Assembly (NCBI RefSeq): GCF_026627445.1
Contig: NZ_JAPNLJ010000004.1
Coordinates: 124,001 to 188,000, forward strand
Direction of reading: 5' to 3'
DNA: 64,000 nt
Source of the DNA: Streptomyces sp. H27-H1
GTDB lineage: Bacteria; Actinomycetota; Actinomycetes; Streptomycetales; Streptomycetaceae
A model generated the notes under the pieces. That model saw only the letters and a program-made list of their open reading frames with translations, was not told the origin of the DNA and ran no database searches. The translations under genes were made by a program, and so were the position numbers. How positions within the stretch are numbered: the stretch's first letter is position 1; each line of letters opens with the position of its first letter. Positions 1-64,000 of this stretch are shown here, piece after piece.

Positions 1-129
1 CCGGCGATCTCCGACGCCGACCTGGAGCAGCTGGCGCTGGGCGACGAGGCGGTCGTCGCGGCGCTGGGCGGGGCGGAGATTCGCAAGGTGATCGTGCGCG
101 CGCCGAAGCTGGTGAACATCGTCGTCTGA
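1..129 (+). CDS. leuS: Leucyl-tRNA synthetase, C-terminal end (partial)
   Basis: The window opens inside a gene whose last 42 codons end in KLVNIVV before a TGA stop. The segment KVIVRAPKLVNIVV is the characteristic tail of bacterial leucyl-tRNA synthetase, the class I enzyme that charges tRNA-Leu in the cytoplasm. Only the extreme C-terminal domain is present, so no catalytic motif (HIGH, KMSKS) can be checked. The identification rests on this tail and on synteny, because leuS lies upstream of degV-comEA-comEC in Streptomyces. The TGA stop is also the first three bases of a 13-nt tandem repeat. Confidence 0.8.
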   Translation, partial: PAISDADLEQLALGDEAVVAALGGAEIRKVIVRAPKLVNIVV

Positions 130-204
130 CGGGTCGGCCTGACGGGTCGGCCTGACCGGTTGGTCTGACCGGTTGGTCTGACGGGCCGTTTCGACGGGTC
201 GGTC
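127..204. repeat. 13-nt tandem repeat starting on the leuS stop codon
   Basis: There are six consecutive 13-nt units of the form TGACgGGTCGGcC. The first begins at the leuS stop codon, the third and fourth carry CCGGTTGG variants, and the fifth and sixth are degenerate. The repeat fills most of the spacer before the next gene. It probably reflects slippage rather than a protein-binding array, but the exact 13-nt phase is clear. Confidence 0.75.
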
Positions 205-316
205 TGACGATCTAGGGGTAATCCCGTACGGGCAGGTTGGGGGTTCGATTGGAACCCGCGGCCTGCCCGTGGCGTTTACGGTGGAAGAGACCTAAACGGC
301 TGGGGAAGGGAACCTC

Positions 317-991
317 ATGGAGGCGGCTTTTATCATCGTGGCCGTGGTGCTGCTGCTGGTTGCCCTTCTGGGGCTCGGGGCCTATGTGGCGACGAAGGCG
401 GTCAAGGCCGCGGCGCGCGGCGTGGACAGGACCATCACCCAGGCCCGCCGCACCGTGGAGGACACCACCTTGAAGGCACGCAGCTTCGGCCAGGTCGGTG
501 TCTCGGGCGCGCTGGCCCAGTTGAGGCTGGACCTGCGGGCGTCGATGCGGGCGACGCAGCAGGCGCTGTACCAGGGGGTCCAGGCGGACGCCTCGCTGAA
601 GGAGTCGATCGGGCTGTTCGAGCGGCTGAGCCAGCACGGACACGAACTGGACGACGAACTGAAGCGCCTGGAGGCGGAGCCGGACCGCAAGCGCACCGCG
701 GACAGCCTGCCCGAGCTGCGGGAGCGAACGGCGCAGATCAAGCAGGCGGCGGACTCGCTGCGCTGGGCGGCGCGCGACCGCGCGCGGCGCTTCGCGTCGG
801 ACGACCTGTCGGATCTGTCGGCCCAGATCGAGGTCGAGTCGGGCGCGCTGCGGGACTGGTCCCGCGCATCGGTCGACGACCTCCCCCACCCGGCCCCTAC
901 GTGGACCACCCCGCAGCCGGCCCTCACGGAGCCCGCTCCGGCACCCCAGTACCCGTGGCAGAAGACCCGGCGTCCGGAAGCCACGACCTGA
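317..991 (+). CDS. Membrane-anchored hypothetical protein
   Basis: This 224-residue protein is of unknown function. Residues about 4-25 form one hydrophobic segment (FIIVAVVLLLVALLGLGAYV). A short basic linker follows, then a long charged, probably helical or coiled-coil cytoplasmic region rich in Gln, Arg, Glu and Leu, and a Pro/Thr-rich tail of about 35 residues. This looks like an N-terminally anchored scaffold. The ATG is preceded by a purine-rich GGGAAGGGAA at a suitable distance. It lies between leuS and degV and appears to be conserved context in streptomycetes. No catalytic motif is visible and no function is proposed. Confidence 0.75.
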   Translation: MEAAFIIVAVVLLLVALLGLGAYVATKAVKAAARGVDRTITQARRTVEDTTLKARSFGQVGVSGALAQLRLDLRASMRATQQALYQGVQADASLKESIGLFERLSQHGHELDDELKRLEAEPDRKRTADSLPELRERTAQIKQAADSLRWAARDRARRFASDDLSDLSAQIEVESGALRDWSRASVDDLPHPAPTWTTPQPALTEPAPAPQYPWQKTRRPEATT

Positions 992-1037
992 CCCGGGCCT
1001 TGGCAGAACCCGGCCGCCCGGCGCCCGGGGCCGCGTT

Positions 1038-1059
1038 TCAGCCCGTCCGGCGCTTGAGG
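1038..1059 (-). repeat. Dispersed Streptomyces-type intergenic repeat, copy 1
   Basis: On the minus strand this reads CCTCAAGCGCCGGACGGGCT, the same word found at 8226-8247, 8280-8299, 14311-14332 and 14340-14360. All copies lie outside genes. Here it sits in the 233-bp spacer between the membrane protein and degV. Words of this type are scattered through streptomycete genomes. Its function is unknown to me. Confidence 0.75.
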
Positions 1060-1224
1060 GCCGGGTCCGGGCAGGTCCGGGGGGACGGTGGAACCGGAGG
1101 TCCCCGAGGACGGAGTCGGGGGGAGGGACGGGGCCTGCTGGCAGGGCCGCCCCGCGGGGGCCGCTCGCGACCGGCGGAGGCCCCGGGCTGCCGGAACACC
1201 TCCGCTGCCGGTAACCTCCGCCTC

Positions 1225-2070
1225 ATGTCCCGCCATGTCGCGATCGTCACGGATTCCACGGCCTACCTGCCCCAACCGGCCATGGCGCGGCACGGAATCA
1301 CCTCCGTCCCGCTGACCGTGGTCCTCGGCGACGAAGCCCTGGAGGAGGGCACCGAGATCTCGGCCAGGAGCCTCGCCCTGGCCCTGCAGAAGCGCCGCTC
1401 CGTCACCACGTCCCGCCCCAGCCCCGAGGACTTCTCCCGGGCCTACCGGGAGGCCGTGGAGGCCGGCGCCACCGGCATCGTCAGCCTGCACCTGTCCGCC
1501 GAGTTCTCCGGCACCTACGACGCCGCCGTACTCGCCGCGAAGACCGCCCCGGTGCCCGTTCGCGTCGTCGACACCGGCATGGTCGCCATGGCCCTCGGTT
1601 TCTGCGCCCTGGCCGCGGCGGAGGTGGCCGAGGCCGGGGGCTCCCTCGACGAAGCCGTCGCCGCCGCCGAGAAACGGGCCGCCGGAATGTCCGCGTACTT
1701 CTACGTCGACACCCTCGACTACCTGCGCCGTGGCGGCCGCATCGGGGCCGCACAGGCACTCCTCGGCTCGGCGCTGGCGGTCAAACCGCTGCTGACGCTC
1801 GAGGGCGGTCGGATCGAGATGCTGGAGAAGGTGCGCACGGCCTCCAAGGCCATAGCCCGCCTCGAGGAGCTGGCCGTCGAGCGGGCCGGATCCGGCGCCG
1901 TCGACGTGGCCGTGCACCACCTCGCGGCCCCGGAACGCGCGGACAAGCTGGCGAAGCGGCTCCGCGAGCGGATCCCGGGGCTGGTCGAGCTGCACGTCAG
2001 CGAGGTCGGCGCGGTGATCGGCGCACACACCGGGCCTGGGTTGCTGGCGGCGGTCGTGTCCCCGCGCTGA
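1225..2070 (+). CDS. DegV family fatty-acid-binding protein
   Basis: This 281-residue protein is of the DegV fold. DegV proteins bind a fatty acid between two alpha/beta domains; the family includes the FakB subunits of fatty-acid kinase. Visible hallmarks are the N-terminal VTDSTAYLP (DS[TS]ADL-type motif), the TSRPSPEDF segment, the middle HLSAEFSGTYDAA and DTGMVAMALGF motifs, YVDTLDYLRRGGRIG, and the C-terminal VIGAHTGPG that contacts the ligand carboxylate. No FakA kinase is seen nearby. The ATG was chosen because it begins the conserved domain and a TAACCT hexamer lies 7 nt upstream, so the transcript may be leaderless. An upstream in-frame extension looks non-coding. Confidence 0.9.
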   Translation: MSRHVAIVTDSTAYLPQPAMARHGITSVPLTVVLGDEALEEGTEISARSLALALQKRRSVTTSRPSPEDFSRAYREAVEAGATGIVSLHLSAEFSGTYDAAVLAAKTAPVPVRVVDTGMVAMALGFCALAAAEVAEAGGSLDEAVAAAEKRAAGMSAYFYVDTLDYLRRGGRIGAAQALLGSALAVKPLLTLEGGRIEMLEKVRTASKAIARLEELAVERAGSGAVDVAVHHLAAPERADKLAKRLRERIPGLVELHVSEVGAVIGAHTGPGLLAAVVSPR

Positions 2071-2168
2071 TCACCGGATCGGGTGAGGGAGATATCCACA
2101 ACGGTCCCGCCATCCACCGGAATTGAAGCTTCCGAACGCGTGTCCCGGCCCGGCCCTACCGTCGTGCC

Positions 2169-3158
2169 ATGACTCTCCGTACACGCACCTCAGGCCCCGC
2201 CGGCGCGAGCAGCGGCCCAGGCCGTCCCCGCCTCTCCGACAACCGTCTCCGGCACCGCCGTGGACAGCGCCCCGTCCGTCCCGATCCCGCGGCGGTGCGG
2301 CGCAGGGCCGAGGCGCTGCTCGGAGCGAGCCGCCCACCGGGGGATCCGCCGCCGGGTGGTGCCATCCCGGGCGGGGCCACCCTGGCCGGGGCGGTGCCGC
2401 TGGGCTCCGGCTCCGTGGGGGCGGTGCTCACGCCCGAGGCGGAGTTCCGGGCCGAGGCTCCCGCGCGGGCCGAGGAGGAGGCTCCGCCCGAGGTCGGGGC
2501 GGCGCCCGGCGGGGTCTTGCGGCGGCTCGCGGTACGGGAGCGGCTGCCCTTGTGGCTGCAGGCCCGCTGTGGCGTGGAGCCGCGTACGGTGGTCGCCGTC
2601 TCGGTGGTGCTGGTCGTCGCGGTGGGGTTCGCCGCACAGCAGTACCGCTCGACCCGGCCGAGGCCGGTGAACGCACCGGCCGTGGTGGCGCCCGCGGCGG
2701 CCGACGTCCTGCCGGTACCGACCGCGGCGCGTGCGAGCACCGGCGCCGGCCCGATCCTGGTGGACGTGAGCGGCAAGGTCCGTGACCCGGGAGTGCGCAA
2801 GCTGCCTCCCGGCTCACGTGTGGAGGACGCCTTGGCCGCCGCCGGAGGAGTGCGGCCCGGGACCGACACCACCGGGCTGAACCGGGCCCGGGTCCTGATG
2901 GACGGCGAGCAGGTGCTGGTGGGCGCTCCGGCGCCGCCGCCGACGGGCGGGGCAGGCCCCGCCCCCGGGCCGCTGAGCCTCGGCACCGCCACGGCCGAGC
3001 AACTGGACGGCCTGCCGGGGGTCGGCCCCGTCCTCGCGCAGCACATCGTGGACTTCCGCACGGCGCGCGGGGGCTTCCGCTCCGTGGAGGACCTCCGGCA
3101 GGTCACCGGGATCGGTGAGCGGCGGTTCGCCGACCTGCGCGAACTGGTGCGGCCATGA
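2169..3158 (+). CDS. comEA: ComEA-like helix-hairpin-helix DNA-binding protein
   Basis: This 329-residue membrane-bound DNA receptor of the competence type has a long Pro/Ala-rich, presumably cytoplasmic N-terminus of about 140 residues. One transmembrane helix follows (VVAVSVVLVVAVGFAA), then a SLBB-type domain (LVDVSGKVRDPGV) and a C-terminal helix-hairpin-helix pair (LPGVGPVLAQHIVDF and VTGIGERRFADL). In competent bacteria ComEA binds double-stranded DNA outside the membrane and hands it to ComEC. Streptomycetes are not classically competent, so the role here is inferred from the family only. The stop overlaps the comEC ATG (ATGA), which implies translational coupling. A TACCGT hexamer ends 6 nt before the ATG. 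Confidence 0.9.
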   Translation: MTLRTRTSGPAGASSGPGRPRLSDNRLRHRRGQRPVRPDPAAVRRRAEALLGASRPPGDPPPGGAIPGGATLAGAVPLGSGSVGAVLTPEAEFRAEAPARAEEEAPPEVGAAPGGVLRRLAVRERLPLWLQARCGVEPRTVVAVSVVLVVAVGFAAQQYRSTRPRPVNAPAVVAPAAADVLPVPTAARASTGAGPILVDVSGKVRDPGVRKLPPGSRVEDALAAAGGVRPGTDTTGLNRARVLMDGEQVLVGAPAPPPTGGAGPAPGPLSLGTATAEQLDGLPGVGPVLAQHIVDFRTARGGFRSVEDLRQVTGIGERRFADLRELVRP

Positions 3159-5789
3159 GCCGGGTCGGGGGAGCGGGGGCGGGTCCGCCGGGGCGGGGTC
3201 CGACTGAGCCGGGTCCGGCTGAGCGGGATTCGTCGGAGGCGGGTCCGACCGGGCGGGGTGCGACCGGACGGGGTGCGGCTGAGCGGGGTCCGGCTGCGGG
3301 AGGTTCGTCTGAGCAGGGGCCGGTCGGTCGGGGGCCGGTGGATGCGGGGCCGGCGGATCTGCGGTTGGTGGTGCCGGCTTCGGCCGCCTGGGTGGCGGCC
3401 GCCGGCGCCCTCGACGTACCCGTCGGCCGGAGCGCCGCGGTGGCGGGGCTGGGGGTGGGCGTGGCCGGGCTGTTGATGCTGGCCGGCCGGCGACGCTCCA
3501 CACCGTTGCGGAGGGCTGGGACAGCCGTGGCGGCGGCCCTGCTGTGCGCGGCCGCCGGGGCCGGGGTGGCAGGGCTCCAGCGGGCCGAGGCGCGGGCCGG
3601 GCCGGTCCCGGAACTGGCCCGGGACCATGCCCGGGTGCTGGCGGACCTCACTGTCGGTTCCGACCCGCGGACGGCCCGGACCGGCAGCGGGCCGCCGGTG
3701 GTGGTGCTCGACGCGGTGGTGACCGTGGTGACCGGGCCCGACGGCGCCCGGACCCGGGTGTCGACCCCGGTACGGGTGCTGGCGGGGCATCCGGGGTGGG
3801 CCCGGTTGCAGCCCTCGATGCGGGTCGAGGTGGCGGCCCGGCTGGCCCCGGCGCGGGGCGGGGAGCGAGCCGTCGCGCTGCTCCGTCCGGCCGGGGACGC
3901 CCCGCCACGGGTGACCGGCGGCCCGGACGCCGCGCAGCGGATCGCCGGGCGGCTGCGGGCCGGGCTGCGCGAGGTCACCGACGGGCTGGCCCCGGACGCC
4001 AGGGCCCTGCTGCCAGGGCTGGTGGTCGGGGACACCTCCCGCGTGGGGCCCGATCTGCACGAGGCGTTCCGCGCCACGGATCTGCTGCACCTGCTGGCCG
4101 TCTCCGGCTCCAACCTGACCGTGGTGCTCTTCCTGCTCATCGGCGCCCCGGCCCGCGCGCAGCGGGCCGAGCGGGGCGGTCTGGCGCCGCGCCTGGGGCT
4201 CTCCTTGCGGGCGACCGCCCTGTGCGGGGTCGCGCTGATCCTGGCCTTCGTGGTGGTGTGCCGGCCGGAGCCCAGCGTGCTGCGGGCGGCGGCCTGCGGA
4301 TCGGTCGCCTTGCTGGCCATCGCCACCGGGCGGCGCAGATCCCTGATCCCGGCACTGGCCGCCTCCGTCCTGCTGCTGGTGCTCTACGACCCCTGGCTGG
4401 CCCGGAGCTACGGCTTCCTCCTCTCCGTCCTGGCCACCGGAGCCCTGCTGACGCTGGCTCCGCGCTGGAGCGAGGGCCTGCAGCGGCGTGGGATGCGGCC
4501 CCGCGTGGCCGACGCGCTGGCCGCCGCGGCGGCGGCCCAGGCGGTGTGCGCGCCGGTCGTCGCGGTCCTGTCGGCCCGGGTGAGCCTGGTGGCGGTGCCC
4601 TGCAACCTGCTGGCCGAGCTGGCGGCGGGACCCGCGACGGTCCTCGGGTTCGCCGCGCTGGCGGCAGCCCCGCTGTGCCGGCCGGTGGCCGAGCTGCTCG
4701 CCTGGTGCGCGGGAGTGCCCGCCGGGTGGATCGCCGCCGTGGCCCGGGGTGGGGCGAGGCTGCCCGGGGCGGAGCTGGGCTGGCCCGGCGGGGTGGGCGG
4801 AGGGCTGCTGCTCGCCGCGGCCACCTTGGCGGCGGTGCTGCTCGGCAGACGGCTCGGCCGCGGGCGATGGCTCGCCTCCGCCCTGGCCGTGGTGCTGCTC
4901 CTCGCCGTCCTGAGGCCGCCGCTGGTCACTCGTACGGTCAAGGGCTGGCCGCCACCCGACTGGATCTACGCCCAGTGCGCCGTCGGCCAGGGGGACGCCG
5001 CCGTACTCGCGGTAGGCCCGGGTACGGCCGTGGTGGTGGACGCCGGCCCCGAGCCGGGACCGGTGGACACGTGCCTGAGGGAACTGGGGGTGAACCGGGT
5101 GCCGTTGATCCTGCTGACTCACTTCCACGCCGACCACGTGGGCGGGTTGGCAGGGGTGTTGAGGGGCCGATCGGCGGGTGTGGTGCAAGTCACCCGCTTC
5201 GAAGAGCCGCCGGGGCAGGCGGAGTTCGTAAGGCGGACGGCGGCGGCCGCCGGAGTGGCCGTCGTCCACGCCGTGGAGGGGGAGAGGCGCCGCGCCGGTC
5301 CGCTGGAGTGGCAGGTGCTGTGGCCGCCGCTCGATGCCGCTCCCCCCGAGGGCCCCAACGATGCGAGCGTGGCCCTGCTGGTGCGCGGCGCGGGACTGAC
5401 CCTGCTCCTGCTGGGCGACCTCGAACCGGCCTCCCAGCAGGCCTTGCTGAGGAGCCATCCGGAGCTGGGGCCGGTCGATGTCCTCAAGGTCGCCCACCAC
5501 GGCAGCGCCCATCAGGATCCAGGCCTGTACGAGCGGATCCGGCCGCGCCTCGCGATCGTCCCGGTGGGCGCCGGGAACAGATACGGGCACCCCGCGGCGG
5601 GTACGCTCGCGCGGCTGCGGGAGCTGGGTGCGGCCGTGCTGCGCACGGACGAGGACGGTTCTGTCGCCGTCACCGGCAGCGGCCCGCGGCTGCGCGCGTT
5701 CCCGGCCATCCGGCGGCGCGTGCGCCGCCGGGCCCGGCACGGGCATACCAGGCGCGACCGCTCCGTTTGCCCACAACCCGACAGCGTGA
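3155..5789 (+). CDS. comEC: ComEC/Rec2 family DNA-uptake channel (3' end anomalous)
   Basis: This is a polytopic membrane protein. A low-complexity Gly/Pro/Arg/Ser N-terminus of about 65 residues precedes transmembrane segments. The competence domain follows (LLAVSGSNLTVVLFLL), and then a metallo-beta-lactamase domain with LTHFHADHVGGL and VLKVAHHGSAH, which in ComEC is thought to degrade the non-transforming strand. The ATG overlaps comEA. Conserved sequence ends near VAVTGSGPRLRAFPA at about 5710. In the reading frame used, no stop occurs until 8053, the end of holA. A one-base shift near the GC palindrome at 5712-5729 would bring in the TGA at 5787-5789, which I use as the provisional end. 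The true end is uncertain. Confidence 0.8.
5712..5729. repeat. Short perfect GC palindrome at comEC 3' end
   Basis: GGCGGCGC and GCGCCGCC flank a 2-nt centre. The site lies exactly where the comEC coding signal fades. A tight GC hairpin like this is prone to sequencing and replication slippage, so it is a natural suspect for the missing comEC stop codon. Confidence 0.6.
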
Positions 5790-5846
5790 TCGAATGCGTT
5801 TTCGCCAGAGCGGTCCAAGTCCACACAGCACGGGGGTGCATAAACC

Positions 5847-6728
5847 ATGTTCAGTCGCAGACGGGGGATGGAGACGGCGGGAAGCGCCAGTCCCCAGACA
5901 TCCGCGACACTGATGCTTCCTCATACGGCGCGGCTGCTCAGCTGCCGGGTTCTCGACACGGTCCACCAGCCCGTCCGGCAGGCCAAGTTCGAGGTGACCG
6001 ACCCGATAGGCCGACGGATCGTCAGCGGGGAGACCGACCCGTACGGCGGGTTCACGGCGGCGGTGCCGGCGGGCGAGTACAGGCTGGCCGTCACGGCCGA
6101 GGGCTACGCGCCCTTCCACGGGGCGACGCTGGTGGGGGATCCGGCGCAGCCCGGCACCGGGGAGATCATCCTGGACCCGGTGGATCCGCCGCTGCTGCCG
6201 CAGCCGGGTCACTGGGAGCTCGACCGGGCACACTCGTCGATCGGGTTCTCGGCCCGGCACATCGGCTTCGCCCGGATCAACGGCCGGTTCAACACCTTCG
6301 CCGGTGCGGTGCGGATAGCCGAGCGCATGGAGGACTCCTCCATGCACGTGATCATCGACGCGACGAGCATCGACACGGGGCTGCGGATGCGGGACGACCA
6401 CCTGCGCTCCGCGGACTTCCTGGACGCGGCCCGCCACCCGACGGTGGAGTTCTACAGCGAGCGGTTCATCCACCGCAGCGGCAGCCGCTGGTCCGTGGCG
6501 GGCGCTCTCACCCTCCACGGGGTCAGCCGGTCCGTCACCCTGGACACCCAGTACCTGGGCCTGGGCACGGGCCTGGAGGGCGAACCGAGGGCGGCCTGCC
6601 GGGCGACGGCCGAACTGAACCGCGAGGACTTCACGCTGAACTGGCAGTCGATGCTGGCGCACGGGATCGCGGCGATCGGTTCGAACGTGGAAGTGGCCCT
6701 GGACATGCAGGTCGTGCACAAGACCTGA
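5847..6728 (+). CDS. YceI family protein with N-terminal carboxypeptidase-regulatory-like domain
   Basis: This 293-residue protein has two domains. Residues about 25-110 resemble a carboxypeptidase regulatory-like / CNA-B type beta-sandwich (GRRIVSGETDPYGGFTAAVP, VPAGEYRLAVTAEGYAPF). Residues about 120-290 are a YceI lipocalin-like barrel, with WELDRAHSSIGFSARHIGFA, HLRSADFLDAARHPTVEF and GVSRSVTLD. YceI proteins bind isoprenoid or amphiphilic ligands, and secreted members exist. No signal peptide is seen here, so a cytoplasmic location is likely. A GGGGG tract precedes the ATG at about 10 nt. It lies inside the continuous comEC-to-holA frame but is read in a different frame, and its own coding signal is strong. 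Confidence 0.85.
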   Translation: MFSRRRGMETAGSASPQTSATLMLPHTARLLSCRVLDTVHQPVRQAKFEVTDPIGRRIVSGETDPYGGFTAAVPAGEYRLAVTAEGYAPFHGATLVGDPAQPGTGEIILDPVDPPLLPQPGHWELDRAHSSIGFSARHIGFARINGRFNTFAGAVRIAERMEDSSMHVIIDATSIDTGLRMRDDHLRSADFLDAARHPTVEFYSERFIHRSGSRWSVAGALTLHGVSRSVTLDTQYLGLGTGLEGEPRAACRATAELNREDFTLNWQSMLAHGIAAIGSNVEVALDMQVVHKT

Positions 6729-6743
6729 CCCGGGGGCCGACGA

Positions 6744-6986
6744 CTACGGGGCTTCGAGCCAGCCGTCGTAGTCGGCGGCGAGCTCGTCCAGCGCCGTGGC
6801 GTCCAGCCGGTCGTTCGGGTCCTCGAGGACCACCAGCCACTGGGCGTCCTCGGCGTCGTCCTCGCCGGCGAGGGCGTCGCGGACCAGCTGTGGTTCCTCC
6901 GGGAGGCCGAAGCGGTCGACCACCTCCCGCGCCACCTCCTCGGCGGTGTCGCGGTCGGGCAGGACCAGTACATGTCGCACGTTCAC
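6744..6986 (-). CDS. Small acidic protein, possible RraB-like
   Basis: This 80-residue acidic protein (LVLPDRDTAEEVAREVVDRF ... ALDELAADYDGWLEAP) is encoded opposite its neighbours, just 15 nt after the YceI gene. The C-terminal YDGW ending and the alternating alpha/beta pattern are reminiscent of the RraB (ribonuclease E regulator) fold, but the similarity I can see is limited to that region. It appears to be a conserved streptomycete small protein in the comEC-holA interval. Function is unproven. Confidence 0.7.
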   Translation of the reverse strand: MNVRHVLVLPDRDTAEEVAREVVDRFGLPEEPQLVRDALAGEDDAEDAQWLVVLEDPNDRLDATALDELAADYDGWLEAP

Positions 6987-7060
6987 CCGGACATTCTCGG
7001 GTACGGGGGAGGGGGCCGGGGCGCGAGGGTCTGTCAGTGCGGCGTGGGATGCTGGAGGCG

Positions 7061-8053
7061 ATGGCCACCAGGAAGAATTCCACCGACGATCTGCTCGCCC
7101 CGATCACCCTCGCGGTGGGGCAGGAGGACCTGCTTCTCGACCGCGCCGTGCGGGAGATCGTGATGGCGGCGCGGGCCGCCGACGTCGACACGGACGTGCG
7201 TGACCTCGCCTCCGAACAGCTCCAGCCCGGCACACTGGCCGAGTTGACCAGCCCCTCGCTGTTCTCGGAGCGCAAGGTACTGGTCGTACGCAACGCGCAG
7301 GACCTCTCGGCCGACACGGTCAAAGAGGTCAAGGCGTACCTCGAGGCACCGTTCGAGGAGATCGCCCTGGTCCTGCTGCACGCGGGCGGGGTCAAGGGCA
7401 AGGGCCTGCTGGACGCCGCGCGCAAGGCGGGCGCCCGCGAGATCGCCTGCCCGAAGATGACGAAGCCGGCGGACCGGCTGGCGTTCGTACGGGGAGAGTT
7501 CCGGACGCTGGGCCGTTCCGCCACGCCCGAGGCCTGCCAGACGCTGGTCGACGCGATCGGCAGCGACCTGCGGGAGCTGGCGAGTGCGGCGGCGCAGCTG
7601 TGCGCGGACGTCGAGGGCACGATCGACGAGGCCGTGGTCGGCCGCTACTACACCGGCCGGGCCGAGGCTTCGAGTTTCACCGTCGCCGACCGGGCGGTCG
7701 AGGGGCGGGCCGCGGAGGCCCTGGAGGCCCTGCGCTGGTCCCTGTCCACCGGGGTGGCCCCGGTCCTGATCACCAGCGCGCTGGCCCAGGCGGTACGGGC
7801 GATCGGGAAGCTGGCCTCCGCCCCGCGGGGGGCGCGTCCCGGGGACCTCGCGCGTGACCTCGGCATGCCCCCGTGGAAGATCGACCGGGTCCGGCAGCAG
7901 ATGCGCGGGTGGTCGGCGGATGGTGTCGCCGACGCGTTGCGGGCGGTGGCCGAGGCCGATGCGGGGGTCAAGGGCGGGGGGGACGATCCGGAGTACGCGT
8001 TGGAGAAGGCGGTCGTCGCGATCGCCCGGGCCGCGCGGACCCGGAAGGGCTAG
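7061..8053 (+). CDS. holA: DNA polymerase III subunit delta
   Basis: This 330-residue delta subunit of the clamp loader opens the sliding clamp during replication. It begins with the family pattern APITLAVGQEDLLLDRAV, followed by LTSPSLFSERKVLVVRNAQD and the helical collar region near the end (EALRWSLSTGVAPVLITSAL, DLGMPPWKIDRVRQQMRGW). Delta lacks a functional ATPase P-loop, as here. The ATG was chosen from the conserved N-terminus; GGATGCT sits 7 nt upstream and could serve as a -10 for a leaderless mRNA. The frame is open upstream all the way back to comEC without a stop, which is discussed as a finding. Confidence 0.93.
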   Translation: MATRKNSTDDLLAPITLAVGQEDLLLDRAVREIVMAARAADVDTDVRDLASEQLQPGTLAELTSPSLFSERKVLVVRNAQDLSADTVKEVKAYLEAPFEEIALVLLHAGGVKGKGLLDAARKAGAREIACPKMTKPADRLAFVRGEFRTLGRSATPEACQTLVDAIGSDLRELASAAAQLCADVEGTIDEAVVGRYYTGRAEASSFTVADRAVEGRAAEALEALRWSLSTGVAPVLITSALAQAVRAIGKLASAPRGARPGDLARDLGMPPWKIDRVRQQMRGWSADGVADALRAVAEADAGVKGGGDDPEYALEKAVVAIARAARTRKG

Positions 8054-8225
8054 GGCCCGGTCCTGGCCCCCCGGCCCTGCCTTGGCCCTGGCCCTGCTCT
8101 CCCGGCCCTGGCCTGGTGTCCGTCCGTGAGGGGGCGGCCGGCAGCGGGGTGCGGGTGGTGGGCCCTGCGGGGCGGAGCCCCCTCCCCGCCCTTCCACCGT
8201 TCCCAGGGCCCGGCCCTGACCCGGT

Positions 8226-8299
8226 CCTCAAGCGCCGGACGGGCTGAAGAGACCCTGGGGCTCCGCCCCAGAGCCTGGTCCTCAAGCGCCGGACGGCTG
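8226..8299 (+). repeat. Dispersed intergenic repeat, copies 2 and 3
   Basis: Two copies of CCTCAAGCGCCGGACGG(G)CTG occur at 8226-8247 and 8280-8299. A small hairpin lies between them (TGGGGC TCC GCCCCA, 8254-8268). They lie in the 469-bp gene-free stretch between holA and rpsT, which otherwise holds GC-rich low-complexity sequence and the hairpins listed next. Confidence 0.75.
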
Positions 8300-8356
8300 G
8301 GTTGGCTGGGGTGGTCCCCGGACCGGGTCCACACGGGTGGGCCTCGGGGGCAAGGC

Positions 8357-8403
8357 GAAGGCCCCGGTTGCCGCCCTGGGGAAGGGTGGCGGCCGGGGCC
8401 TTC
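8357..8403 (+). terminator. GC-rich hairpin downstream of holA
   Basis: GAAGGCCCCGG (8357-8367) pairs with CCGGGGCCTTC (8393-8403), and the inner arms TGCCGCCCT and AGGGTGGC extend the stem. A short T-rich tract follows on the plus strand (CAATTCTTT). This is a plausible terminator for holA read-through, and possibly also for rpsT from the other side. Confidence 0.6.
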
Positions 8404-8418
8404 GGTCAATTCTTTGGG

Positions 8419-8457
8419 TGCGCCGCACGCGCGTGGCGAACGCTTCGTGTGCGGCGC
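8419..8457. terminator. Hairpin between holA and rpsT
   Basis: TGCGCCGCAC and GTGCGGCGC form a 9-bp stem around a 20-nt loop, about 65 nt beyond the rpsT stop. It may terminate rpsT transcription on the minus strand. No T-tract is obvious. Confidence 0.4.
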
Positions 8458-8522
8458 GGGGTGCCGGTCGGGAGCGGGAGAGAGGGCCCGCTGGATCCTT
8501 GCCCGGCGATCACATCAGGGGC

Positions 8523-8789
8523 TCAGCCCTGAAGGGAGGCAACCTTGATCGCCAGCGCCGACTTCTTGTTGGCGGCGGCGTTCTTGTGGATGACACCCTT
8601 CGAGACGGCCTTGTCGAGCGCGCGGGAAGCGTCGCGGGAAGCCACGGTGGCCTTCTCGACGTCACCGGCGACAACGGCCTCGCGGGCCTTGCGGATCGCG
8701 GTCTTGAGCGAGGACTTGACGGCCTTGTTGCGCAGGCGCGCCTTCTCGTTCGTCTTGTTGCGCTTGACCTGGGACTTGATGTTCGCCAC
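8523..8789 (-). CDS. rpsT: 30S ribosomal protein S20
   Basis: This 88-residue basic protein begins [20 protein letters not shown] and is recognisable throughout as S20, which binds 16S rRNA early in 30S assembly. It starts at GTG, preceded at 7 nt by an AAAGG Shine-Dalgarno, and is transcribed divergently from lepA, the usual arrangement in actinobacteria. The divergent spacer is 225 bp and should hold both promoters; I could not place either with certainty. Confidence 0.97.
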
Positions 8790-9014
8790 GAAAGAGCCTT
8801 TGCAGGTTCAGAGATTTGATCTTCGGATTGCGTCCCGTAGAGCTAGATGGGCACACGAGACACAGCTGCTCAGGCTACCAGCTGCCGTCCGACCGGCCCA
8901 AACCGAGCGCACTCCCCGGTTCATGGGACGATGGGAGTCTGCGTACAGATCCGACTTCGCGCAGACCGACGCCCACACTTCGTTCCGACTGCGACCCGAG
9001 AATCAGGACACTGC

Positions 9015-10880
9015 GTGCCCGCGATCCCCAGCCACGTGCCCGAGCCGAGCCGTACCGACCCGGCGCTGATCCGCAATTTCTGCATCATCGCGCACATCGA
9101 CCACGGCAAGTCGACCCTTGCCGACCGGATGCTCCAGCTCACCGGTGTGGTGGACTCGCGGCAGATGCGCGCCCAGTACCTCGACCGCATGGACATCGAG
9201 CGTGAGCGCGGCATCACGATCAAGTCCCAGGCGGTCCGACTGCCGTGGGCGCCGAACACGGGCGAGGACGAGGGCAAGACCCACATCCTCAACATGATCG
9301 ACACCCCGGGGCACGTCGACTTCACGTACGAGGTCTCGCGCTCGCTGGCCGCCTGTGAGGGCACGGTCCTCCTGGTGGACGCCGCCCAGGGCATCGAGGC
9401 GCAGACCCTCGCCAACCTGTACCTGGCGATGGAGAAGGACCTCGCGATCGTCCCGGTCCTGAACAAGATCGACCTGCCGGCCGCCCAGCCGGAGAAGTTC
9501 GCCGAGGAGCTCGCGAACCTGGTCGGCTGCCAGCCCGAGGACGTCCTGCGGGTCTCGGCGAAGACCGGGCTCGGCGTGGACGTCCTGCTCGACAAGATCG
9601 TCGCCACCGTCCCGGCCCCGGTCGGGCCGAAGGACGCCCCGGCGCGAGCGATGATCTTCGACTCGGTCTACGACTCGTACCGCGGTGTCGTGACCTACGT
9701 CCGTGTCGTCGACGGCCAGCTCAACAAGCGCGAGCGCATCCGGATGATGTCCACCGGCGCCACCCACGAGCTGCTGGAGATCGGTGTCTCCTCCCCGGAG
9801 ATGACCCCGGCCGACGGCATCGGCGTCGGCGAGGTGGGCTACATCATCACCGGCGTGAAGGACGTCCGTCAGTCCAAGGTCGGTGACACCATCACCAGCC
9901 TGCACAACGGCGCGACCGAGGCCCTCGGCGGCTACAAGGACCCGCGCCCGATGGTCTTCTCGGGCCTGTACCCGCTCGACGGCTCGGACTACCCCGACCT
10001 GCGCGAGGCCCTGGACAAGCTCCAGCTCAACGACGCCGCGCTGGTCTACGAGCCGGAGACCTCGGCGGCGCTGGGCTTCGGCTTCCGCGTCGGCTTCCTC
10101 GGCCTGCTGCACCTGGACGTGGTCCGCGAGCGCCTGGAGCGCGAGTTCGGCCTCGACCTGATCGCCACCGCGCCGAACGTGGTCTACCGAGTCGTCCTGG
10201 AGGACGGCAAGGAGGTCACCGTCACCAACCCGAGCGAGTTCCCCGAGGGCAAGATCTCGGACGTGTTCGAGCCGGTCGTACGGGCCACCCTGCTCGCGCC
10301 CTCCGAGTTCATCGGCGCGATCATGGAGCTCTGCCAGCTGCGCCGCGGCACGCTCCTCGGGATGGACTACCTCTCCGAGGACCGCGTAGAGATCCGCTAC
10401 ACCCTCCCGCTCGCGGAGATCGTCTTCGACTTCTTCGACCAGCTGAAGTCCAAGACGCGCGGTTACGCCTCCCTGGACTACGAGCCCACCGGCGAGCAGG
10501 CCTCCGGCCTGGTCAAGGTCGACATCCTGCTGCACGGCGACAAGGTCGACGCCTTCTCCGCCGTTACGCACAAGGACGCCGCCTACGCCTACGGCGTGCG
10601 CCTGGTCGCCAAGCTGCGCGAGCTCATCCCGCGGCAGGCCTTCGAGATCCCGATCCAGGCCGCGGTCGGATCCCGCGTCATCGCCCGCGAGACCATCCGC
10701 GCCATCCGCAAGGACGTCCTCGCCAAGTGCTACGGCGGCGACATCTCCCGTAAGCGGAAGCTGCTGGAGAAGCAGAAGGAAGGCAAGAAGCGCATGAAGA
10801 TGGTCGGCTCCGTGGAGGTCCCGCAGGAGGCCTTCATCGCCGTCCTCTCCAGCGACGAGTCCAGCGGCAAGAAGAAGTAG
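9015..10880 (+). CDS. lepA: Translation elongation factor 4 (LepA GTPase)
   Basis: This 621-residue ribosome-associated GTPase catalyses back-translocation or acts as a biogenesis/rescue factor. The G1 motif AHIDHGKST, switch regions with DTPGHVDF, and G4 NKIDLP are intact. LepA-specific C-terminal sequences are present (GQVGYI-like [23 protein letters not shown], and the basic tail [20 protein letters not shown]). The GTG start fits the usual [21 protein letters not shown] beginning. The open frame extends 56 codons upstream but reads promoter-like sequence. A strong terminator follows. Confidence 0.97.
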
Positions 10881-10907
10881 GCAGCCGGCAGGCATCGCAG
10901 ACCAAGC

Positions 10908-10942
10908 AGGCCCCCGCGCTCCGGCGCGGGGGCCTGTTTCGT
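10908..10942 (+). terminator. Rho-independent terminator after lepA
   Basis: AGGCCCCCGCGC pairs with GCGCGGGGGCCT around a short loop, followed by GTTTCGTT. The stem is 12 bp, placed 27 nt after the lepA stop. Confidence 0.85.
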
Positions 10943-11115
10943 TATGAATCGGCTCCCCAGGGCCTCTTACGCGCCAGGCGGAGGGCCCCTAGTCTGATCA
11001 CTGATCGTTGGTTACTCGCCAGTTACAAGCCTGACTCAGCCACCCACCCTGACCCACCACCGGTCAGTTCGCCCCTGTGATGAGCAGGCCCTGCCGCGTG
11101 GTCCGGAGGATGTCC

Positions 11116-13008
<1,893 letters not shown>

Positions 13009-13050
13009 GTCGTCTCTTTCCCGAGCCCGTAAACGACCTTGGGGCAGTGC

Positions 13051-13067
13051 GGGACAATGGGCCCATG
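13051..13067 (+). promoter_or_regulatory. Leaderless promoter module of hemW
   Basis: GGGACAATGGGCCCATG carries a GACAAT -10 hexamer ending 6 nt before the ATG, so transcription should start at or next to the start codon. No Shine-Dalgarno is present. The same 17 nt occur before recO (46107-46123). Confidence 0.65.
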
Positions 13068-14297
13068 CCTTCCGCACTGCCCGACGGTGAACCCATGCCC
13101 GAAGACGGCTCGCTGCCGCTCCACGCCCTGGCGGGAGCCGAAGAGCGGCCGCTCGGGTTCTACCTGCACGTTCCGTACTGCGCCACGCGCTGCGGGTACT
13201 GCGACTTCAACACCTACACGGCCACCGAGCTGCGGGGCACCGGCGGTGTGCTCGCCTCCCGGGAGAACTACGCCGACACCCTGATCGACGAGGTCAGGCT
13301 GGCCCGCAAGGTCCTCGGCGACGACCCCAGGGCCGTACGGACCGTCTTCGTGGGCGGCGGCACGCCCACACTGCTGCCCGCCGGCGACCTCGTACGGATG
13401 CTCGCGGCGATCCGCGAGGAATTCGGGCTGGCCGAGGACGCCGAGATCACCACCGAGGCCAATCCCGAGTCGGTGAACCCGGAGTACCTGGCGGAGCTGC
13501 GCGCGGGCGGCTTCAACCGGATCTCCTTCGGCATGCAGAGCGCCAAGCAGCACGTCCTGAAGGTGCTCGACCGCACCCACACCCCCGGGCGGCCGGAGGC
13601 CTGCGTCGCCGAGGCGCGGGCGGCGGGCTTCGAGCACGTGAACCTGGACCTGATCTACGGGACTCCGGGGGAGTCCGACGAGGACTGGCGGGCGTCGCTG
13701 TCGGCGGCGCTGGGCGCCGGGCCCGACCACATCAGCGCCTACGCGCTGATCGTGGAGGAGGGCACCCAGCTCGCCCGCCGGATCCGGCGGGGCGAGGTCC
13801 CGATGACGGACGACGACGTCCACGCCGACCGGTACCTGATCCTCGACGCGGTGATGGCCGAGGCGGGTTACTCCTGGTACGAGGTCTCGAACTGGGCCAC
13901 GTCCGAGGCCGGGCGCTGCCTGCACAACGAGCTGTACTGGCGCGGGGCCGACTGGTGGGGGGCCGGGCCCGGGGCGCACTCGCACGTGGGCGGGGTGCGG
14001 TGGTGGAACGTCAAGCATCCGGGCGCGTACGCGGCGGCGCTGGCCGAAGGCCGCTCCCCGGGCGCGGGTCGTGAGCTGCTGTCCTCGGAGGACCGGCGGG
14101 TGGAGCGGATCCTGCTGGAGCTTCGGCTCGTGGACGGGGTACCGCTGTCCCTGCTCGCGCCGGCCGGGCTCGCGGCGTCCCGCCGCGGCCTGGCGGACGG
14201 GCTGCTGGAGCCGGGGCCGTACGAGGCCGGGCGGGCCGTGCTGACCCTGCGGGGGCGGTTGCTGGCCGATGCGGTGGTCAGGGACCTGGTCGACTGA
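13065..14297 (+). CDS. hemW: Radical SAM heme chaperone HemW
   Basis: This 410-residue radical SAM protein of the coproporphyrinogen-oxidase-like HemW family is thought to deliver heme to target proteins. The SAM/iron-sulfur motif CATRCGYC (CX3CX2C) is followed by DFNTY, then GGGTPTLLP, TTEANPESV, RISFGMQSAKQHVL and NLDLIYGTPGE, with the HemW C-terminal domain. Unlike oxygen-independent HemN, it keeps a single cluster motif. It starts 57 nt after the acyl-CoA ligase but has its own -10, so independent leaderless expression is likely. Confidence 0.93.
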   Translation: MPSALPDGEPMPEDGSLPLHALAGAEERPLGFYLHVPYCATRCGYCDFNTYTATELRGTGGVLASRENYADTLIDEVRLARKVLGDDPRAVRTVFVGGGTPTLLPAGDLVRMLAAIREEFGLAEDAEITTEANPESVNPEYLAELRAGGFNRISFGMQSAKQHVLKVLDRTHTPGRPEACVAEARAAGFEHVNLDLIYGTPGESDEDWRASLSAALGAGPDHISAYALIVEEGTQLARRIRRGEVPMTDDDVHADRYLILDAVMAEAGYSWYEVSNWATSEAGRCLHNELYWRGADWWGAGPGAHSHVGGVRWWNVKHPGAYAAALAEGRSPGAGRELLSSEDRRVERILLELRLVDGVPLSLLAPAGLAASRRGLADGLLEPGPYEAGRAVLTLRGRLLADAVVRDLVD

Positions 14298-14310
14298 CGC
14301 TGGGGTGTCG

Positions 14311-14360
14311 CCTCAAGCGCCGGCGGGGCTGAGGGGTCGCCTCAAGCGCCGGCGGGGCTG
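14311..14360 (+). repeat. Dispersed intergenic repeat, copies 4 and 5
   Basis: Tandem copies CCTCAAGCGCCGGCGGGGCTG at 14311 and 14340 are separated by 8 nt. They lie between the convergent ends of hemW and the DUF3097 gene. Confidence 0.7.
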
Positions 14361-14386
14361 GAGGGTGGCCGGGAGGCGGTGGAGGG

Positions 14387-15184
14387 TCATGCCGTGACGT
14401 GGTCGATGAGGTGTTCCACCGCGCCCAGGAGGGTGGGCTCCAGGTCCTTGTACGAGGTCACGCGGGACAGGATGTGCTGCCAGGCGGCGCCCGTGTTCTC
14501 CGGCCAGCCCAGGGCGCGGCAGATGCCCGTCTTCCAGTCCTGGCCGCGCGGGATCACCGGCCAGGCCGGGATGCCGAGCGCGGACGGTTTCACGGCCTGC
14601 CAGACGTCCACGTACGGGTGGCCCACGATCAGGACGTGCGGGGAGGTCACGGAGGCCGCGATGCGGGATTCCTTCGAGCCCGGCACCAGGTGGTCCACCA
14701 GGACACCGAGGCGGGCGTCCGGGCCCGGGGCGAAGTCGGCGACCACCGACGGGAGGTCGTCGATGCCCTCCAGGTACTCCACCACCACGCCCTCGATCCG
14801 CAGGTCGTCGCCCCAGACCCGTTCCACGAGTTCGGCGTCGTGGCGGCCCTCCACGTAGATCCGGCCCGCCCGGGCCACCCGCGCGCGGGCCCCGGGCACG
14901 GCCACCGAGCCGGAGGCCGTACGGAGCGGGGCCGAGGGGGCGCGGACCGGCCGGGTCAGGGTCACTACCGCGCCGTCCAGGAGGAAACCGCGGGGCTCCA
15001 GGGGGAACACCCGGCGCTTGCCGAAGCGGTCCTCCAGGGCGACCGTGCCCGCCTCGCAGGCCACCACCGCGCCGCAGAAGTCCGTACCCGCCACCTCGAT
15101 CACCAGGCCGGGATCGGCCGGCACCTCCGGGACGGTCTTGGCGCGCTTCCACTGCGGGGTCAGGTCGGGGGAGTACTCACGCAT
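14387..15184 (-). CDS. DUF3097 family protein
   Basis: This 265-residue actinobacterial protein is of unknown function. Conserved-looking blocks are the start [20 protein letters not shown], then [20 protein letters not shown], a toprim-like segment [37 protein letters not shown] and [17 protein letters not shown]. The run [10 protein letters not shown] ... [11 protein letters not shown] resembles Toprim metal-binding positions (Glu, then DxD-like), so a nucleic-acid role is possible; this is my inference. The ATG was chosen at the conserved MREYS start; the frame remains open upstream without coding character. Confidence 0.85.
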
Positions 15185-15212
15185 CCGGCCGAGGGTAGGA
15201 GAGCGGGCCGTC

Positions 15213-15938
15213 TCAGGTGTCCGACACGCCGAAACGGGCCGCCAGTGTGTCGCGTTGGGCACGCACGAAGGTCGCGTCGACCACCGCTCCGTGACCCGGG
15301 ACGTACAGAGCGTCGTCACCGCCCAGGGCGAGGAGCCGGTCCAAGGCCGCCGGCCACTGCCGGGGCACGGCGTCCGGGCCCGCCAGTGGCTCGCCCGATT
15401 CCTCGACCAGATCGCCGCAGAAGACCACCTCGCGCGCTCCGGGCACGAAGGCGGCCAGATCGTGCCGGGTGTGCCCGGGGCCCACGTTCGCCAGCAGCAC
15501 CTGCACCCCGCCCAGGTCGAGCGTCCACTCGCCCGACACCAGGTGCCGGGGGACCACCAGCAGGTCCGCCGCCTCGGCGGCCTCGGCCTCCGCCAGGCCC
15601 TGCTGGACCGCGTCGGCCCGCAGGCCGTCCCGGTCGGCCACCAGCTGGGTGTCCAGCCCGACCGGACCGTAGACCTCCGCTCCCGCGAACGCCGCACCGC
15701 CCAGCACGTGGTCGAAATGTCCGTGTGTGTATGCGAGATGGGTCACGCGCCGCCCCGCCAGCCGCTCCGCCTCGACCCGCACCTGCGCGCCTTCCCGCAG
15801 GCAGGACCCGGGGTCGATCAACAGGGCCGAATCCTCACCCACCACCAGTCCCACGGTGCAATCCCATACCGGCAGGCGCCGCCTGCCGGCCCGTTCGGAG
15901 AGCCGTTCCCAGCCCGCCTCTTCCCAATGCACGTCCAT
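15213..15938 (-). CDS. MBL-fold metallo-hydrolase
   Basis: This 241-residue metallo-beta-lactamase-fold hydrolase carries the motif [11 protein letters not shown] (HxHxDH type), later [16 protein letters not shown] and the distal VPGHGAVVD histidine. The fold binds one or two zinc ions. Substrate is unknown, and the family includes glyoxalase II-like and quorum-quenching enzymes. It is encoded upstream of DUF3097 on the same strand with a 28-nt gap, suggesting one transcript, and runs divergently from hrcA. Confidence 0.88.
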
Positions 15939-15966
15939 GCGGCGACGCTACCTTGGCGGGCCGCCC

Positions 15967-15997
15967 TTGCTACGGGTGGACTACCCCGCCGTACACT
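15967..15997 (+). promoter_or_regulatory. Candidate hrcA-dnaJ promoter
   Basis: TTGCTA (15967-15972) and TACACT (15992-15997) are separated by 19 nt, immediately upstream of the CIRCE operator. The spacing is slightly long for a vegetative promoter, so the -35 assignment is tentative. Confidence 0.45.
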
Positions 15998-16010
15998 GAC
16001 CGGGGGTTCT

Positions 16011-16037
16011 CTGGCACTCGAACGCGCGGAGTGCCAG
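16011..16037 (+). promoter_or_regulatory. CIRCE operator (HrcA binding site)
   Basis: CTGGCACTC, nine bases, GAGTGCCAG is a perfect 9-9-9 inverted repeat with the CIRCE core GCACTC/GAGTGC. It lies 41 nt before hrcA. HrcA binding here gives autoregulated heat-shock control of the hrcA-dnaJ operon. Confidence 0.95.
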
Positions 16038-16078
16038 AACGGCCCGACGCAACGACGGAAACGATGGAGGTGTGCGCC

Positions 16079-17095
16079 ATGCTCAGCGAACGCAGACTCG
16101 AAGTGCTGCGCGCCATCGTCCAGGACTACGTCGGGACGGAGGAGCCGGTCGGCTCCAAGGCGCTCACCGAGCGGCACCGGCTCGGCGTCTCGCCGGCCAC
16201 CGTGCGCAACGACATGGCCGTGCTGGAGGACGAGGGCTACATCGCACAGCCCCACACCAGCGCCGGCCGGATCCCCACCGACAAGGGCTACCGCCTCTTC
16301 GTCGACAGGCTCGCGGGGGTCAAACCCCTGTCGACGCCCGAGCGCCGGGCCATCCAGAACTTCCTCGACGGGGCCGTTGACCTCGACGACGTCGTCAGCC
16401 GGACCGTACGGCTGCTCGCACAGCTGACCCGGCAGGTCGCGGTCGTCCAGTACCCGAGCCTGACCCGTTCCACCGTCCGGCACGTGGAGCTGCTCCCGCT
16501 GGCCCCGGCCCGCCTGATGCTCGTCCTCATCACGGACACCGGCCGGGTTGAGCAGCGGCTCGTCGACTGCCAGACCCCCTTCTCGGACATCTCGCTCGCG
16601 GACCTGCGGGCCCGTCTCAACAGCCGTGTCGTCGGCCGCCGGTTCACCGATGTGCCGCCGCTGGTGAAGGATCTTCCGGAATCCTTCGAGAACGAGGACC
16701 GGGTGACGGTGAAGTCCGTCCTCGACACCCTTCTCGAAACGCTGGTGGAGGAGGCGGAGGAGCGGCTGATGATCGGCGGCACCGCCAACCTCACCCGCTT
16801 CGGACACGATTTTCCCCTGACGATCAGGCCGGTGCTCGAAGCGCTGGAGGAGCAGGTCGTGCTCCTCAAGCTGCTGGGCGAGGCCAGTGAGTCGGGAATG
16901 GCCGTAAAGATCGGGCATGAGAACGCCTACGAGGGACTGAACTCCACGTCCGTCGTCTCGGTCGGCTACGGTTCGGGCGGCGAAGCAGTCGCCAAACTCG
17001 GCGTGGTCGGACCGACCCGCATGGACTACCCCGGAACGATGGGAGCGGTACGCGCAGTGGCACGTTACGTCGGACAGATCCTGGCGGAGTCGTAA
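16079..17095 (+). CDS. hrcA: Heat-inducible transcription repressor HrcA
   Basis: This 338-residue repressor binds CIRCE elements and is kept active by GroEL. The N-terminal winged helix is clear ([55 protein letters not shown]), and the C-terminal GAF-like domain ends [13 protein letters not shown]. The ATG is chosen by the GGAGG eight bases upstream; a GTG three codons earlier is possible. It is followed without a gap by dnaJ (TAA then GTG), forming a two-gene heat-shock operon behind its own operator. Confidence 0.96.
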
Positions 17096-18232
17096 GTGGC
17101 CACGGACTACTACGCCGTTCTCGGCGTGCGCCGCGACGCATCGCAGGACGAGATCAAGAAGGCATTCCGGCGGCTCGCACGCGAGCTGCACCCGGATGTG
17201 AACCCCGATCCCAAGACGCAAGAGCGTTTCAAGGAGATCAACGCCGCCTACGAGGTCCTCTCGGACCCGCAGAAGAAGCAGGTCTTCGACCTCGGCGGCG
17301 ACCCGCTGTCCTCCTCGGGCGGCGGCGGCGCGGGCGGCTTCGGGGCGGGCGGCTTCGGCAACTTCTCCGACATCATGGACGCCTTCTTCGGCCAGTCCTC
17401 GCAGCGCGGACCGCGCTCGCGGACCCGCCGCGGCCAGGACGCCATGATCCGCCTCGACCTGGAACTGGACGAGGCCGCCTTCGGCACGACCAAGGACATC
17501 CAGGTCGACACGGCCGTCGTCTGCACCACCTGCTCCGGCGAGGGCGCGGCCCCCGGCACCTCGGCGCAGACCTGTGACATGTGCCGCGGCCGCGGTGAGG
17601 TCTCGCAGGTCACCCGGTCCTTCCTGGGCCAGGTCATGACCTCGCGGCCCTGCCCGCAGTGCCAGGGCTTCGGCACCGTGGTCCCGACCCCGTGCCCCGA
17701 GTGCGCGGGCGACGGCCGGGTCCGCTCCCGCCGCAGCCTCACCGTCAAGATCCCGGCCGGCGTCGAGAACGGCACCCGCATCCAGCTCGCGGGCGAGGGC
17801 GAGGTCGGCCCCGGCGGCGGCCCCGCCGGCGACCTGTACGTGGAGATCCACGAGCTGCCGCACTCGACCTTCCAGCGGCGCGGGGACGACCTGCACTGCA
17901 CGGTCACCATCCCGATGACCGCGGCCTCCCTGGGCACCAAGTGCCCGCTGGAGACACTGGACGGCCTGGAGGAGATCGACATCCGGCCCGGCACCCAGTC
18001 CGGCCAGGCGATCCCCCTGCACGGCCGGGGCGTCACGCACCTGCGCGGCGGCGGACGCGGCGACCTGATCGTGCACGTCGAGGTCACCACCCCCAGCAAG
18101 CTGGACGCCCCGCAGGAGGACCTGCTGCGCCAGCTGGCGAAGCTGCGTGGTGAGGAACGCCCGACGGGCCAGTTCGCGCCGGGCCAGCAGGGCCTGTTCA
18201 GCCGGCTGAAGGACGCCTTCAACGGGCGCTGA
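17096..18232 (+). CDS. dnaJ: Chaperone DnaJ (DnaJ2 type, with hrcA)
   Basis: This 378-residue co-chaperone stimulates DnaK ATPase. Domain order: J domain with the HPD motif (ELHPDVNPDP), a Gly-rich linker (GGGGAGGFGAGGFG), four CxxCxGxG zinc-finger repeats (CTTCSGEG, CDMCRGRG, CPQCQGFG, CPECAGDG), then the C-terminal substrate-binding sandwich. This is the second streptomycete DnaJ, the one linked to hrcA rather than to dnaK-grpE. The GTG start abuts the hrcA stop, so translation is probably coupled. Confidence 0.96.
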   Translation: MATDYYAVLGVRRDASQDEIKKAFRRLARELHPDVNPDPKTQERFKEINAAYEVLSDPQKKQVFDLGGDPLSSSGGGGAGGFGAGGFGNFSDIMDAFFGQSSQRGPRSRTRRGQDAMIRLDLELDEAAFGTTKDIQVDTAVVCTTCSGEGAAPGTSAQTCDMCRGRGEVSQVTRSFLGQVMTSRPCPQCQGFGTVVPTPCPECAGDGRVRSRRSLTVKIPAGVENGTRIQLAGEGEVGPGGGPAGDLYVEIHELPHSTFQRRGDDLHCTVTIPMTAASLGTKCPLETLDGLEEIDIRPGTQSGQAIPLHGRGVTHLRGGGRGDLIVHVEVTTPSKLDAPQEDLLRQLAKLRGEERPTGQFAPGQQGLFSRLKDAFNGR

Positions 18233-18263
18233 GCCAAGCGCGCAGCAGCGTACGAGCACATCT

Positions 18264-18300
18264 GCGAGCCCGGTCCGGGGATGCCCCGGACCGGGCTCGC
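18264..18300. terminator. 17-bp perfect hairpin after dnaJ
   Basis: A 17-bp GC-rich perfect stem (18264-18280 with 18284-18300) closes on a 3-nt loop, 31 nt after the dnaJ stop. There is no T-tract. It is likely an intrinsic terminator of the long-stem type common in Streptomyces. Confidence 0.8.
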
Positions 18301-18400
18301 GGCATGCCCGAAGGCGGTATCCGGGCAACCCGTGAAGGGGACTATGCCAGGCGAATGCGGTGATTCGGTCCCGTGAGCGGGACATGGCACGATGCAGCTC

Positions 18401-19492
18401 ATGTCCTCCGCACCGAACGGTCTCTTCGCGTACCCGATCGTGCAGGCGCCCATGGCGGGCGGCGCGTCCTGTCCGCCGCTCGCCGCCGCCGTGTGCGAAG
18501 CGGGCGGGCTGGGGTTCCTCGCCGGCGGCTACAAGACCGCCGACGGCATGTACCAGGAGATCAAGCGGCTGCGTGCGCTCACCCGGCGCCCCTTCGGAGT
18601 CAACCTCTTCCTGCCGCAGACCGGTCACGTGGACCCGGCCGCCGTCGAGGCCTACCGGGGGCAGCTCACCAGCGAGGCCTGCTGGTACGAGATCTCCCTC
18701 GCCGACGAGGACATCATCGGCACGAGCGACGACGGCTACGACGCGAAACTGGCCATTCTCATCGAAGACCCGGTACCCGTGGTCTCGTTCACCTTCGGCC
18801 TGCCCTCGCCCGCGGCTTTCACCTGCCTGCGCAACGTCGGAACGTACACGATCGCCACCGTGACCTCCGTCGAAGAGGCCCGCGCGGCGCAGGCGGCCGG
18901 CGCCGACGCCGTCTGCGTCCAGGGCGTGGAGGCGGGCGGCCACCAGGGCACCCACCGCGACGACCCGCAGGCCGACGGGACGGCCGGAGTGGGCCTGCTC
19001 GCCCTCGTCGCGCAGGTACGCGAGGCCGTGGCGCTCCCGATCATCGCGGCCGGCGGCCTGATGCGCGGTTCGCAGATCGCCGCGCTGCTGGCCGCGGGCG
19101 CGGAGGCGGCGCAGCTCGGCACGGCCTTCCTGGCCTGCCCGGAGTCCGGCGCGCACCCCCTGCACAAGAAGGCGCTGACCGACCCGATGTTCGTCCGGAC
19201 GGAGTTGACCCGGGCCTTCTCGGGCCGGCCGGCCAGGGGGCTGGTGAACCGGTTCATGCGCGAGCACGGCCCGTACGCCCCGGCCGCCTATCCGCAGGTC
19301 CACCACCTGACCGCGCCGCTGCGCAAGGCCGCCGCCGCGGCCGGGGACCCGCAGGGCATGGCCCTGTGGGCGGGCCAGGGGCACCGGCTGGCGCGGGCGC
19401 TGCCGGCCGGGCAGCTGGTGGAGGTGCTCGCGGCGGAACTCGCCGCGGCCCAGAACGCGTTGAAGACAATGCAGATGAGGAGTGCGTCATGA
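18401..19492 (+). CDS. Nitronate monooxygenase / 2-nitropropane dioxygenase family
   Basis: This 363-residue FMN-dependent TIM-barrel enzyme is predicted to oxidise nitronates. Motifs: YPIVQAPMAGG, GGLGFLAGGYKTADGM, GADAVCVQGVEAGGHQG (phosphate-binding and catalytic region), LPIIAAGGLMRG and AAQLGTAFLACPESGAH. An in-frame ATG three codons earlier (18392) is an alternative start. No clear Shine-Dalgarno is seen for either. Its stop overlaps the rsmE ATG by four bases, tying the two together in one transcript. Confidence 0.88.
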   Translation: MSSAPNGLFAYPIVQAPMAGGASCPPLAAAVCEAGGLGFLAGGYKTADGMYQEIKRLRALTRRPFGVNLFLPQTGHVDPAAVEAYRGQLTSEACWYEISLADEDIIGTSDDGYDAKLAILIEDPVPVVSFTFGLPSPAAFTCLRNVGTYTIATVTSVEEARAAQAAGADAVCVQGVEAGGHQGTHRDDPQADGTAGVGLLALVAQVREAVALPIIAAGGLMRGSQIAALLAAGAEAAQLGTAFLACPESGAHPLHKKALTDPMFVRTELTRAFSGRPARGLVNRFMREHGPYAPAAYPQVHHLTAPLRKAAAAAGDPQGMALWAGQGHRLARALPAGQLVEVLAAELAAAQNALKTMQMRSAS

Positions 19493-20232
19493 CCGCCCCG
19501 GTGTTCGTGGTCGAAAAGGTTCCCGCGGGGCCGGAGTTCGTCCTGGACGGATCCGAGGGCCGCCACGCGGTCTCCGTGAAGCGGCTGGGCCCCGGCGAGG
19601 CCCTCGTCCTGACCGACGGCCGGGGCGGCTGGGCCGAGGCCGTCGTGACGGCCGCCGAGGGCAAGGACCGACTCCTCGTCTCCGTGACCGGGGCCTTCGA
19701 GGAGGCGGAGCCGGCCGTCCGGATCACCGTCGTCCAGGCTCTGCCCAAGGGCGACCGGGGCGAGGTCGCCGTCGAGACCATGACGGAGACCGGCGTCGAT
19801 GCGATCGTGCCCTGGCAGGCCTCGCGCTGCATCACCCAGTGGCGCGGCGACCGGGGTGCCAAGTCCCTCGCGAAGTGGCGGGCCACCGCCCGGGAGTCCG
19901 GCAAGCAGTCCCGCCGGGTCCGCTTCCCCGAGGTGGCGGAGGCGCTGTCCACCAAGCAGGTAGCGGCGCTCCTCGCCGAGGCCGACCTCGCGGTGGTCCT
20001 GCATGAGGACCGGGACGCGCCCTCGGGCGCGCTGGCCACCGCGCAACTGCCCGCCGAGGGCTCGATCGTGCTGGTGGTCGGCCCCGAAGGCGGGGTCTCC
20101 CCGGACGAGCTCGCCGCCTTCGCCGAGGCCGGCGCCCACCCGTACCGGCTGGGCCCCTCGGTCCTGCGCACCTCCACGGCGGGCACGGCCGCGGCGGCGG
20201 TCCTCCTGGCGCGGACGGGACGCTGGTCCTGA
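19489..20232 (+). CDS. rsmE: 16S rRNA (uracil1498-N3)-methyltransferase
   Basis: This 247-residue SPOUT-class enzyme methylates U1498 of 16S rRNA using S-adenosylmethionine. The PUA-like N-terminus (GSEGRHAVSVKRLGPGE) precedes the trefoil-knot region with ALPKGDRGE, TETGVDAIVPW, VVGPEGGVSPDEL and the SAM-binding YRLGPSVLRTSTAG. The ATG overlaps the upstream stop (ATGA), with AGGAG in front. The length is typical. Confidence 0.94.
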   Translation: MTAPVFVVEKVPAGPEFVLDGSEGRHAVSVKRLGPGEALVLTDGRGGWAEAVVTAAEGKDRLLVSVTGAFEEAEPAVRITVVQALPKGDRGEVAVETMTETGVDAIVPWQASRCITQWRGDRGAKSLAKWRATARESGKQSRRVRFPEVAEALSTKQVAALLAEADLAVVLHEDRDAPSGALATAQLPAEGSIVLVVGPEGGVSPDELAAFAEAGAHPYRLGPSVLRTSTAGTAAAAVLLARTGRWS

Positions 20233-20297
20233 CCGGTCCGACCGGCGGCGGTGGATACGATGCCGGGAACGATCACATGTCACGAAGGGCTCAGCAC

Positions 20298-20657
20298 ATG
20301 GCCGGGGAACCACAGGCCGACTGCCTGTTCTGCAAGATCGTCGCGGGGACCATCCCCGCGACCGTCGTCCGGGAGACGGACACGACCGTCGCCTTCCGCG
20401 ACATCAACCCGCAGGCGCCCACCCACGTCCTCGTCATCCCGAAGGCGCACTACCCCGACGCCGCCTCCCTCGCGGCCGCGGAACCCGGGATCGCCGCCGA
20501 CGTCCTGTGCGAGGCCGGCCGGGTGGCGGCCGAGGAGGGGCTGGCCGAGAACGGCTACCGGCTCGTCTTCAACACCGGCGCCGGCGTCGGCCAGGTCGTC
20601 TTCCACGCCCACGCCCACGTCCTCGGCGGCCGCGGCTTCGAATGGCCCCCGGGATAA
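20298..20657 (+). CDS. HIT family protein (Hint-like nucleotide hydrolase)
   Basis: This 119-residue histidine-triad protein has the start CLFCKIVAGTIPATVV, the domain core INPQAPTHVLVIPKAHYPD and the catalytic triad motif VFHAHAHVLGGRGF, typical of the Hint branch that hydrolyses adenosine 5'-phosphoramidates. The ATG at 20298 has GAAGGG nine bases before it; ATG 20277 is an in-frame alternative. A TACGAT -10 at 20256-20261 could drive it separately from rsmE. Three bases separate it from the RNase Z gene. Confidence 0.93.
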   Translation: MAGEPQADCLFCKIVAGTIPATVVRETDTTVAFRDINPQAPTHVLVIPKAHYPDAASLAAAEPGIAADVLCEAGRVAAEEGLAENGYRLVFNTGAGVGQVVFHAHAHVLGGRGFEWPPG

Positions 20658-20660
20658 ACC

Positions 20661-21566
20661 GTGTCCGCACGCGAATTCGTGGTCCTCGGCACCGCCAGCC
20701 AGGTGCCCACCCGCCAACGCAACCACAACGGCTACCTGCTGCGCTGGGACGGCGAGGGAATCCTCTTCGATCCGGGCGAGGGCACCCAGCGCCAGATGCT
20801 CCGCGCCGGGGTGGCCGCGCACGACATCAACCGGATCTGCATCACCCACTTCCACGGCGACCACAGCCTCGGCCTCGCCGGGGTGATCCAGCGGATCAAC
20901 CTCGACCGGGTCCCGCACCCCGTCACCGCCCACTACCCGGCCTCGGGGCAGAAGTTCTTCGACCGGCTGCGGTACGCCACGGCCTACCGCGAGACCGTCC
21001 AGCTGGCGCAGGAGCCGGTGGCCGAGGACGGGATCCTGGCGCGCGCAGACGCGTACACCCTGGACGCCGTGCGGCTTTCGCACCCGGTGGAGTCCTTCGG
21101 CTACCGGATCACCGAGCCCGACGGGCGCCGGATACGGCCCGAACTCCTCGCACGGCACGGCATCAAGGGACCGGACGTGGGCCGGATCCAGCGCGAGGGC
21201 AGTCTCGGCGGGGTCACCCTCGAGGAGGTCAGCGAGGCGCGCACCGGCCAGCGGTTCGCCTTCGTGATGGACACCCGGCTCTGCGAGGGCGTCGAGGCGC
21301 TCGCGGCGGGCTGCGACATGCTGGTGATCGAGTCGACGTTCCTCGACGAGGACGTACGCCTGGCCACCGACCACGGGCACCTCACCGCCGGTCAGGCCGC
21401 CCGGGTGGCACGGGACGCGGGCGTACGGCACCTCGTGCTGACCCACTTCTCGCAGCGCTACACCGACCCGTCGGAGTTCGAACGCCAGGCCCGCGCGGCC
21501 GGCTTCGAGGGCGAGCTGACGATCGCCGCCGACCTCGTACGGGTTCCCGTGCCGAAGCGGGCCTAA
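20661..21566 (+). CDS. rnz: Ribonuclease Z
   Basis: This 301-residue metallo-beta-lactamase-fold endonuclease processes tRNA 3' ends. The motifs [40 protein letters not shown], the AxDT-like aspartate segment [10 protein letters not shown], and [11 protein letters not shown] with the distal histidine match tRNase Z. GTG start immediately after the HIT stop, so co-transcription is likely. Confidence 0.9.
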
Positions 21567-21605
21567 GGCGGGCCCCGGGGGCCGGCTCCGGCCCCCGGCC
21601 CCTGC

Positions 21606-23045
21606 CTAGAACCCGGCGCCGATCCGCCGCCGGGCCCGCTCGCGGCCCCGGTGGGCCGCCGCCGGGGAGGGCAGCAGCACCCGGAGCGGGGGCAGGCGCA
21701 GCGGGCGGGCGGTGCGGGCGCGGATCCCGGTGAGTGCCACGACCTCCAGCTCCTGCGCGCCGACCCTCGGCACCGAGCCGGCCGGAGTCCCCGCTCCGGC
21801 GGCGAGCAAGGCCGCCGGGGCCCCGCCGCGCCGGCGCACCGAGCCGGGGGTCAGCGGGCGTCCGCCGAGGTGGAGGGCGACCCCGGCCATCGGCCCGGCC
21901 ACGGCCAGCAGCAGGCCCCCGAGGATCAGACCCATGCCGGGGAACCCCGCATCCTCGGCGAGCAGGCTCCCGGTGACGGGCCCGCAGGCCACGCCGAGCG
22001 AGGACGCGGAACCGGCCAGGACGGCCCAGCGCCCGCGCGGGTCGAGGGCGGCGGCGAGGCCGATCGCGTAGGAGAGCACGACGGGGTACGCGGCGTTCCA
22101 CAGGATCTCCCCGGCCGCGAAGGAGCCCAGGTCCCGCGCGTGCGAGGCCAGCACCACGCAGCAGGCGATGACCGCCGTGCCCACGCCCACCGGAACCGCC
22201 CGCCCGAGCCGGGACCCGAGCGCGGAGGCCGCGGTGACCCCGAGCAGCCCGGCGCCGAGCGCGACCGCGAAGACCATCCCGAGGGTGACCTCCGACAGGC
22301 CCGCCTGCTGCGCGCCGATGCGTCCGCTGACGCCCCACAAGGCGTTCTGGGCCAGCGACCACAGCATCAGGGACCCGGCCAGCACCATCCCGGCGCGCGG
22401 GTACGGCAGCCGGCCGGCAACCCGTCCGGCCCGGCCGGCGGCGCCGTCGGCGCGGTCCGCGGGGTTCGCGGGGTCCGTGTGGTCCGTGTGGTCCGTGTGG
22501 CCGGCCGCGCCGAGGCGGCCCGTCGCCGGCCAGCACACCAGGGCGATCAGGGCGATCGCCGCGAACGGCAGCCAGTGCCCGCCGCCGAGCCGCGGCAGGG
22601 CCAGGTACAGGGCCCCGGCGGTCGCCGACACCGACAGCAGCCCCAGCGCGGAGGTCCGGTGCGGGTCGCGCTGCGCCGCGATCCCCGAGGCGGCCACGGC
22701 GGTGGCCGTGCCCGAGCCGAGGCCGCCGACGACGGCGCCGGCGATGACCAGCGGGAGGTACGGGGTGGCGGCTGCCGTGCCGTACCCGAGGACGGCGAGC
22801 AGCAGCCCGAGCCGGGACAGCGAACCCGGCCCGTGGCGGGGGATCTGGGAGGCGAGGGTGAATCCGGCGGCGGCCGAGCCGAGCAGCAGGGCCGAGCCGA
22901 TCAGTCCGGCCTGCGCGGGGCTCAGCGGGAGGTGCGCGTCGAGCCGGCCGACGAGGGTCGGCAGCAGGTACGGGGCGACGTAACCGGAGGTGAAGAGTGC
23001 GACGAGCGGCCAGGCGGCGGGCGGCGCGGGGGTGCGGTCGGGCAC
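21606..23045 (-). CDS. MFS transporter
   Basis: This protein of about 479 residues has around 12 hydrophobic segments in two halves, separated by a central loop with HTD repeats (three identical 9-nt units at 22473-22499). The first half contains LPTLVGRLDAHLPLSPAQAG and GLGSGTATAVAASG, and the second WGVSGRIGAQQAGLSEVTLG. Substrate is unknown. The C-terminal tail of roughly 75 residues is Arg-rich and not membrane-like. The GTG start is preceded by CAGGAAA; an upstream ATG at 23120 is less likely. It is encoded convergently with rnz and divergently from the PfkB kinase gene. Confidence 0.8.
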   Translation of the reverse strand: MPDRTPAPPAAWPLVALFTSGYVAPYLLPTLVGRLDAHLPLSPAQAGLIGSALLLGSAAAGFTLASQIPRHGPGSLSRLGLLLAVLGYGTAAATPYLPLVIAGAVVGGLGSGTATAVAASGIAAQRDPHRTSALGLLSVSATAGALYLALPRLGGGHWLPFAAIALIALVCWPATGRLGAAGHTDHTDHTDPANPADRADGAAGRAGRVAGRLPYPRAGMVLAGSLMLWSLAQNALWGVSGRIGAQQAGLSEVTLGMVFAVALGAGLLGVTAASALGSRLGRAVPVGVGTAVIACCVVLASHARDLGSFAAGEILWNAAYPVVLSYAIGLAAALDPRGRWAVLAGSASSLGVACGPVTGSLLAEDAGFPGMGLILGGLLLAVAGPMAGVALHLGGRPLTPGSVRRRGGAPAALLAAGAGTPAGSVPRVGAQELEVVALTGIRARTARPLRLPPLRVLLPSPAAAHRGRERARRRIGAGF

Positions 23046-23297
23046 GGGTTTTTCCTGGTGGTGCTGGTGGAGCGTGAGATTCCGCAAGAGCGCGGGGCTC
23101 ATATTTACCAAGCGGCCCAAACTCCCGAGAAGGGCGTCCGGGCGGTGATCTGCGTCACACTGTATTCCGGGTCCTCCCGGGCGGGAGGGCCTGACGGCGG
23201 AGATGGGTTGAGCCCAGTGGAGAGACGTGGGTCAGCCGAGTGAAGAAACGACCCGCCAAGATCTGAAGCGCGCGCCGAACCGAACGGGGAGTACATC

Positions 23298-24395
23298 GTG
23301 ACCAGTCGCAGCAGCCGGGACAGCCTCGACCCCGCCGTGGACCCGCTCGGTCCGCTGCGAGACCCGCAAGAGCCGGGCTGCGACGTCTTCCTGACCGGCA
23401 CGGTCTTCCTCGACATCATCTTCACCGGCCTCGACTCGGCCCCGGTGCGCGGCACGGAGTCCTGGGCGCGCGGCATGGGTTCCAGCCCCGGCGGCGTCGC
23501 CAACATGGCCACCGCCCTCGCCCGGCTCGGCCTGCGCACCTCCCTCGCCGCCGCCTTCGGCGACGACCACTACGGGGAGTACTGCTGGGACGCCCTCGAG
23601 CAGGGCGAGGGCATCGACCTGTCGATGTCACGCACCGTCCCCGGCTGGCACAGTCCCGTCACCGTCTCGATGGCGTACGAGGGCGAGCGCACGATGGTCT
23701 CCCACGGCCACGAGGCCCCGCCCCCGGCGGGCCCCGGACCGTTCCCCCAGTGCCCGCCCCGCGCCCGCGCGGCCGTGGCCTCGCTCGGCCCGGGCGGTGG
23801 CGAGGCCTGGGTCGGCGAGGCGGCCCGGCGCGGGGCCCGGGTCTTCGCCGACGTCGGCTGGGACGACAGCGGGCGCTGGGACCTGGGGACGCTGGCCGGC
23901 CTGGAGCACTGCGAGGCCTTCCTCCCCAACGCCGGGGAGGCGATGGCCTACACGCGCACCGACTGCCCGCGCGCGGCGGCCCGGGCGCTCGCCGACCGGG
24001 TCCCGATCGCGGTGGTGACGATGGGCTCCGAGGGCTCCTACGCGGTGGACGGGCGGACCGGGGAGACGGCCGAGGTCCCCGCGATCGTGGTCGACGCCCT
24101 GGATCCGACCGGCGCGGGCGACGTGTACGTGGCGGGCTTCCTGACCGGCACCCTCGCCGAGTGGCCGCTGGCGGACCGGCTCGCCTTCGCGGGCCTGACA
24201 GCGGCCCTGTCGGTGCAGGAGTTCGGCGGCTCCCTGTCGGCGCCCGGCTGGCCGGAGGTGGCCCACTGGTGGCGCACCGCCCCGGAGGCCCTGCGCGGGC
24301 GCTACGGCTTCCTGGACGACCTGGTCCCGCGGACCGCCGCCCCGGCCAGCCGGCGCAGGGCGGTCCCGACGATCGGCTTCCGGCAGTCGGCGTAG
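23298..24395 (+). CDS. PfkB family carbohydrate kinase
   Basis: This 365-residue ribokinase-fold sugar/nucleoside kinase carries the PfkB signatures GGVANMATALARLGL and DPTGAGDVYVAGF, the latter holding the catalytic aspartate and anion hole, plus LPNAGEAMAYT and VVTMGSEGSY. Substrate is not deducible. GTG start. The C-terminal 50 residues beyond the kinase core are basic. It is transcribed away from the MFS transporter; a sugar-uptake/phosphorylation link is possible but not shown. Confidence 0.87.
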   Translation: MTSRSSRDSLDPAVDPLGPLRDPQEPGCDVFLTGTVFLDIIFTGLDSAPVRGTESWARGMGSSPGGVANMATALARLGLRTSLAAAFGDDHYGEYCWDALEQGEGIDLSMSRTVPGWHSPVTVSMAYEGERTMVSHGHEAPPPAGPGPFPQCPPRARAAVASLGPGGGEAWVGEAARRGARVFADVGWDDSGRWDLGTLAGLEHCEAFLPNAGEAMAYTRTDCPRAAARALADRVPIAVVTMGSEGSYAVDGRTGETAEVPAIVVDALDPTGAGDVYVAGFLTGTLAEWPLADRLAFAGLTAALSVQEFGGSLSAPGWPEVAHWWRTAPEALRGRYGFLDDLVPRTAAPASRRRAVPTIGFRQSA

Positions 24396-24584
24396 GGCCC
24401 GGCCGGGCGGGGCCGTAAGGGCGGCGCCCCCGTACCGGACCGGCGGCCCCGTACGGGAGCTCCTGCGGGAGCCCCGTAAAACCCCTCGGGGACCGAGCGT
24501 CGGCGACGTACCCTTGGAAGTCCGGTGGCCGTCGATCGGCGCGGCCCCTCAGTGGGAGGTATGCGCAGGCCACAGTGCCGGCCC

Positions 24585-25631
24585 ATGACTCAGACACCGA
24601 CAGCCAAGACTCCGGCGCCGGGACAGGCGCGAGCCCACTTCACCGTCCCGGCCACCCATCCGATGGTGTCCGTCCTCGGTTCGGGCGACGCCCTGCTGCG
24701 CGTGATCGAGAAGGCCTTCCCGAAGGCCGACATCCATGTCCGGGGCAATCAGGTCAGCGCGATCGGCGCGGCGGCGGAAGTCGCGCTGATCCAGCGCCTG
24801 TTCGACGAGATGATGCTGGTGCTCCGCACCGGGCAGCCGATGACGGAGGACGCAGTGGAACGCTCGATCGCCATGCTCAAGTCCAGTGGCAACGGCAAGG
24901 GACCGAACGAGACGCCCGCCGAGGTGCTCACCCAGAACATCCTCTCCAGCCGCGGCCGCACCATCCGCCCGATGACCCTCAACCAGAAGCGGTACGTCGA
25001 CGCGATCGACAAGAACACGATCGTCTTCGGAATCGGGCCCGCTGGTACCGGCAAGACCTACCTGGCCATGGCCAAGGCGGTCCAGGCCCTGCAGTCCAAG
25101 CAGGTCAGCCGGATCATCCTGACCCGCCCGGCGGTGGAGGCCGGCGAGCGCCTGGGCTTCCTCCCCGGCACCCTCTTCGACAAGATCGACCCGTACCTGC
25201 GCCCGCTCTACGACGCGCTGCACGACATGATCGACCCGGACTCGATCCCCCGCCTGATGGCGGCGGGCACGATCGAGGTCGCGCCGCTGGCATACATGAG
25301 GGGTCGCACGCTCAATGAGGCGTTCGTCGTGCTCGACGAGGCGCAGAACACCACCCCCGAGCAGATGAAGATGTTCCTGACCCGGCTCGGGTTCGACTCG
25401 AAGATCGTCGTCACCGGCGACGTGACCCAGGTCGACCTGCCCGGCGGTGCCAAGAGCGGTCTGCGGCAGGTGCAGGACATCCTCGACGGGGTTCCGGACA
25501 TCGCCTTCTCGCGGCTCACGTCCGAGGATGTCGTCCGGCACAAGCTGGTCGGCCGTATCGTCGACGCGTACGAGAAGTACGACGACAGCCAGGACGGGAA
25601 GCCGTCCCGGAACGGCTACCAGCGGAAGTAG
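24585..25631 (+). CDS. phoH: PhoH family ATPase
   Basis: This 348-residue cytoplasmic PhoH-like P-loop NTPase is of the class that travels with YbeY. A KH-like N-terminal part ([13 protein letters not shown]) precedes the ATPase with Walker [30 protein letters not shown], Walker [15 protein letters not shown] and sensor [15 protein letters not shown] role in RNA metabolism is inferred from the family and from coupling to ybeY. The ATG opens the usual MTQTPTA start; ATG 24561, two bases after GGGAGG, is an alternative. Confidence 0.93.
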
Positions 25632-25644
25632 AACCCAGCGCACC

Positions 25645-26142
25645 ATGTCGATCGACGTCAACAACGAGTCCGGAACCGAGGTCGACGAGCGGGCGATCCT
25701 CGACATCGCCCGCTACGCGCTCACCCGGATGCGGATCCACCCGCTCTCGGAGCTCTCCGTCATCGTCGTCGACGAGGAGGCGATGGAGCAGCTCCACATC
25801 CAGTGGATGGACCTGCCCGGACCCACCGACGTCATGTCCTTCCCGATGGACGAACTGCGTCCGCCGTCGAAGGACGACGAGGAGCCCCCGCAGGGGCTCC
25901 TCGGTGACATCGTGCTCTGCCCCGAGGTGGCGAAGAAGCAGGGCGAGGACGCCCCGACGCAGCACTCCATGGACGAGGAGCTCCAGCTCCTGACCGTTCA
26001 CGGAGTGCTGCACCTGCTGGGGTACGACCACGAGGAGCCGGACGAGAAGGTCGAGATGTTCGGCCTCCAGGCGGCCATCGTCGACGGCTGGCGCGGTGAG
26101 CGCGGCGTCACGGGCCCGTCTCCGGCCCCCACCGTCTCGTGA
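25645..26142 (+). CDS. ybeY: rRNA maturation endoribonuclease YbeY
   Basis: This 165-residue zinc-dependent endoribonuclease acts in 16S rRNA 3'-end maturation and ribosome quality control. The metal-binding motif [16 protein letters not shown] (HGxxHLxGYDH) is intact, and [17 protein letters not shown] is the other family hallmark. It starts 13 nt after phoH and ends overlapping the corC GTG by four bases, in the conserved phoH-ybeY-corC operon. Confidence 0.95.
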
Positions 26143-27443
26143 CCGCCCCCCAGCTGATCACCGGGGCCGTCCTGCTGGTCGTAGTGGCCTGGTTCGCCGC
26201 GTGCGCCGAGTCCGGGATCGCCCGGATCTCAGCCTTCCGCGCCGAACAGGCCGTACGGGAGGGCCGGCGCGGCAGCGCGAAGCTGGCCCAGGTCGCCGGC
26301 GACCCCACCCGCTACGTCAATGTCGCGCTGCTGGTCCGGGTGACCTGCGAGATGGCGGCCGGCGTGCTCGTCACGTACGTCTGCCTCGACGAGTTCGGGG
26401 AGAACTGGACGGCGCTGCTCGTGGCCATCGCCGTGATGGTGCTCGTGTCGTACGTGGCGGTCGGGGTGTCCCCGCGCACCATCGGCCGGCAGCACCCGCT
26501 GAACACGGCGACGGCGGCGGCCTACGTCCTCGTACCGCTCGCCCGGATCATGGGGCCGATCCCGCAGCTGCTGATCCTCCTCGGCAACGCGCTCACGCCC
26601 GGGAAGGGCTTCCGCAAGGGCCCCTTCGCCTCCGAGGCGGAATTGCGCGCGATGGTCGACCTGGCGGAGAAGGAATCGCTGATCGAGGACGACGAGCGCC
26701 GCATGGTGCACCAGGTTTTCGAGCTCGGCGACACGCTCGTGCGCGAGGTCATGGTGCCGCGCACCGACCTGGTCTGCATCGAGCGGTACAAGACGGTCCG
26801 TCAGGCGACCACGCTCGCCCTGCGGTCCGGCTTCTCGCGCATCCCGGTGACCGGGGAGAACGAGGACGACATCGTCGGCATGGTGTACCTGAAGGACCTG
26901 GTCCGCAAGACGCACATCAGCCGGGACGCGGAGAGTGACCTGGTGTCCACGGCGATAAGGCCCGCGGTGTTCGTGCCGGACACCAAGAACGCGGGCGACC
27001 TGCTGCGCGAGATGCAGTTGGTACGCAACCACGTGGCGGTCGTCATCGACGAGTACGGCGGTACCGCCGGCATCGTCACCATCGAGGACATCCTCGAGGA
27101 GATCGTCGGCGAGATCACCGACGAGTACGACCGCGAACTCCCGCCGGTGGAGGAGCTGGGCGGGGACCGCTACCGGGTCACCGCACGACTGGACATCACC
27201 GACCTCGGTGAACTGTTCAAGGTGGACTCCTTCGACGACGAGGACGTGGAGACGGTCGGCGGACTGCTCGCCAAGGCTCTGGGCCGGGTGCCGATCGCCG
27301 GCGCCTCCGCGGTGGTGGACCTGCCGGACGGGCGGCCGCTGCGGCTGACGGCGGAGTCCCCGGCCGGACGACGGAACAAGATCGTGACGGTGCTCGTGGA
27401 GCCGGTGGGTCCGGCCGCGGAAGCGGACGGGGGTCCGGAATGA
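26139..27443 (+). CDS. CNNM/CorC-HlyC family membrane protein
   Basis: This 434-residue protein has an N-terminal DUF21 (CNNM) membrane domain of about 150 residues with three to four helices ([25 protein letters not shown]-like [14 protein letters not shown]). Paired CBS domains follow ([56 protein letters not shown]) and a C-terminal CorC_HlyC domain. The family is linked to magnesium/cobalt efflux; the older 'hemolysin' label is not supported functionally. GTG start overlaps ybeY (GTGA), and the stop overlaps the next gene (ATGA). Confidence 0.93.
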
Positions 27444-27802
27444 CACCGGCGCAGCTGCGCGCGTTCTGCCTGGGGTTCAACGCGGCGGTGGAGGAGTTCC
27501 CTTTCAACCCGGAGACCTCGGTGTTCAAGGTGCTGGGGAAGGTGTTCGCGCTGAGCGCGCTGGACGCCGACCCGCTGAAGGCCAACCTGAAGTGCGACCC
27601 GGAGCAGGCGGTGCGGCTGCGGGCGGAGCACGAGGCGATCGTGCCGGGCTGGCACATGAACAAGCGGCACTGGAACACGGTGACGGTGGGCGGGCCGGGG
27701 GCGCTGCCCGATGCGCTGGTCCGGGAGCTGGTCGAGGACTCGTACGACCTGGTGGTCGCGGGGCTGCCGAGGGCGGAGCGGCTGAGGCTCGACCGGCCGT
27801 AG
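27440..27802 (+). CDS. MmcQ/YjbR family DNA-binding-like protein
   Basis: This 120-residue protein belongs to the MmcQ/YjbR (CyaY-like fold) family: FPFNPETSVFKVLGKVFAL, LKANLKCDPEQAVRLR and PGWHMNKRHWNTV are typical. Biochemical function is not established for the family, and DNA binding is only suggested from structure. It is the last gene of the phoH-ybeY-corC operon, joined by a 4-bp overlap. Confidence 0.9.
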   Translation: MTPAQLRAFCLGFNAAVEEFPFNPETSVFKVLGKVFALSALDADPLKANLKCDPEQAVRLRAEHEAIVPGWHMNKRHWNTVTVGGPGALPDALVRELVEDSYDLVVAGLPRAERLRLDRP

Positions 27803-27980
27803 TGGCTCGGGCCCGACAGGGCCCGGCGTTCCGGCGGACCCGGCGTTCCGGACCGCGGAACGGAGGAGGGGTCCAAGGTCATCGATCACGGGACCTTCAG
27901 GGCCGTGGATCCGCTTACGCAGCGCTTAGTTTTGTCCCTGCGCCACCAAGAGCCCGGGGGGACACCGGGGGTGGAGGGGA

Positions 27981-28023
27981 GAGCGCGTCGGCGGGGTCGT
28001 CGTGCGGCCCCGCCGACGCGCTC
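27981..28023 (+). terminator. 16-bp perfect hairpin after the phoH operon
   Basis: GAGCGCGTCGGCGGGG (27981-27996) pairs perfectly with 28008-28023 around an 11-nt loop. A TATGCT -10 begins three bases later. It therefore probably ends the phoH operon and insulates the next, leaderless gene. Confidence 0.75.
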
Positions 28024-28025
28024 CA

Positions 28026-28041
28026 TATGCTTCGGGCTATG
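28026..28041 (+). promoter_or_regulatory. Leaderless promoter of the deaminase-like gene
   Basis: TATGCT, seven bases, ATG. No Shine-Dalgarno lies between the preceding hairpin and the start codon, so the mRNA is predicted to begin at the ATG. Confidence 0.6.
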
Positions 28042-28395
28042 ACCGACAGCACCGGGATCGACCCCGAAGACACCAAGATCATCACACTGGCGCGCAGCGC
28101 CCGGGCCCGCAACGGCGTGCCCGAGGGCGCGGCGGTCCGGGACGAGACCGGCCGTACGTACGTCGCCGGCACGGTGGCGCTGGACTCCCTGAAGCTGAGC
28201 GCCCTCCAGACGGCCGTCGCGATGGCGGTGGCCAGCGGCGCCCAGTCCCTGGAGGCGGCGGCGGTCGTCAGCGCGGCGGACGCCCCCGCCGACGCCGACC
28301 GCGCGGCGGTCCGCGACCTCGGCGGTCCGGACACGCCGGTCCTCCTGGCAGACCCGGACGGCACCCTGAAGTCCACCACGGCAGCGGGCGCCTAG
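28039..28395 (+). CDS. Cytidine-deaminase-like protein lacking catalytic residues
   Basis: This 118-residue protein fits the small cytidine deaminase fold: LARSARARNGVPEGAAVRDE, TYVAGTVALDSLKLSALQTA, VAMAVASGAQSLEAAAVVS. The position of the zinc-binding/catalytic C-A-E is occupied by SAL (SALQTAVAMAV), and no PCxxC motif exists near the C-terminus. It should therefore be unable to bind the catalytic zinc or deaminate cytidine. A structural, nucleoside-sensing or ribosome-associated role would be guesswork. In related genomes this gene precedes era; here about 5 kb separate them. Confidence 0.75.
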   Translation: MTDSTGIDPEDTKIITLARSARARNGVPEGAAVRDETGRTYVAGTVALDSLKLSALQTAVAMAVASGAQSLEAAAVVSAADAPADADRAAVRDLGGPDTPVLLADPDGTLKSTTAAGA

Positions 28396-28425
28396 GCCGT
28401 CAGGCGGGGCGGGGCGTCGGACCGG

Positions 28426-29763
28426 TCAGGCCGTGGCGGCCCCGGCGGCCGAGCGGCGGCGGATGACCATCGCCATCAGGGCGGCCATCGCGCACAGGGC
28501 GCCCGAGGCGTACCAGACGGGGTCGTACGAGCCGAAGGCGTCGCGCGCCAGGCCGCCGAGGAAGGCCACCGTGGCCGCGCCGATCTGGTGCGAGGCCAGG
28601 ACCCAGCCGAAGACGATGGCGCCTTCCTCGCCGTAGTGCTCGCGGCACAGCGCGATCGTCGGCGGGACGGTCGCGACCCAGTCCAGCCCGTAGAAGACGA
28701 TGAAGAACAGCATCGGCGGGTGCACGGTCGGGGCCAGCAGCATCGGGAGGAAGAGCAGAGAGATCCCGCGCAGGGCGTAGTAGACGGCGAGGAGGCGGCG
28801 CGATTCGAAGCGGTCCGTCAGCCAGCCGGAGAACACCGTGCCGATCACGTCGAACACGCCGATCACGGCGAGGAGCCCGGCCGCGGCCGTCACCGGCATG
28901 CCGTGGTCGTGGGCCGACGGGACGAAGTGGGTCTTCACCAGGCCGTTGGTCGAGGCCCCGCAGATCGCGAAGGTGCCGGCCAGCAGCCAGAAGGGTCCGG
29001 TCCGGGCCGCCTTGACCAGTACGCGCACCGCCCGGCGGGCGGCCCCGGGGACGGGCGCGGGCTTGGCCGTGTACGCGCCCCCGTACGGGGTGGTCCCGAT
29101 GTCCGCAGGATGGTCGCGCAGCAGCAGCCAGACGAAGGGCACGACGGCCAGGGCCGCCAGCGAGACGGTGACCGCCGCCGGGCGCCAGCCGTGGTGTTCC
29201 ACCTGCCAGGCCAGCAGCGGCAGGAAGACCAGCTGGCCGGAGGCGCCGGCGGCGGTCAGGATGCCGGTGACCAGGCCGCGCCGGGCGACGAACCAGCGGT
29301 TGGTGACCGTCGCGGCGAAGGCCAGTGCCATCGAGCCGCTCCCGAGCCCGACCAGGACGCCCCAGTACAGGATCAGTTGCCAGGAGGAGGTCATCCACAC
29401 CGTGGCGACCGATCCGGCGGCTATGACGGTCAGCGCGAGAGCGACGACCCTGCGGATGCCGAAGCGGTCCATCAGCGCGGCGGCGAAGGGTGCGGTGAGC
29501 CCGTACAGCGCGAGGTTCACGGAGACGGCGAGGCCGATCGTGCCGCGCGACCAGTCGAACTCCTCGTGCAGCGGCTCTATGAGCAGTCCGGGGAGCGAGG
29601 CGAAGGCGGCGGCGCCGATGATCGTCACGAAGGCGACGGCCGCGACGAACCAGGCGCGGTGGACACGGTGTCGCCGCGGTGCGCCGGGGGCGGGCGTGGA
29701 GGCGGGCGTCGAGGCGGGTGCAGGTGCGGAGGAGGGGCCGGGTCCCGGGGCTGTGTGCGTCAC
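28426..29763 (-). CDS. MFS transporter (monocarboxylate/OFA-like)
   Basis: This 445-residue protein has 12 predicted transmembrane helices. The motifs HEEFDWSRGTIGLAVSVNLA, DRFGIRRVVALAL and NRWFVARRGLVTGIL are typical of MFS members of the oxalate/formate antiporter and monocarboxylate type. The His/Pro/Ala-rich N-terminus (residues 1-35) is low-complexity. It is divergently transcribed from a GlxA-type regulator across 71 bp, so it is probably the regulator's target. Substrate is unknown. Confidence 0.85.
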   Translation of the reverse strand: MTHTAPGPGPSSAPAPASTPASTPAPGAPRRHRVHRAWFVAAVAFVTIIGAAAFASLPGLLIEPLHEEFDWSRGTIGLAVSVNLALYGLTAPFAAALMDRFGIRRVVALALTVIAAGSVATVWMTSSWQLILYWGVLVGLGSGSMALAFAATVTNRWFVARRGLVTGILTAAGASGQLVFLPLLAWQVEHHGWRPAAVTVSLAALAVVPFVWLLLRDHPADIGTTPYGGAYTAKPAPVPGAARRAVRVLVKAARTGPFWLLAGTFAICGASTNGLVKTHFVPSAHDHGMPVTAAAGLLAVIGVFDVIGTVFSGWLTDRFESRRLLAVYYALRGISLLFLPMLLAPTVHPPMLFFIVFYGLDWVATVPPTIALCREHYGEEGAIVFGWVLASHQIGAATVAFLGGLARDAFGSYDPVWYASGALCAMAALMAMVIRRRSAAGAATA

Positions 29764-29822
29764 GCCGCCAGTTTCCGGCCGTGGGCGACTCCTACGACAG
29801 TGGCCTGAACGACATGCTTCGA

Positions 29823-29837
29823 TATGATCGGGCCATG
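29823..29837 (+). promoter_or_regulatory. Leaderless promoter of the GlxA-type regulator
   Basis: TATGAT ends six bases before the ATG, with no Shine-Dalgarno. The 71-bp divergent spacer must also hold the MFS promoter and any operator. Confidence 0.55.
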
Positions 29838-30866
29838 GAGACTCGCGCGCACCGTGTCGTCGTCCTGGCCCTCGCGGGGCTGCTGCCCTTCGAGCTCGGG
29901 ATCCCGCACCGGATCTTCGGCCGTGCCCTGGGCGCGGACGGGCGGCCGCTCTACGAGATCCTCACCTGCGGGCTCGCCCCCGGCCCGGTGCCCACGGACG
30001 CCGACTTCGCCATCCACGTCGAGCACGGCCCGGAGCTGCTGGCCACGGCCGACACCGTGGTGGTCCCCGCCTCCTACGAACTGGGCCCGGTCCACAGCGA
30101 GGGCCGGCTCACCCCCGAACTCGTCGCCGCCCTCGCACACATAAGGCCCGGCACGCGGCTCGTCTCCATCTGCACGGGCGGCTACGTCCTCGCCGCCGCC
30201 GGCTTCCTGGACGGCCGCCGGGCCACCACCCACTGGGCCTCCGCCGAGCACTTCCAGCGGACCTTCCCGGCCGTACTGGTCGACCCCGGCGTGCTCTACA
30301 CCGACGACGGGGACGTTCTCACCTCCGCCGGAGTCGCCGCCGGGATCGACCTGTGCCTGCACATCGTGCGCCGCGACCACGGCGTGGCCGTCGCCAACGA
30401 CGTGGCCCGGCGCACCGTCGTACCGCCGCACCGCGAGGGCGGGCAGGCGCAGTTCATCGCCCGCCCGGTGCCGCAGCCGCAGCGGTCGGCCACCGGCGCG
30501 GCCCGCGCCTGGGTGCTGGACCGGCTGCACGAACCGCTGCTGCTGACCGACCTGGCCCGGCAAGAGGCGGTCTCCGTGCGGACCTTCACGCGCCGGTTCC
30601 GCGAGGAGTCGGGGCTCAGCCCGGGCGAATGGATCGTCGGGCAGCGGGTGGAGCGGGCCCGGGCGCTGCTGGAGCAGACCGACCTGCCGATGGAACACGT
30701 GGCCCGGGAAGCGGGCTTCGGGACCGCGCAGTCGTTGCGCAAACACGTCCAGGCGGCGCTCGGCGTGAGCCCGACGGCCTACCGGCGGACCTTCCGGGAG
30801 ACCGCACCGGGCGCCACCCTGCCATCTCCTGATGGGACATCAGTTGGTGCCGGGTCCGTGCATTGA
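29835..30866 (+). CDS. GlxA family transcriptional regulator (DJ-1/PfpI plus AraC)
   Basis: This 343-residue regulator has an N-terminal DJ-1/PfpI-like amidotransferase domain (VLALAGLLPFELGIPHRIFG, LVSICTGGYVLAAAGFLDGR with the nucleophile-elbow cysteine ICTGG) and a C-terminal AraC pair of helix-turn-helix motifs (TRRFREESGLSPGEWI, VAREAGFGTAQSLRKHV). Such regulators usually control an adjacent gene, here the divergent MFS transporter. The ATG is chosen by the -10 six bases upstream and by domain start; longer in-frame starts overlap the transporter promoter. Confidence 0.9.
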   Translation: METRAHRVVVLALAGLLPFELGIPHRIFGRALGADGRPLYEILTCGLAPGPVPTDADFAIHVEHGPELLATADTVVVPASYELGPVHSEGRLTPELVAALAHIRPGTRLVSICTGGYVLAAAGFLDGRRATTHWASAEHFQRTFPAVLVDPGVLYTDDGDVLTSAGVAAGIDLCLHIVRRDHGVAVANDVARRTVVPPHREGGQAQFIARPVPQPQRSATGAARAWVLDRLHEPLLLTDLARQEAVSVRTFTRRFREESGLSPGEWIVGQRVERARALLEQTDLPMEHVAREAGFGTAQSLRKHVQAALGVSPTAYRRTFRETAPGATLPSPDGTSVGAGSVH

Positions 30867-30929
30867 CTTATCCCCCCGCCCACTCGTGAATGGCCCCCTG
30901 GCGGGGTTCGGGATCCCAGGGGGCGGTCA

Positions 30930-32407
<1,478 letters not shown>

Positions 32408-32411
<4 letters not shown>

Positions 32412-33385
32412 CCCGGCACCGACCCGCAGCCGCCGCGTGGGCGCGGGTGAGGCGGTGGCGGGCCGCAGTGGCGGCAGCCCTCGCCGTGCCGGTCGCGGCC
32501 GGGCTCCTGCTGCTCGGGCCCGCCGGGCCGGCCGCCGCGGCCGACAACGGGCAATGGTCCGTCCTGCCCGCCGCCAACACCCTCGGACAGCGTCCCTACT
32601 TCTACCTGGCCGCCGCCCCGGGCCAGGCCGTCACCGACTCCGTCACCATCGCCAACCGCACCGACCGCCCCCGCACCTTCCGCCTGTACGCCGCCGATGC
32701 CTACAACACCGCCCGCGACGGCGGCTTCGCCCTGCGTGGGCCCGAGGAGCCGCGCAGGGCCACCGCCGCCTGGACGGTGCTCGCACGGGAGCGGATCACC
32801 GTCCCGGCGAAGACGGCGCTCGACGTCGGCTTCACCCTCACCGTCCCCGACCGGGCCGAACCCGGGGACCACCCCGGAGCCGTCGTCGCCCTGGAGGACC
32901 GGCCGGCCGGTACGGCGGTGCGGGGGATCGGCGTCCAGCAGGCCGTCGCGGCCCGCCTCTACCTCAGGGTCACCGGCCCCACCGCCCCCGCCCTGGCCGT
33001 CGAGGAGCTCCGCACCGCCCGTCGAGGCGCCGGCGGCGCGGAAATCTCGTACACGCTCCACAACCTCGGCAACGTCACCCTGCGCCCCCGCGCCACCCTG
33101 ACCGCCTCCGGGGCCCTCGGCCGGGGCCTCCTCTCCCGCCCCCTCACCGGCCTGCCCGCGGAGCTGCTGCCGGGCCAGCGGGTCCGGCTCACCGCGCACT
33201 GGGCGGACCCGCCCGACCTGGAATGGACCGAGGTCGCGGTGACGGCCCGGGCCGACGGGGCGGCTGCCCGGGCCGCCGCCGGAGACGCCGCGCACCCCGC
33301 CCTGAACGGCCTGCTCGCGGCCGCTCTGGCCCTCCTGGCGGTGGCCTGGTCGGCGCTGGGAGCCGCATCGGGGAGAATGGCCCGT
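32408..33385 (+). CDS. DUF916-like WxL-interacting protein, in frame with era
   Basis: This exported protein has a twin-Arg-rich start and signal sequence (VAAALAVPVAAGLLLL, cleavage near PAAAAD). A DUF916-like domain follows (NTLGQRPYFYLAAAPGQAV, SVTIANRTDRPRTFRLYAAD, GVQQAVAARLYLRVTG), then a second beta-sandwich and a C-terminal membrane helix (LNGLLAAALALLAVAWSAL). DUF916 proteins associate with WxL proteins and peptidoglycan. The GTG overlaps the WxL-like gene. No in-frame stop separates it from era, and the end given is only the last base before the era ATG. A TGA at 33387-33389 in the next frame would give a usual ATGA overlap if one base were shifted. Confidence 0.75.
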
Positions 33386-33388
33386 ATG
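33370..33388 (+). promoter_or_regulatory. Internal start signals of era
   Basis: GGGGAG (33370-33375) lies ten bases before the ATG and can act as Shine-Dalgarno. The overlapping GAGAAT (33373-33378) lies seven bases before it and looks like a leaderless -10. Either allows Era to be made alone even if the upstream frame is continuous. Confidence 0.5.
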
Positions 33389-34327
33389 AGCGATCGTTCC
33401 CCCGAGACCACCAGCCCGCACCGTGCGGGCTTCGCATGCTTCGTCGGCCGTCCCAACGCGGGGAAGTCGACCCTGACCAACGCGCTCGTGGGTACCAAGG
33501 TCGCGATCACCTCCAACCGGCCCCAGACCACGCGCCACACCGTCCGCGGCATCGTGCACCGCCCCGACGCCCAGCTCGTCCTGGTCGACACGCCCGGCCT
33601 GCACAAGCCGCGCACGCTGCTCGGCGAGCGGCTGAACGACGTGGTGCGCTCGACCTGGTCCGAGGTCGATGTCATCGGCTTCTGCCTGCCCGCCGACCAG
33701 AAGCTCGGCCCCGGCGACAAGTTCATCATCAAGGAGCTCGCGGGGATCAAGAAGACCCCCAAGATCGCCATCATCACCAAGACCGACCTGGTCGAGCCCA
33801 AGGTGGTGGGTGAGCAGCTCATCGCCGTGCACCAGCTCGCCGAGGAGCTGGGCTTCGAGTGGGCCGAGATCGTCCCCGTCTCGGCGGTCGGCGACAACCA
33901 GGTCCAGCTGCTGGCGGACCTGATCGCGCCGATGCTGCCGAAGAGCCCGCCCCTGTACCCCGAGGGCGATCTCACCGACGAGCCCGAGATGGTCATGGTC
34001 GCGGAACTGATCCGCGAGGCCGCGCTGGAAGGCGTACGGGACGAGCTCCCGCACTCCATCGCGGTCGTCGTCGAGGAGATGATCCCCCGGGAGAACCGCC
34101 CGGCGGACCGCCCGCTGCTCGACATCCACGCGAACCTCTACATCGAGCGGCCGAGCCAGAAGGGCATCATCATCGGCCCGAAGGGCGCCCGCCTGAAGGA
34201 GGTGGGGATGAAGTCGCGCAAGCACATCGAGGCTCTGCTCGGCACCCCGGTCTTCCTCGACCTGCACGTGAAGGTCGCCAAGGACTGGCAGCGCGACCCC
34301 AAGCAGCTCCGCAAGCTCGGCTTCTGA
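33386..34327 (+). CDS. era: GTPase Era
   Basis: This 313-residue essential GTPase binds 16S rRNA near its 3' end during 30S assembly. G1 GRPNAGKSTLTN, G3 DTPGLHKP and G4 TKTDLV are intact, and the C-terminal KH domain carries IIGPKGARLKEVG. The ATG opens the usual N-terminus and has its own ribosome-binding site. The reading frame continues upstream without a stop through the whole DUF916-like gene, so a 639-residue fusion can also be read. Here era is separated from the phoH-ybeY-corC operon and deaminase-like gene by an accessory block. Confidence 0.96.
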   Translation: MSDRSPETTSPHRAGFACFVGRPNAGKSTLTNALVGTKVAITSNRPQTTRHTVRGIVHRPDAQLVLVDTPGLHKPRTLLGERLNDVVRSTWSEVDVIGFCLPADQKLGPGDKFIIKELAGIKKTPKIAIITKTDLVEPKVVGEQLIAVHQLAEELGFEWAEIVPVSAVGDNQVQLLADLIAPMLPKSPPLYPEGDLTDEPEMVMVAELIREAALEGVRDELPHSIAVVVEEMIPRENRPADRPLLDIHANLYIERPSQKGIIIGPKGARLKEVGMKSRKHIEALLGTPVFLDLHVKVAKDWQRDPKQLRKLGF

Positions 34328-34444
34328 TCCTTTTGACGCGCCCCGCGCATTGTTCGGCGCCGGGGCGCCTCACAAGCTTCGGGGCGCTGCGACGGACTCC
34401 GTCCGTCGTGGGCCGGCCCTGATCCGCAGGAAACGGGTCAGGGG

Positions 34445-35110
34445 TCAGGCGAGCCGCCGCACCTTCACCGCGTTGTCCGTACGGGTCCCGGGCCGGCCGT
34501 CAGGCTGGTTCTGGGCCCGTTCGTGTTCCTCCGCGAGCAGCACCTCCCAGGCGCCGACGGGCAGCTCCAGCTGGGCGACGACCTCGTCGGGGGTCGGGAA
34601 GGCCACCTTCGGACGGTCCTCCTGCCAGGGCGCCCAGCCCGCGTGGCCGACGACCAGCAGGATCCCGCCGGGGGCCACGGCCGCGGCCGCCCGGCGCAGG
34701 ATCCGCTCGCGCGGGAACTCGCCGAAGGTGTGCAGGAAGCACGCGGAGACCAGGTCGTACCGCCCCGCCGGGAAGGACTCCGCGAGGTCGTGCCGCTGCC
34801 ACTCGGTGAGGTCCGCGACCCCGGCGTCGGCCGCGTGCGCCGCCGCCCGCTCCAGGGCGACCCCGGAGATGTCGGTACCGGTGACGTGCCAGCCCTTGCG
34901 CGCGAGCCAGACGGCGTCGCCGCCCTCGCCGCAGCCGAGATCCAGGGCCCGGCCCGGAGCCAGTCCCTCGGCCTGCCGGGCCAGCACGGCATTGGCGTCA
35001 CCGCTCCAGACCTTTCCGCTCTCTCGGTAGCGGGAGTCCCAGTACTCCTCACCCACGATGTCCGCCTCGGGCGCTTGCCCGGGGGAGTGGTGGTGGTGCT
35101 CGTGTGCCAT
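34445..35110 (-). CDS. Class I SAM-dependent methyltransferase
   Basis: This 221-residue methyltransferase has motif I ALDLGCGEGGDAVWLARKGW followed by VTGTDIS, then WQRHDLAESFPAGRYDLVSA and GGILLVVGHAGW. It resembles the TehB/thiopurine-type branch; substrate is unknown. The N-terminus is His-rich (MAHEHHHHSPG), a natural sequence that could bind metal. The ATG has GGAGGT upstream; an in-frame extension to 35197 is less likely. Confidence 0.88.
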   Translation of the reverse strand: MAHEHHHHSPGQAPEADIVGEEYWDSRYRESGKVWSGDANAVLARQAEGLAPGRALDLGCGEGGDAVWLARKGWHVTGTDISGVALERAAAHAADAGVADLTEWQRHDLAESFPAGRYDLVSACFLHTFGEFPRERILRRAAAAVAPGGILLVVGHAGWAPWQEDRPKVAFPTPDEVVAQLELPVGAWEVLLAEEHERAQNQPDGRPGTRTDNAVKVRRLA

Positions 35111-35238
35111 GGGGACCTCCGGTCGGTACGGGTACCTGCGCCGCCCATGCTCCGTCCGTCGCGCCGCCCGCGCCAAGCAACCTTGCCGTTCCGGCAAACC
35201 GGTTCCCCGGCACGCCCGCGGGGCGGAGGACGGGCCGG

Positions 35239-35463
35239 GTGTTGCCCTACGACGCGGGCAACCTCCGCCGGCCCCCGACGGCCTGGCAAGTGGCGGGACG
35301 CACGCTGACGGCCGTGCTCGCGCTCCTCGTGCCGGGCGTCCTGAGCCTGGCCTTCGCGGTGTTCTGGTCCCTGGGCCACAGGGTGCCCGGCCCCCAGAAC
35401 CGCAGGTCCGGTGTCGGGGAGCCCCGGACCGGGGAGACCGGCGCCGCGTACCCGTCCCGGTAA
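35239..35463 (+). CDS. Small membrane protein, unknown
   Basis: This 74-residue candidate has one or two hydrophobic segments (TLTAVLALLVPGVLSLAFAV FW) and a charged tail. GTG is preceded by GGAGG nine bases away. It lies between convergently placed genes, and its third-position GC is high. No family is recognised. It could be spurious. Confidence 0.45.
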   Translation: MLPYDAGNLRRPPTAWQVAGRTLTAVLALLVPGVLSLAFAVFWSLGHRVPGPQNRRSGVGEPRTGETGAAYPSR

Positions 35464-35468
35464 GCCGC

Positions 35469-36299
35469 TCAGAGCGGCCGGTCCGCGATCAGGGCCGTGC
35501 CGATCCGGTGGAAGCCGAGGCGGGCGTAGACGCGGGCCACGTCCTCGTCGCCCGCCGAGAGGAAGACCGTGCGCGCTCCGCGGGCCAGGGCGTCCGTGAC
35601 CAGGGCCGCCGTCACCGCGAGGGCGAGGCCTTGGCGGCGGGCCGAGGGCAGGGTGCCGACGCCGACGACCTCGGCGACGTCGCCGACCGGGATGTACTGG
35701 CCGGAGCAGAGCACCACTCCGCCGCGGGTGGCCGCGGCCAGGGCGGTACGGCCCGACTCGATCATTCCGGCGACCCGGATCCGGCGCCCTTCCACGGCCG
35801 GGTCGCGCTCCGCCACCGCGAGCTCCGCGGGGCCCGCCTCGCCCACCGCCGTGCCCGGTGCGGCGAAGGCCAGCATCGGCACCGTCACTGCTGATCGGAG
35901 CATGGGGTCGGCCGGGCCGAGCACGCGCACGTCCGGATCCGCGGGGAGGCGTACTGCCTCGGCGGCGGGGTCCAGCACCATCAGCGGATGCGCGTGGACA
36001 TGCAGTCCGGTGGCTTCCACCGCGGCCCGCAGGGAGGGGGCGTTTTCGGCCACCCATTCGAAGGACTCCGGGACCTTCAGCTCACGTTGCCGGGCCAGCA
36101 CCCGCTCGACGTCGGCCACCGTGACGTCCGGGGCGGTGTCAGGACGGCCGAGCGCGGGCCGCGCGTAGTAGGGCCAGCCCGCGCTCTCCTGGACGAACAG
36201 GGTGAGCGGACCGAAGTCCTCGGTCCGCGCCCCGCCCGCCCGGGGAGCCGCGTCGTAGTACTGCTCCAGCTCGGACAACTGCTCGGAAGTCGTAGTCAT
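35469..36299 (-). CDS. GNAT family N-acetyltransferase
   Basis: This 276-residue acetyltransferase carries the acetyl-CoA binding signature near the C-terminus (VVGVGTLPSARRQGLALAV, then SAGDEDVARVYARLGFHRIG). The N-terminal half resembles a second, degenerate GNAT-like domain. Substrate is unknown. The ATG begins MTTTSEQLSELEQYYDAAPR; the 28-codon in-frame extension runs into a tandem repeat and is rejected. Confidence 0.85.
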   Translation of the reverse strand: MTTTSEQLSELEQYYDAAPRAGGARTEDFGPLTLFVQESAGWPYYARPALGRPDTAPDVTVADVERVLARQRELKVPESFEWVAENAPSLRAAVEATGLHVHAHPLMVLDPAAEAVRLPADPDVRVLGPADPMLRSAVTVPMLAFAAPGTAVGEAGPAELAVAERDPAVEGRRIRVAGMIESGRTALAAATRGGVVLCSGQYIPVGDVAEVVGVGTLPSARRQGLALAVTAALVTDALARGARTVFLSAGDEDVARVYARLGFHRIGTALIADRPL

Positions 36300-36350
36300 C
36301 CGGTCATCCAAGCAAGCGGCGACGCCAGGGGCACCCGCATTTCGGCGCCT

Positions 36351-36455
36351 CACGCAGGCCCGTCCCGCGCAGGCCCGTCCCACGCAGGCCCGTCCCGCGC
36401 AGGCACGCCCCGCTCAGGCGCGCCCCGCTCAGGCGCGCCCCGACCAGACGCGCCC
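36351..36455. repeat. Seven 15-nt tandem repeats
   Basis: There are seven consecutive 15-nt units (CRCGCAGGCCCGTCC, drifting to CGCTCAGGCGCGCCC) between the GNAT and emfourin genes. The 5-codon period would read as (GTGLR)n or (GARLS)n on the minus strand, like a pentapeptide repeat. No gene with a good start covers it. Confidence 0.8.
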
Positions 36456-36470
36456 CGCCGGGGCGACCGC

Positions 36471-36740
36471 TCAGGCGCCCTCCTTCAGGACGCGCGAGAT
36501 CAGCTCCCGCTGCGCCTGGGACAGGCTCGGGTCCTGGCAGAGCGCCGTCCGCCCGTCCACCGTGATCCGGTACGAGAAACCGTCCCGGACCCCGTCCGCC
36601 GGGGCCCCCGGCGGGCCGCCCCGCAGGGCCAGCTGCGCGAGCGCCTTCCACTCGGCCTCGTCGGGCAGGCCCGAGGTGTCCACCTCGGCCCGCCGCTCGA
36701 TCCCCGCGAAGCCGCCCGTCCGCACCACCTGAATCCGCAT
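36471..36740 (-). CDS. Emfourin-type protease inhibitor
   Basis: This 89-residue protein (MRIQVVRTGGFAGIERRAEV ... LSQAQRELISRVLKEGA) matches the emfourin / protealysin-inhibitor family. These proteins inhibit protealysin-like M4 metalloproteases and are typically encoded immediately downstream of them. Here it follows the M4 peptidase gene by 10 nt on the same strand, so co-expression of enzyme and inhibitor is expected. No signal peptide is seen; action in the cytoplasm or after lysis is likely. Confidence 0.85.
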   Translation of the reverse strand: MRIQVVRTGGFAGIERRAEVDTSGLPDEAEWKALAQLALRGGPPGAPADGVRDGFSYRITVDGRTALCQDPSLSQAQRELISRVLKEGA

Positions 36741-36750
36741 GACGGCCCTT

Positions 36751-37806
36751 CTACCCCAACCCGACCGCCGACCACGCCTTCTGCAGCGCCTGGTGTTCCG
36801 TACCGCCCTCGCCGTACCGGGTGACGGCCGCCGCGGTCGTCAGGGCGGCGAACCGGGCGAAGTCCGCCTTCGGGCCCAGCTCGCCGCCGGTCAGGGTGTC
36901 GTACCAGATCCGTCCGGCCCGCTCCCAGGCCTTGCCGCCGAGCTCGGAGGCCACGATGTAGAAGGCGTGGTTGGGGATGCCGGAGTTGATGTGCACCCCG
37001 CCGTTGTCGCGCGAGGTGCGGACGTAGCCGTCCATCGTCGCGGGCTGGGGGTCCTTTCCGAGCTCGTCGTCCTCGTACGCCGTCCCGGGCGCCTTCATCG
37101 ACCGCAGGGCGAAGCCGCTGTCCACGGACGGCCCGAGCAGTCCGGCGCCGATCAGCCAGTCGGCGTCCTCGGCCGTCTGGTCCAGCGAGTACTGCTTGAT
37201 GAGGGAGCCGAAGACATCGGACATGGACTCGTTGAGCGCGCCGGACTGGCCGTAGTACTCCAGGTCGGCGGTGTGCTGGGTGACCCCGTGGGTCAGCTCG
37301 TGCCCGATGACGTCCACGGACACGGTGAAGTCGAGGAAGAGATCGCCGTCGCCGTCGCCGAACACCATCTGGCTGCCGTCCCAGAAGGCGTTGTTGTACA
37401 GCCGGTCGTAGTGGACGCTGGCGTTCAGCGGCAGGCCGGCGTCGTCGATGGAGTGGCGTCCGAAGGCCTTGAGGTAGAGCTCGAAGGTGGCCCCGAGCCC
37501 GGCGTAGGCACGGTTCACGCTGGCGTCCTGGCCGGCGTCCCCGCCCTCGCCGCGGACCTTCTTCCCGGGCAGCCGGGTGTGGTGCTCCGCGTCGTAGACG
37601 GTCCGTTCGGGGCCGTCGGAGACCGTCTCCTCCGCGGGCGGGAGGACGGTCATCAGGCGCCGGACCCGGTGGGAGGCGTCCAGTTCGAGGGTGCGCCGGG
37701 CGGCGGCCGCGCGGGCGGGGTCCTCGGACTGGGCGATCTTGTTCAGCAGGTGGGGCGGCACCACGGTGCAGAAGACGGGGTGACGGTGGGGGAGGAAGGC
37801 TTCCAT
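36751..37806 (-). CDS. M4 family (protealysin-like) metallopeptidase
   Basis: This 351-residue thermolysin-fold zinc protease has the HELTH zinc site (VIGHELTHGVTQHTADLEYY), the third ligand in GALNESMSDVFGSL and the catalytic His in GGVHINSGIPNHAFY. The N-terminus carries the short protealysin-type propeptide with PPHLLNKIA instead of a long secreted prodomain, and there is no signal peptide. ATG 37806 was chosen; GTG 37842 in frame is possible, and neither has a strong ribosome-binding site. It pairs with the downstream emfourin gene. Confidence 0.9.
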   Translation of the reverse strand: MEAFLPHRHPVFCTVVPPHLLNKIAQSEDPARAAAARRTLELDASHRVRRLMTVLPPAEETVSDGPERTVYDAEHHTRLPGKKVRGEGGDAGQDASVNRAYAGLGATFELYLKAFGRHSIDDAGLPLNASVHYDRLYNNAFWDGSQMVFGDGDGDLFLDFTVSVDVIGHELTHGVTQHTADLEYYGQSGALNESMSDVFGSLIKQYSLDQTAEDADWLIGAGLLGPSVDSGFALRSMKAPGTAYEDDELGKDPQPATMDGYVRTSRDNGGVHINSGIPNHAFYIVASELGGKAWERAGRIWYDTLTGGELGPKADFARFAALTTAAAVTRYGEGGTEHQALQKAWSAVGLG

Positions 37807-37894
37807 ACCCGGCAATGTGGCAGTGCGTAATGACTCTGTCACTAGCTGCGACCATGATTCATTCGCTTGTCTGAAAGCCTTCGCGTCAGGTTGA

Positions 37895-39946
<2,052 letters not shown>

Positions 39947-39983
39947 TCCCCGTCCGGCTGACCGGCTCCCGCACGCCCGCCCC

Positions 39984-40020
39984 GGAACCCCGCCCCTCCT
40001 CCCGGAGGGGGCGGGGTTCC
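39984..40020 (+). terminator. Terminator hairpin after leuA
   Basis: GGAACCCCGCCCC (39984-) pairs with GGGGCGGGGTTCC (-40020) around a short loop, 37 nt after the leuA stop. Confidence 0.8.
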
Positions 40021-40234
40021 GCCGTTCCCCCGGGCCGGCGGGGTTCGCCGTTCCCGCGGGCCCCTGGCGGGGCGCCCGGACAGGCCCTCGGAGGGGGCGT
40101 GCGCGGGGGGCGCAGATCGGCCAAGTACGGGCCTCCGGGAGATGTTGTCTTGTCACACTGCTGACGCATCCTCACTGATGTGGCTAACATCACGCCAACC
40201 CGGCGATGTTGCCGGAAGGTTACGGAGGTGCGAC

Positions 40235-40930
40235 GTGCTGCCAGTTCGGGGTGGGGACGGCCGGAAGCTGACGGTCTGGGGTATCCGCACCACCTGGAGC
40301 ACCGTGGGGGACGGGGAGTTCTTCTGCCCCGACTGCGGTGGCGACCGTAACTACCGTCGGCGCACCGGGCGGCGCCGGTTCACCGTCCTCGGCGTGCCAC
40401 TGCTGCCCCGCGGGCAGGCGGGTCCCGTCGTCGAGTGCCAGGGCTGCCGCGAGCGGTTCTCCACCGAGGTCCTGGACCACCTCACCACCACCCGCTTCTC
40501 CGCGCTGCTGCGCGACGCCGTGCACACCGTGACCCTGGCCGTGCTGGCCGCCGGCGGGACGGCCTCGCGCAGTGCGCTGGAGGCCGCCGTGAGCGCCGTA
40601 CGGTCCGCGGGGTTCCAGGACTGCACCGAGGAGCAGCTGGAGTCCCTCGTCGACGGACTGGCCGCCGAGGAGGGACGGCTCGGGCTCTACGAGGGCCCCG
40701 ACTACAGCGGTGCCGCGCTCTCGATCGAACTGCACGAGGCCCTGGAGCCGCTGGCCCCGCACCTGGCCGCCCCGGGCCGCGAATCGATCCTGCTGCAGGG
40801 CGCGCGCGTCGCGCTGGCGGACGGCCCGTACATCCCCGCGGAGCGCGAGGTGCTGGCGACGGTGGGCGCGGCGCTGCGGATCGGCGTGGACGAGGTCGCG
40901 CGGCTGCTGTCGGCGGTGCGGGCGCCGTAG
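40235..40930 (+). CDS. TerB family tellurite-resistance-like protein with zinc ribbon
   Basis: This 231-residue protein has an N-terminal zinc ribbon (FFCPDCGGDRNY ... VVECQGCRERF, two CxxC pairs) followed by a TerB-like helical domain (ILLQGARVALADGPYIPAER, VLATVGAALRIGVDEVARLL), which carries acidic metal-binding positions in the family. Its role is not known; the tellurite label comes only from the domain name. GTG is preceded by GGAGGT at five bases. A TGATGT/ACATCA inverted repeat at 40176-40192 lies upstream. Confidence 0.85.
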   Translation: MLPVRGGDGRKLTVWGIRTTWSTVGDGEFFCPDCGGDRNYRRRTGRRRFTVLGVPLLPRGQAGPVVECQGCRERFSTEVLDHLTTTRFSALLRDAVHTVTLAVLAAGGTASRSALEAAVSAVRSAGFQDCTEEQLESLVDGLAAEEGRLGLYEGPDYSGAALSIELHEALEPLAPHLAAPGRESILLQGARVALADGPYIPAEREVLATVGAALRIGVDEVARLLSAVRAP

Positions 40931-40948
40931 GACGCCGCCCGCGGTGCT

Positions 40949-41851
40949 TCAGGCGGTGCCCCGCGCCACCGGGGCGGGGTGCGCCGCGATGAAGCGGCGC
41001 AGGGCCTCGGACAGGGCCTGCGGGTTGTCGAACGGGATCAGCGTGCGGGCGTCCGGGATCTCCACGTACTCGCCGTGCGGGAGCAGTTCGGCGAGCCGGC
41101 GGCCGGTCCGCGGCGGCATCATCCGGTCCTCCGCGCCCCAGACGACGAGGGCGGGGCGGTCGAAGGTGCGCAGCTGCTCGGCGGCCCGGAGGTAGGTGTC
41201 CTTGCGGGTGCCGCGCAGGAACGCGGCGAGGTCGCGGCGGATCGCCGGGTCGGTGAGCAGCGGGCCGTACCAGCGCAGGACCAGCTCGTGCGGGATCGGC
41301 CGCTTGGCCATGCCGCCCAGGGAGGTCCGCATCCCGGCGAGGAAGGGCGAGCGGAAGGACCGCAGGAGCAGGTGGAGCGCTCCGGGGATCTTGCTCGCGG
41401 TGTGCAGGGCCTTGCCCTGGAGGCCCGGCGGGTAGTTGTCGAGGGCTTCGCAGGAGGCGAGGACGAGGCGTGCGATCCGCTCGTCGCGGACGCCCACGAG
41501 GAGTTGGGCGATGCCGGCGTCGTTCTGGACGAGGGTGACCTCGCGCAGGTCGAGGCGGTCGAGGAACTCGGCGAGGAGGGCCGCGACCCCGTGGGCGGAG
41601 AGGTCTGCGCCGGGGTCCATGGGGAGCCGGTGGCCGCCGATGGGGAGCACGGGGACCACAACGCGGAAGTCGGCGCGCAGTTCGTCGACCACGGGCTGCC
41701 AGACGGACGCGTCGAAGCCGAGGCCGGGGACCAGGACGAGCGTCTCGCGGGCGGGGCTGTCCGCCCGGGGACCAGTACCGCTGTCCCCGTCGGTACCGCT
41801 GTCGGTGTCGGTGTACTCGATGGTGCCGGAGCCGAGCGTGATGTCGGGCAT
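40949..41851 (-). CDS. Alpha/beta hydrolase, Asp-nucleophile type
   Basis: This 300-residue alpha/beta-fold hydrolase has the oxyanion region VLVPGLGFDASVWQPVVDEL. The nucleophile elbow reads LVQNDAGIAQ, so the nucleophile appears to be Asp (as in haloalkane dehalogenases and epoxide hydrolases) rather than Ser. The distal acid is in VVWGAEDRMMPP; the expected distal His near LIPFDNPQ is not evident, which weakens the catalytic assignment. It is divergent from a TetR regulator, with a palindromic operator between them. Confidence 0.85.
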   Translation of the reverse strand: MPDITLGSGTIEYTDTDSGTDGDSGTGPRADSPARETLVLVPGLGFDASVWQPVVDELRADFRVVVPVLPIGGHRLPMDPGADLSAHGVAALLAEFLDRLDLREVTLVQNDAGIAQLLVGVRDERIARLVLASCEALDNYPPGLQGKALHTASKIPGALHLLLRSFRSPFLAGMRTSLGGMAKRPIPHELVLRWYGPLLTDPAIRRDLAAFLRGTRKDTYLRAAEQLRTFDRPALVVWGAEDRMMPPRTGRRLAELLPHGEYVEIPDARTLIPFDNPQALSEALRRFIAAHPAPVARGTA

Positions 41852-41879
41852 GCGGTTCCCCCTGGTCGGATCTGGACTG

Positions 41880-41899
41880 ACTAGATAGACCGATCTAGT
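41880..41899. promoter_or_regulatory. Palindromic operator between hydrolase and TetR gene
   Basis: ACTAGAT, six bases, ATCTAGT is a perfect 7-bp inverted repeat in the 63-bp divergent spacer, 15 nt before the TetR ATG. It is the obvious site for autoregulation and control of the hydrolase. Confidence 0.8.
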
Positions 41900-41914
41900 G
41901 AGACAGTAGACCCG

Positions 41915-42547
41915 ATGACGACGACAGGCGATACGAGAGCGCGCATTCTGCACGCGGCGACCGAGCTCTTCCGCCGCCAGGGGTACGCGGCCACGGGCAT
42001 GAAGCAGATCGTGGCGACGGCCCGGGCGCCCTACGGGTCCGCCTACCATTTCTTCCCGGGAGGCAAGGCGCAGCTGGGCGAGGAGGTCCTGCGCAGCTCC
42101 GGCGCGACCTATCTGGAGCTGATCGGCGAACTCTTCGGGCCGGGCTCCGGTCATCCCCGCGATCCCGCGGCGGCGACCCGGGACGCCTTCACCGGCGCCG
42201 CCGCCACGCTGGAGGCGCTGGACTTCGCCGATCCCTGCCCCGTCGCCACGGTGGCGCTGGAGGTGGCGAGCACCCACGAGGGGCTGCGCCGGGCCACCTC
42301 CGAGATCTTCACTTCCTGGGTCGACGCGCTGGCCGGCTACTACGCCGCCCACGGGATCGGCGCCGCGCACGACACGGCCGGCTCGGTGATCGCGCTGCTG
42401 GAAGGCGCCTTCATGCTGGGCCGCGCCCACCGCAGTACGGATCCGGTTCTGGCCGCCCGGGAGGCGGCGCAGGCGATCGTTTCGGCCGCTCTGGCCGCTT
42501 CGGACGGGGTTACGGGCGCCGGGACGGGAGAAAACGTCACATTCTGA
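41915..42547 (+). CDS. TetR family transcriptional regulator
   Basis: This 210-residue repressor has an N-terminal helix-turn-helix (RARILHAATELFRRQGYAAT, MKQIVATARAPYGSAYHFFP) and a C-terminal ligand/dimer domain of the LmrA/YxaF type. It very probably binds the palindrome in its own promoter and controls the divergent hydrolase. The inducer is unknown. Confidence 0.92.
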   Translation: MTTTGDTRARILHAATELFRRQGYAATGMKQIVATARAPYGSAYHFFPGGKAQLGEEVLRSSGATYLELIGELFGPGSGHPRDPAAATRDAFTGAAATLEALDFADPCPVATVALEVASTHEGLRRATSEIFTSWVDALAGYYAAHGIGAAHDTAGSVIALLEGAFMLGRAHRSTDPVLAAREAAQAIVSAALAASDGVTGAGTGENVTF

Positions 42548-43058
42548 GGTAACAATCGGGCCTCGCGACCCCGATTTCACACTTCTCCCGCTCCGTTCGA
42601 ACCGCGGAGCCGTTGCATCCGTGTGAGCTGTTCCCGCCAGGTGGACGGCCGGAGGAGTGCCTCTGGGTTTGCCCGGCCGAACGGCTGCGAAGCGTTAACC
42701 CGCACGTCACCCCGTAGAGCCTTCGCGTTCGCGCAGTGGTAGGCGTCGATTCCGTGAATCATCGTCCATAGCCGACACCGGGGGTCCCCCGCCACTGGAG
42801 AAACCTCCAGATCGAGGGGGCCTGCGAGTCAACACTTTGTGGAAGTCGACGATATCTGTGAGCGGCCCCACAGGCGTTCAATTCCGGTCACACGAGGAGA
42901 CGCCGCCGGTAACACCGCGGAGCTTCGATTCACGTGGACGTCCTGACAACCCTGACGGATCAACGGGCTAACGACCCACTCCGGCCAGGGATGACCAGAT
43001 TCCCCAGCTTCCACCAGCTTCCTCTCGGTTACCTACCTCATTGAAGGGCAAGGCAGAG
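42548..43058 (+). other. Gene-free, lower-GC stretch upstream of the NCS2 permease
   Basis: There are 511 bases with visibly lower GC than surrounding genes and no convincing gene. It holds a nested hairpin (CCCCC at 42786-42790 with GGGGG about 42815-42819, enclosing CTGGAG-AAAC-CTCCAG at 42795-42810) and several smaller inverted repeats. A TTGACT on the minus strand may be a -35. Two minus-strand open frames of 61 and 72 codons have poor third-position GC. It could be a long regulated 5' leader or carry a small RNA. Confidence 0.4.
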
Positions 43059-44639
43059 ATGGCACGTGTCGCCGCACCGCTTTCCGCCACCGGAAAGCAG
43101 AGCACGCACCCGGTCGACGAGGTGCTCCCCCTCCCCAAGCTCGCGCTGTACGGCTTCCAGCACGTACTCGCGTTCTACGCCGGTGCGGTGATCGTTCCGA
43201 TCATCGTCGGCGGCGCTCTCGGGCTCACCACCGAGCAGCTCGTCTACCTGATCAATGCCGACCTCTTCACCTGCGGTATCGCCTCGATCATCCAGGCGTG
43301 GGGCATAGGCAGGATCGGCGCACGGCTGCCCCTCATCCAGGGCGTCACCTTCACCGCGGTGTCCCCGATGATCGCCATCGGTCTCGGAGCGGGCGGCGGG
43401 ACCGCCGGTCTCCTGGTCATCTACGGCGCGGTCATCACGGCCGGCATCGCCACCTTCGCCTTCGCCTGGCTGCCGCCCAAGGCCTTCCGCACCATCATGC
43501 GGATCTTCCCGCCGGTCGTCACCGGCACGGTGATCACCGTCCTCGGCATCGTGCTGATCCCGGTCGGCCTGAACGACGCCGCGGGCGGCCTCGGCAGCCC
43601 CGACTTCGGTGCCCCGAAGCACTTCGCCTACGCCGGCGGCACGATGCTCTTCATCCTCATCCTGATGAAGCTAGGCCGGCCCTTCCTCAACAGCATCTCG
43701 ATCCTGCTCGGCCTGGTCGGCGGCACCGTCGTCGCCTTCCTGCTCGGCGACGCCAAGTTCGGTGACGTGAGCAACTCGGACTGGATCGGCATCACCACCC
43801 CGTTCTACTACGGAGCCCCGAAGTTCGAGTGGTTCCCGATCATCCTGATGCTCATCGTCATGCTGATCACCATGGTCGAGACGACCGGTGACACGTACGC
43901 CGTCGGCGACATCGTCGGCAAGGAGATCGACAGCGAGACCGTGGCCCGCGCCCTGCGTGCCGACGGCGCCGCGACCGCGCTGGGCGGCGTCCTCAACTCC
44001 TTCCCGTACGTGGCCTTCGCCGAGAACGTCGGCCTGGTCCGGATGACCAAGGTCAAGAGCCGGTTCGTCGTGGTCGCCGCGGGCGTCTTCATGATCGTCC
44101 TCGGTCTGCTCCCGAAGGCCGCCGCGATCGTCGCCGCCGTCCCGCACGGGGTCCTCGGTGGCGCCGCGACCGTGATGTTCGCCATGGTGGCCCTGGCCGG
44201 TATCCAGACCCTGGGCAAGGTCGAGCTCAAGGAGGAGAAGAACGCGCTGATCGTGGGCGTCTCCCTGGCCTTCGCCCTGCTTCCGGCCACCGTTCCGGTG
44301 TTCTTCAAGGAGCACATGAACGCGGACCTCTCCTCGCTGCTCAACAGCGGTGTGACGCTCGGTGCCACGGCCGCGATCGTCCTGAACCTGATCTTCAACG
44401 GGCTGGGCAAGGACGACGCCCACAGCGTCCCGGCGGCCGCCTCCCCGCTGGCCGACTCCCCGCTCGCCGAAGCCCCGGCGGCTGACAGCGCCGCGGCCGA
44501 CGCCGACGCGGCTGACACCGCCGCGGCTGACACCGCCGCGGCTGACACCGCCGCGGCGGACGCGGACGACGAGCCCACGGCAGCCATCCCGGCCCAGTCG
44601 GCCGAGGGCGAGCGCAGCGCCCCCACGCCGACCGCCTGA
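43059..44639 (+). CDS. NCS2 nucleobase:cation symporter (uracil/xanthine permease)
   Basis: This 526-residue permease is of the uracil/xanthine type, with about 14 membrane segments: ALYGFQHVLAFYAGAVIVPI, LPLIQGVTFTAVSPMIAIG and the signature region LITMVETTGDTYAVGD with the substrate-binding Glu. The last 70 residues form an Ala/Asp/Thr-rich cytoplasmic tail with three identical 15-nt DNA repeats. The ATG is chosen with AAGG upstream; a TTG at 43041 is in frame. It follows the unusual 511-bp leader. The exact base transported is uncertain. Confidence 0.9.
   Translation: MARVAAPLSATGKQSTHPVDEVLPLPKLALYGFQHVLAFYAGAVIVPIIVGGALGLTTEQLVYLINADLFTCGIASIIQAWGIGRIGARLPLIQGVTFTAVSPMIAIGLGAGGGTAGLLVIYGAVITAGIATFAFAWLPPKAFRTIMRIFPPVVTGTVITVLGIVLIPVGLNDAAGGLGSPDFGAPKHFAYAGGTMLFILILMKLGRPFLNSISILLGLVGGTVVAFLLGDAKFGDVSNSDWIGITTPFYYGAPKFEWFPIILMLIVMLITMVETTGDTYAVGDIVGKEIDSETVARALRADGAATALGGVLNSFPYVAFAENVGLVRMTKVKSRFVVVAAGVFMIVLGLLPKAAAIVAAVPHGVLGGAATVMFAMVALAGIQTLGKVELKEEKNALIVGVSLAFALLPATVPVFFKEHMNADLSSLLNSGVTLGATAAIVLNLIFNGLGKDDAHSVPAAASPLADSPLAEAPAADSAAADADAADTAAADTAAADTAAADADDEPTAAIPAQSAEGERSAPTPTA
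44511..44555 (+). repeat. Three 15-nt repeats in the permease tail
   Basis: GCTGACACCGCCGCG is repeated three times exactly, encoding A-D-T-A-A units. The flanking units are degenerate, so the tail has grown by slippage. Confidence 0.8.
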
Positions 44640-44754
44640 CCCTCCCAAGGGGTGTCCCCCGCCGGGCTCGCGCCCGGCGGGGGACGCTGCCGTCGTGGGT
44701 GCAGGGCCGCCGTAAGATCCAATTCTCCTGACCCGGACGAACGGATCTTCCTCG

Positions 44755-46068
44755 ATGCGCATACGCGCCCTCGGCCGCGTGGCGGCGGCCACCGCACTGG
44801 CCGCCGTCGCCTCGCTCCTGTCGACGAGCGGGGCCCACTCCGCCGACTACCAGGTCCGCGACCCGGCCTTCGTCGCCGCGGCGACCCCGCAGGCCCTCTT
44901 CAACAACCCCCGCGAGGGCAACACCGACGAGATCCGCGACCGGCTCGTCGACCTCGTCGATCACGCCGAGCCCGGCACCTCGATCACCGGATCGATGTAC
45001 CTGTTCACCGACGGTGCGGTGGCGGACGCCCTGGTCAACGCGAACAAGAACGGCGTCAAGATCCGGCTGGTCCTCGACAGCGAGGCCCTCCCCGTCCCCG
45101 CCGCGGACTGGCTGGCCCCGGAGAACACCAAGGCCACCGGCGTGGCCAGCGAGTTCCCCAAGCTCGTCCGCCAGCTCGGCGTGGACCGCACCAAGGACTC
45201 CTACGTCTACGTCTGCCCGCGCTTCCGCGGCTGCGTAGGAGGCCGCCCCGCCAAGGAGATCAAGAACAGCGACCCGATCAACCACAACAAGTACTTCCTG
45301 TTCGAGAAGGTCGGCGCCGTCCCGGCCGTCGTCTTCCAGACCTCGGCCAACCTGACCGACACCCAGAAGGCGAAGTACTACAACAACGCGGTCACGGTCC
45401 CCGACCGGCCCCTGTACGACGCCTACCAGAAGTACTTCGCCGACCAGCTGTCGTACTCGAGCGCGGCCGCCGGCAAGCCCGACTACCACCAGGTCGTCCC
45501 CGCCGGCCCGAACACGGCCTACTTCGGCCCCCGCCGCGAGACGGGCGAGGATCCGTACGCGGAGCCCGCCACCGACACCGTCCTGGACCTGCTCGCCCCC
45601 GTCGACTGCGCCGGCGGAGCCACCAAGATCCGTGTCGCGATGTTCGCCTTCACCCGCACCCAGGTCGCCGACCGGCTCGTCCAGCTGCGCGCCGCCAAGT
45701 GCCAGGTCTACGTCTTCCTGAACAACGAGCCCGGCAGCATCGGCTCCACCGTCAAGGACATCCTGCAGCGCGGCGGGCTCAACCACCTCGGCGCGTGCAG
45801 CTCCCCGACCGGCCAGGTGCCCGCGTACGGGCTCCACTCGAAGTACATGCTGATCGAGGGCACCTACGACGAGGTCCCGAACCGGGAGCTCGTCTTCACC
45901 GGCAGCCAGAACTACACCTACCCCTCGCTGCGCGGCTACGACGAGACGATCCTGAAGATCGACGATCACGCCGTCTACGGAGCCTTCGAGGACAACTTCG
46001 ACCGCGAGCTCAACGGCTTCCCGGGCTACAGCCCGCCCCGCACGGGCAGCTGCGTCCCGCTGACCTGA
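44755..46068 (+). CDS. Secreted phospholipase D-like protein
   Basis: This 437-residue exported protein has a signal peptide (residues 1-29, ending STSGAHSAD). Two PLD-type motifs follow: NHNKYFLFEKV in the first half and LHSKYMLIEGTYD in the second. Each HxK is intact, but the acidic residue of HxK(x)4D is Glu in both. The GSxN-like positions are SANLTD and GSQNYTYPS. It probably cleaves a phosphodiester outside the cell; whether a lipid or nucleic acid is unknown. A TAAGAT at about 44713 may be its -10. Confidence 0.85.
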   Translation: MRIRALGRVAAATALAAVASLLSTSGAHSADYQVRDPAFVAAATPQALFNNPREGNTDEIRDRLVDLVDHAEPGTSITGSMYLFTDGAVADALVNANKNGVKIRLVLDSEALPVPAADWLAPENTKATGVASEFPKLVRQLGVDRTKDSYVYVCPRFRGCVGGRPAKEIKNSDPINHNKYFLFEKVGAVPAVVFQTSANLTDTQKAKYYNNAVTVPDRPLYDAYQKYFADQLSYSSAAAGKPDYHQVVPAGPNTAYFGPRRETGEDPYAEPATDTVLDLLAPVDCAGGATKIRVAMFAFTRTQVADRLVQLRAAKCQVYVFLNNEPGSIGSTVKDILQRGGLNHLGACSSPTGQVPAYGLHSKYMLIEGTYDEVPNRELVFTGSQNYTYPSLRGYDETILKIDDHAVYGAFEDNFDRELNGFPGYSPPRTGSCVPLT

Positions 46069-46106
46069 TCCCGGCGCCCGCGTGCCCCGTCCTGTCAGTG
46101 GGGTAC

Positions 46107-46123
46107 GGGACAATGGGCCCATG
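46107..46123 (+). promoter_or_regulatory. Leaderless promoter module of recO
   Basis: GGGACAATGGGCCCATG is identical to the hemW module at 13051-13067. The GACAAT hexamer ends six bases before the start codon. Confidence 0.65.
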
Positions 46124-46867
46124 AGTCTGTTCCGCGACGACGGCATCGTGCTGCGCACCCAGAAGCTGGGTGAGGCGGACCGCATCATCACGCTCCTGAC
46201 CCGGGGGCACGGCCGGGTCCGGGCCGTCGCCCGCGGGGTCCGGCGCACCAAGTCCAAGTTCGGCGCCGGGCTGGAACCCTTCTCCCACGCCGACGTGCAG
46301 TTCTTCGCGCGCGGCAACGAGTTGATCGGCCGCAGCCTGCCGCTCTGCACGCAGACCCAGATCATCGCCCCGTACGGCAACGGCATCGTCACCGACTACG
46401 CCCGCTACACCGCCGGCACCGCGATGCTGGAGACCGCCGAGCGGTTCACCGACCACGAGGGCGAGCCCGCCGTGCAGCAGTACCTGCTGCTCGTCGGCGC
46501 CCTGCGGACCCTCTCGCGCGGCGAACACGCGCCGAACCTCATCCTCGACGCCTTCCTGCTGCGCTCCCTCGCCGTCAACGGCTACGCGCCGAGTTTCGAC
46601 GACTGTGCCAAATGCGGGCTCCACGGACCCAACCGGCACTTCTCCGTCGGCGCGGGCGGGGTCATATGCGGCGACTGCCGCGTTCCCGGCAGCGTCGTAC
46701 CCTCGTCGGAGGCCATCGCCCTGCTCAGCGCACTGCTGACGGGCGACTGGGGCCATGCGGACGCGTGCGAGGCGCGTCACGTGCGGGAGGGCAGCGGGCT
46801 GGTCTCCGCCTACTTGCACTGGCATCTGGAGCGCGGGCTACGCTCCCTTCGGTACGTCGAGAAATAG
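46121..46867 (+). CDS. recO: DNA repair protein RecO
   Basis: This 248-residue recombination mediator works with RecR to load RecA at gaps. The N-terminal OB fold ([33 protein letters not shown]) precedes the helical domain with a zinc finger (CAKCG ... CGDC). The length and both domains are typical. The ATG follows a leaderless-type -10. uppS follows 11 nt later with its own AGGAG, so the two are probably co-transcribed. Confidence 0.95.
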
Positions 46868-46878
46868 GAGCTGGGCAC

Positions 46879-47706
46879 ATGGCACGACGCGGGATTCTGG
46901 GACGCTCTCGCCGCGAGTACAAGGTTCCCGAGCCGCACCCGTCCGGTGAGCGCCCGCCGAAGATCCCCGGCGAGCTCGTCCCGAACCACGTCGCGGTGGT
47001 CATGGACGGCAACGGCCGCTGGGCCAAGGAGCGCGGCCTGCCGCGCACCGAGGGCCACAAGGTCGGCGAGGGCGTCGTACTCGACGTGCTCAAGGGCTGC
47101 CTGGAGATGGGCGTCAAGAACCTTTCCCTGTACGCCTTCTCGACGGAGAACTGGAAGCGCTCGCCCGACGAGGTGCGCTTCCTCATGAACTTCAACCGCG
47201 ACGTCATCCGGCGCCGCCGTGACGAGATGAACGAGCTGGGCATCCGCATCCGATGGGTCGGCCGCATGCCGAAGATGTGGAAGTCGGTCGTCCAGGAGCT
47301 CCAGGTCGCGCAGGAGCAGACCGTCGACAACGACGCGATGACCCTGTACTTCTGCGTCAACTACGGTGGCCGCGCGGAGATCGCGGACGCGGCGCAGGCC
47401 ATCGCGCGCGATGTCGCGGCCGGCAAGCTCGACCCGTCGAAGGTCAACGAGAAGACCTTCGCGAAGTACATGTACTACCCGGACATGCCGGACGTGGACC
47501 TCTTCCTGCGCCCCAGCGGCGAGCAGCGCACCTCCAACTACCTGCTCTGGCAGAGCGCGTACGCCGAGATGGTCTTCCAGGACGTCCTGTGGCCCGACTT
47601 CGACCGCCGCAACCTCTGGGCGGCCTGCTACGAGTACGCCCAGCGCGACCGCCGCTTCGGCGGGGCGGTGCCGAACCAGGGGGAGGGTCCCGGCACCACC
47701 GGGTAG
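46879..47706 (+). CDS. uppS: Isoprenyl (undecaprenyl) diphosphate synthase
   Basis: This 275-residue cis-prenyltransferase extends an allylic diphosphate to the polyprenyl carrier of cell-wall synthesis. Motifs: [20 protein letters not shown] with the catalytic Asp, [19 protein letters not shown], and [18 protein letters not shown] with the isopentenyl-diphosphate-binding Arg residues. The short basic N-terminus is usual for actinobacteria. AGGAG lies nine bases before the ATG. Confidence 0.96.
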
Positions 47707-47720
47707 CCTCCCGTGTCGTG
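47704..47720 (+). promoter_or_regulatory. Leaderless promoter of the YcxB-like gene
   Basis: TAGCCT overlaps the uppS stop and lies eight bases before a GTG start with no Shine-Dalgarno. It supports 47718 as the start. Confidence 0.5.
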
Positions 47721-48230
47721 GACAACGGGGAGATGGTTCTCGACTACCGGCCGACCGCCGACGACTACCGGACGGCGATGCGGGCCTGGTCCTCCGGGAC
47801 CTGGCCCGGGCGCCGGGAGCTGGTCCTGCCCACCGTGATGGCGCTGACCGGGGTGGGGCTGTACGCGTGGGTGCGCGGCTTCGATCCCGTCATCAGCCTC
47901 ATCGCGACCGGCGTCGTGCTCCTCACCGCGGTGACCGGCACGGTACGGGGCCGCAACCGGATCGCCCGCGAGAGCTACGCGCGGGTCGAGTCCCACGGGG
48001 ACTGCCGGACGCTGGTGAGCGAGGCCGGGATCAGCACCACGGGTGCCGGGCCCGACGGCTCCACCGTCGACTGGCAGGGCTTTTCCGGGTACTGCGAGAC
48101 GCCGGAGCTGTTCGTGCTGAGCGAGAAGCGTGGACGCGCCCTCGTGGCACTGCCCAAGCGGGGCGCGACCGACCCCGCCGACCTGGCGCGCGTACGGGCC
48201 CTGCTGGACGGCAAGCTGCGCCGGTTCTAG
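47718..48230 (+). CDS. YcxB family membrane protein
   Basis: This 170-residue protein has two adjacent hydrophobic segments (ELVLPTVMALTGVGLYAWV, PVISLIATGVVLLTAVTG) followed by a cytoplasmic PH-like YcxB C-terminal domain (TLVSEAGISTTG, VDWQGFSGYCETPELFVLSE). Function is unknown. GTG was chosen from the -10 spacing; ATG 47733 is possible. Its stop overlaps the stop of zur by four bases on the opposite strand. Confidence 0.75.
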   Translation: MDNGEMVLDYRPTADDYRTAMRAWSSGTWPGRRELVLPTVMALTGVGLYAWVRGFDPVISLIATGVVLLTAVTGTVRGRNRIARESYARVESHGDCRTLVSEAGISTTGAGPDGSTVDWQGFSGYCETPELFVLSEKRGRALVALPKRGATDPADLARVRALLDGKLRRF

Positions 48231-48655
48231 CCGGCCGCCGCGCAGTCCGCGCAGGTGCCGAAGATCTCCACCGTGTGGGCGACGTTCACGTAGCCGTGCT
48301 CCGCCGCGATGGCCTCCGCCCACTTCTCCACGGCCGGACCCTCCACCTCGACGGCCTTGCCGCACTTGCGGCAGACCAGGTGGTGGTGGTGGTCCCCGGT
48401 GGAGCAGCGCCGGTAGACGGACTCGCCGTCACTGGTCCGCAGCACGTCGACCTCGCCGGCGTCCGCGAGGGACTGCAGGGTGCGGTAGACGGTGGTCAGA
48501 CCCACGGAGTCGCCGCGGTGCTTGAGCATGTCGTGGAGTTCCTGGGCACTGCGGAACTCGTCCACCTCGTCCAGCGCCGCCGCTACGGCGGCCCGCTGTC
48601 GGGTGGATCGTCCTCGTACTGGCGCGGTATTCATCTCGCCAGGCGCAGTCGCCAC
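48227..48655 (-). CDS. zur: Zinc uptake regulator Zur (Fur family)
   Basis: This 142-residue zinc-sensing repressor has a winged helix (TRQRAAVAAALDEVDEFRSA, LTTVYRTLQSLADAGEVDVL) and metal sites (CSTGDHHHHLVCRKCGK, HTVEIFGTCADC) that match actinobacterial Zur. GTG at 48655 is chosen because GAGGAGG lies five bases upstream; ATG 48634 is a shorter option. It lies at the end of the znuA-znuC-znuB gene line, so its own target operon is adjacent. Confidence 0.94.
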   Translation of the reverse strand: MATAPGEMNTAPVRGRSTRQRAAVAAALDEVDEFRSAQELHDMLKHRGDSVGLTTVYRTLQSLADAGEVDVLRTSDGESVYRRCSTGDHHHHLVCRKCGKAVEVEGPAVEKWAEAIAAEHGYVNVAHTVEIFGTCADCAAAG

Positions 48656-48714
48656 CGGTTCCTCCTCGTTTCGGCCTCGGCCCATTGTGCCAGGCGGCCG
48701 AGTGCCCGAGCCCT

Positions 48715-49581
48715 TCAGACCTTCACGTCGTCCCGCGTACAGACCTCTTCGGCGGCGTGGGCGGCCCTGGCCCGGCGCCGGGCCAGGGGAGTGGACACGG
48801 CGGTCATCACCATGAAGACGGCGATGGCGAACAGCACGATCGTGGCGCCCGAGGGCACGTCGATGTAGTACGTGGTCGCCGTGCCGGAGAGGGAGACCAG
48901 CACGCCGATCACCATGGACACGGTCAGGGTGGCGGTGAACCCGCGGGTGACGCGCTGGGCGGCGGCGACCGGGATCACCATCATGGCGCTGACCAGCAGC
49001 AGGCCGACGATGCGCATCGCGACGGTGACGGTGACGGCGGCGGTGACGGCCATCAGCAGGTTCAGGAAGCGCACCGGCAGGCCGGTGACCCGGGCGAACT
49101 CCTCGTCCTGGCAGACCGCGAACAGTTGCCGGCGCAGACCGATGGTGACGGCGACGACGAACAGGGCGAGGATCACGACCGCGGTGATGTCCTCGGCCGA
49201 GACGGTGGTGATGGAGCCGAACAGGTAGCTGCTCAGGTTGGCCGTCGAGCCGCCCGGAGCCAGATTGATGATCATGACGCCGCCGGCCAGGCCACCGTAG
49301 AAGAGCATGGCCAGCGCGATGTCCCCGCTGGTCCGGCCGCGGGAGCGGATCAGCTCCATGCCGACCGCGCCGATGACCGCGACGAGGGTGGCCATCCACA
49401 CCGGGCTGGTGTTGAGCAGGAAGCCGAGCGCGACGCCGGTCATGGCCACGTGCCCGATGCCGTCGCCCATGACCGCCTGGCGGCGCTGTACGAGGTACGT
49501 GCCGATCGCGGGGGCCGTGACGCCGACCAGGGCGGCCGCGATCAGGGCCCGCTGCATGAAGGCGTAGTCGAGGATGTCCAT
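48715..49581 (-). CDS. znuB: Zinc ABC transporter, membrane permease
   Basis: This 288-residue ABC-3 type permease has eight or nine helices: FMQRALIAAALVGVTAPAIG, LVQRRQAVMGDGIGHVAMTG and VGLLLVSAMMVIPVAAAQ are diagnostic of the metal-uptake family. The start overlaps the stop of znuC by one base, so it is translated with it. It ends 59 nt before zur. Confidence 0.95.
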   Translation of the reverse strand: MDILDYAFMQRALIAAALVGVTAPAIGTYLVQRRQAVMGDGIGHVAMTGVALGFLLNTSPVWMATLVAVIGAVGMELIRSRGRTSGDIALAMLFYGGLAGGVMIINLAPGGSTANLSSYLFGSITTVSAEDITAVVILALFVVAVTIGLRRQLFAVCQDEEFARVTGLPVRFLNLLMAVTAAVTVTVAMRIVGLLLVSAMMVIPVAAAQRVTRGFTATLTVSMVIGVLVSLSGTATTYYIDVPSGATIVLFAIAVFMVMTAVSTPLARRRARAAHAAEEVCTRDDVKV

Positions 49582-50372
49582 CAGCTCAGCAGTCCCGTCC
49601 GGAGCGGCTCGGCGTCGTGCGCCGAGTGGGGGTGTACGTGGTCGTGGCCGGGCAGCGCGTGCTGGCCCAGGGCCTCCGGGGGCGGGCCGTCGTGCGTGAC
49701 GCAGCCGTCGCGCAGGACGACGGCCCGGTCGATGAGCGGCTCCAGCGGGCCCAGCTCGTGCAGGACGAGCAGCACGGTGGTGCCGGCGGCGACCTGGCTG
49801 CGCAGGGCGTTCGCCAGGACCTCCTGGTTGGCCAGGTCCACGCCGGCCATCGGCTCGTCCATGATCAGCAGCTCGGGCTCGACGGCGAGCGCGCGGGCGA
49901 TGAGTACCCGCTGGTGCTGGCCGCCGGAGAGGGCGTTGACGGAGGCGTCGGCGTACGAGCCCATGTCGACCAGGTCCAGCGCGCGTTCCACGGCGGCCCG
50001 GTCGCTCTTGCGCAGGAACCCGAAACGGGTGCGGGCGAGCCGGCCGGCGGAGACGACCTCGCGGACGGTGGCCGGGACCCCGCTGGCGGCGGTGGTGCGC
50101 TGGGGCACGTAGCCGATGCGCGACCAGTCGCGGAACCGCTTGAAATCGGTGCCGAAGAGGGAGAGGGCGCCGTCGCTCAGCGGGACTTGGCCGACCACGG
50201 CGCGGACGGCCGTGGACTTGCCGGAGCCGTTGGCGCCGAGGAGGGCGACGACCTCGCCGCGGCGGACGGTCAGGTCGACGCCGCGCAGCACGGGGCGCGA
50301 GCCGAGCGAGGCGGTGGCCCCGCGCAGGGATATGACGGGCTGGTCCCGGGCCTCGGTGGGCTTGGACTCCAT
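49581..50372 (-). CDS. znuC: Zinc ABC transporter, ATP-binding protein
   Basis: This 263-residue ATPase has Walker A LLGANGSGKSTAVRA, Q-loop VPQRTTAASG, signature NALSGGQHQRVLIARAL and Walker B LLIMDEPMAG, with the H-loop in LLVLHELG. The C-terminus is His-rich (HALPGHDHVHPHSAH), common in zinc transporters. ATG 50372 is chosen by GGAGG eight bases upstream; the frame also extends to 50405. Confidence 0.94.
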   Translation of the reverse strand: MESKPTEARDQPVISLRGATASLGSRPVLRGVDLTVRRGEVVALLGANGSGKSTAVRAVVGQVPLSDGALSLFGTDFKRFRDWSRIGYVPQRTTAASGVPATVREVVSAGRLARTRFGFLRKSDRAAVERALDLVDMGSYADASVNALSGGQHQRVLIARALAVEPELLIMDEPMAGVDLANQEVLANALRSQVAAGTTVLLVLHELGPLEPLIDRAVVLRDGCVTHDGPPPEALGQHALPGHDHVHPHSAHDAEPLRTGLLS

Positions 50373-50404
50373 GGCTCGCGCCTCCGTTGCTGCTACTGCT
50401 GCCA

Positions 50405-51370
50405 TTACTTGCTGCCGAGCGCCTTCTGGAGGTTCTTCAGGTTGGCCCGCATGACCTCGAAGTAGTCAGCGCCCTGGGACTTGTCCGTGATTCCCTCCAT
50501 GGGATCCAGGACGTCGGTCTTCAGGCCGGTGTCCGCGGCGAGGGACTTGGCCGTCTTGTCGCTGGCCAGGGTCTCGAAGAACACCGTCGTCACATTGTCC
50601 TGCTTCGCCAGGGCCTGCAGGTCCTTCATCCGGGCCGGGCTCGGCTCCGACTCGGGGTCGACGCCGGAGATGCCCTCCTGGTCGAGGCCGTAGCGCTCGG
50701 CGAGGTAGCCGAAGGCGGAGTGGGTGGTGATGAAGGTCTTGGAGGCCGTGTTCTTCAGGCCGTCCTTGAACTCCGTGTCGAGCGTGCCCAGTTCGGCGAC
50801 CAGCTCGTCCGTGTTCTTCTTGTAGTCCGCCGCGTGGTCGGGGTCGGACTTCTCCAGGGCCGCGCCGACGCCCTTGGCGATCTCCGCGTACTTGACCGGA
50901 TCGAGCCAGACGTGCGGGTCCTGGCCGGCCTCGCCGTCGTTGTGGCCCTCTTCGGCGGCGTGATCGTGGTCGTCGTGACCGGAGGTGCTGTGCACCTCCA
51001 GCTCGGTGAGGCTGGCGGCGTCGACGATGTTCTTCACGCCGGACTGGGCGACGGCCTTGTCGACGGCGGGCTGCAGCGTCTTGAAGTAGAGGACGACATC
51101 GGCCTCGCCGAGCTGTGCGGTCTGCTTCGGGGTGATCTCCAGGTCGTGCGGCTCGACCCCCGGCTTGGTCAGGGTGTCGACCTTCACGTGGTCCTTGCCG
51201 ATCTGCTCGGCGAGGAACTGCATCGGATAGAACGACGCCATCACGTCGAGCTTGCCGTCCTTGGCTCCGGCGGCTCCGGCCGTGCCCGAGCAGGCGGTGA
51301 GGGCCGTGGCGGCGAGGGCAGCGGCGCCGGCGAGGGCGGCGGTGGGTATGAGGCGTCGTCGTACGTTCAT
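50405..51370 (-). CDS. znuA: Zinc ABC transporter, substrate-binding lipoprotein
   Basis: This 321-residue lipoprotein has the lipobox LTAC with Cys at about residue 27, then the cluster A-I fold: SFYPMQFLAEQIGKDHV, GVEPHDLEITPKQ with a metal-ligand His, and DPHVWLDPVKYAEIA. A His/Asp-rich loop (HDDHDHAAEEGHND) precedes the second ligand, a zinc-collecting feature of ZnuA. The ATG may also be one of several within 18 nt. It is the first gene of the znuACB-zur line; the promoter contains a Zur-box-like palindrome. Confidence 0.95.
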   Translation of the reverse strand: MNVRRRLIPTAALAGAAALAATALTACSGTAGAAGAKDGKLDVMASFYPMQFLAEQIGKDHVKVDTLTKPGVEPHDLEITPKQTAQLGEADVVLYFKTLQPAVDKAVAQSGVKNIVDAASLTELEVHSTSGHDDHDHAAEEGHNDGEAGQDPHVWLDPVKYAEIAKGVGAALEKSDPDHAADYKKNTDELVAELGTLDTEFKDGLKNTASKTFITTHSAFGYLAERYGLDQEGISGVDPESEPSPARMKDLQALAKQDNVTTVFFETLASDKTAKSLAADTGLKTDVLDPMEGITDKSQGADYFEVMRANLKNLQKALGSK

Positions 51371-51391
51371 GACATCCATTTTCATCAAAGA

Positions 51392-51406
51392 TGGAAACGA
51401 TTGTCA
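51392..51406 (-). promoter_or_regulatory. Zur box over the znuA promoter
   Basis: TGGAAACGATTGTCA is an imperfect 7-1-7 palindrome close to the streptomycete Zur box (TGAAAATGATTTTCA type). On the minus strand it overlaps the -35 TTGACA (51402-51407), with GAAAAT as -10 some 18 nt on. Zn-loaded Zur would block znuA transcription here. Confidence 0.8.
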
Positions 51407-51525
51407 ACAACGCTGGTGGGAGGGGTGCCGGGGGCCGTGGGCGGGGGGCCCGATTTGAAGGAGGGGGTGCGGGCGCCGGTAACCTTGAGGCTTCGCCGTT
51501 CGTCCTCGTAAATGAAGAGAGCACC

Positions 51526-52908
51526 GTGGCCGCCGACAAGATCGAAACCATCGTCAGCCTGAGCAAGCGCCGTGGCTTCGTTTTCCCGTGCAGTGAGATC
51601 TACGGCGGCTCCAAGGCCGCCTGGGACTACGGCCCGCTCGGTGTCGAGCTCAAGGAGAACATCAAGCGCCAGTGGTGGAAGGCGATGGTCACCGGGCGTG
51701 AGGACATCGTCGGCCTCGACTCGTCCGTGATCCTGGCCCCCGAGGTCTGGGTGGCGTCCGGCCATGTCGGTACCTTCTCGGACCCGCTGACCGAGTGCAC
51801 CTCCTGTCACAAGCGCCACCGCGCCGACCACCTGGAAGAGGCGTACGAGGCCAAGCACGGCCGCACGCCCGCCAACGGTCTCGCCGACATCAACTGCCCC
51901 AACTGCGGCGTGAAGGGCCAGTTCACCGAGCCCAAGCAGTTCTCCGGCATGCTGGAGACCCACCTCGGCCCCACCCAGGACACCGGCTCCAAGGCGTACC
52001 TGCGCCCCGAGACGGCCCAGGGGATTTTCACCAACTTCGCCCATGTCATGACCTCCTCGCGCAAGAAGCCCCCCTTCGGCATCGCGCAGATGGGCAAGTC
52101 CTTCCGCAACGAGATCACGCCCGGCAACTTCATCTTCCGCACCCGCGAGTTCGAGCAGATGGAGATGGAGTTCTTCGTCAAGCCGGGCGAGGACGAGCAG
52201 TGGCAGGAGTACTGGATGCAGGAGCGGTGGAACTGGTACCGCGACCTCGGCATCCGCGAGGAGAACATCCGCTGGTACGACCACCCGAAGGACAAGCTGT
52301 CCCACTACTCGAAGCGCACCGCCGACATCGAGTACCGCTTCAACTTCGGTGGCAATGAGTTCTCCGAGCTCGAAGGCGTGGCCAACCGCACCGACTTCGA
52401 CCTCAAGGCCCACTCCGCCGCCTCCGGCCAGGACCTCGTCTACTTCGACCAGGAGACCAAGGAGAAGTACACCCCGTACGTCATCGAGCCGGCGGCCGGT
52501 GTGAACCGCGCCATGCTCGCCTTCATGCTCGACGCGTACAACGAGGACGAGGCCCCCAACGCCAAGGGCGTCATGGAGAAGCGCGCCGTGATGCGCCTCG
52601 ACCCGCGCCTGGCCCCGGTCAAGGTCGCCGTCCTGCCGCTGTCCCGCAACGCGCAGCTGTCGCCGAAGGCCAAGGGCCTCGCCGCCGACCTGCGCAAGTT
52701 CTGGAACATCGAGTTCGACGACGCGGGCGCCATCGGCCGCCGCTACCGTCGCCAGGACGAGATCGGTACGCCGTTCTGCGTCACCGTCGACTTCGACACC
52801 CTCGACGACAACGCGGTGACCGTGCGCGAGCGCGACACCATGAAGCAGGAGCGCGTCTCCCTGGACCAGATCCAGAGCTACCTCGGCAGCCGTCTGCTCG
52901 GCTGCTAG
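51526..52908 (+). CDS. glyS: Glycyl-tRNA synthetase
   Basis: This 460-residue class II dimeric (eukaryote-like) GlyRS has [35 protein letters not shown], motif 2 [20 protein letters not shown], and motif 3 near [16 protein letters not shown]. The insertion has two cysteine pairs ([16 protein letters not shown]). GTG start with GAAGAG upstream. It is divergent from znuA across about 155 bp that include the Zur box. Confidence 0.96.
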
Positions 52909-52926
52909 GTTCCCGCCGCGAGAACG

Positions 52927-52961
52927 CTGTGGCCCGGTGCGCGACGCGCACCGGGCCACAG
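52927..52961. terminator. Bidirectional 16-bp terminator between glyS and a convergent gene
   Basis: A perfect 16-bp stem (52927-52942 with 52946-52961) with a 3-nt loop lies midway between the stops of two converging genes. Confidence 0.85.
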
Positions 52962-52977
52962 CCGTATCCGACGCAGG

Positions 52978-53697
52978 TCAGGCGGGCACGGGACCGGGCC
53001 CGGTGGCGGTCGCCAGAGCCGCTGCCCTGGCCTTGCCCTCGGCCTGCGTGCGCTTCGAGAACCGGACGGTCCAGAAGATCAGCGCGACAAGGAAGCCGTA
53101 GATCAGGACGGGGCTGACCACGACCATCGTGTCCACGCTCAGCGCGTAGGCCAGCGCCACCCGCAGCGAGGCCTCCACCAGGTACGCGACGCCCCACACG
53201 GTGGTCATCAGCCGCATCGCCTTGCGGAAGTCGGGGTACTGCCAGAGGCCGTTGAAGTACCCCACGCCCTCCTTCGTCCCGTCGGTCCCGAACTTCCGGC
53301 CGAAGTAGAACATCAGCGGCCGGGGAGTGAACAGGGTGGCGATGCAGAGCGCGCCGAACAGGCCGGTCACTCCCGAGTCCTTGACGAGCAGGGCGCGGGC
53401 CGAGTGGGTGCCGATCAGTGTGACGAGGGCGGTGATCACCAGGAAGACCAGGGTGACCACGGCGAATTCGTCGATCTTGCGCCGCCAGGCGAGGTGGACG
53501 AGGGAGTCGACCACCGGCCAGGCGCCACTGACCAGGAGCGCGGAGAACTCGCTCCAGCCCCGGTCGGTGAGCATGTTGTACGTGAGGATGGGCGCGACCA
53601 CGTTGAACCCGATGGTCAGGATCCAGCCGATGGCGGCAGCGGCTCCGGACCGGGCCGGCGGCCCGGACTGTGCTGCCGGTACTTCTTGAGCGGACAA
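52978..53697 (-). CDS. VC0807-like integral membrane protein
   Basis: This protein of about 239 residues has five to six hydrophobic segments (IGWILTIGFNVVAPILTYNM, VVTLVFLVITALVTLIGTH, MVVVSPVLIYGFLVALIFWT). The pattern LVSGAWPVVDSLVHLAWRRK and FTPRPLMFYFGRKFG fits the VC0807-like membrane family of unknown function. TTG at 53697 with GGGGGA just upstream is the best start I can find; the frame is open to 53781. Confidence 0.7.
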   Translation of the reverse strand: MSAQEVPAAQSGPPARSGAAAAIGWILTIGFNVVAPILTYNMLTDRGWSEFSALLVSGAWPVVDSLVHLAWRRKIDEFAVVTLVFLVITALVTLIGTHSARALLVKDSGVTGLFGALCIATLFTPRPLMFYFGRKFGTDGTKEGVGYFNGLWQYPDFRKAMRLMTTVWGVAYLVEASLRVALAYALSVDTMVVVSPVLIYGFLVALIFWTVRFSKRTQAEGKARAAALATATGPGPVPA

Positions 53698-53870
53698 AGT
53701 TCCCCCTGGAACAGACCTGATGATGTGCGGTAGGGGGAACGTAGGAACACGGCCGGGGTGTGGCAAGGCCTGCCGCCCCAAGAAATGATCAAGCTGTCCG
53801 GAGTGGCCGATTCCATCCGGCCCTCGGACCCTGCCCTGCAGAGCGAACTGCCCGCCCCAAGAGGCATGTC

Positions 53871-54464
53871 CTAGGCGCGCAGACCCCGGATGACCAGGGC
53901 GGTGACCGCCTCGAACTCGGTGGTGATGGTCGGTGAGAGCCAGTCCGCCGCGTACTGCGGATCGTGGAAGCGGCCGGTGGCATCGAATACCGCGCGTGCG
54001 GCGGCCGGCACGTCGGGGGCGGTGAACGACCCCGCCGAGACCCCCTCGCCGATGATCCGGGACAGCTGCTCGATCAGCGCGGTCAGGTGGTCGTCGACCA
54101 CGCCGCTGTTCTCGCCGAGCAGCACGATGTACGTCGCGAACAGCTCCGGGTCGTCACCCGCCTTGTGGCGCTTGGCATCGAACAGCGCCTCCAGCCACGA
54201 CTCCAGCTTGGAGGGGGCAGGCTCGGCCGGCGCCGAGGCGATCTGCTCCAGCACGATCACGCTCTTGGCGAGCCAGCGGTCCGTGACGGCCTCGCGCAGC
54301 GCCGCCTTCGACGGAAAGTGCCGGTACACGCTGCCGTGGCTGACGCCCAGGGCGCGCGCCACGTCCACCACGGTCGCCTTGGTCGGGCCGAAGCGGCGCA
54401 GCACTTCCTCGGTGGTTTCGAGGATGCGCTCGGGGGTGAGGGGTTCGGCGGCTGCGGGTGGCAT
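53871..54464 (-). CDS. TetR family transcriptional regulator
   Basis: This 197-residue repressor has an N-terminal HTH (RILETTEEVLRRFGPTKATV, VARALGVSHGSVYRHFPSKA) and a YcdC/AefR-like C-terminal domain. It is 21 nt downstream of the aldo/keto reductase gene on the same strand, so both are probably one operon. The 15-bp palindrome upstream of that operon is its likely operator. Confidence 0.92.
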   Translation of the reverse strand: MPPAAAEPLTPERILETTEEVLRRFGPTKATVVDVARALGVSHGSVYRHFPSKAALREAVTDRWLAKSVIVLEQIASAPAEPAPSKLESWLEALFDAKRHKAGDDPELFATYIVLLGENSGVVDDHLTALIEQLSRIIGEGVSAGSFTAPDVPAAARAVFDATGRFHDPQYAADWLSPTITTEFEAVTALVIRGLRA

Positions 54465-54485
54465 GAGGACGACCGTACAGCCGGA

Positions 54486-55526
54486 TCAGTGCTCACTGTC
54501 CAGGTGGGCCATCTGCGCCGCCGGGTACCGCTCGCCGAAGGCCGCCCCGGCCGGGACCGCGTCCTCAATGGCCGCGAGATCGGCGGGGGTCAGCACCACC
54601 TGAAGGGCGCCCAGTGCCTCGGTGAGCCGGTCGCGGCTGCGGGCGCCGACCAGCGGCACGATGTCCTCGCCCCGGGAGAGGGCCCAGGCGATGGCGGTCT
54701 GGGCGACGGTGACGCCCTTCTCGTCGGAGACCTTGCGCAGGGCGTCGACCAGGTCGAGGTTCCGGTCGAGGTTGTCGCCCTGGAAGCGGGGGCTCATGCC
54801 GCGGAAGTCGCCCGGAGCCAGTTCCCGGTCGCGGGTGAAGTGTCCGCTGATCAGGCCGCGGGACAGCACCCCGTACGCCGTGATGCCGATGCCGAGCTCG
54901 CGGGCGGTAGGCAGGATCTCCTCCTCGATTCCGCGGGAGATCAGGGAGTACTCGATCTGGAGGTCGGAGATCGGAGCCACGGAGGCGGCACGGCGCAGGG
55001 TGTCCGCGCCGACCTCGGAGAGCCCGATGTGCCGGACGTGCCCGGCCGTGACGGCCTCGGCGATGGCGCCGACGGTCTCCTCGATCGGTATGTCCGGGTC
55101 CAGGCGGGCGATGCGGTAGATGTCGATGTGGTCCCGGCCGAGCCGCTGGAGCGAGTAGGCCAGGAAGTTCTTGACGGCCTCGGGCCGGCCGTCGTACCCG
55201 GTGAAGCCGCCCTCCACCGTGCGTAGGGCGCCGAACTTCACGCTGGTCAGCGCCTTGTCGCGGGCCGCGGCGGATGCGGTGCGCAGGGCTTCGTTGATGA
55301 GGAGCTCGTTGTGCCCCATGCCGTAGAAGTCGCCCGTGTCGAGAAGGGTGACCCCGGCGTCGAGGGCGGCGTGGATGGTGGCCAGGGACTCCGCCCGGTC
55401 GGACTCGCCGTAGAGGGCGGACATCCCCATGCAGCCCAGTCCCAGGGGGAAGGCGGCGGGGCCGGTGGTCCCGAGAGTGCGGTGCGGTGCCTTGAGCTGC
55501 GCTGAGGTGTTCCCGTTCGTCGTCAT
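54486..55526 (-). CDS. Aldo/keto reductase, variant active site
   Basis: This 346-residue NADPH-dependent TIM-barrel reductase has GLGCMGMSALYG, LLDTGDFYGMGHNE with catalytic Asp and Tyr, SVKFGAL with Lys, and the NADPH-binding VPLVGARSRDRLTEALGAL near the end. The fourth tetrad position, normally His in QHRVDP, reads IARLDP, so His is replaced by Ala. A branch of AKRs with ARLDP exists, and activity may differ from classical members. Start chosen at MTTNGNTSAQ. Confidence 0.9.
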   Translation of the reverse strand: MTTNGNTSAQLKAPHRTLGTTGPAAFPLGLGCMGMSALYGESDRAESLATIHAALDAGVTLLDTGDFYGMGHNELLINEALRTASAAARDKALTSVKFGALRTVEGGFTGYDGRPEAVKNFLAYSLQRLGRDHIDIYRIARLDPDIPIEETVGAIAEAVTAGHVRHIGLSEVGADTLRRAASVAPISDLQIEYSLISRGIEEEILPTARELGIGITAYGVLSRGLISGHFTRDRELAPGDFRGMSPRFQGDNLDRNLDLVDALRKVSDEKGVTVAQTAIAWALSRGEDIVPLVGARSRDRLTEALGALQVVLTPADLAAIEDAVPAGAAFGERYPAAQMAHLDSEH

Positions 55527-55541
55527 GAAACGAGAGTGGCA

Positions 55542-55577
55542 TGACGGGTGACAGATTTCAATATCTGTCACCCGTCA
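55542..55577. promoter_or_regulatory. 15-bp perfect palindrome upstream of AKR-TetR operon
   Basis: TGACGGGTGACAGAT, six bases, then its exact complement. It lies 15 nt before the reductase start and also just beyond the stop of the DoxX gene. The length and position fit a TetR-type operator; it could double as a terminator for the DoxX transcript. Confidence 0.85.
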
Positions 55578-55610
55578 GGGTGAGGGTGCGGTCGGAGTGG
55601 GGGTGTCCGG

Positions 55611-55955
55611 TCAGGCCGCCGCGCGCAGGGTCAGGGCGGCGGCCGCGACCACGGCGAGGACGGCCGCCGGGGCGAGCTCGTAGTCCTTCGCGCGCAGGTG
55701 GGTGAGGACCGCGCCGATGAAGTAGAGCGTCACGCCGACGGCGGCGGCTATGCCCAGCGGGGTCAGCCACAGGCCTGCGACCAGGCCGATCGCGCCCGCC
55801 ACCTTGAGTGCGGCCAGGCGGGGAAGCCAGGAGTCCGGCACTCCGACCCTCTCCATGTTCGCCGTGATCGCGGGGTTCCGCTGCAGCGTGAAGGTGGCGG
55901 ACGCGAGGAGGACGAGGGCGAGCAGTCCGGCGACGACGGCATAGGCGATGAACAT
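55611..55955 (-). CDS. DoxX family membrane protein
   Basis: This 114-residue protein has four predicted helices (FIAYAVVAGLLALVLLASAT, LAALKVAGAIGLVAGLWL, AAVGVTLYFIGAVLTHLRA, AAVLAVVAAAALTLR) and matches DoxX/DoxD-like proteins, linked to redox in some bacteria. The ATG has GGAGCC upstream. It is divergent from a MarR regulator, probably its controller. Confidence 0.85.
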   Translation of the reverse strand: MFIAYAVVAGLLALVLLASATFTLQRNPAITANMERVGVPDSWLPRLAALKVAGAIGLVAGLWLTPLGIAAAVGVTLYFIGAVLTHLRAKDYELAPAAVLAVVAAAALTLRAAA

Positions 55956-55964
55956 GATGGGCTC

Positions 55965-56007
55965 CAACGATCGATAACGTATAACCATTGAATAGCATCA
56001 ACGATCG
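55965..56007. promoter_or_regulatory. Direct repeat in DoxX-MarR spacer
   Basis: CAACGATCG occurs at 55965-55973 and again at 55999-56007, with ATAAC direct repeats between. The spacer is A/T-rich compared with its surroundings. It is a candidate MarR binding region. Confidence 0.5.
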
Positions 56008-56033
56008 GCAGAGCGCAATCATTTCCCGGTTGT

Positions 56034-56048
56034 TACGATGTGGACATG
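56034..56048 (+). promoter_or_regulatory. Leaderless promoter of the MarR gene
   Basis: TACGAT, six bases, ATG, with no Shine-Dalgarno. It supports ATG 56046 as the start. Confidence 0.55.
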
Positions 56049-56510
56049 ACGGCGCTTCAGGACTCCCCGGAACCCGCGGACCCCCCGCAGCGGCTGGGCA
56101 TGCTGCTGGCCTGGCACGGATCGGTCGCCCAGACCCGCATGAAGAAGGCGCTCAGTGCCGCCGGACTCACCCCGCGCCACGCGATGACCCTGACGCACCT
56201 GGCCGACGGCCCCATCAGCCAGCGCGCGCTGGCCGAGCGGCTCGAAGTGGACCCGAGCGTGCTCGTCGGGATCCTCAACGACCTGGAGGGCGGCGGCCTC
56301 GCCGAGCGCCGACGCGACCCGGCCGACCGCCGCCGACACAACGTCGCCATCACCGACGCCGGCACCAGCGCCCTGGCCAAGACCAACGAGGCCCTCGACG
56401 CCGTGGAACTCGGGCTGTTCGCCGGCCTCTCCGACCAGGAGCAGGACCTGCTGCGCGGCTTGCTGGGCCGGATCGACTCGCACGCCGAGGACTTCGCCTG
56501 CGGCGAATAG
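56046..56510 (+). CDS. MarR family transcriptional regulator
   Basis: This 154-residue winged-helix regulator has ALSAAGLTPRHAMTLTHLAD, ISQRALAERLEVDPSVLVGI, and the wing LEGGGLAERRRDPADRRRHN. It probably controls DoxX and perhaps the DHA2 efflux pump encoded convergently downstream. GTG 56040 is an alternative start. The stop codon is followed directly by a short tandem repeat. Confidence 0.92.
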   Translation: MTALQDSPEPADPPQRLGMLLAWHGSVAQTRMKKALSAAGLTPRHAMTLTHLADGPISQRALAERLEVDPSVLVGILNDLEGGGLAERRRDPADRRRHNVAITDAGTSALAKTNEALDAVELGLFAGLSDQEQDLLRGLLGRIDSHAEDFACGE

Positions 56511-56578
56511 CCGGAAGCCGGAAGCCGGAAGCCGGAAGCCGGACAGCCGGACAGCCGGGCCGCCGGGCCGCCGGACGG
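56511..56578. repeat. Heptamer/octamer tandem repeat after MarR gene
   Basis: Four CCGGAAG units are followed by five 8-nt units (CCGGACAG twice, CCGGGCCG twice, CCGGACGG), starting at the base after the MarR stop. A second stop-codon-adjacent repeat occurs at leuS. Confidence 0.85.
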
Positions 56579-56599
56579 GAAGCACCGACGCGGCCCGCG

Positions 56600-58072
56600 T
56601 CAGTGCCGCGGCGCGGCGTCCTTGCGCAGAGGGCCGGCCGCGGGCTCCAGGGCCAGGGCCGTGCGCCGGGCCGTCTCCTGCGCCCAGTTCCCGCTGGTGG
56701 CGAAGCCGACGAAGAGGACGAGCAGCCCGCAGGCCGTGATGATCCACCAGGCCGGCTGGGCCGCCGCCGCGAAACCGGCGGCGGATCCGGTCCCGCCCCC
56801 GGCGCCGCCCGCCATCCCGGCGGCCAGGACCGCGCCGACGATCGCCACGCCCAGCGCCCCGCCGGTCTGCCGGCTGGTGGAGGCCACCGCCGCGGCCACT
56901 CCGGCCTGGGCGCGCGGCATCCCGGAAACGGCGGTGTTGGTGATCGGCGCGTTGACCAGACCGAACCCGATGCCGAAGAGCACGTACCCGCAGAACAGCA
57001 GCGGCGTCGAGCTCTCGGCCGAGAACGCGGCGAACAGCAGCCCGCTGGCCCCCATCGTCACGCCCGCGACCAGCAACGGCAGCCGCGGTCCCCGGGTCGC
57101 CACGAGCCGCCCCGAAACGGGTGCGCAGAGGAAGGCGAGCACGGCCATCGGCAGCATGTACAGGCCGGCGTCCAGGGCGCCGAGGCCCCGTACGTCCTGT
57201 AGGTACAGGGTGTTCAGGAAGAGGAACCCTGACAGTGCGGCGAAGGCGCTGACCGCGATCACCGTGGCCCCGCTGAAGGGGGCGCTACGGAAGAACCGCG
57301 GGTCGATCAGGGGCTCCGCCCGCCGTGACTCGTACGCCAACAGTCCGGCCAGGGACAGGACGGCGACGAGCCCGCACCCCAGGATCAGCGGAGAGCGCAG
57401 TCCGGCGGAGGGGGCCTCGATGATCCCGAACGTCACCGACCCGAGCAGCCCGGCGACCAGCAGCTGCCCGACCGGGTCGGGGCGGCGCGGGTGCTCGGCC
57501 CGGGACTCCGGGATGTAGCGCAGGGTCAGCACGAGGGCGAGGATGCCGACGGGGAGGTTGATCCAGAAGATGGAGCGCCAGCCGACGGAGTCCACGAGCA
57601 GGCCGCCGATCAGCGGGCCCGCGGCCATGGAGATGCCGACGACCGCCCCCCACACGCCGATGGCGCGGGCACGCTCGCGCGGTTCGGTGAAGGTGTTGGT
57701 GATGATCGACATGGCGACCGGGTTGAGCATCGAGCCGCCGACGGCCTGGATCATCCGGAAGGCGATCAGCCAGCCGAGGCTCGGGGCGAGCGAGCAGAGC
57801 ACCGAGCCGGCGGTGAAGAGCACGACGCCGACGGTGAAGACCTTGCGGCGGCCGATCCGGTCCGCCGTGGAGCCGGCCAGCATCAGGAGTGCGGCCAGGA
57901 CCAGCGTGTACGCGTCGATCGTCCACTGCATGCCGGCCACGGAGGCGTCCAGATCGCGGCGCATGGCGGGGAGGGCGACGTTCAGGACCGTGTTGTCCAG
58001 ACTGACGATGAGCAGGCTCATGCAGCAGATCGAGAGGATCAGCAGGCGCCGCCGAGGGGTCAACTCGTCCAT
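56600..58072 (-). CDS. MFS efflux transporter, DHA2 (EmrB/QacA) type
   Basis: This 490-residue pump has about 14 membrane helices. VSLDNTVLNVALPAMRRDLD with the membrane Asp, WTIDAYTLVLAALLMLAGS, ADRIGRRKVFTVGV and motif C GWLIAFRMIQAVGGSM place it among drug:proton antiporters of the 14-TMS class. Substrate is unknown. It converges with the MarR gene and diverges from dusB across 63 bp. Confidence 0.92.
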   Translation of the reverse strand: MDELTPRRRLLILSICCMSLLIVSLDNTVLNVALPAMRRDLDASVAGMQWTIDAYTLVLAALLMLAGSTADRIGRRKVFTVGVVLFTAGSVLCSLAPSLGWLIAFRMIQAVGGSMLNPVAMSIITNTFTEPRERARAIGVWGAVVGISMAAGPLIGGLLVDSVGWRSIFWINLPVGILALVLTLRYIPESRAEHPRRPDPVGQLLVAGLLGSVTFGIIEAPSAGLRSPLILGCGLVAVLSLAGLLAYESRRAEPLIDPRFFRSAPFSGATVIAVSAFAALSGFLFLNTLYLQDVRGLGALDAGLYMLPMAVLAFLCAPVSGRLVATRGPRLPLLVAGVTMGASGLLFAAFSAESSTPLLFCGYVLFGIGFGLVNAPITNTAVSGMPRAQAGVAAAVASTSRQTGGALGVAIVGAVLAAGMAGGAGGGTGSAAGFAAAAQPAWWIITACGLLVLFVGFATSGNWAQETARRTALALEPAAGPLRKDAAPRH

Positions 58073-58123
58073 GGGCCGATAGTACGCCTAACTAAAGACA
58101 TGCGATCAGTGGCGCGGCTGAGC

Positions 58124-58138
58124 CACAATGGTGGAATG
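58124..58138 (+). promoter_or_regulatory. Leaderless promoter of dusB
   Basis: CACAAT, six bases, ATG. There is no ribosome-binding site except a weak GGTGG inside the gap. Confidence 0.5.
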
Positions 58139-59278
58139 ACCACGCTCCCCCCGCCTCTCGCGATCGGCCCGCACACCGTGCAGCCCCCGGTGGTGCTCGC
58201 GCCGATGGCCGGCATCACCAACGCCCCGTTCCGTACCCTGTGCCGCGAGTTCTCGGGCGGCAAGGGGCTGTTCGTGAGCGAGATGATCACGACCCGGGCC
58301 CTGGTCGAGCGCAACGAGAAGACCATGCAGCTGATCCACTTCGACGAGACCGAGAAGCCTCGCTCGATCCAGTTGTACGGAGTCGACCCCGCGACGGTCG
58401 GCAAGGCGGTCCGCATGATCGTCGAAGAGGACCGCGCCGACCACATCGACCTCAACTTCGGCTGCCCGGTGCCCAAGGTCACCCGCAAGGGGGGCGGCTC
58501 GGCCCTCCCGTACAAGCGGAACCTGCTGCGCGCGATCCTGCGCGAGGCCGTCGCGGGCGCGGGCGACCTGCCGGTGACCATGAAGATGCGCAAGGGCATC
58601 AACGACGATCACCTCACCTACCTCGACGCCGGCCGGATCGCCGTCGAGGAGGGCGTCACCGCCATAGCCCTGCACGGCCGCACCACCGCCCAGCACTACG
58701 GCGGCACCGCCGACTGGGATGCCATCGCACGGCTCAAGGAGCACGTGCCGGAGATCCCGGTGCTCGGCAACGGAGACATCTGGTGCGCCGAGGACGCGCT
58801 GCGCATGGTCCGCGAGACCGGCTGCGACGGGGTGGTCGTGGGACGCGGCTGCCTGGGGCGGCCGTGGCTGTTCAACGACCTGGTCGCGGCCTTCGAGGGG
58901 CGCCCCGAGGACTTCCACAAGCCGACCCTGCGGGAGGTCGCGCACACGATGCTGCGCCACGCGGAGCTGCTCGGTGAGTGGATCGGCGACGAGGCGCGCG
59001 GGGTGATCGACTTCCGTAAGCACGTGGCCTGGTACACCAAGGGCTTCTCGGTGGGGTCGGAGATGCGGCAGAAGCTCGCCGTCACCTCCTCCCTGGCCGA
59101 GCTCGACGCTCATCTGAGCGAGCTGGACCTGGATCAGCCCTGGCCGGACAGCGCGGACGGTCCGCGGGGCCGTACGTCCGGAAACAACCGGGTTGTCCTG
59201 CCCGAGGGCTGGTTGAAGGATCCGTACGACTGCGCGGGTGTGAGTGAGGAAGCCGAACTGGACACGTCCGGAGGCTGA
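58136..59278 (+). CDS. dusB: tRNA-dihydrouridine synthase
   Basis: This 380-residue FMN enzyme reduces uridines in tRNA. Motifs: VVLAPMAGITNAPFRTLCRE, HIDLNFGCPVPKVTRKGGGS with the catalytic Cys, ALHGRTTAQHYGG, VLGNGDIWCAEDAL and VVVGRGCLGRPWLF. The C-terminal helical tRNA-binding domain follows. The DusB branch is the actinobacterial form. An upstream open frame overlaps the efflux gene and is not used. Confidence 0.95.
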   Translation: MTTLPPPLAIGPHTVQPPVVLAPMAGITNAPFRTLCREFSGGKGLFVSEMITTRALVERNEKTMQLIHFDETEKPRSIQLYGVDPATVGKAVRMIVEEDRADHIDLNFGCPVPKVTRKGGGSALPYKRNLLRAILREAVAGAGDLPVTMKMRKGINDDHLTYLDAGRIAVEEGVTAIALHGRTTAQHYGGTADWDAIARLKEHVPEIPVLGNGDIWCAEDALRMVRETGCDGVVVGRGCLGRPWLFNDLVAAFEGRPEDFHKPTLREVAHTMLRHAELLGEWIGDEARGVIDFRKHVAWYTKGFSVGSEMRQKLAVTSSLAELDAHLSELDLDQPWPDSADGPRGRTSGNNRVVLPEGWLKDPYDCAGVSEEAELDTSGG

Positions 59279-59375
59279 GAAACACCTGACAAACTGTGCC
59301 GTCGACGGCGTGACATACGCCACGCATGGGTGAGGTTTCGCTCAGATGAGCGAGATGGTCACGGGTAAGACTTTC

Positions 59376-59410
59376 AAAGGGTGGCACTGGGTGCCACCCT
59401 TTGTTCGTTC
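59376..59410 (+). terminator. Rho-independent terminator after dusB
   Basis: AAAGGGTGGCAC pairs perfectly with GTGCCACCCTTT around a 3-nt loop, followed by the T-rich GTTCGTTC. A textbook terminator, about 100 nt after the dusB stop. Confidence 0.92.
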
Positions 59411-59653
59411 AAGTCTTGAACGCAAATGTATCGATGATCGCTCATCCGAGCGTAAGCAAGCCGGAGTGAGCCCCTCATCCTTCGGGAGATGAAGACTCTT
59501 CGTAGGTTTTGGCTACTGGCCAGTTACATTCGATCTGCTGGCACGCAGGTGGTTACGGCCACGTGACGGCCAAGTGGACGTACCCATAAGCCTTCGATCT
59601 GGGTATGTTCCTGGCCGTCAGGGCAGCCACCGAGCCTCGAGGAGTCGAGACCC
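59411..59653 (+). promoter_or_regulatory. ppdK upstream region
   Basis: This region, with lower GC than nearby genes, carries TACATT at about 59525 and TATGTT at about 59603 as possible -10 elements. GAGGAG before the GTG is the ribosome-binding site. No other gene is seen in it. Confidence 0.4.
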
Positions 59654-62362
<2,709 letters not shown>

Positions 62363-62399
62363 CCGCTCCACGGCCCTGACGCCCAGGGCCCCCTCGACT

Positions 62400-62447
62400 G
62401 CGCCTGCCCCCGGGTTCCCTGACGCCCGGTGGCAGGCGCGTCCATTT
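62400..62447 (+). terminator. Rho-independent terminator after ppdK
   Basis: GCGCCTGCC pairs with GGCAGGCGC, with additional inner pairing, and is followed by a run of six T (CCATTTTTT). Confidence 0.9.
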
Positions 62448-62450
62448 TTT

Positions 62451-62523
62451 CGGCGTTCCCAGAGGTTCCCGGGGGTTCCCAGAGGTTCCCGGGGGTTCCC
62501 GGGGGTTCCCGGGGGTTCCCGGG
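62451..62523. repeat. 10-nt tandem repeat after ppdK
   Basis: There are seven units of the 10-nt word (g/a)GGGGTTCCC in exact register, with two AGAGG variants, directly after the terminator. Confidence 0.9.
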
Positions 62524-62602
62524 CCGTGTCGGCGTTCTCGGGGTCTTCCCCGGCCTTACCCGGCGGGCAGTATTAGTTCAATGTTGTTCCACATGACTTA
62601 AC

Positions 62603-62648
62603 GGCAACAGGCAGTGGACGGATCCCCACCCGTCCACTGCCTGTTGCC
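62603..62648. other. 19-bp perfect hairpin, no adjacent gene
   Basis: 62603-62621 and 62630-62648 are exact complements (19 bp) around an 8-nt loop. The site is about 200 nt beyond the ppdK terminator and 240 nt before the next gene, in a stretch where I see no gene. It could end an unannotated transcript. Confidence 0.8.
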
Positions 62649-62888
62649 AATCCGCCGGACACGTCGGCGCTTCCCGGTGCGACCGACCGCCAGGCCCCGC
62701 AAAGCCCCCCACGGCCTTCGCGGAGCGTTTCGGTCGCGCCGGAGTGTGCCCGGCGGAGTACAGGATTTCGGTTGTCACACCCTCGCCGAAAGGGGTTTCA
62801 ACTGTGGCTGAAAGGCCATGGTGACCACGTGTGACGGCGTGCATACTCGAGGGGCGGGGGGATTGCGGTTGCACAGGTGGGGGTTCGG

Positions 62889-63971
62889 GTGCTGCGTATC
62901 CATTTCACTGGAGTGGACCTCGCGCGCGTAAGGATGGCAGGGCGTCCGGATGCGTTGTGGGAAACGATTCTGAGTTTTCACCGGTTAAGAGACCGACGGG
63001 ATAGCCGGCTCTTCGGCGATTGGCGTGCCGAAGCCCGCACCCGGTTGAATGGTGAAACACGACTTCTCGGTGCGCTGATACCGAGCCGGGGCTATTTCCC
63101 CGATTTCCTCACCCCCGTGGAGGGGCGCTACGGGTGGGACGTGGGCCTCGACGCGCTACGGGGGATCCGCCCCGAGCGGCTGCGGCGCGAGCTCACCCTG
63201 CTCGGCCGGGGCATAGAGGCCGGCTCCGGCATGGCGGCGGCCTTCGGGATGCCCCCCGCGGCCGACGGGGGCGCCTACCGCGGCGCCGAGACGCCGGTCC
63301 CCAGGCGGCTGCGGGACTTCATGGAAGGGGACACCGCGCACCTGCCCCGGCTGCTGGGGGAGCTCCGCGGCTACCACCGGGCGGCCGTGGAGCCGTACTG
63401 GACGCACATCCAGGCCCAGATCGAGGCCGAGCGGGCCGCGCGAGGGCGGGCGCTGCTCGACGGGGGAGCGGACGAGCTGCTGGCCTCGCTGCCGCCGATG
63501 CTGCGGTGGCGGGCTCCGGTGCTCGAGTGCGACTACCCCGTGGACCGGGACGTACGGCTACGGGGGCGCGGGCTGCTGCTCCAGCCCTCCTTCTTCTGCC
63601 GGCGCACGGCGGTGACCCTGCACGATCCGGAGCTGCCGCCCGTGCTCGTGTATCCGGCGGCGGCGGAGCCGTCCTCGGCCGCTGCCGGCGAGGCGGCCCG
63701 GCCGGCGGAGGAACGGCGGCGGAACCGCCAGCACACCCTGGGCAAACTGGTCGGGCACACCCGCTCCGTGGTGCTCCAGGCGATCGGTGACGGGGCCACC
63801 ACCAGTGAACTGGCCCGGCGGGCCGGGGTCTCGCTGGCCTCCGCGAGCCAGCACGCCGGGGTGATGCGGGAGGCGGGTCTCGTCACCACGCTGCGGATGG
63901 GCAATGCCGTGCTGCACACCGTGACGCCGCTGGGCGCTGCGCTGCTCAAGGGTGGGGCCATGGTGTCGTGA
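62889..63971 (+). CDS. Winged-helix (ArsR-like) transcriptional regulator
   Basis: This 360-residue regulator begins MLRIHFTGVDLARVRMAGRP. About 270 residues of unknown, mostly helical sequence (ALWETILSFHRLRDRR, SRGYFPDFLTP, YWTHIQAQIEAERAARGRAL) are followed by a C-terminal winged helix of ArsR type (LGKLVGHTRSVVLQAIGDGA, TSELARRAGVSLASASQHAG). This architecture is common in streptomycetes, often in several paralogues. GTG with GGTGGGG six bases upstream was chosen; GTG 62877 is in frame. A CATACT at about 62842 may be the -10. Confidence 0.88.
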   Translation: MLRIHFTGVDLARVRMAGRPDALWETILSFHRLRDRRDSRLFGDWRAEARTRLNGETRLLGALIPSRGYFPDFLTPVEGRYGWDVGLDALRGIRPERLRRELTLLGRGIEAGSGMAAAFGMPPAADGGAYRGAETPVPRRLRDFMEGDTAHLPRLLGELRGYHRAAVEPYWTHIQAQIEAERAARGRALLDGGADELLASLPPMLRWRAPVLECDYPVDRDVRLRGRGLLLQPSFFCRRTAVTLHDPELPPVLVYPAAAEPSSAAAGEAARPAEERRRNRQHTLGKLVGHTRSVVLQAIGDGATTSELARRAGVSLASASQHAGVMREAGLVTTLRMGNAVLHTVTPLGAALLKGGAMVS

Positions 63972-64000
63972 TCCGGCCGCGCCCCCGGCGGGGTCTCACC

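Follow-up and report, generated by a model that had tools for sequence, protein, structure and literature searches.

Introduction

Fusions of the GTPase Era to other domains have been described as extremely rare, and the working of such complex Era proteins is counted among the open questions in the relevant passages of a 2023 review (PMC10582724). For example, Era is fused N-terminally to YbeY in Clostridia and others, and to RNase III in Rickettsia (PMC10582724). Another example is given in one clause of the same review, where a fusion "with DUF916 in certain Streptomyces sp." is recorded from InterPro (PMC10582724, section 15 and legend of Figure 3B). In a literature search on DUF916, Era and Streptomyces, this review was the only one among the matches listed that has Era as its subject; no report of an internal era promoter, a membrane helix or losses of the fusion was found among the matches listed, and nothing pertinent appeared among the listed matches of a search for fusions that contain a promoter. 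The fusion itself is already in print, and what is new here is its anatomy, that is, the predicted helix, the embedded promoter-like boxes, the single origin and the losses.

Two further bodies of work bear on this locus. DUF916, whose current Pfam name is WxLIP_PGBD (PF06030), is part of the WxLIP proteins of Firmicutes WxL clusters, which have the order DUF916, DUF3324 and transmembrane helix in the passages of PMC10599100 that deal with them. On the side of transcription, the sections of PMC4895711 on start sites give TANNNT as the Streptomyces -10 consensus, and leaderless mRNAs as about 21% of the primary start sites in S. coelicolor.

The fused reading frame

The window analysed here is a stretch of 64,000 nucleotides from Streptomyces sp. 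H27-H1 (contig NZ_JAPNLJ010000004.1, positions 124,001 to 188,000), whose genome (G000) comprises 8.9 Mb in 176 contigs. On its forward strand, positions 32408–34327 form a single open frame encoding a WxLIP protein, a predicted transmembrane helix and Era. A preliminary description had read this frame as uninterrupted from the GTG at 32408 to the end of era at 34327, and translation bears this out, with 639 codons for 639 residues and one stop only, the TGA at 34325–34327. The GTG and the stop codon (TGA) of the WxL-like gene before it overlap in GTGA, and era itself (33386–34327, forward strand, 313 aa from an internal ATG) is the only era found in the window genome.

By itself such an open frame would mean little, because the DNA is of high G+C and several unfused loci are also open upstream of era for hundreds of codons. 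A homologous and constrained WxLIP gene read in the era frame without a stop of its own has been found, however, in 30 distinct loci including that of the window (38 identifiers, less 8 with an identical junction), the WxLIP part being undamaged in 28 of them. Unfused WxLIP homologues have their own stop in 70 of the 70 cases read, three of these being paralogues in the window genome. A chance open frame was ruled out on these grounds, since the upstream gene is both stopless and homologous in the same frame. A sequencing error or indel at the junction was ruled out as well: the preliminary description had suggested that a one-base error might have hidden the TGA of a normal gene end, and the check on orthologous loci refutes this, independent genomes carrying the same fused frame. 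The WxLIP (DUF916)–Era frame is thus confirmed by locus comparison as genuine and free of sequencing error at the junction.

The Era half

Residues 338–639 match both Era equivalog models above their cut-offs (NF000908, 350.8 bits against 237; TIGR00436, 217.5 against 116.25). KH_2 (PF07650) is matched in the C-terminal half, and both Pfam Era domains are present in 28 of 28 fused rows of the alignment. By these matches the C-terminal half is a complete Era GTPase, with a predicted role in 30S assembly.

The WxLIP half and its predicted topology

The protein opens with a putative signal peptide region (residues 1–45; 32408–32542), delimited by hydropathy, by a helix at residues 10–23 in a low-confidence stretch of the structural model and by alignment; it varies among species, and in the alignment the mature part starts near D46. 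The first beta-sandwich (residues 46–190; 32543–32977) corresponds to the WxLIP peptidoglycan-binding domain, residues 53–159 matching PF06030 at 2.7e-9 (37.5 bits, cut-off 27.3). The same family is matched at E <= 0.01 by 52 of 52 homologues of our alignment A2, in which 52 of 88 prepared references were used. Together with the NF000908 match, this upholds the earlier reading of a DUF916-like region and a complete Era in one frame. A second Ig-like domain (residues 195–295; 32990–33292) is placed by the model where the host-binding domain of a WxLIP protein would be; the Pfam HBD (DUF3324) model has no match in the window protein, the fused rows or the A2 homologues.

The ectodomain model, built from 52 sequences with a mean pLDDT of 82.7, predicts two beta-sandwich domains between the signal-peptide helix and a further helix at 297–320. 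The best PDB matches, by sequence profile (E 4e-4) as well as by fold, are the EfmWxLIP1 structures (9i25, 9i1y), to which the first domain owes its assignment together with PF06030. Foldseek aligned the model with EfmWxLIP1 at E 2e-13, though the TM-scores were only 0.35/0.45; VIA-align superposed residues 47–294 on 9i25_C with Z 13.6 over 226 residues (rmsd 11.3, 16% identity), and unrelated Ig-like chains ranked next with Z 10–12. The large rmsd and low TM-scores are probably due to the two domains standing at a different angle to each other, or to an error in the modelled angle.

The transmembrane helix (residues 297–320; 33296–33367) is predicted from the ectodomain model and from a hydropathy window at 302–320. 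Its best 19-residue mean hydropathy is 2.16 in the window protein, and it is weak in some fused rows (1.15 in L053, 1.31 in L048, 1.33 in L052). A model of the full-length fusion from 28 similar rows was poor (mean pLDDT 52, residues 308–388 below 50) and was used for the coarse layout only, the ectodomain model being preferred; it sets the helix at 298–314. The last seven of the 24 helix residues, 314–320 (WSALGAA), are encoded by the promoter-like DNA of era described below, a statement which depends on the ectodomain model and hydropathy, because the poorer full-length model stops the helix at 314. The predicted cytosolic linker (residues 321–337; 33368–33418), delimited by alignment and by the pLDDT of the full-length model, is basic and spans the start of era; it too is encoded by this DNA. 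An exported ectodomain, one helix and a cytosolic Era, as the preliminary description had it, is the best prediction from models and hydropathy.

The basic tail typical of unfused WxLIP proteins is absent from the main fused group. The window genome holds three further WxLIP paralogues at other loci (L002, L003 and L004; 42–44% identity), in each of which a helix and then a basic stretch precede the stop.

The upstream gene and the neighbourhood

The gene directly upstream (30930–32411, forward strand) encodes a 493-aa WxL-like protein, the candidate partner of the WxLIP. Its match to PF13731 WxL (E 4.3e-4, 20.8 bits) is below the cut-off of 25. A long Pro/Ser/Ala-rich repeat separates the two parts of this protein and resembles a wall-spanning stalk. 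The order upstream is PhoH-like, YbeY-like, CBS/CorC-like, a small protein, cytidine-deaminase-like, MFS-type, GlxA/AraC-type and WxL-like, followed by WxLIP–Era. Only the WxL-like, WxLIP and Era assignments were checked against the family library, the other names having been given by reading the translations. With names given in this way, the neighbourhood is otherwise the familiar phoH–ybeY–era arrangement, the MFS-type transporter, which is on the opposite strand, and the GlxA/AraC-type regulator (28426–30866) lying with the WxL–WxLIP pair between the cytidine-deaminase-like frame and era.

Distribution and origin of the fusion

In a search of 392 Streptomyces genomes, the window genome included, a WxLIP match at E <= 1e-60 was present in 142. 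In 17 of the 392, at 64–100% identity, the match extends to the residue that directly precedes Era, within an uninterrupted frame at least 631 aa long; one high-identity genome (G070) holds a truncated WxLIP only. The 70 homologues with separate stops mentioned above have identities of about 60% or lower. Among the best 80 loci from a scan of named genomes, 20 are fused (L035–L054), those of the following species among them: S. lavendulae, S. virginiae, S. goshikiensis, S. katrae, S. cirratus, S. avidinii, S. xanthophaeus, S. amritsarensis and S. bambusae; in S. lavendulae the fused frame is carried by a complete chromosome (NZ_CP024985).

In a tree of era DNA with 108 distinct rows, inferred by a quick method, the 30 fused rows fell on one side of a branch with an SH-aLRT of 97. 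A more careful era tree, to which clade members lacking WxLIP were added, gave a clade of 38 rows with support 99/92. By these trees the fusion is a feature of one clade with a single origin.

The junction itself suggests how the fusion may have arisen. In L007 and L009, which are outgroups, WxLIP terminates at a TGA that is in the era frame, 33 nt ahead of the ATG of era; L013 has a TGA at the same place in the era frame, yet its WxLIP ends 52 nt before era. The basal fused rows L052 and L053 have 29 and 7 extra codons before the linker, L052 also retaining a TRRR tail that resembles unfused WxLIP, and in a later fused group the helix is four codons shorter. Given the TGAs of the outgroups, the linkers of the basal rows and the shorter helix of the later group, the simplest history would be the loss of the stop followed by whole-codon deletions that moved the helix into the DNA preceding era. 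The whole-codon length changes at the junction are few in number.

Promoter-like DNA ahead of era

Two conserved boxes lie inside the fused frame just before era. The first, TGGTCGGC (33347–33354), is a -35-like element that is invariant in 28 of 28 fused rows and has related boxes before unfused era; the second, GAGAAT (33373–33378), is a -10-like element with A at position 2 and T at position 6, seven nucleotides from the ATG. The block containing it, ATCGGGGAGAATGGCCCG (33367–33384), is likewise invariant in 28 of 28. Within the 39 bases before the era ATG, only columns 8–15, 17–19 and 38 vary among the 28 fused rows, that is, the spacer and the last column. The preliminary description had given era a -10 of its own, and the element is indeed conserved in unfused species. 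In 75 distinct unfused sequences, era is preceded by a conserved GTnCG box, a gap and ATCrGGGAnAATG, then 6 bases to the start codon; the spacing from AATG to the start codon is 6 nt in 74 of the 75 and 5 nt in one. Of the 86 unfused loci, L008 and L010 fail the text pattern, and show the same boxes by eye with an ATGGAC start. This DNA lies mostly outside any WxLIP gene in the unfused species, and the same two-box layout precedes era in members of the clade without WxLIP.

The ANNNT core of the second box fits both the Streptomyces -10 and a leaderless mRNA, because, at its distance, transcription would begin at the ATG or beside it. On the other side, a scan of 33250–33450 for consensus sigma-70 promoters found nothing, so that the promoter call is based on conservation and spacing; a terminator scan was also empty. 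We conclude that the 39 bases before the era ATG are probably a two-box promoter whose mRNA would be leaderless. The ribosome-binding site that the preliminary description had assigned to era is more likely part of this promoter, although it could serve as a Shine-Dalgarno sequence on a longer transcript.

Codon statistics, drawn from 28 of the 30 fused rows (L131 and L051 left out), point to the same DNA. The third-position G+C is 0.95 in the ectodomain and 0.93 in the helix region, and falls to 0.70 in the 39 bases before era. Synonymous difference drops from 0.35 in the helix region to 0.075 in the linker and 0.018 in era codons 1–12, and is 0.19 over the remainder of era; in codons 1–12 the amino-acid change (0.072) exceeds the synonymous difference. 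Because both third-position G+C and synonymous difference drop there, the constraint appears to act on the DNA, unlike in ordinary coding sequence. The conservation of the linker residues (WSALGAASGRMAR) was considered as proof of a function in the protein and rejected, since it largely persists in clade members without WxLIP and tracks the boxes rather than the codons.

Losses within the clade

A search of the 392 genomes for the era-start block, with up to two mismatches, found it in 26, the 17 fused ones and nine more. On the careful tree eight of these nine are inside the fused clade; the ninth (L149/G067), whose block has two mismatches, is outside it and was excluded from the clade counts. 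Among the eight, L151 holds only WxLIP remnants and L153 a truncated WxLIP, and no WxLIP was found upstream of era in the others, among them L147, L148, L150, L152 and L169, within 139 bases of upstream sequence in L147, about 1,200 in L152 and 1,518 in the others of the eight. L147 is at a contig end, and its genome gave no WxLIP match in the genus search. All eight have an intact era with intact boxes ahead of it. A WxL-like homologue is retained beside era in three genomes of the clade without WxLIP (L148, L150 and L169), where it may have another anchor partner or be decaying.

Two of the 17 genomes with the fused frame carry damage in it. In G078 (L131, locus 1504-1507) the WxLIP ectodomain is frameshifted between query residues 101 and 103, the helix–linker–Era frame remaining open. 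In Streptomyces sp. H27-H5 (G191; L130 = L051) a deletion has fused the WxL-like gene, in frame, with the central part of the WxLIP, and a triple WxL–WxLIP–Era frame ending at the era stop is possible there. Either the L131 frameshift or the L130/L051 deletion could be an assembly fault. Overall, the fusion is apparently intact in 15 of 25 sampled clade genomes, the window genome included, and the WxLIP is lost or damaged in the other ten, two of them possibly through assembly faults; the fusion would thus be dispensable. On the tree of 38 clade rows, named loci included, retention versus loss of WxLIP takes at least eight changes. Among the genomes examined, no clade member was found with an intact WxLIP separate from era.

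Selection on the frame

Era after codon 12 has a pN/pS of 0.096, and the helix region has 0.94, with no purifying selection. For the WxLIP ectodomain, compared over the first 250 codons in sets of seven or eight hand-picked loci each, dN/dS was 0.33 and 0.44 in two fused sets versus 0.10, 0.31 and 0.33 in three unfused ones. By these ratios both the ectodomain and Era are under purifying selection in the fused species, and the constraint on the ectodomain argues that WxLIP has been translated at some time.

In-frame stops occur in the 39-mers before era in 7 of 71 distinct unfused sequences versus none of 8 distinct fused ones, a difference that is not significant; the TGA counted in L008 is doubtful, as its register follows the text pattern and not the ATGGAC start. 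Within the fused clade the total tree length per fourfold site is 4.1 substitutions for era and 6.8 for the ectodomain, and only one single change that would make a stop falls outside the boxes, in the free spacer. The absence of linker stops was thus set aside, the comparison being underpowered to prove that the fusion is under selection. As it is not significant, the want of stops over the final 13 codons neither establishes nor rules out selection for tethering Era.

How the locus may work

It is probable, in our judgement, that this is a clade-wide fusion of single origin with two outputs, free Era and a WxLIP–membrane–Era protein, and that it is mostly tolerated. The stop codon of a WxLIP gene directly upstream of era would have been lost once, for the whole clade, and later deletions would have moved the WxLIP helix into the promoter region of era. 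As a first output, the era promoter within the WxLIP coding sequence would give a leaderless or nearly leaderless mRNA and from it free cytosolic Era. As a second, translation of the WxL–WxLIP mRNA would give a protein with its WxLIP ectodomain exported, a single membrane helix and Era facing the cytosol; this protein would be made whenever WxLIP is translated, because no stop precedes Era. We infer production of the two mRNAs, promoter activity of the boxes, stability of the fusion protein and folding of its Era half. In the main fused group, the promoter and start region of era appear to supply the end of the membrane anchor of the surface protein, and this use could by itself explain why no stop has been regained before the linker. 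Two points go against it, the pN/pS of 0.94 in the helix region and the low hydropathy of the helix in L053, L048 and L052. Most likely, the fusion is tolerated, and the frame is kept since the WxLIP anchor uses that DNA rather than because it is needed for ribosome assembly.

Alternatively, the product might be silent or unstable, the WxL–WxLIP operon being rarely expressed or the fusion being cleaved to leave free WxLIP and free Era. We regard this as possible but rather doubtful: the operon is accessory (142 of 392 genomes with a WxLIP match) and often decaying in the clade, as would be expected of it, and the purifying selection on the ectodomain speaks for a WxLIP that was made at some time.

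Another explanation is that a working membrane-bound Era couples 30S assembly near the membrane to the cell wall, and that the frame has been selected for this. The purifying selection on both ectodomain and Era is in accordance with it, as are the predicted topology, which would place Era in the cytosol after a 17-residue linker, and the want of any examined clade member with an intact WxLIP apart from era; membrane association of Era has also been reported for other bacteria, to judge from titles cited in PMC10582724. On the other hand, WxLIP has been repeatedly lost or damaged in the clade with era intact, the conservation of the linker is accounted for by DNA boxes that persist without WxLIP, and the constraint on WxLIP is no stronger in the fused sets than in the unfused ones. 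A functional tether therefore seems unlikely. It is likewise improbable that the clade makes, beside ordinary Era, a single-pass, wall-binding membrane Era with a helix partly written in era promoter DNA, through which wall signals could act on 30S assembly. As for the earlier proposal that Era as such is tethered to the envelope, it is not supported in that form, since era very probably has its own transcript too and the clade members without WxLIP keep era intact.

A programmed +1 frameshift before the era start, ending at the TGA at 33387–33389 (forward strand), would free WxLIP from Era. This TGA overlaps the era ATG in the next frame, as the preliminary description had noted, and the conserved block contains four consecutive G. 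The overlap exists only because era starts with ATGAGC, as do many unfused era genes, and the TGA is not reached without a frameshift; both it and the G run also precede era in unfused genomes, so that no frameshift is needed to explain them, and a classical slippery heptamer was not seen by eye. We consider this mechanism very unlikely. Finally, a base dropped by sequencing or assembly at the end of WxLIP deserves almost no credence: 30 distinct loci in many assemblies, complete chromosomes among them, share the frame, and nothing was found in favour of such an error.

Comparison with known systems

The preferred reading, a mostly tolerated fusion with two outputs, can be set beside four described systems. 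The closest is the fusion named in PMC10582724, which has the same domain pair in one reading frame and occurs in the same genus; it is left uninterpreted there, and section 15 and the related passages make no mention of domain order, membrane helix, internal promoter, single origin or losses. With the Firmicutes WxLIP proteins and EfmWxLIP1 (9i25, 9i1y), the window protein shares the PF06030 domain, two Ig-like domains, a C-terminal helix and an adjoining WxL-like gene. In contrast to them, it comes from an actinomycete, its second domain is unmatched by the Pfam HBD, and its gene is stopless and runs into era. The YbeY–Era and RNase III–Era fusions resemble it in that an extra domain is part of one protein with Era. 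YbeY and RNase III are RNA-processing proteins of the same pathway as Era, whereas here Era is joined to a wall-associated protein that is exported and has a membrane helix.

The likeness to the leaderless genes of Streptomyces, as described in the start-site sections of PMC4895711, is the ANNNT-type -10 at a leaderless distance from the era ATG. The difference is that the promoter-like DNA is also translated as part of the membrane helix of the upstream protein. Because there are many fused species with one origin, unfused relatives and several losses, the question of how complex Era proteins work could be tested here by comparison and simple genetics. The locus would be a case in which a bacterial gene has turned the promoter of the essential gene next to it into codons of a membrane helix, apparently without the loss of that promoter.
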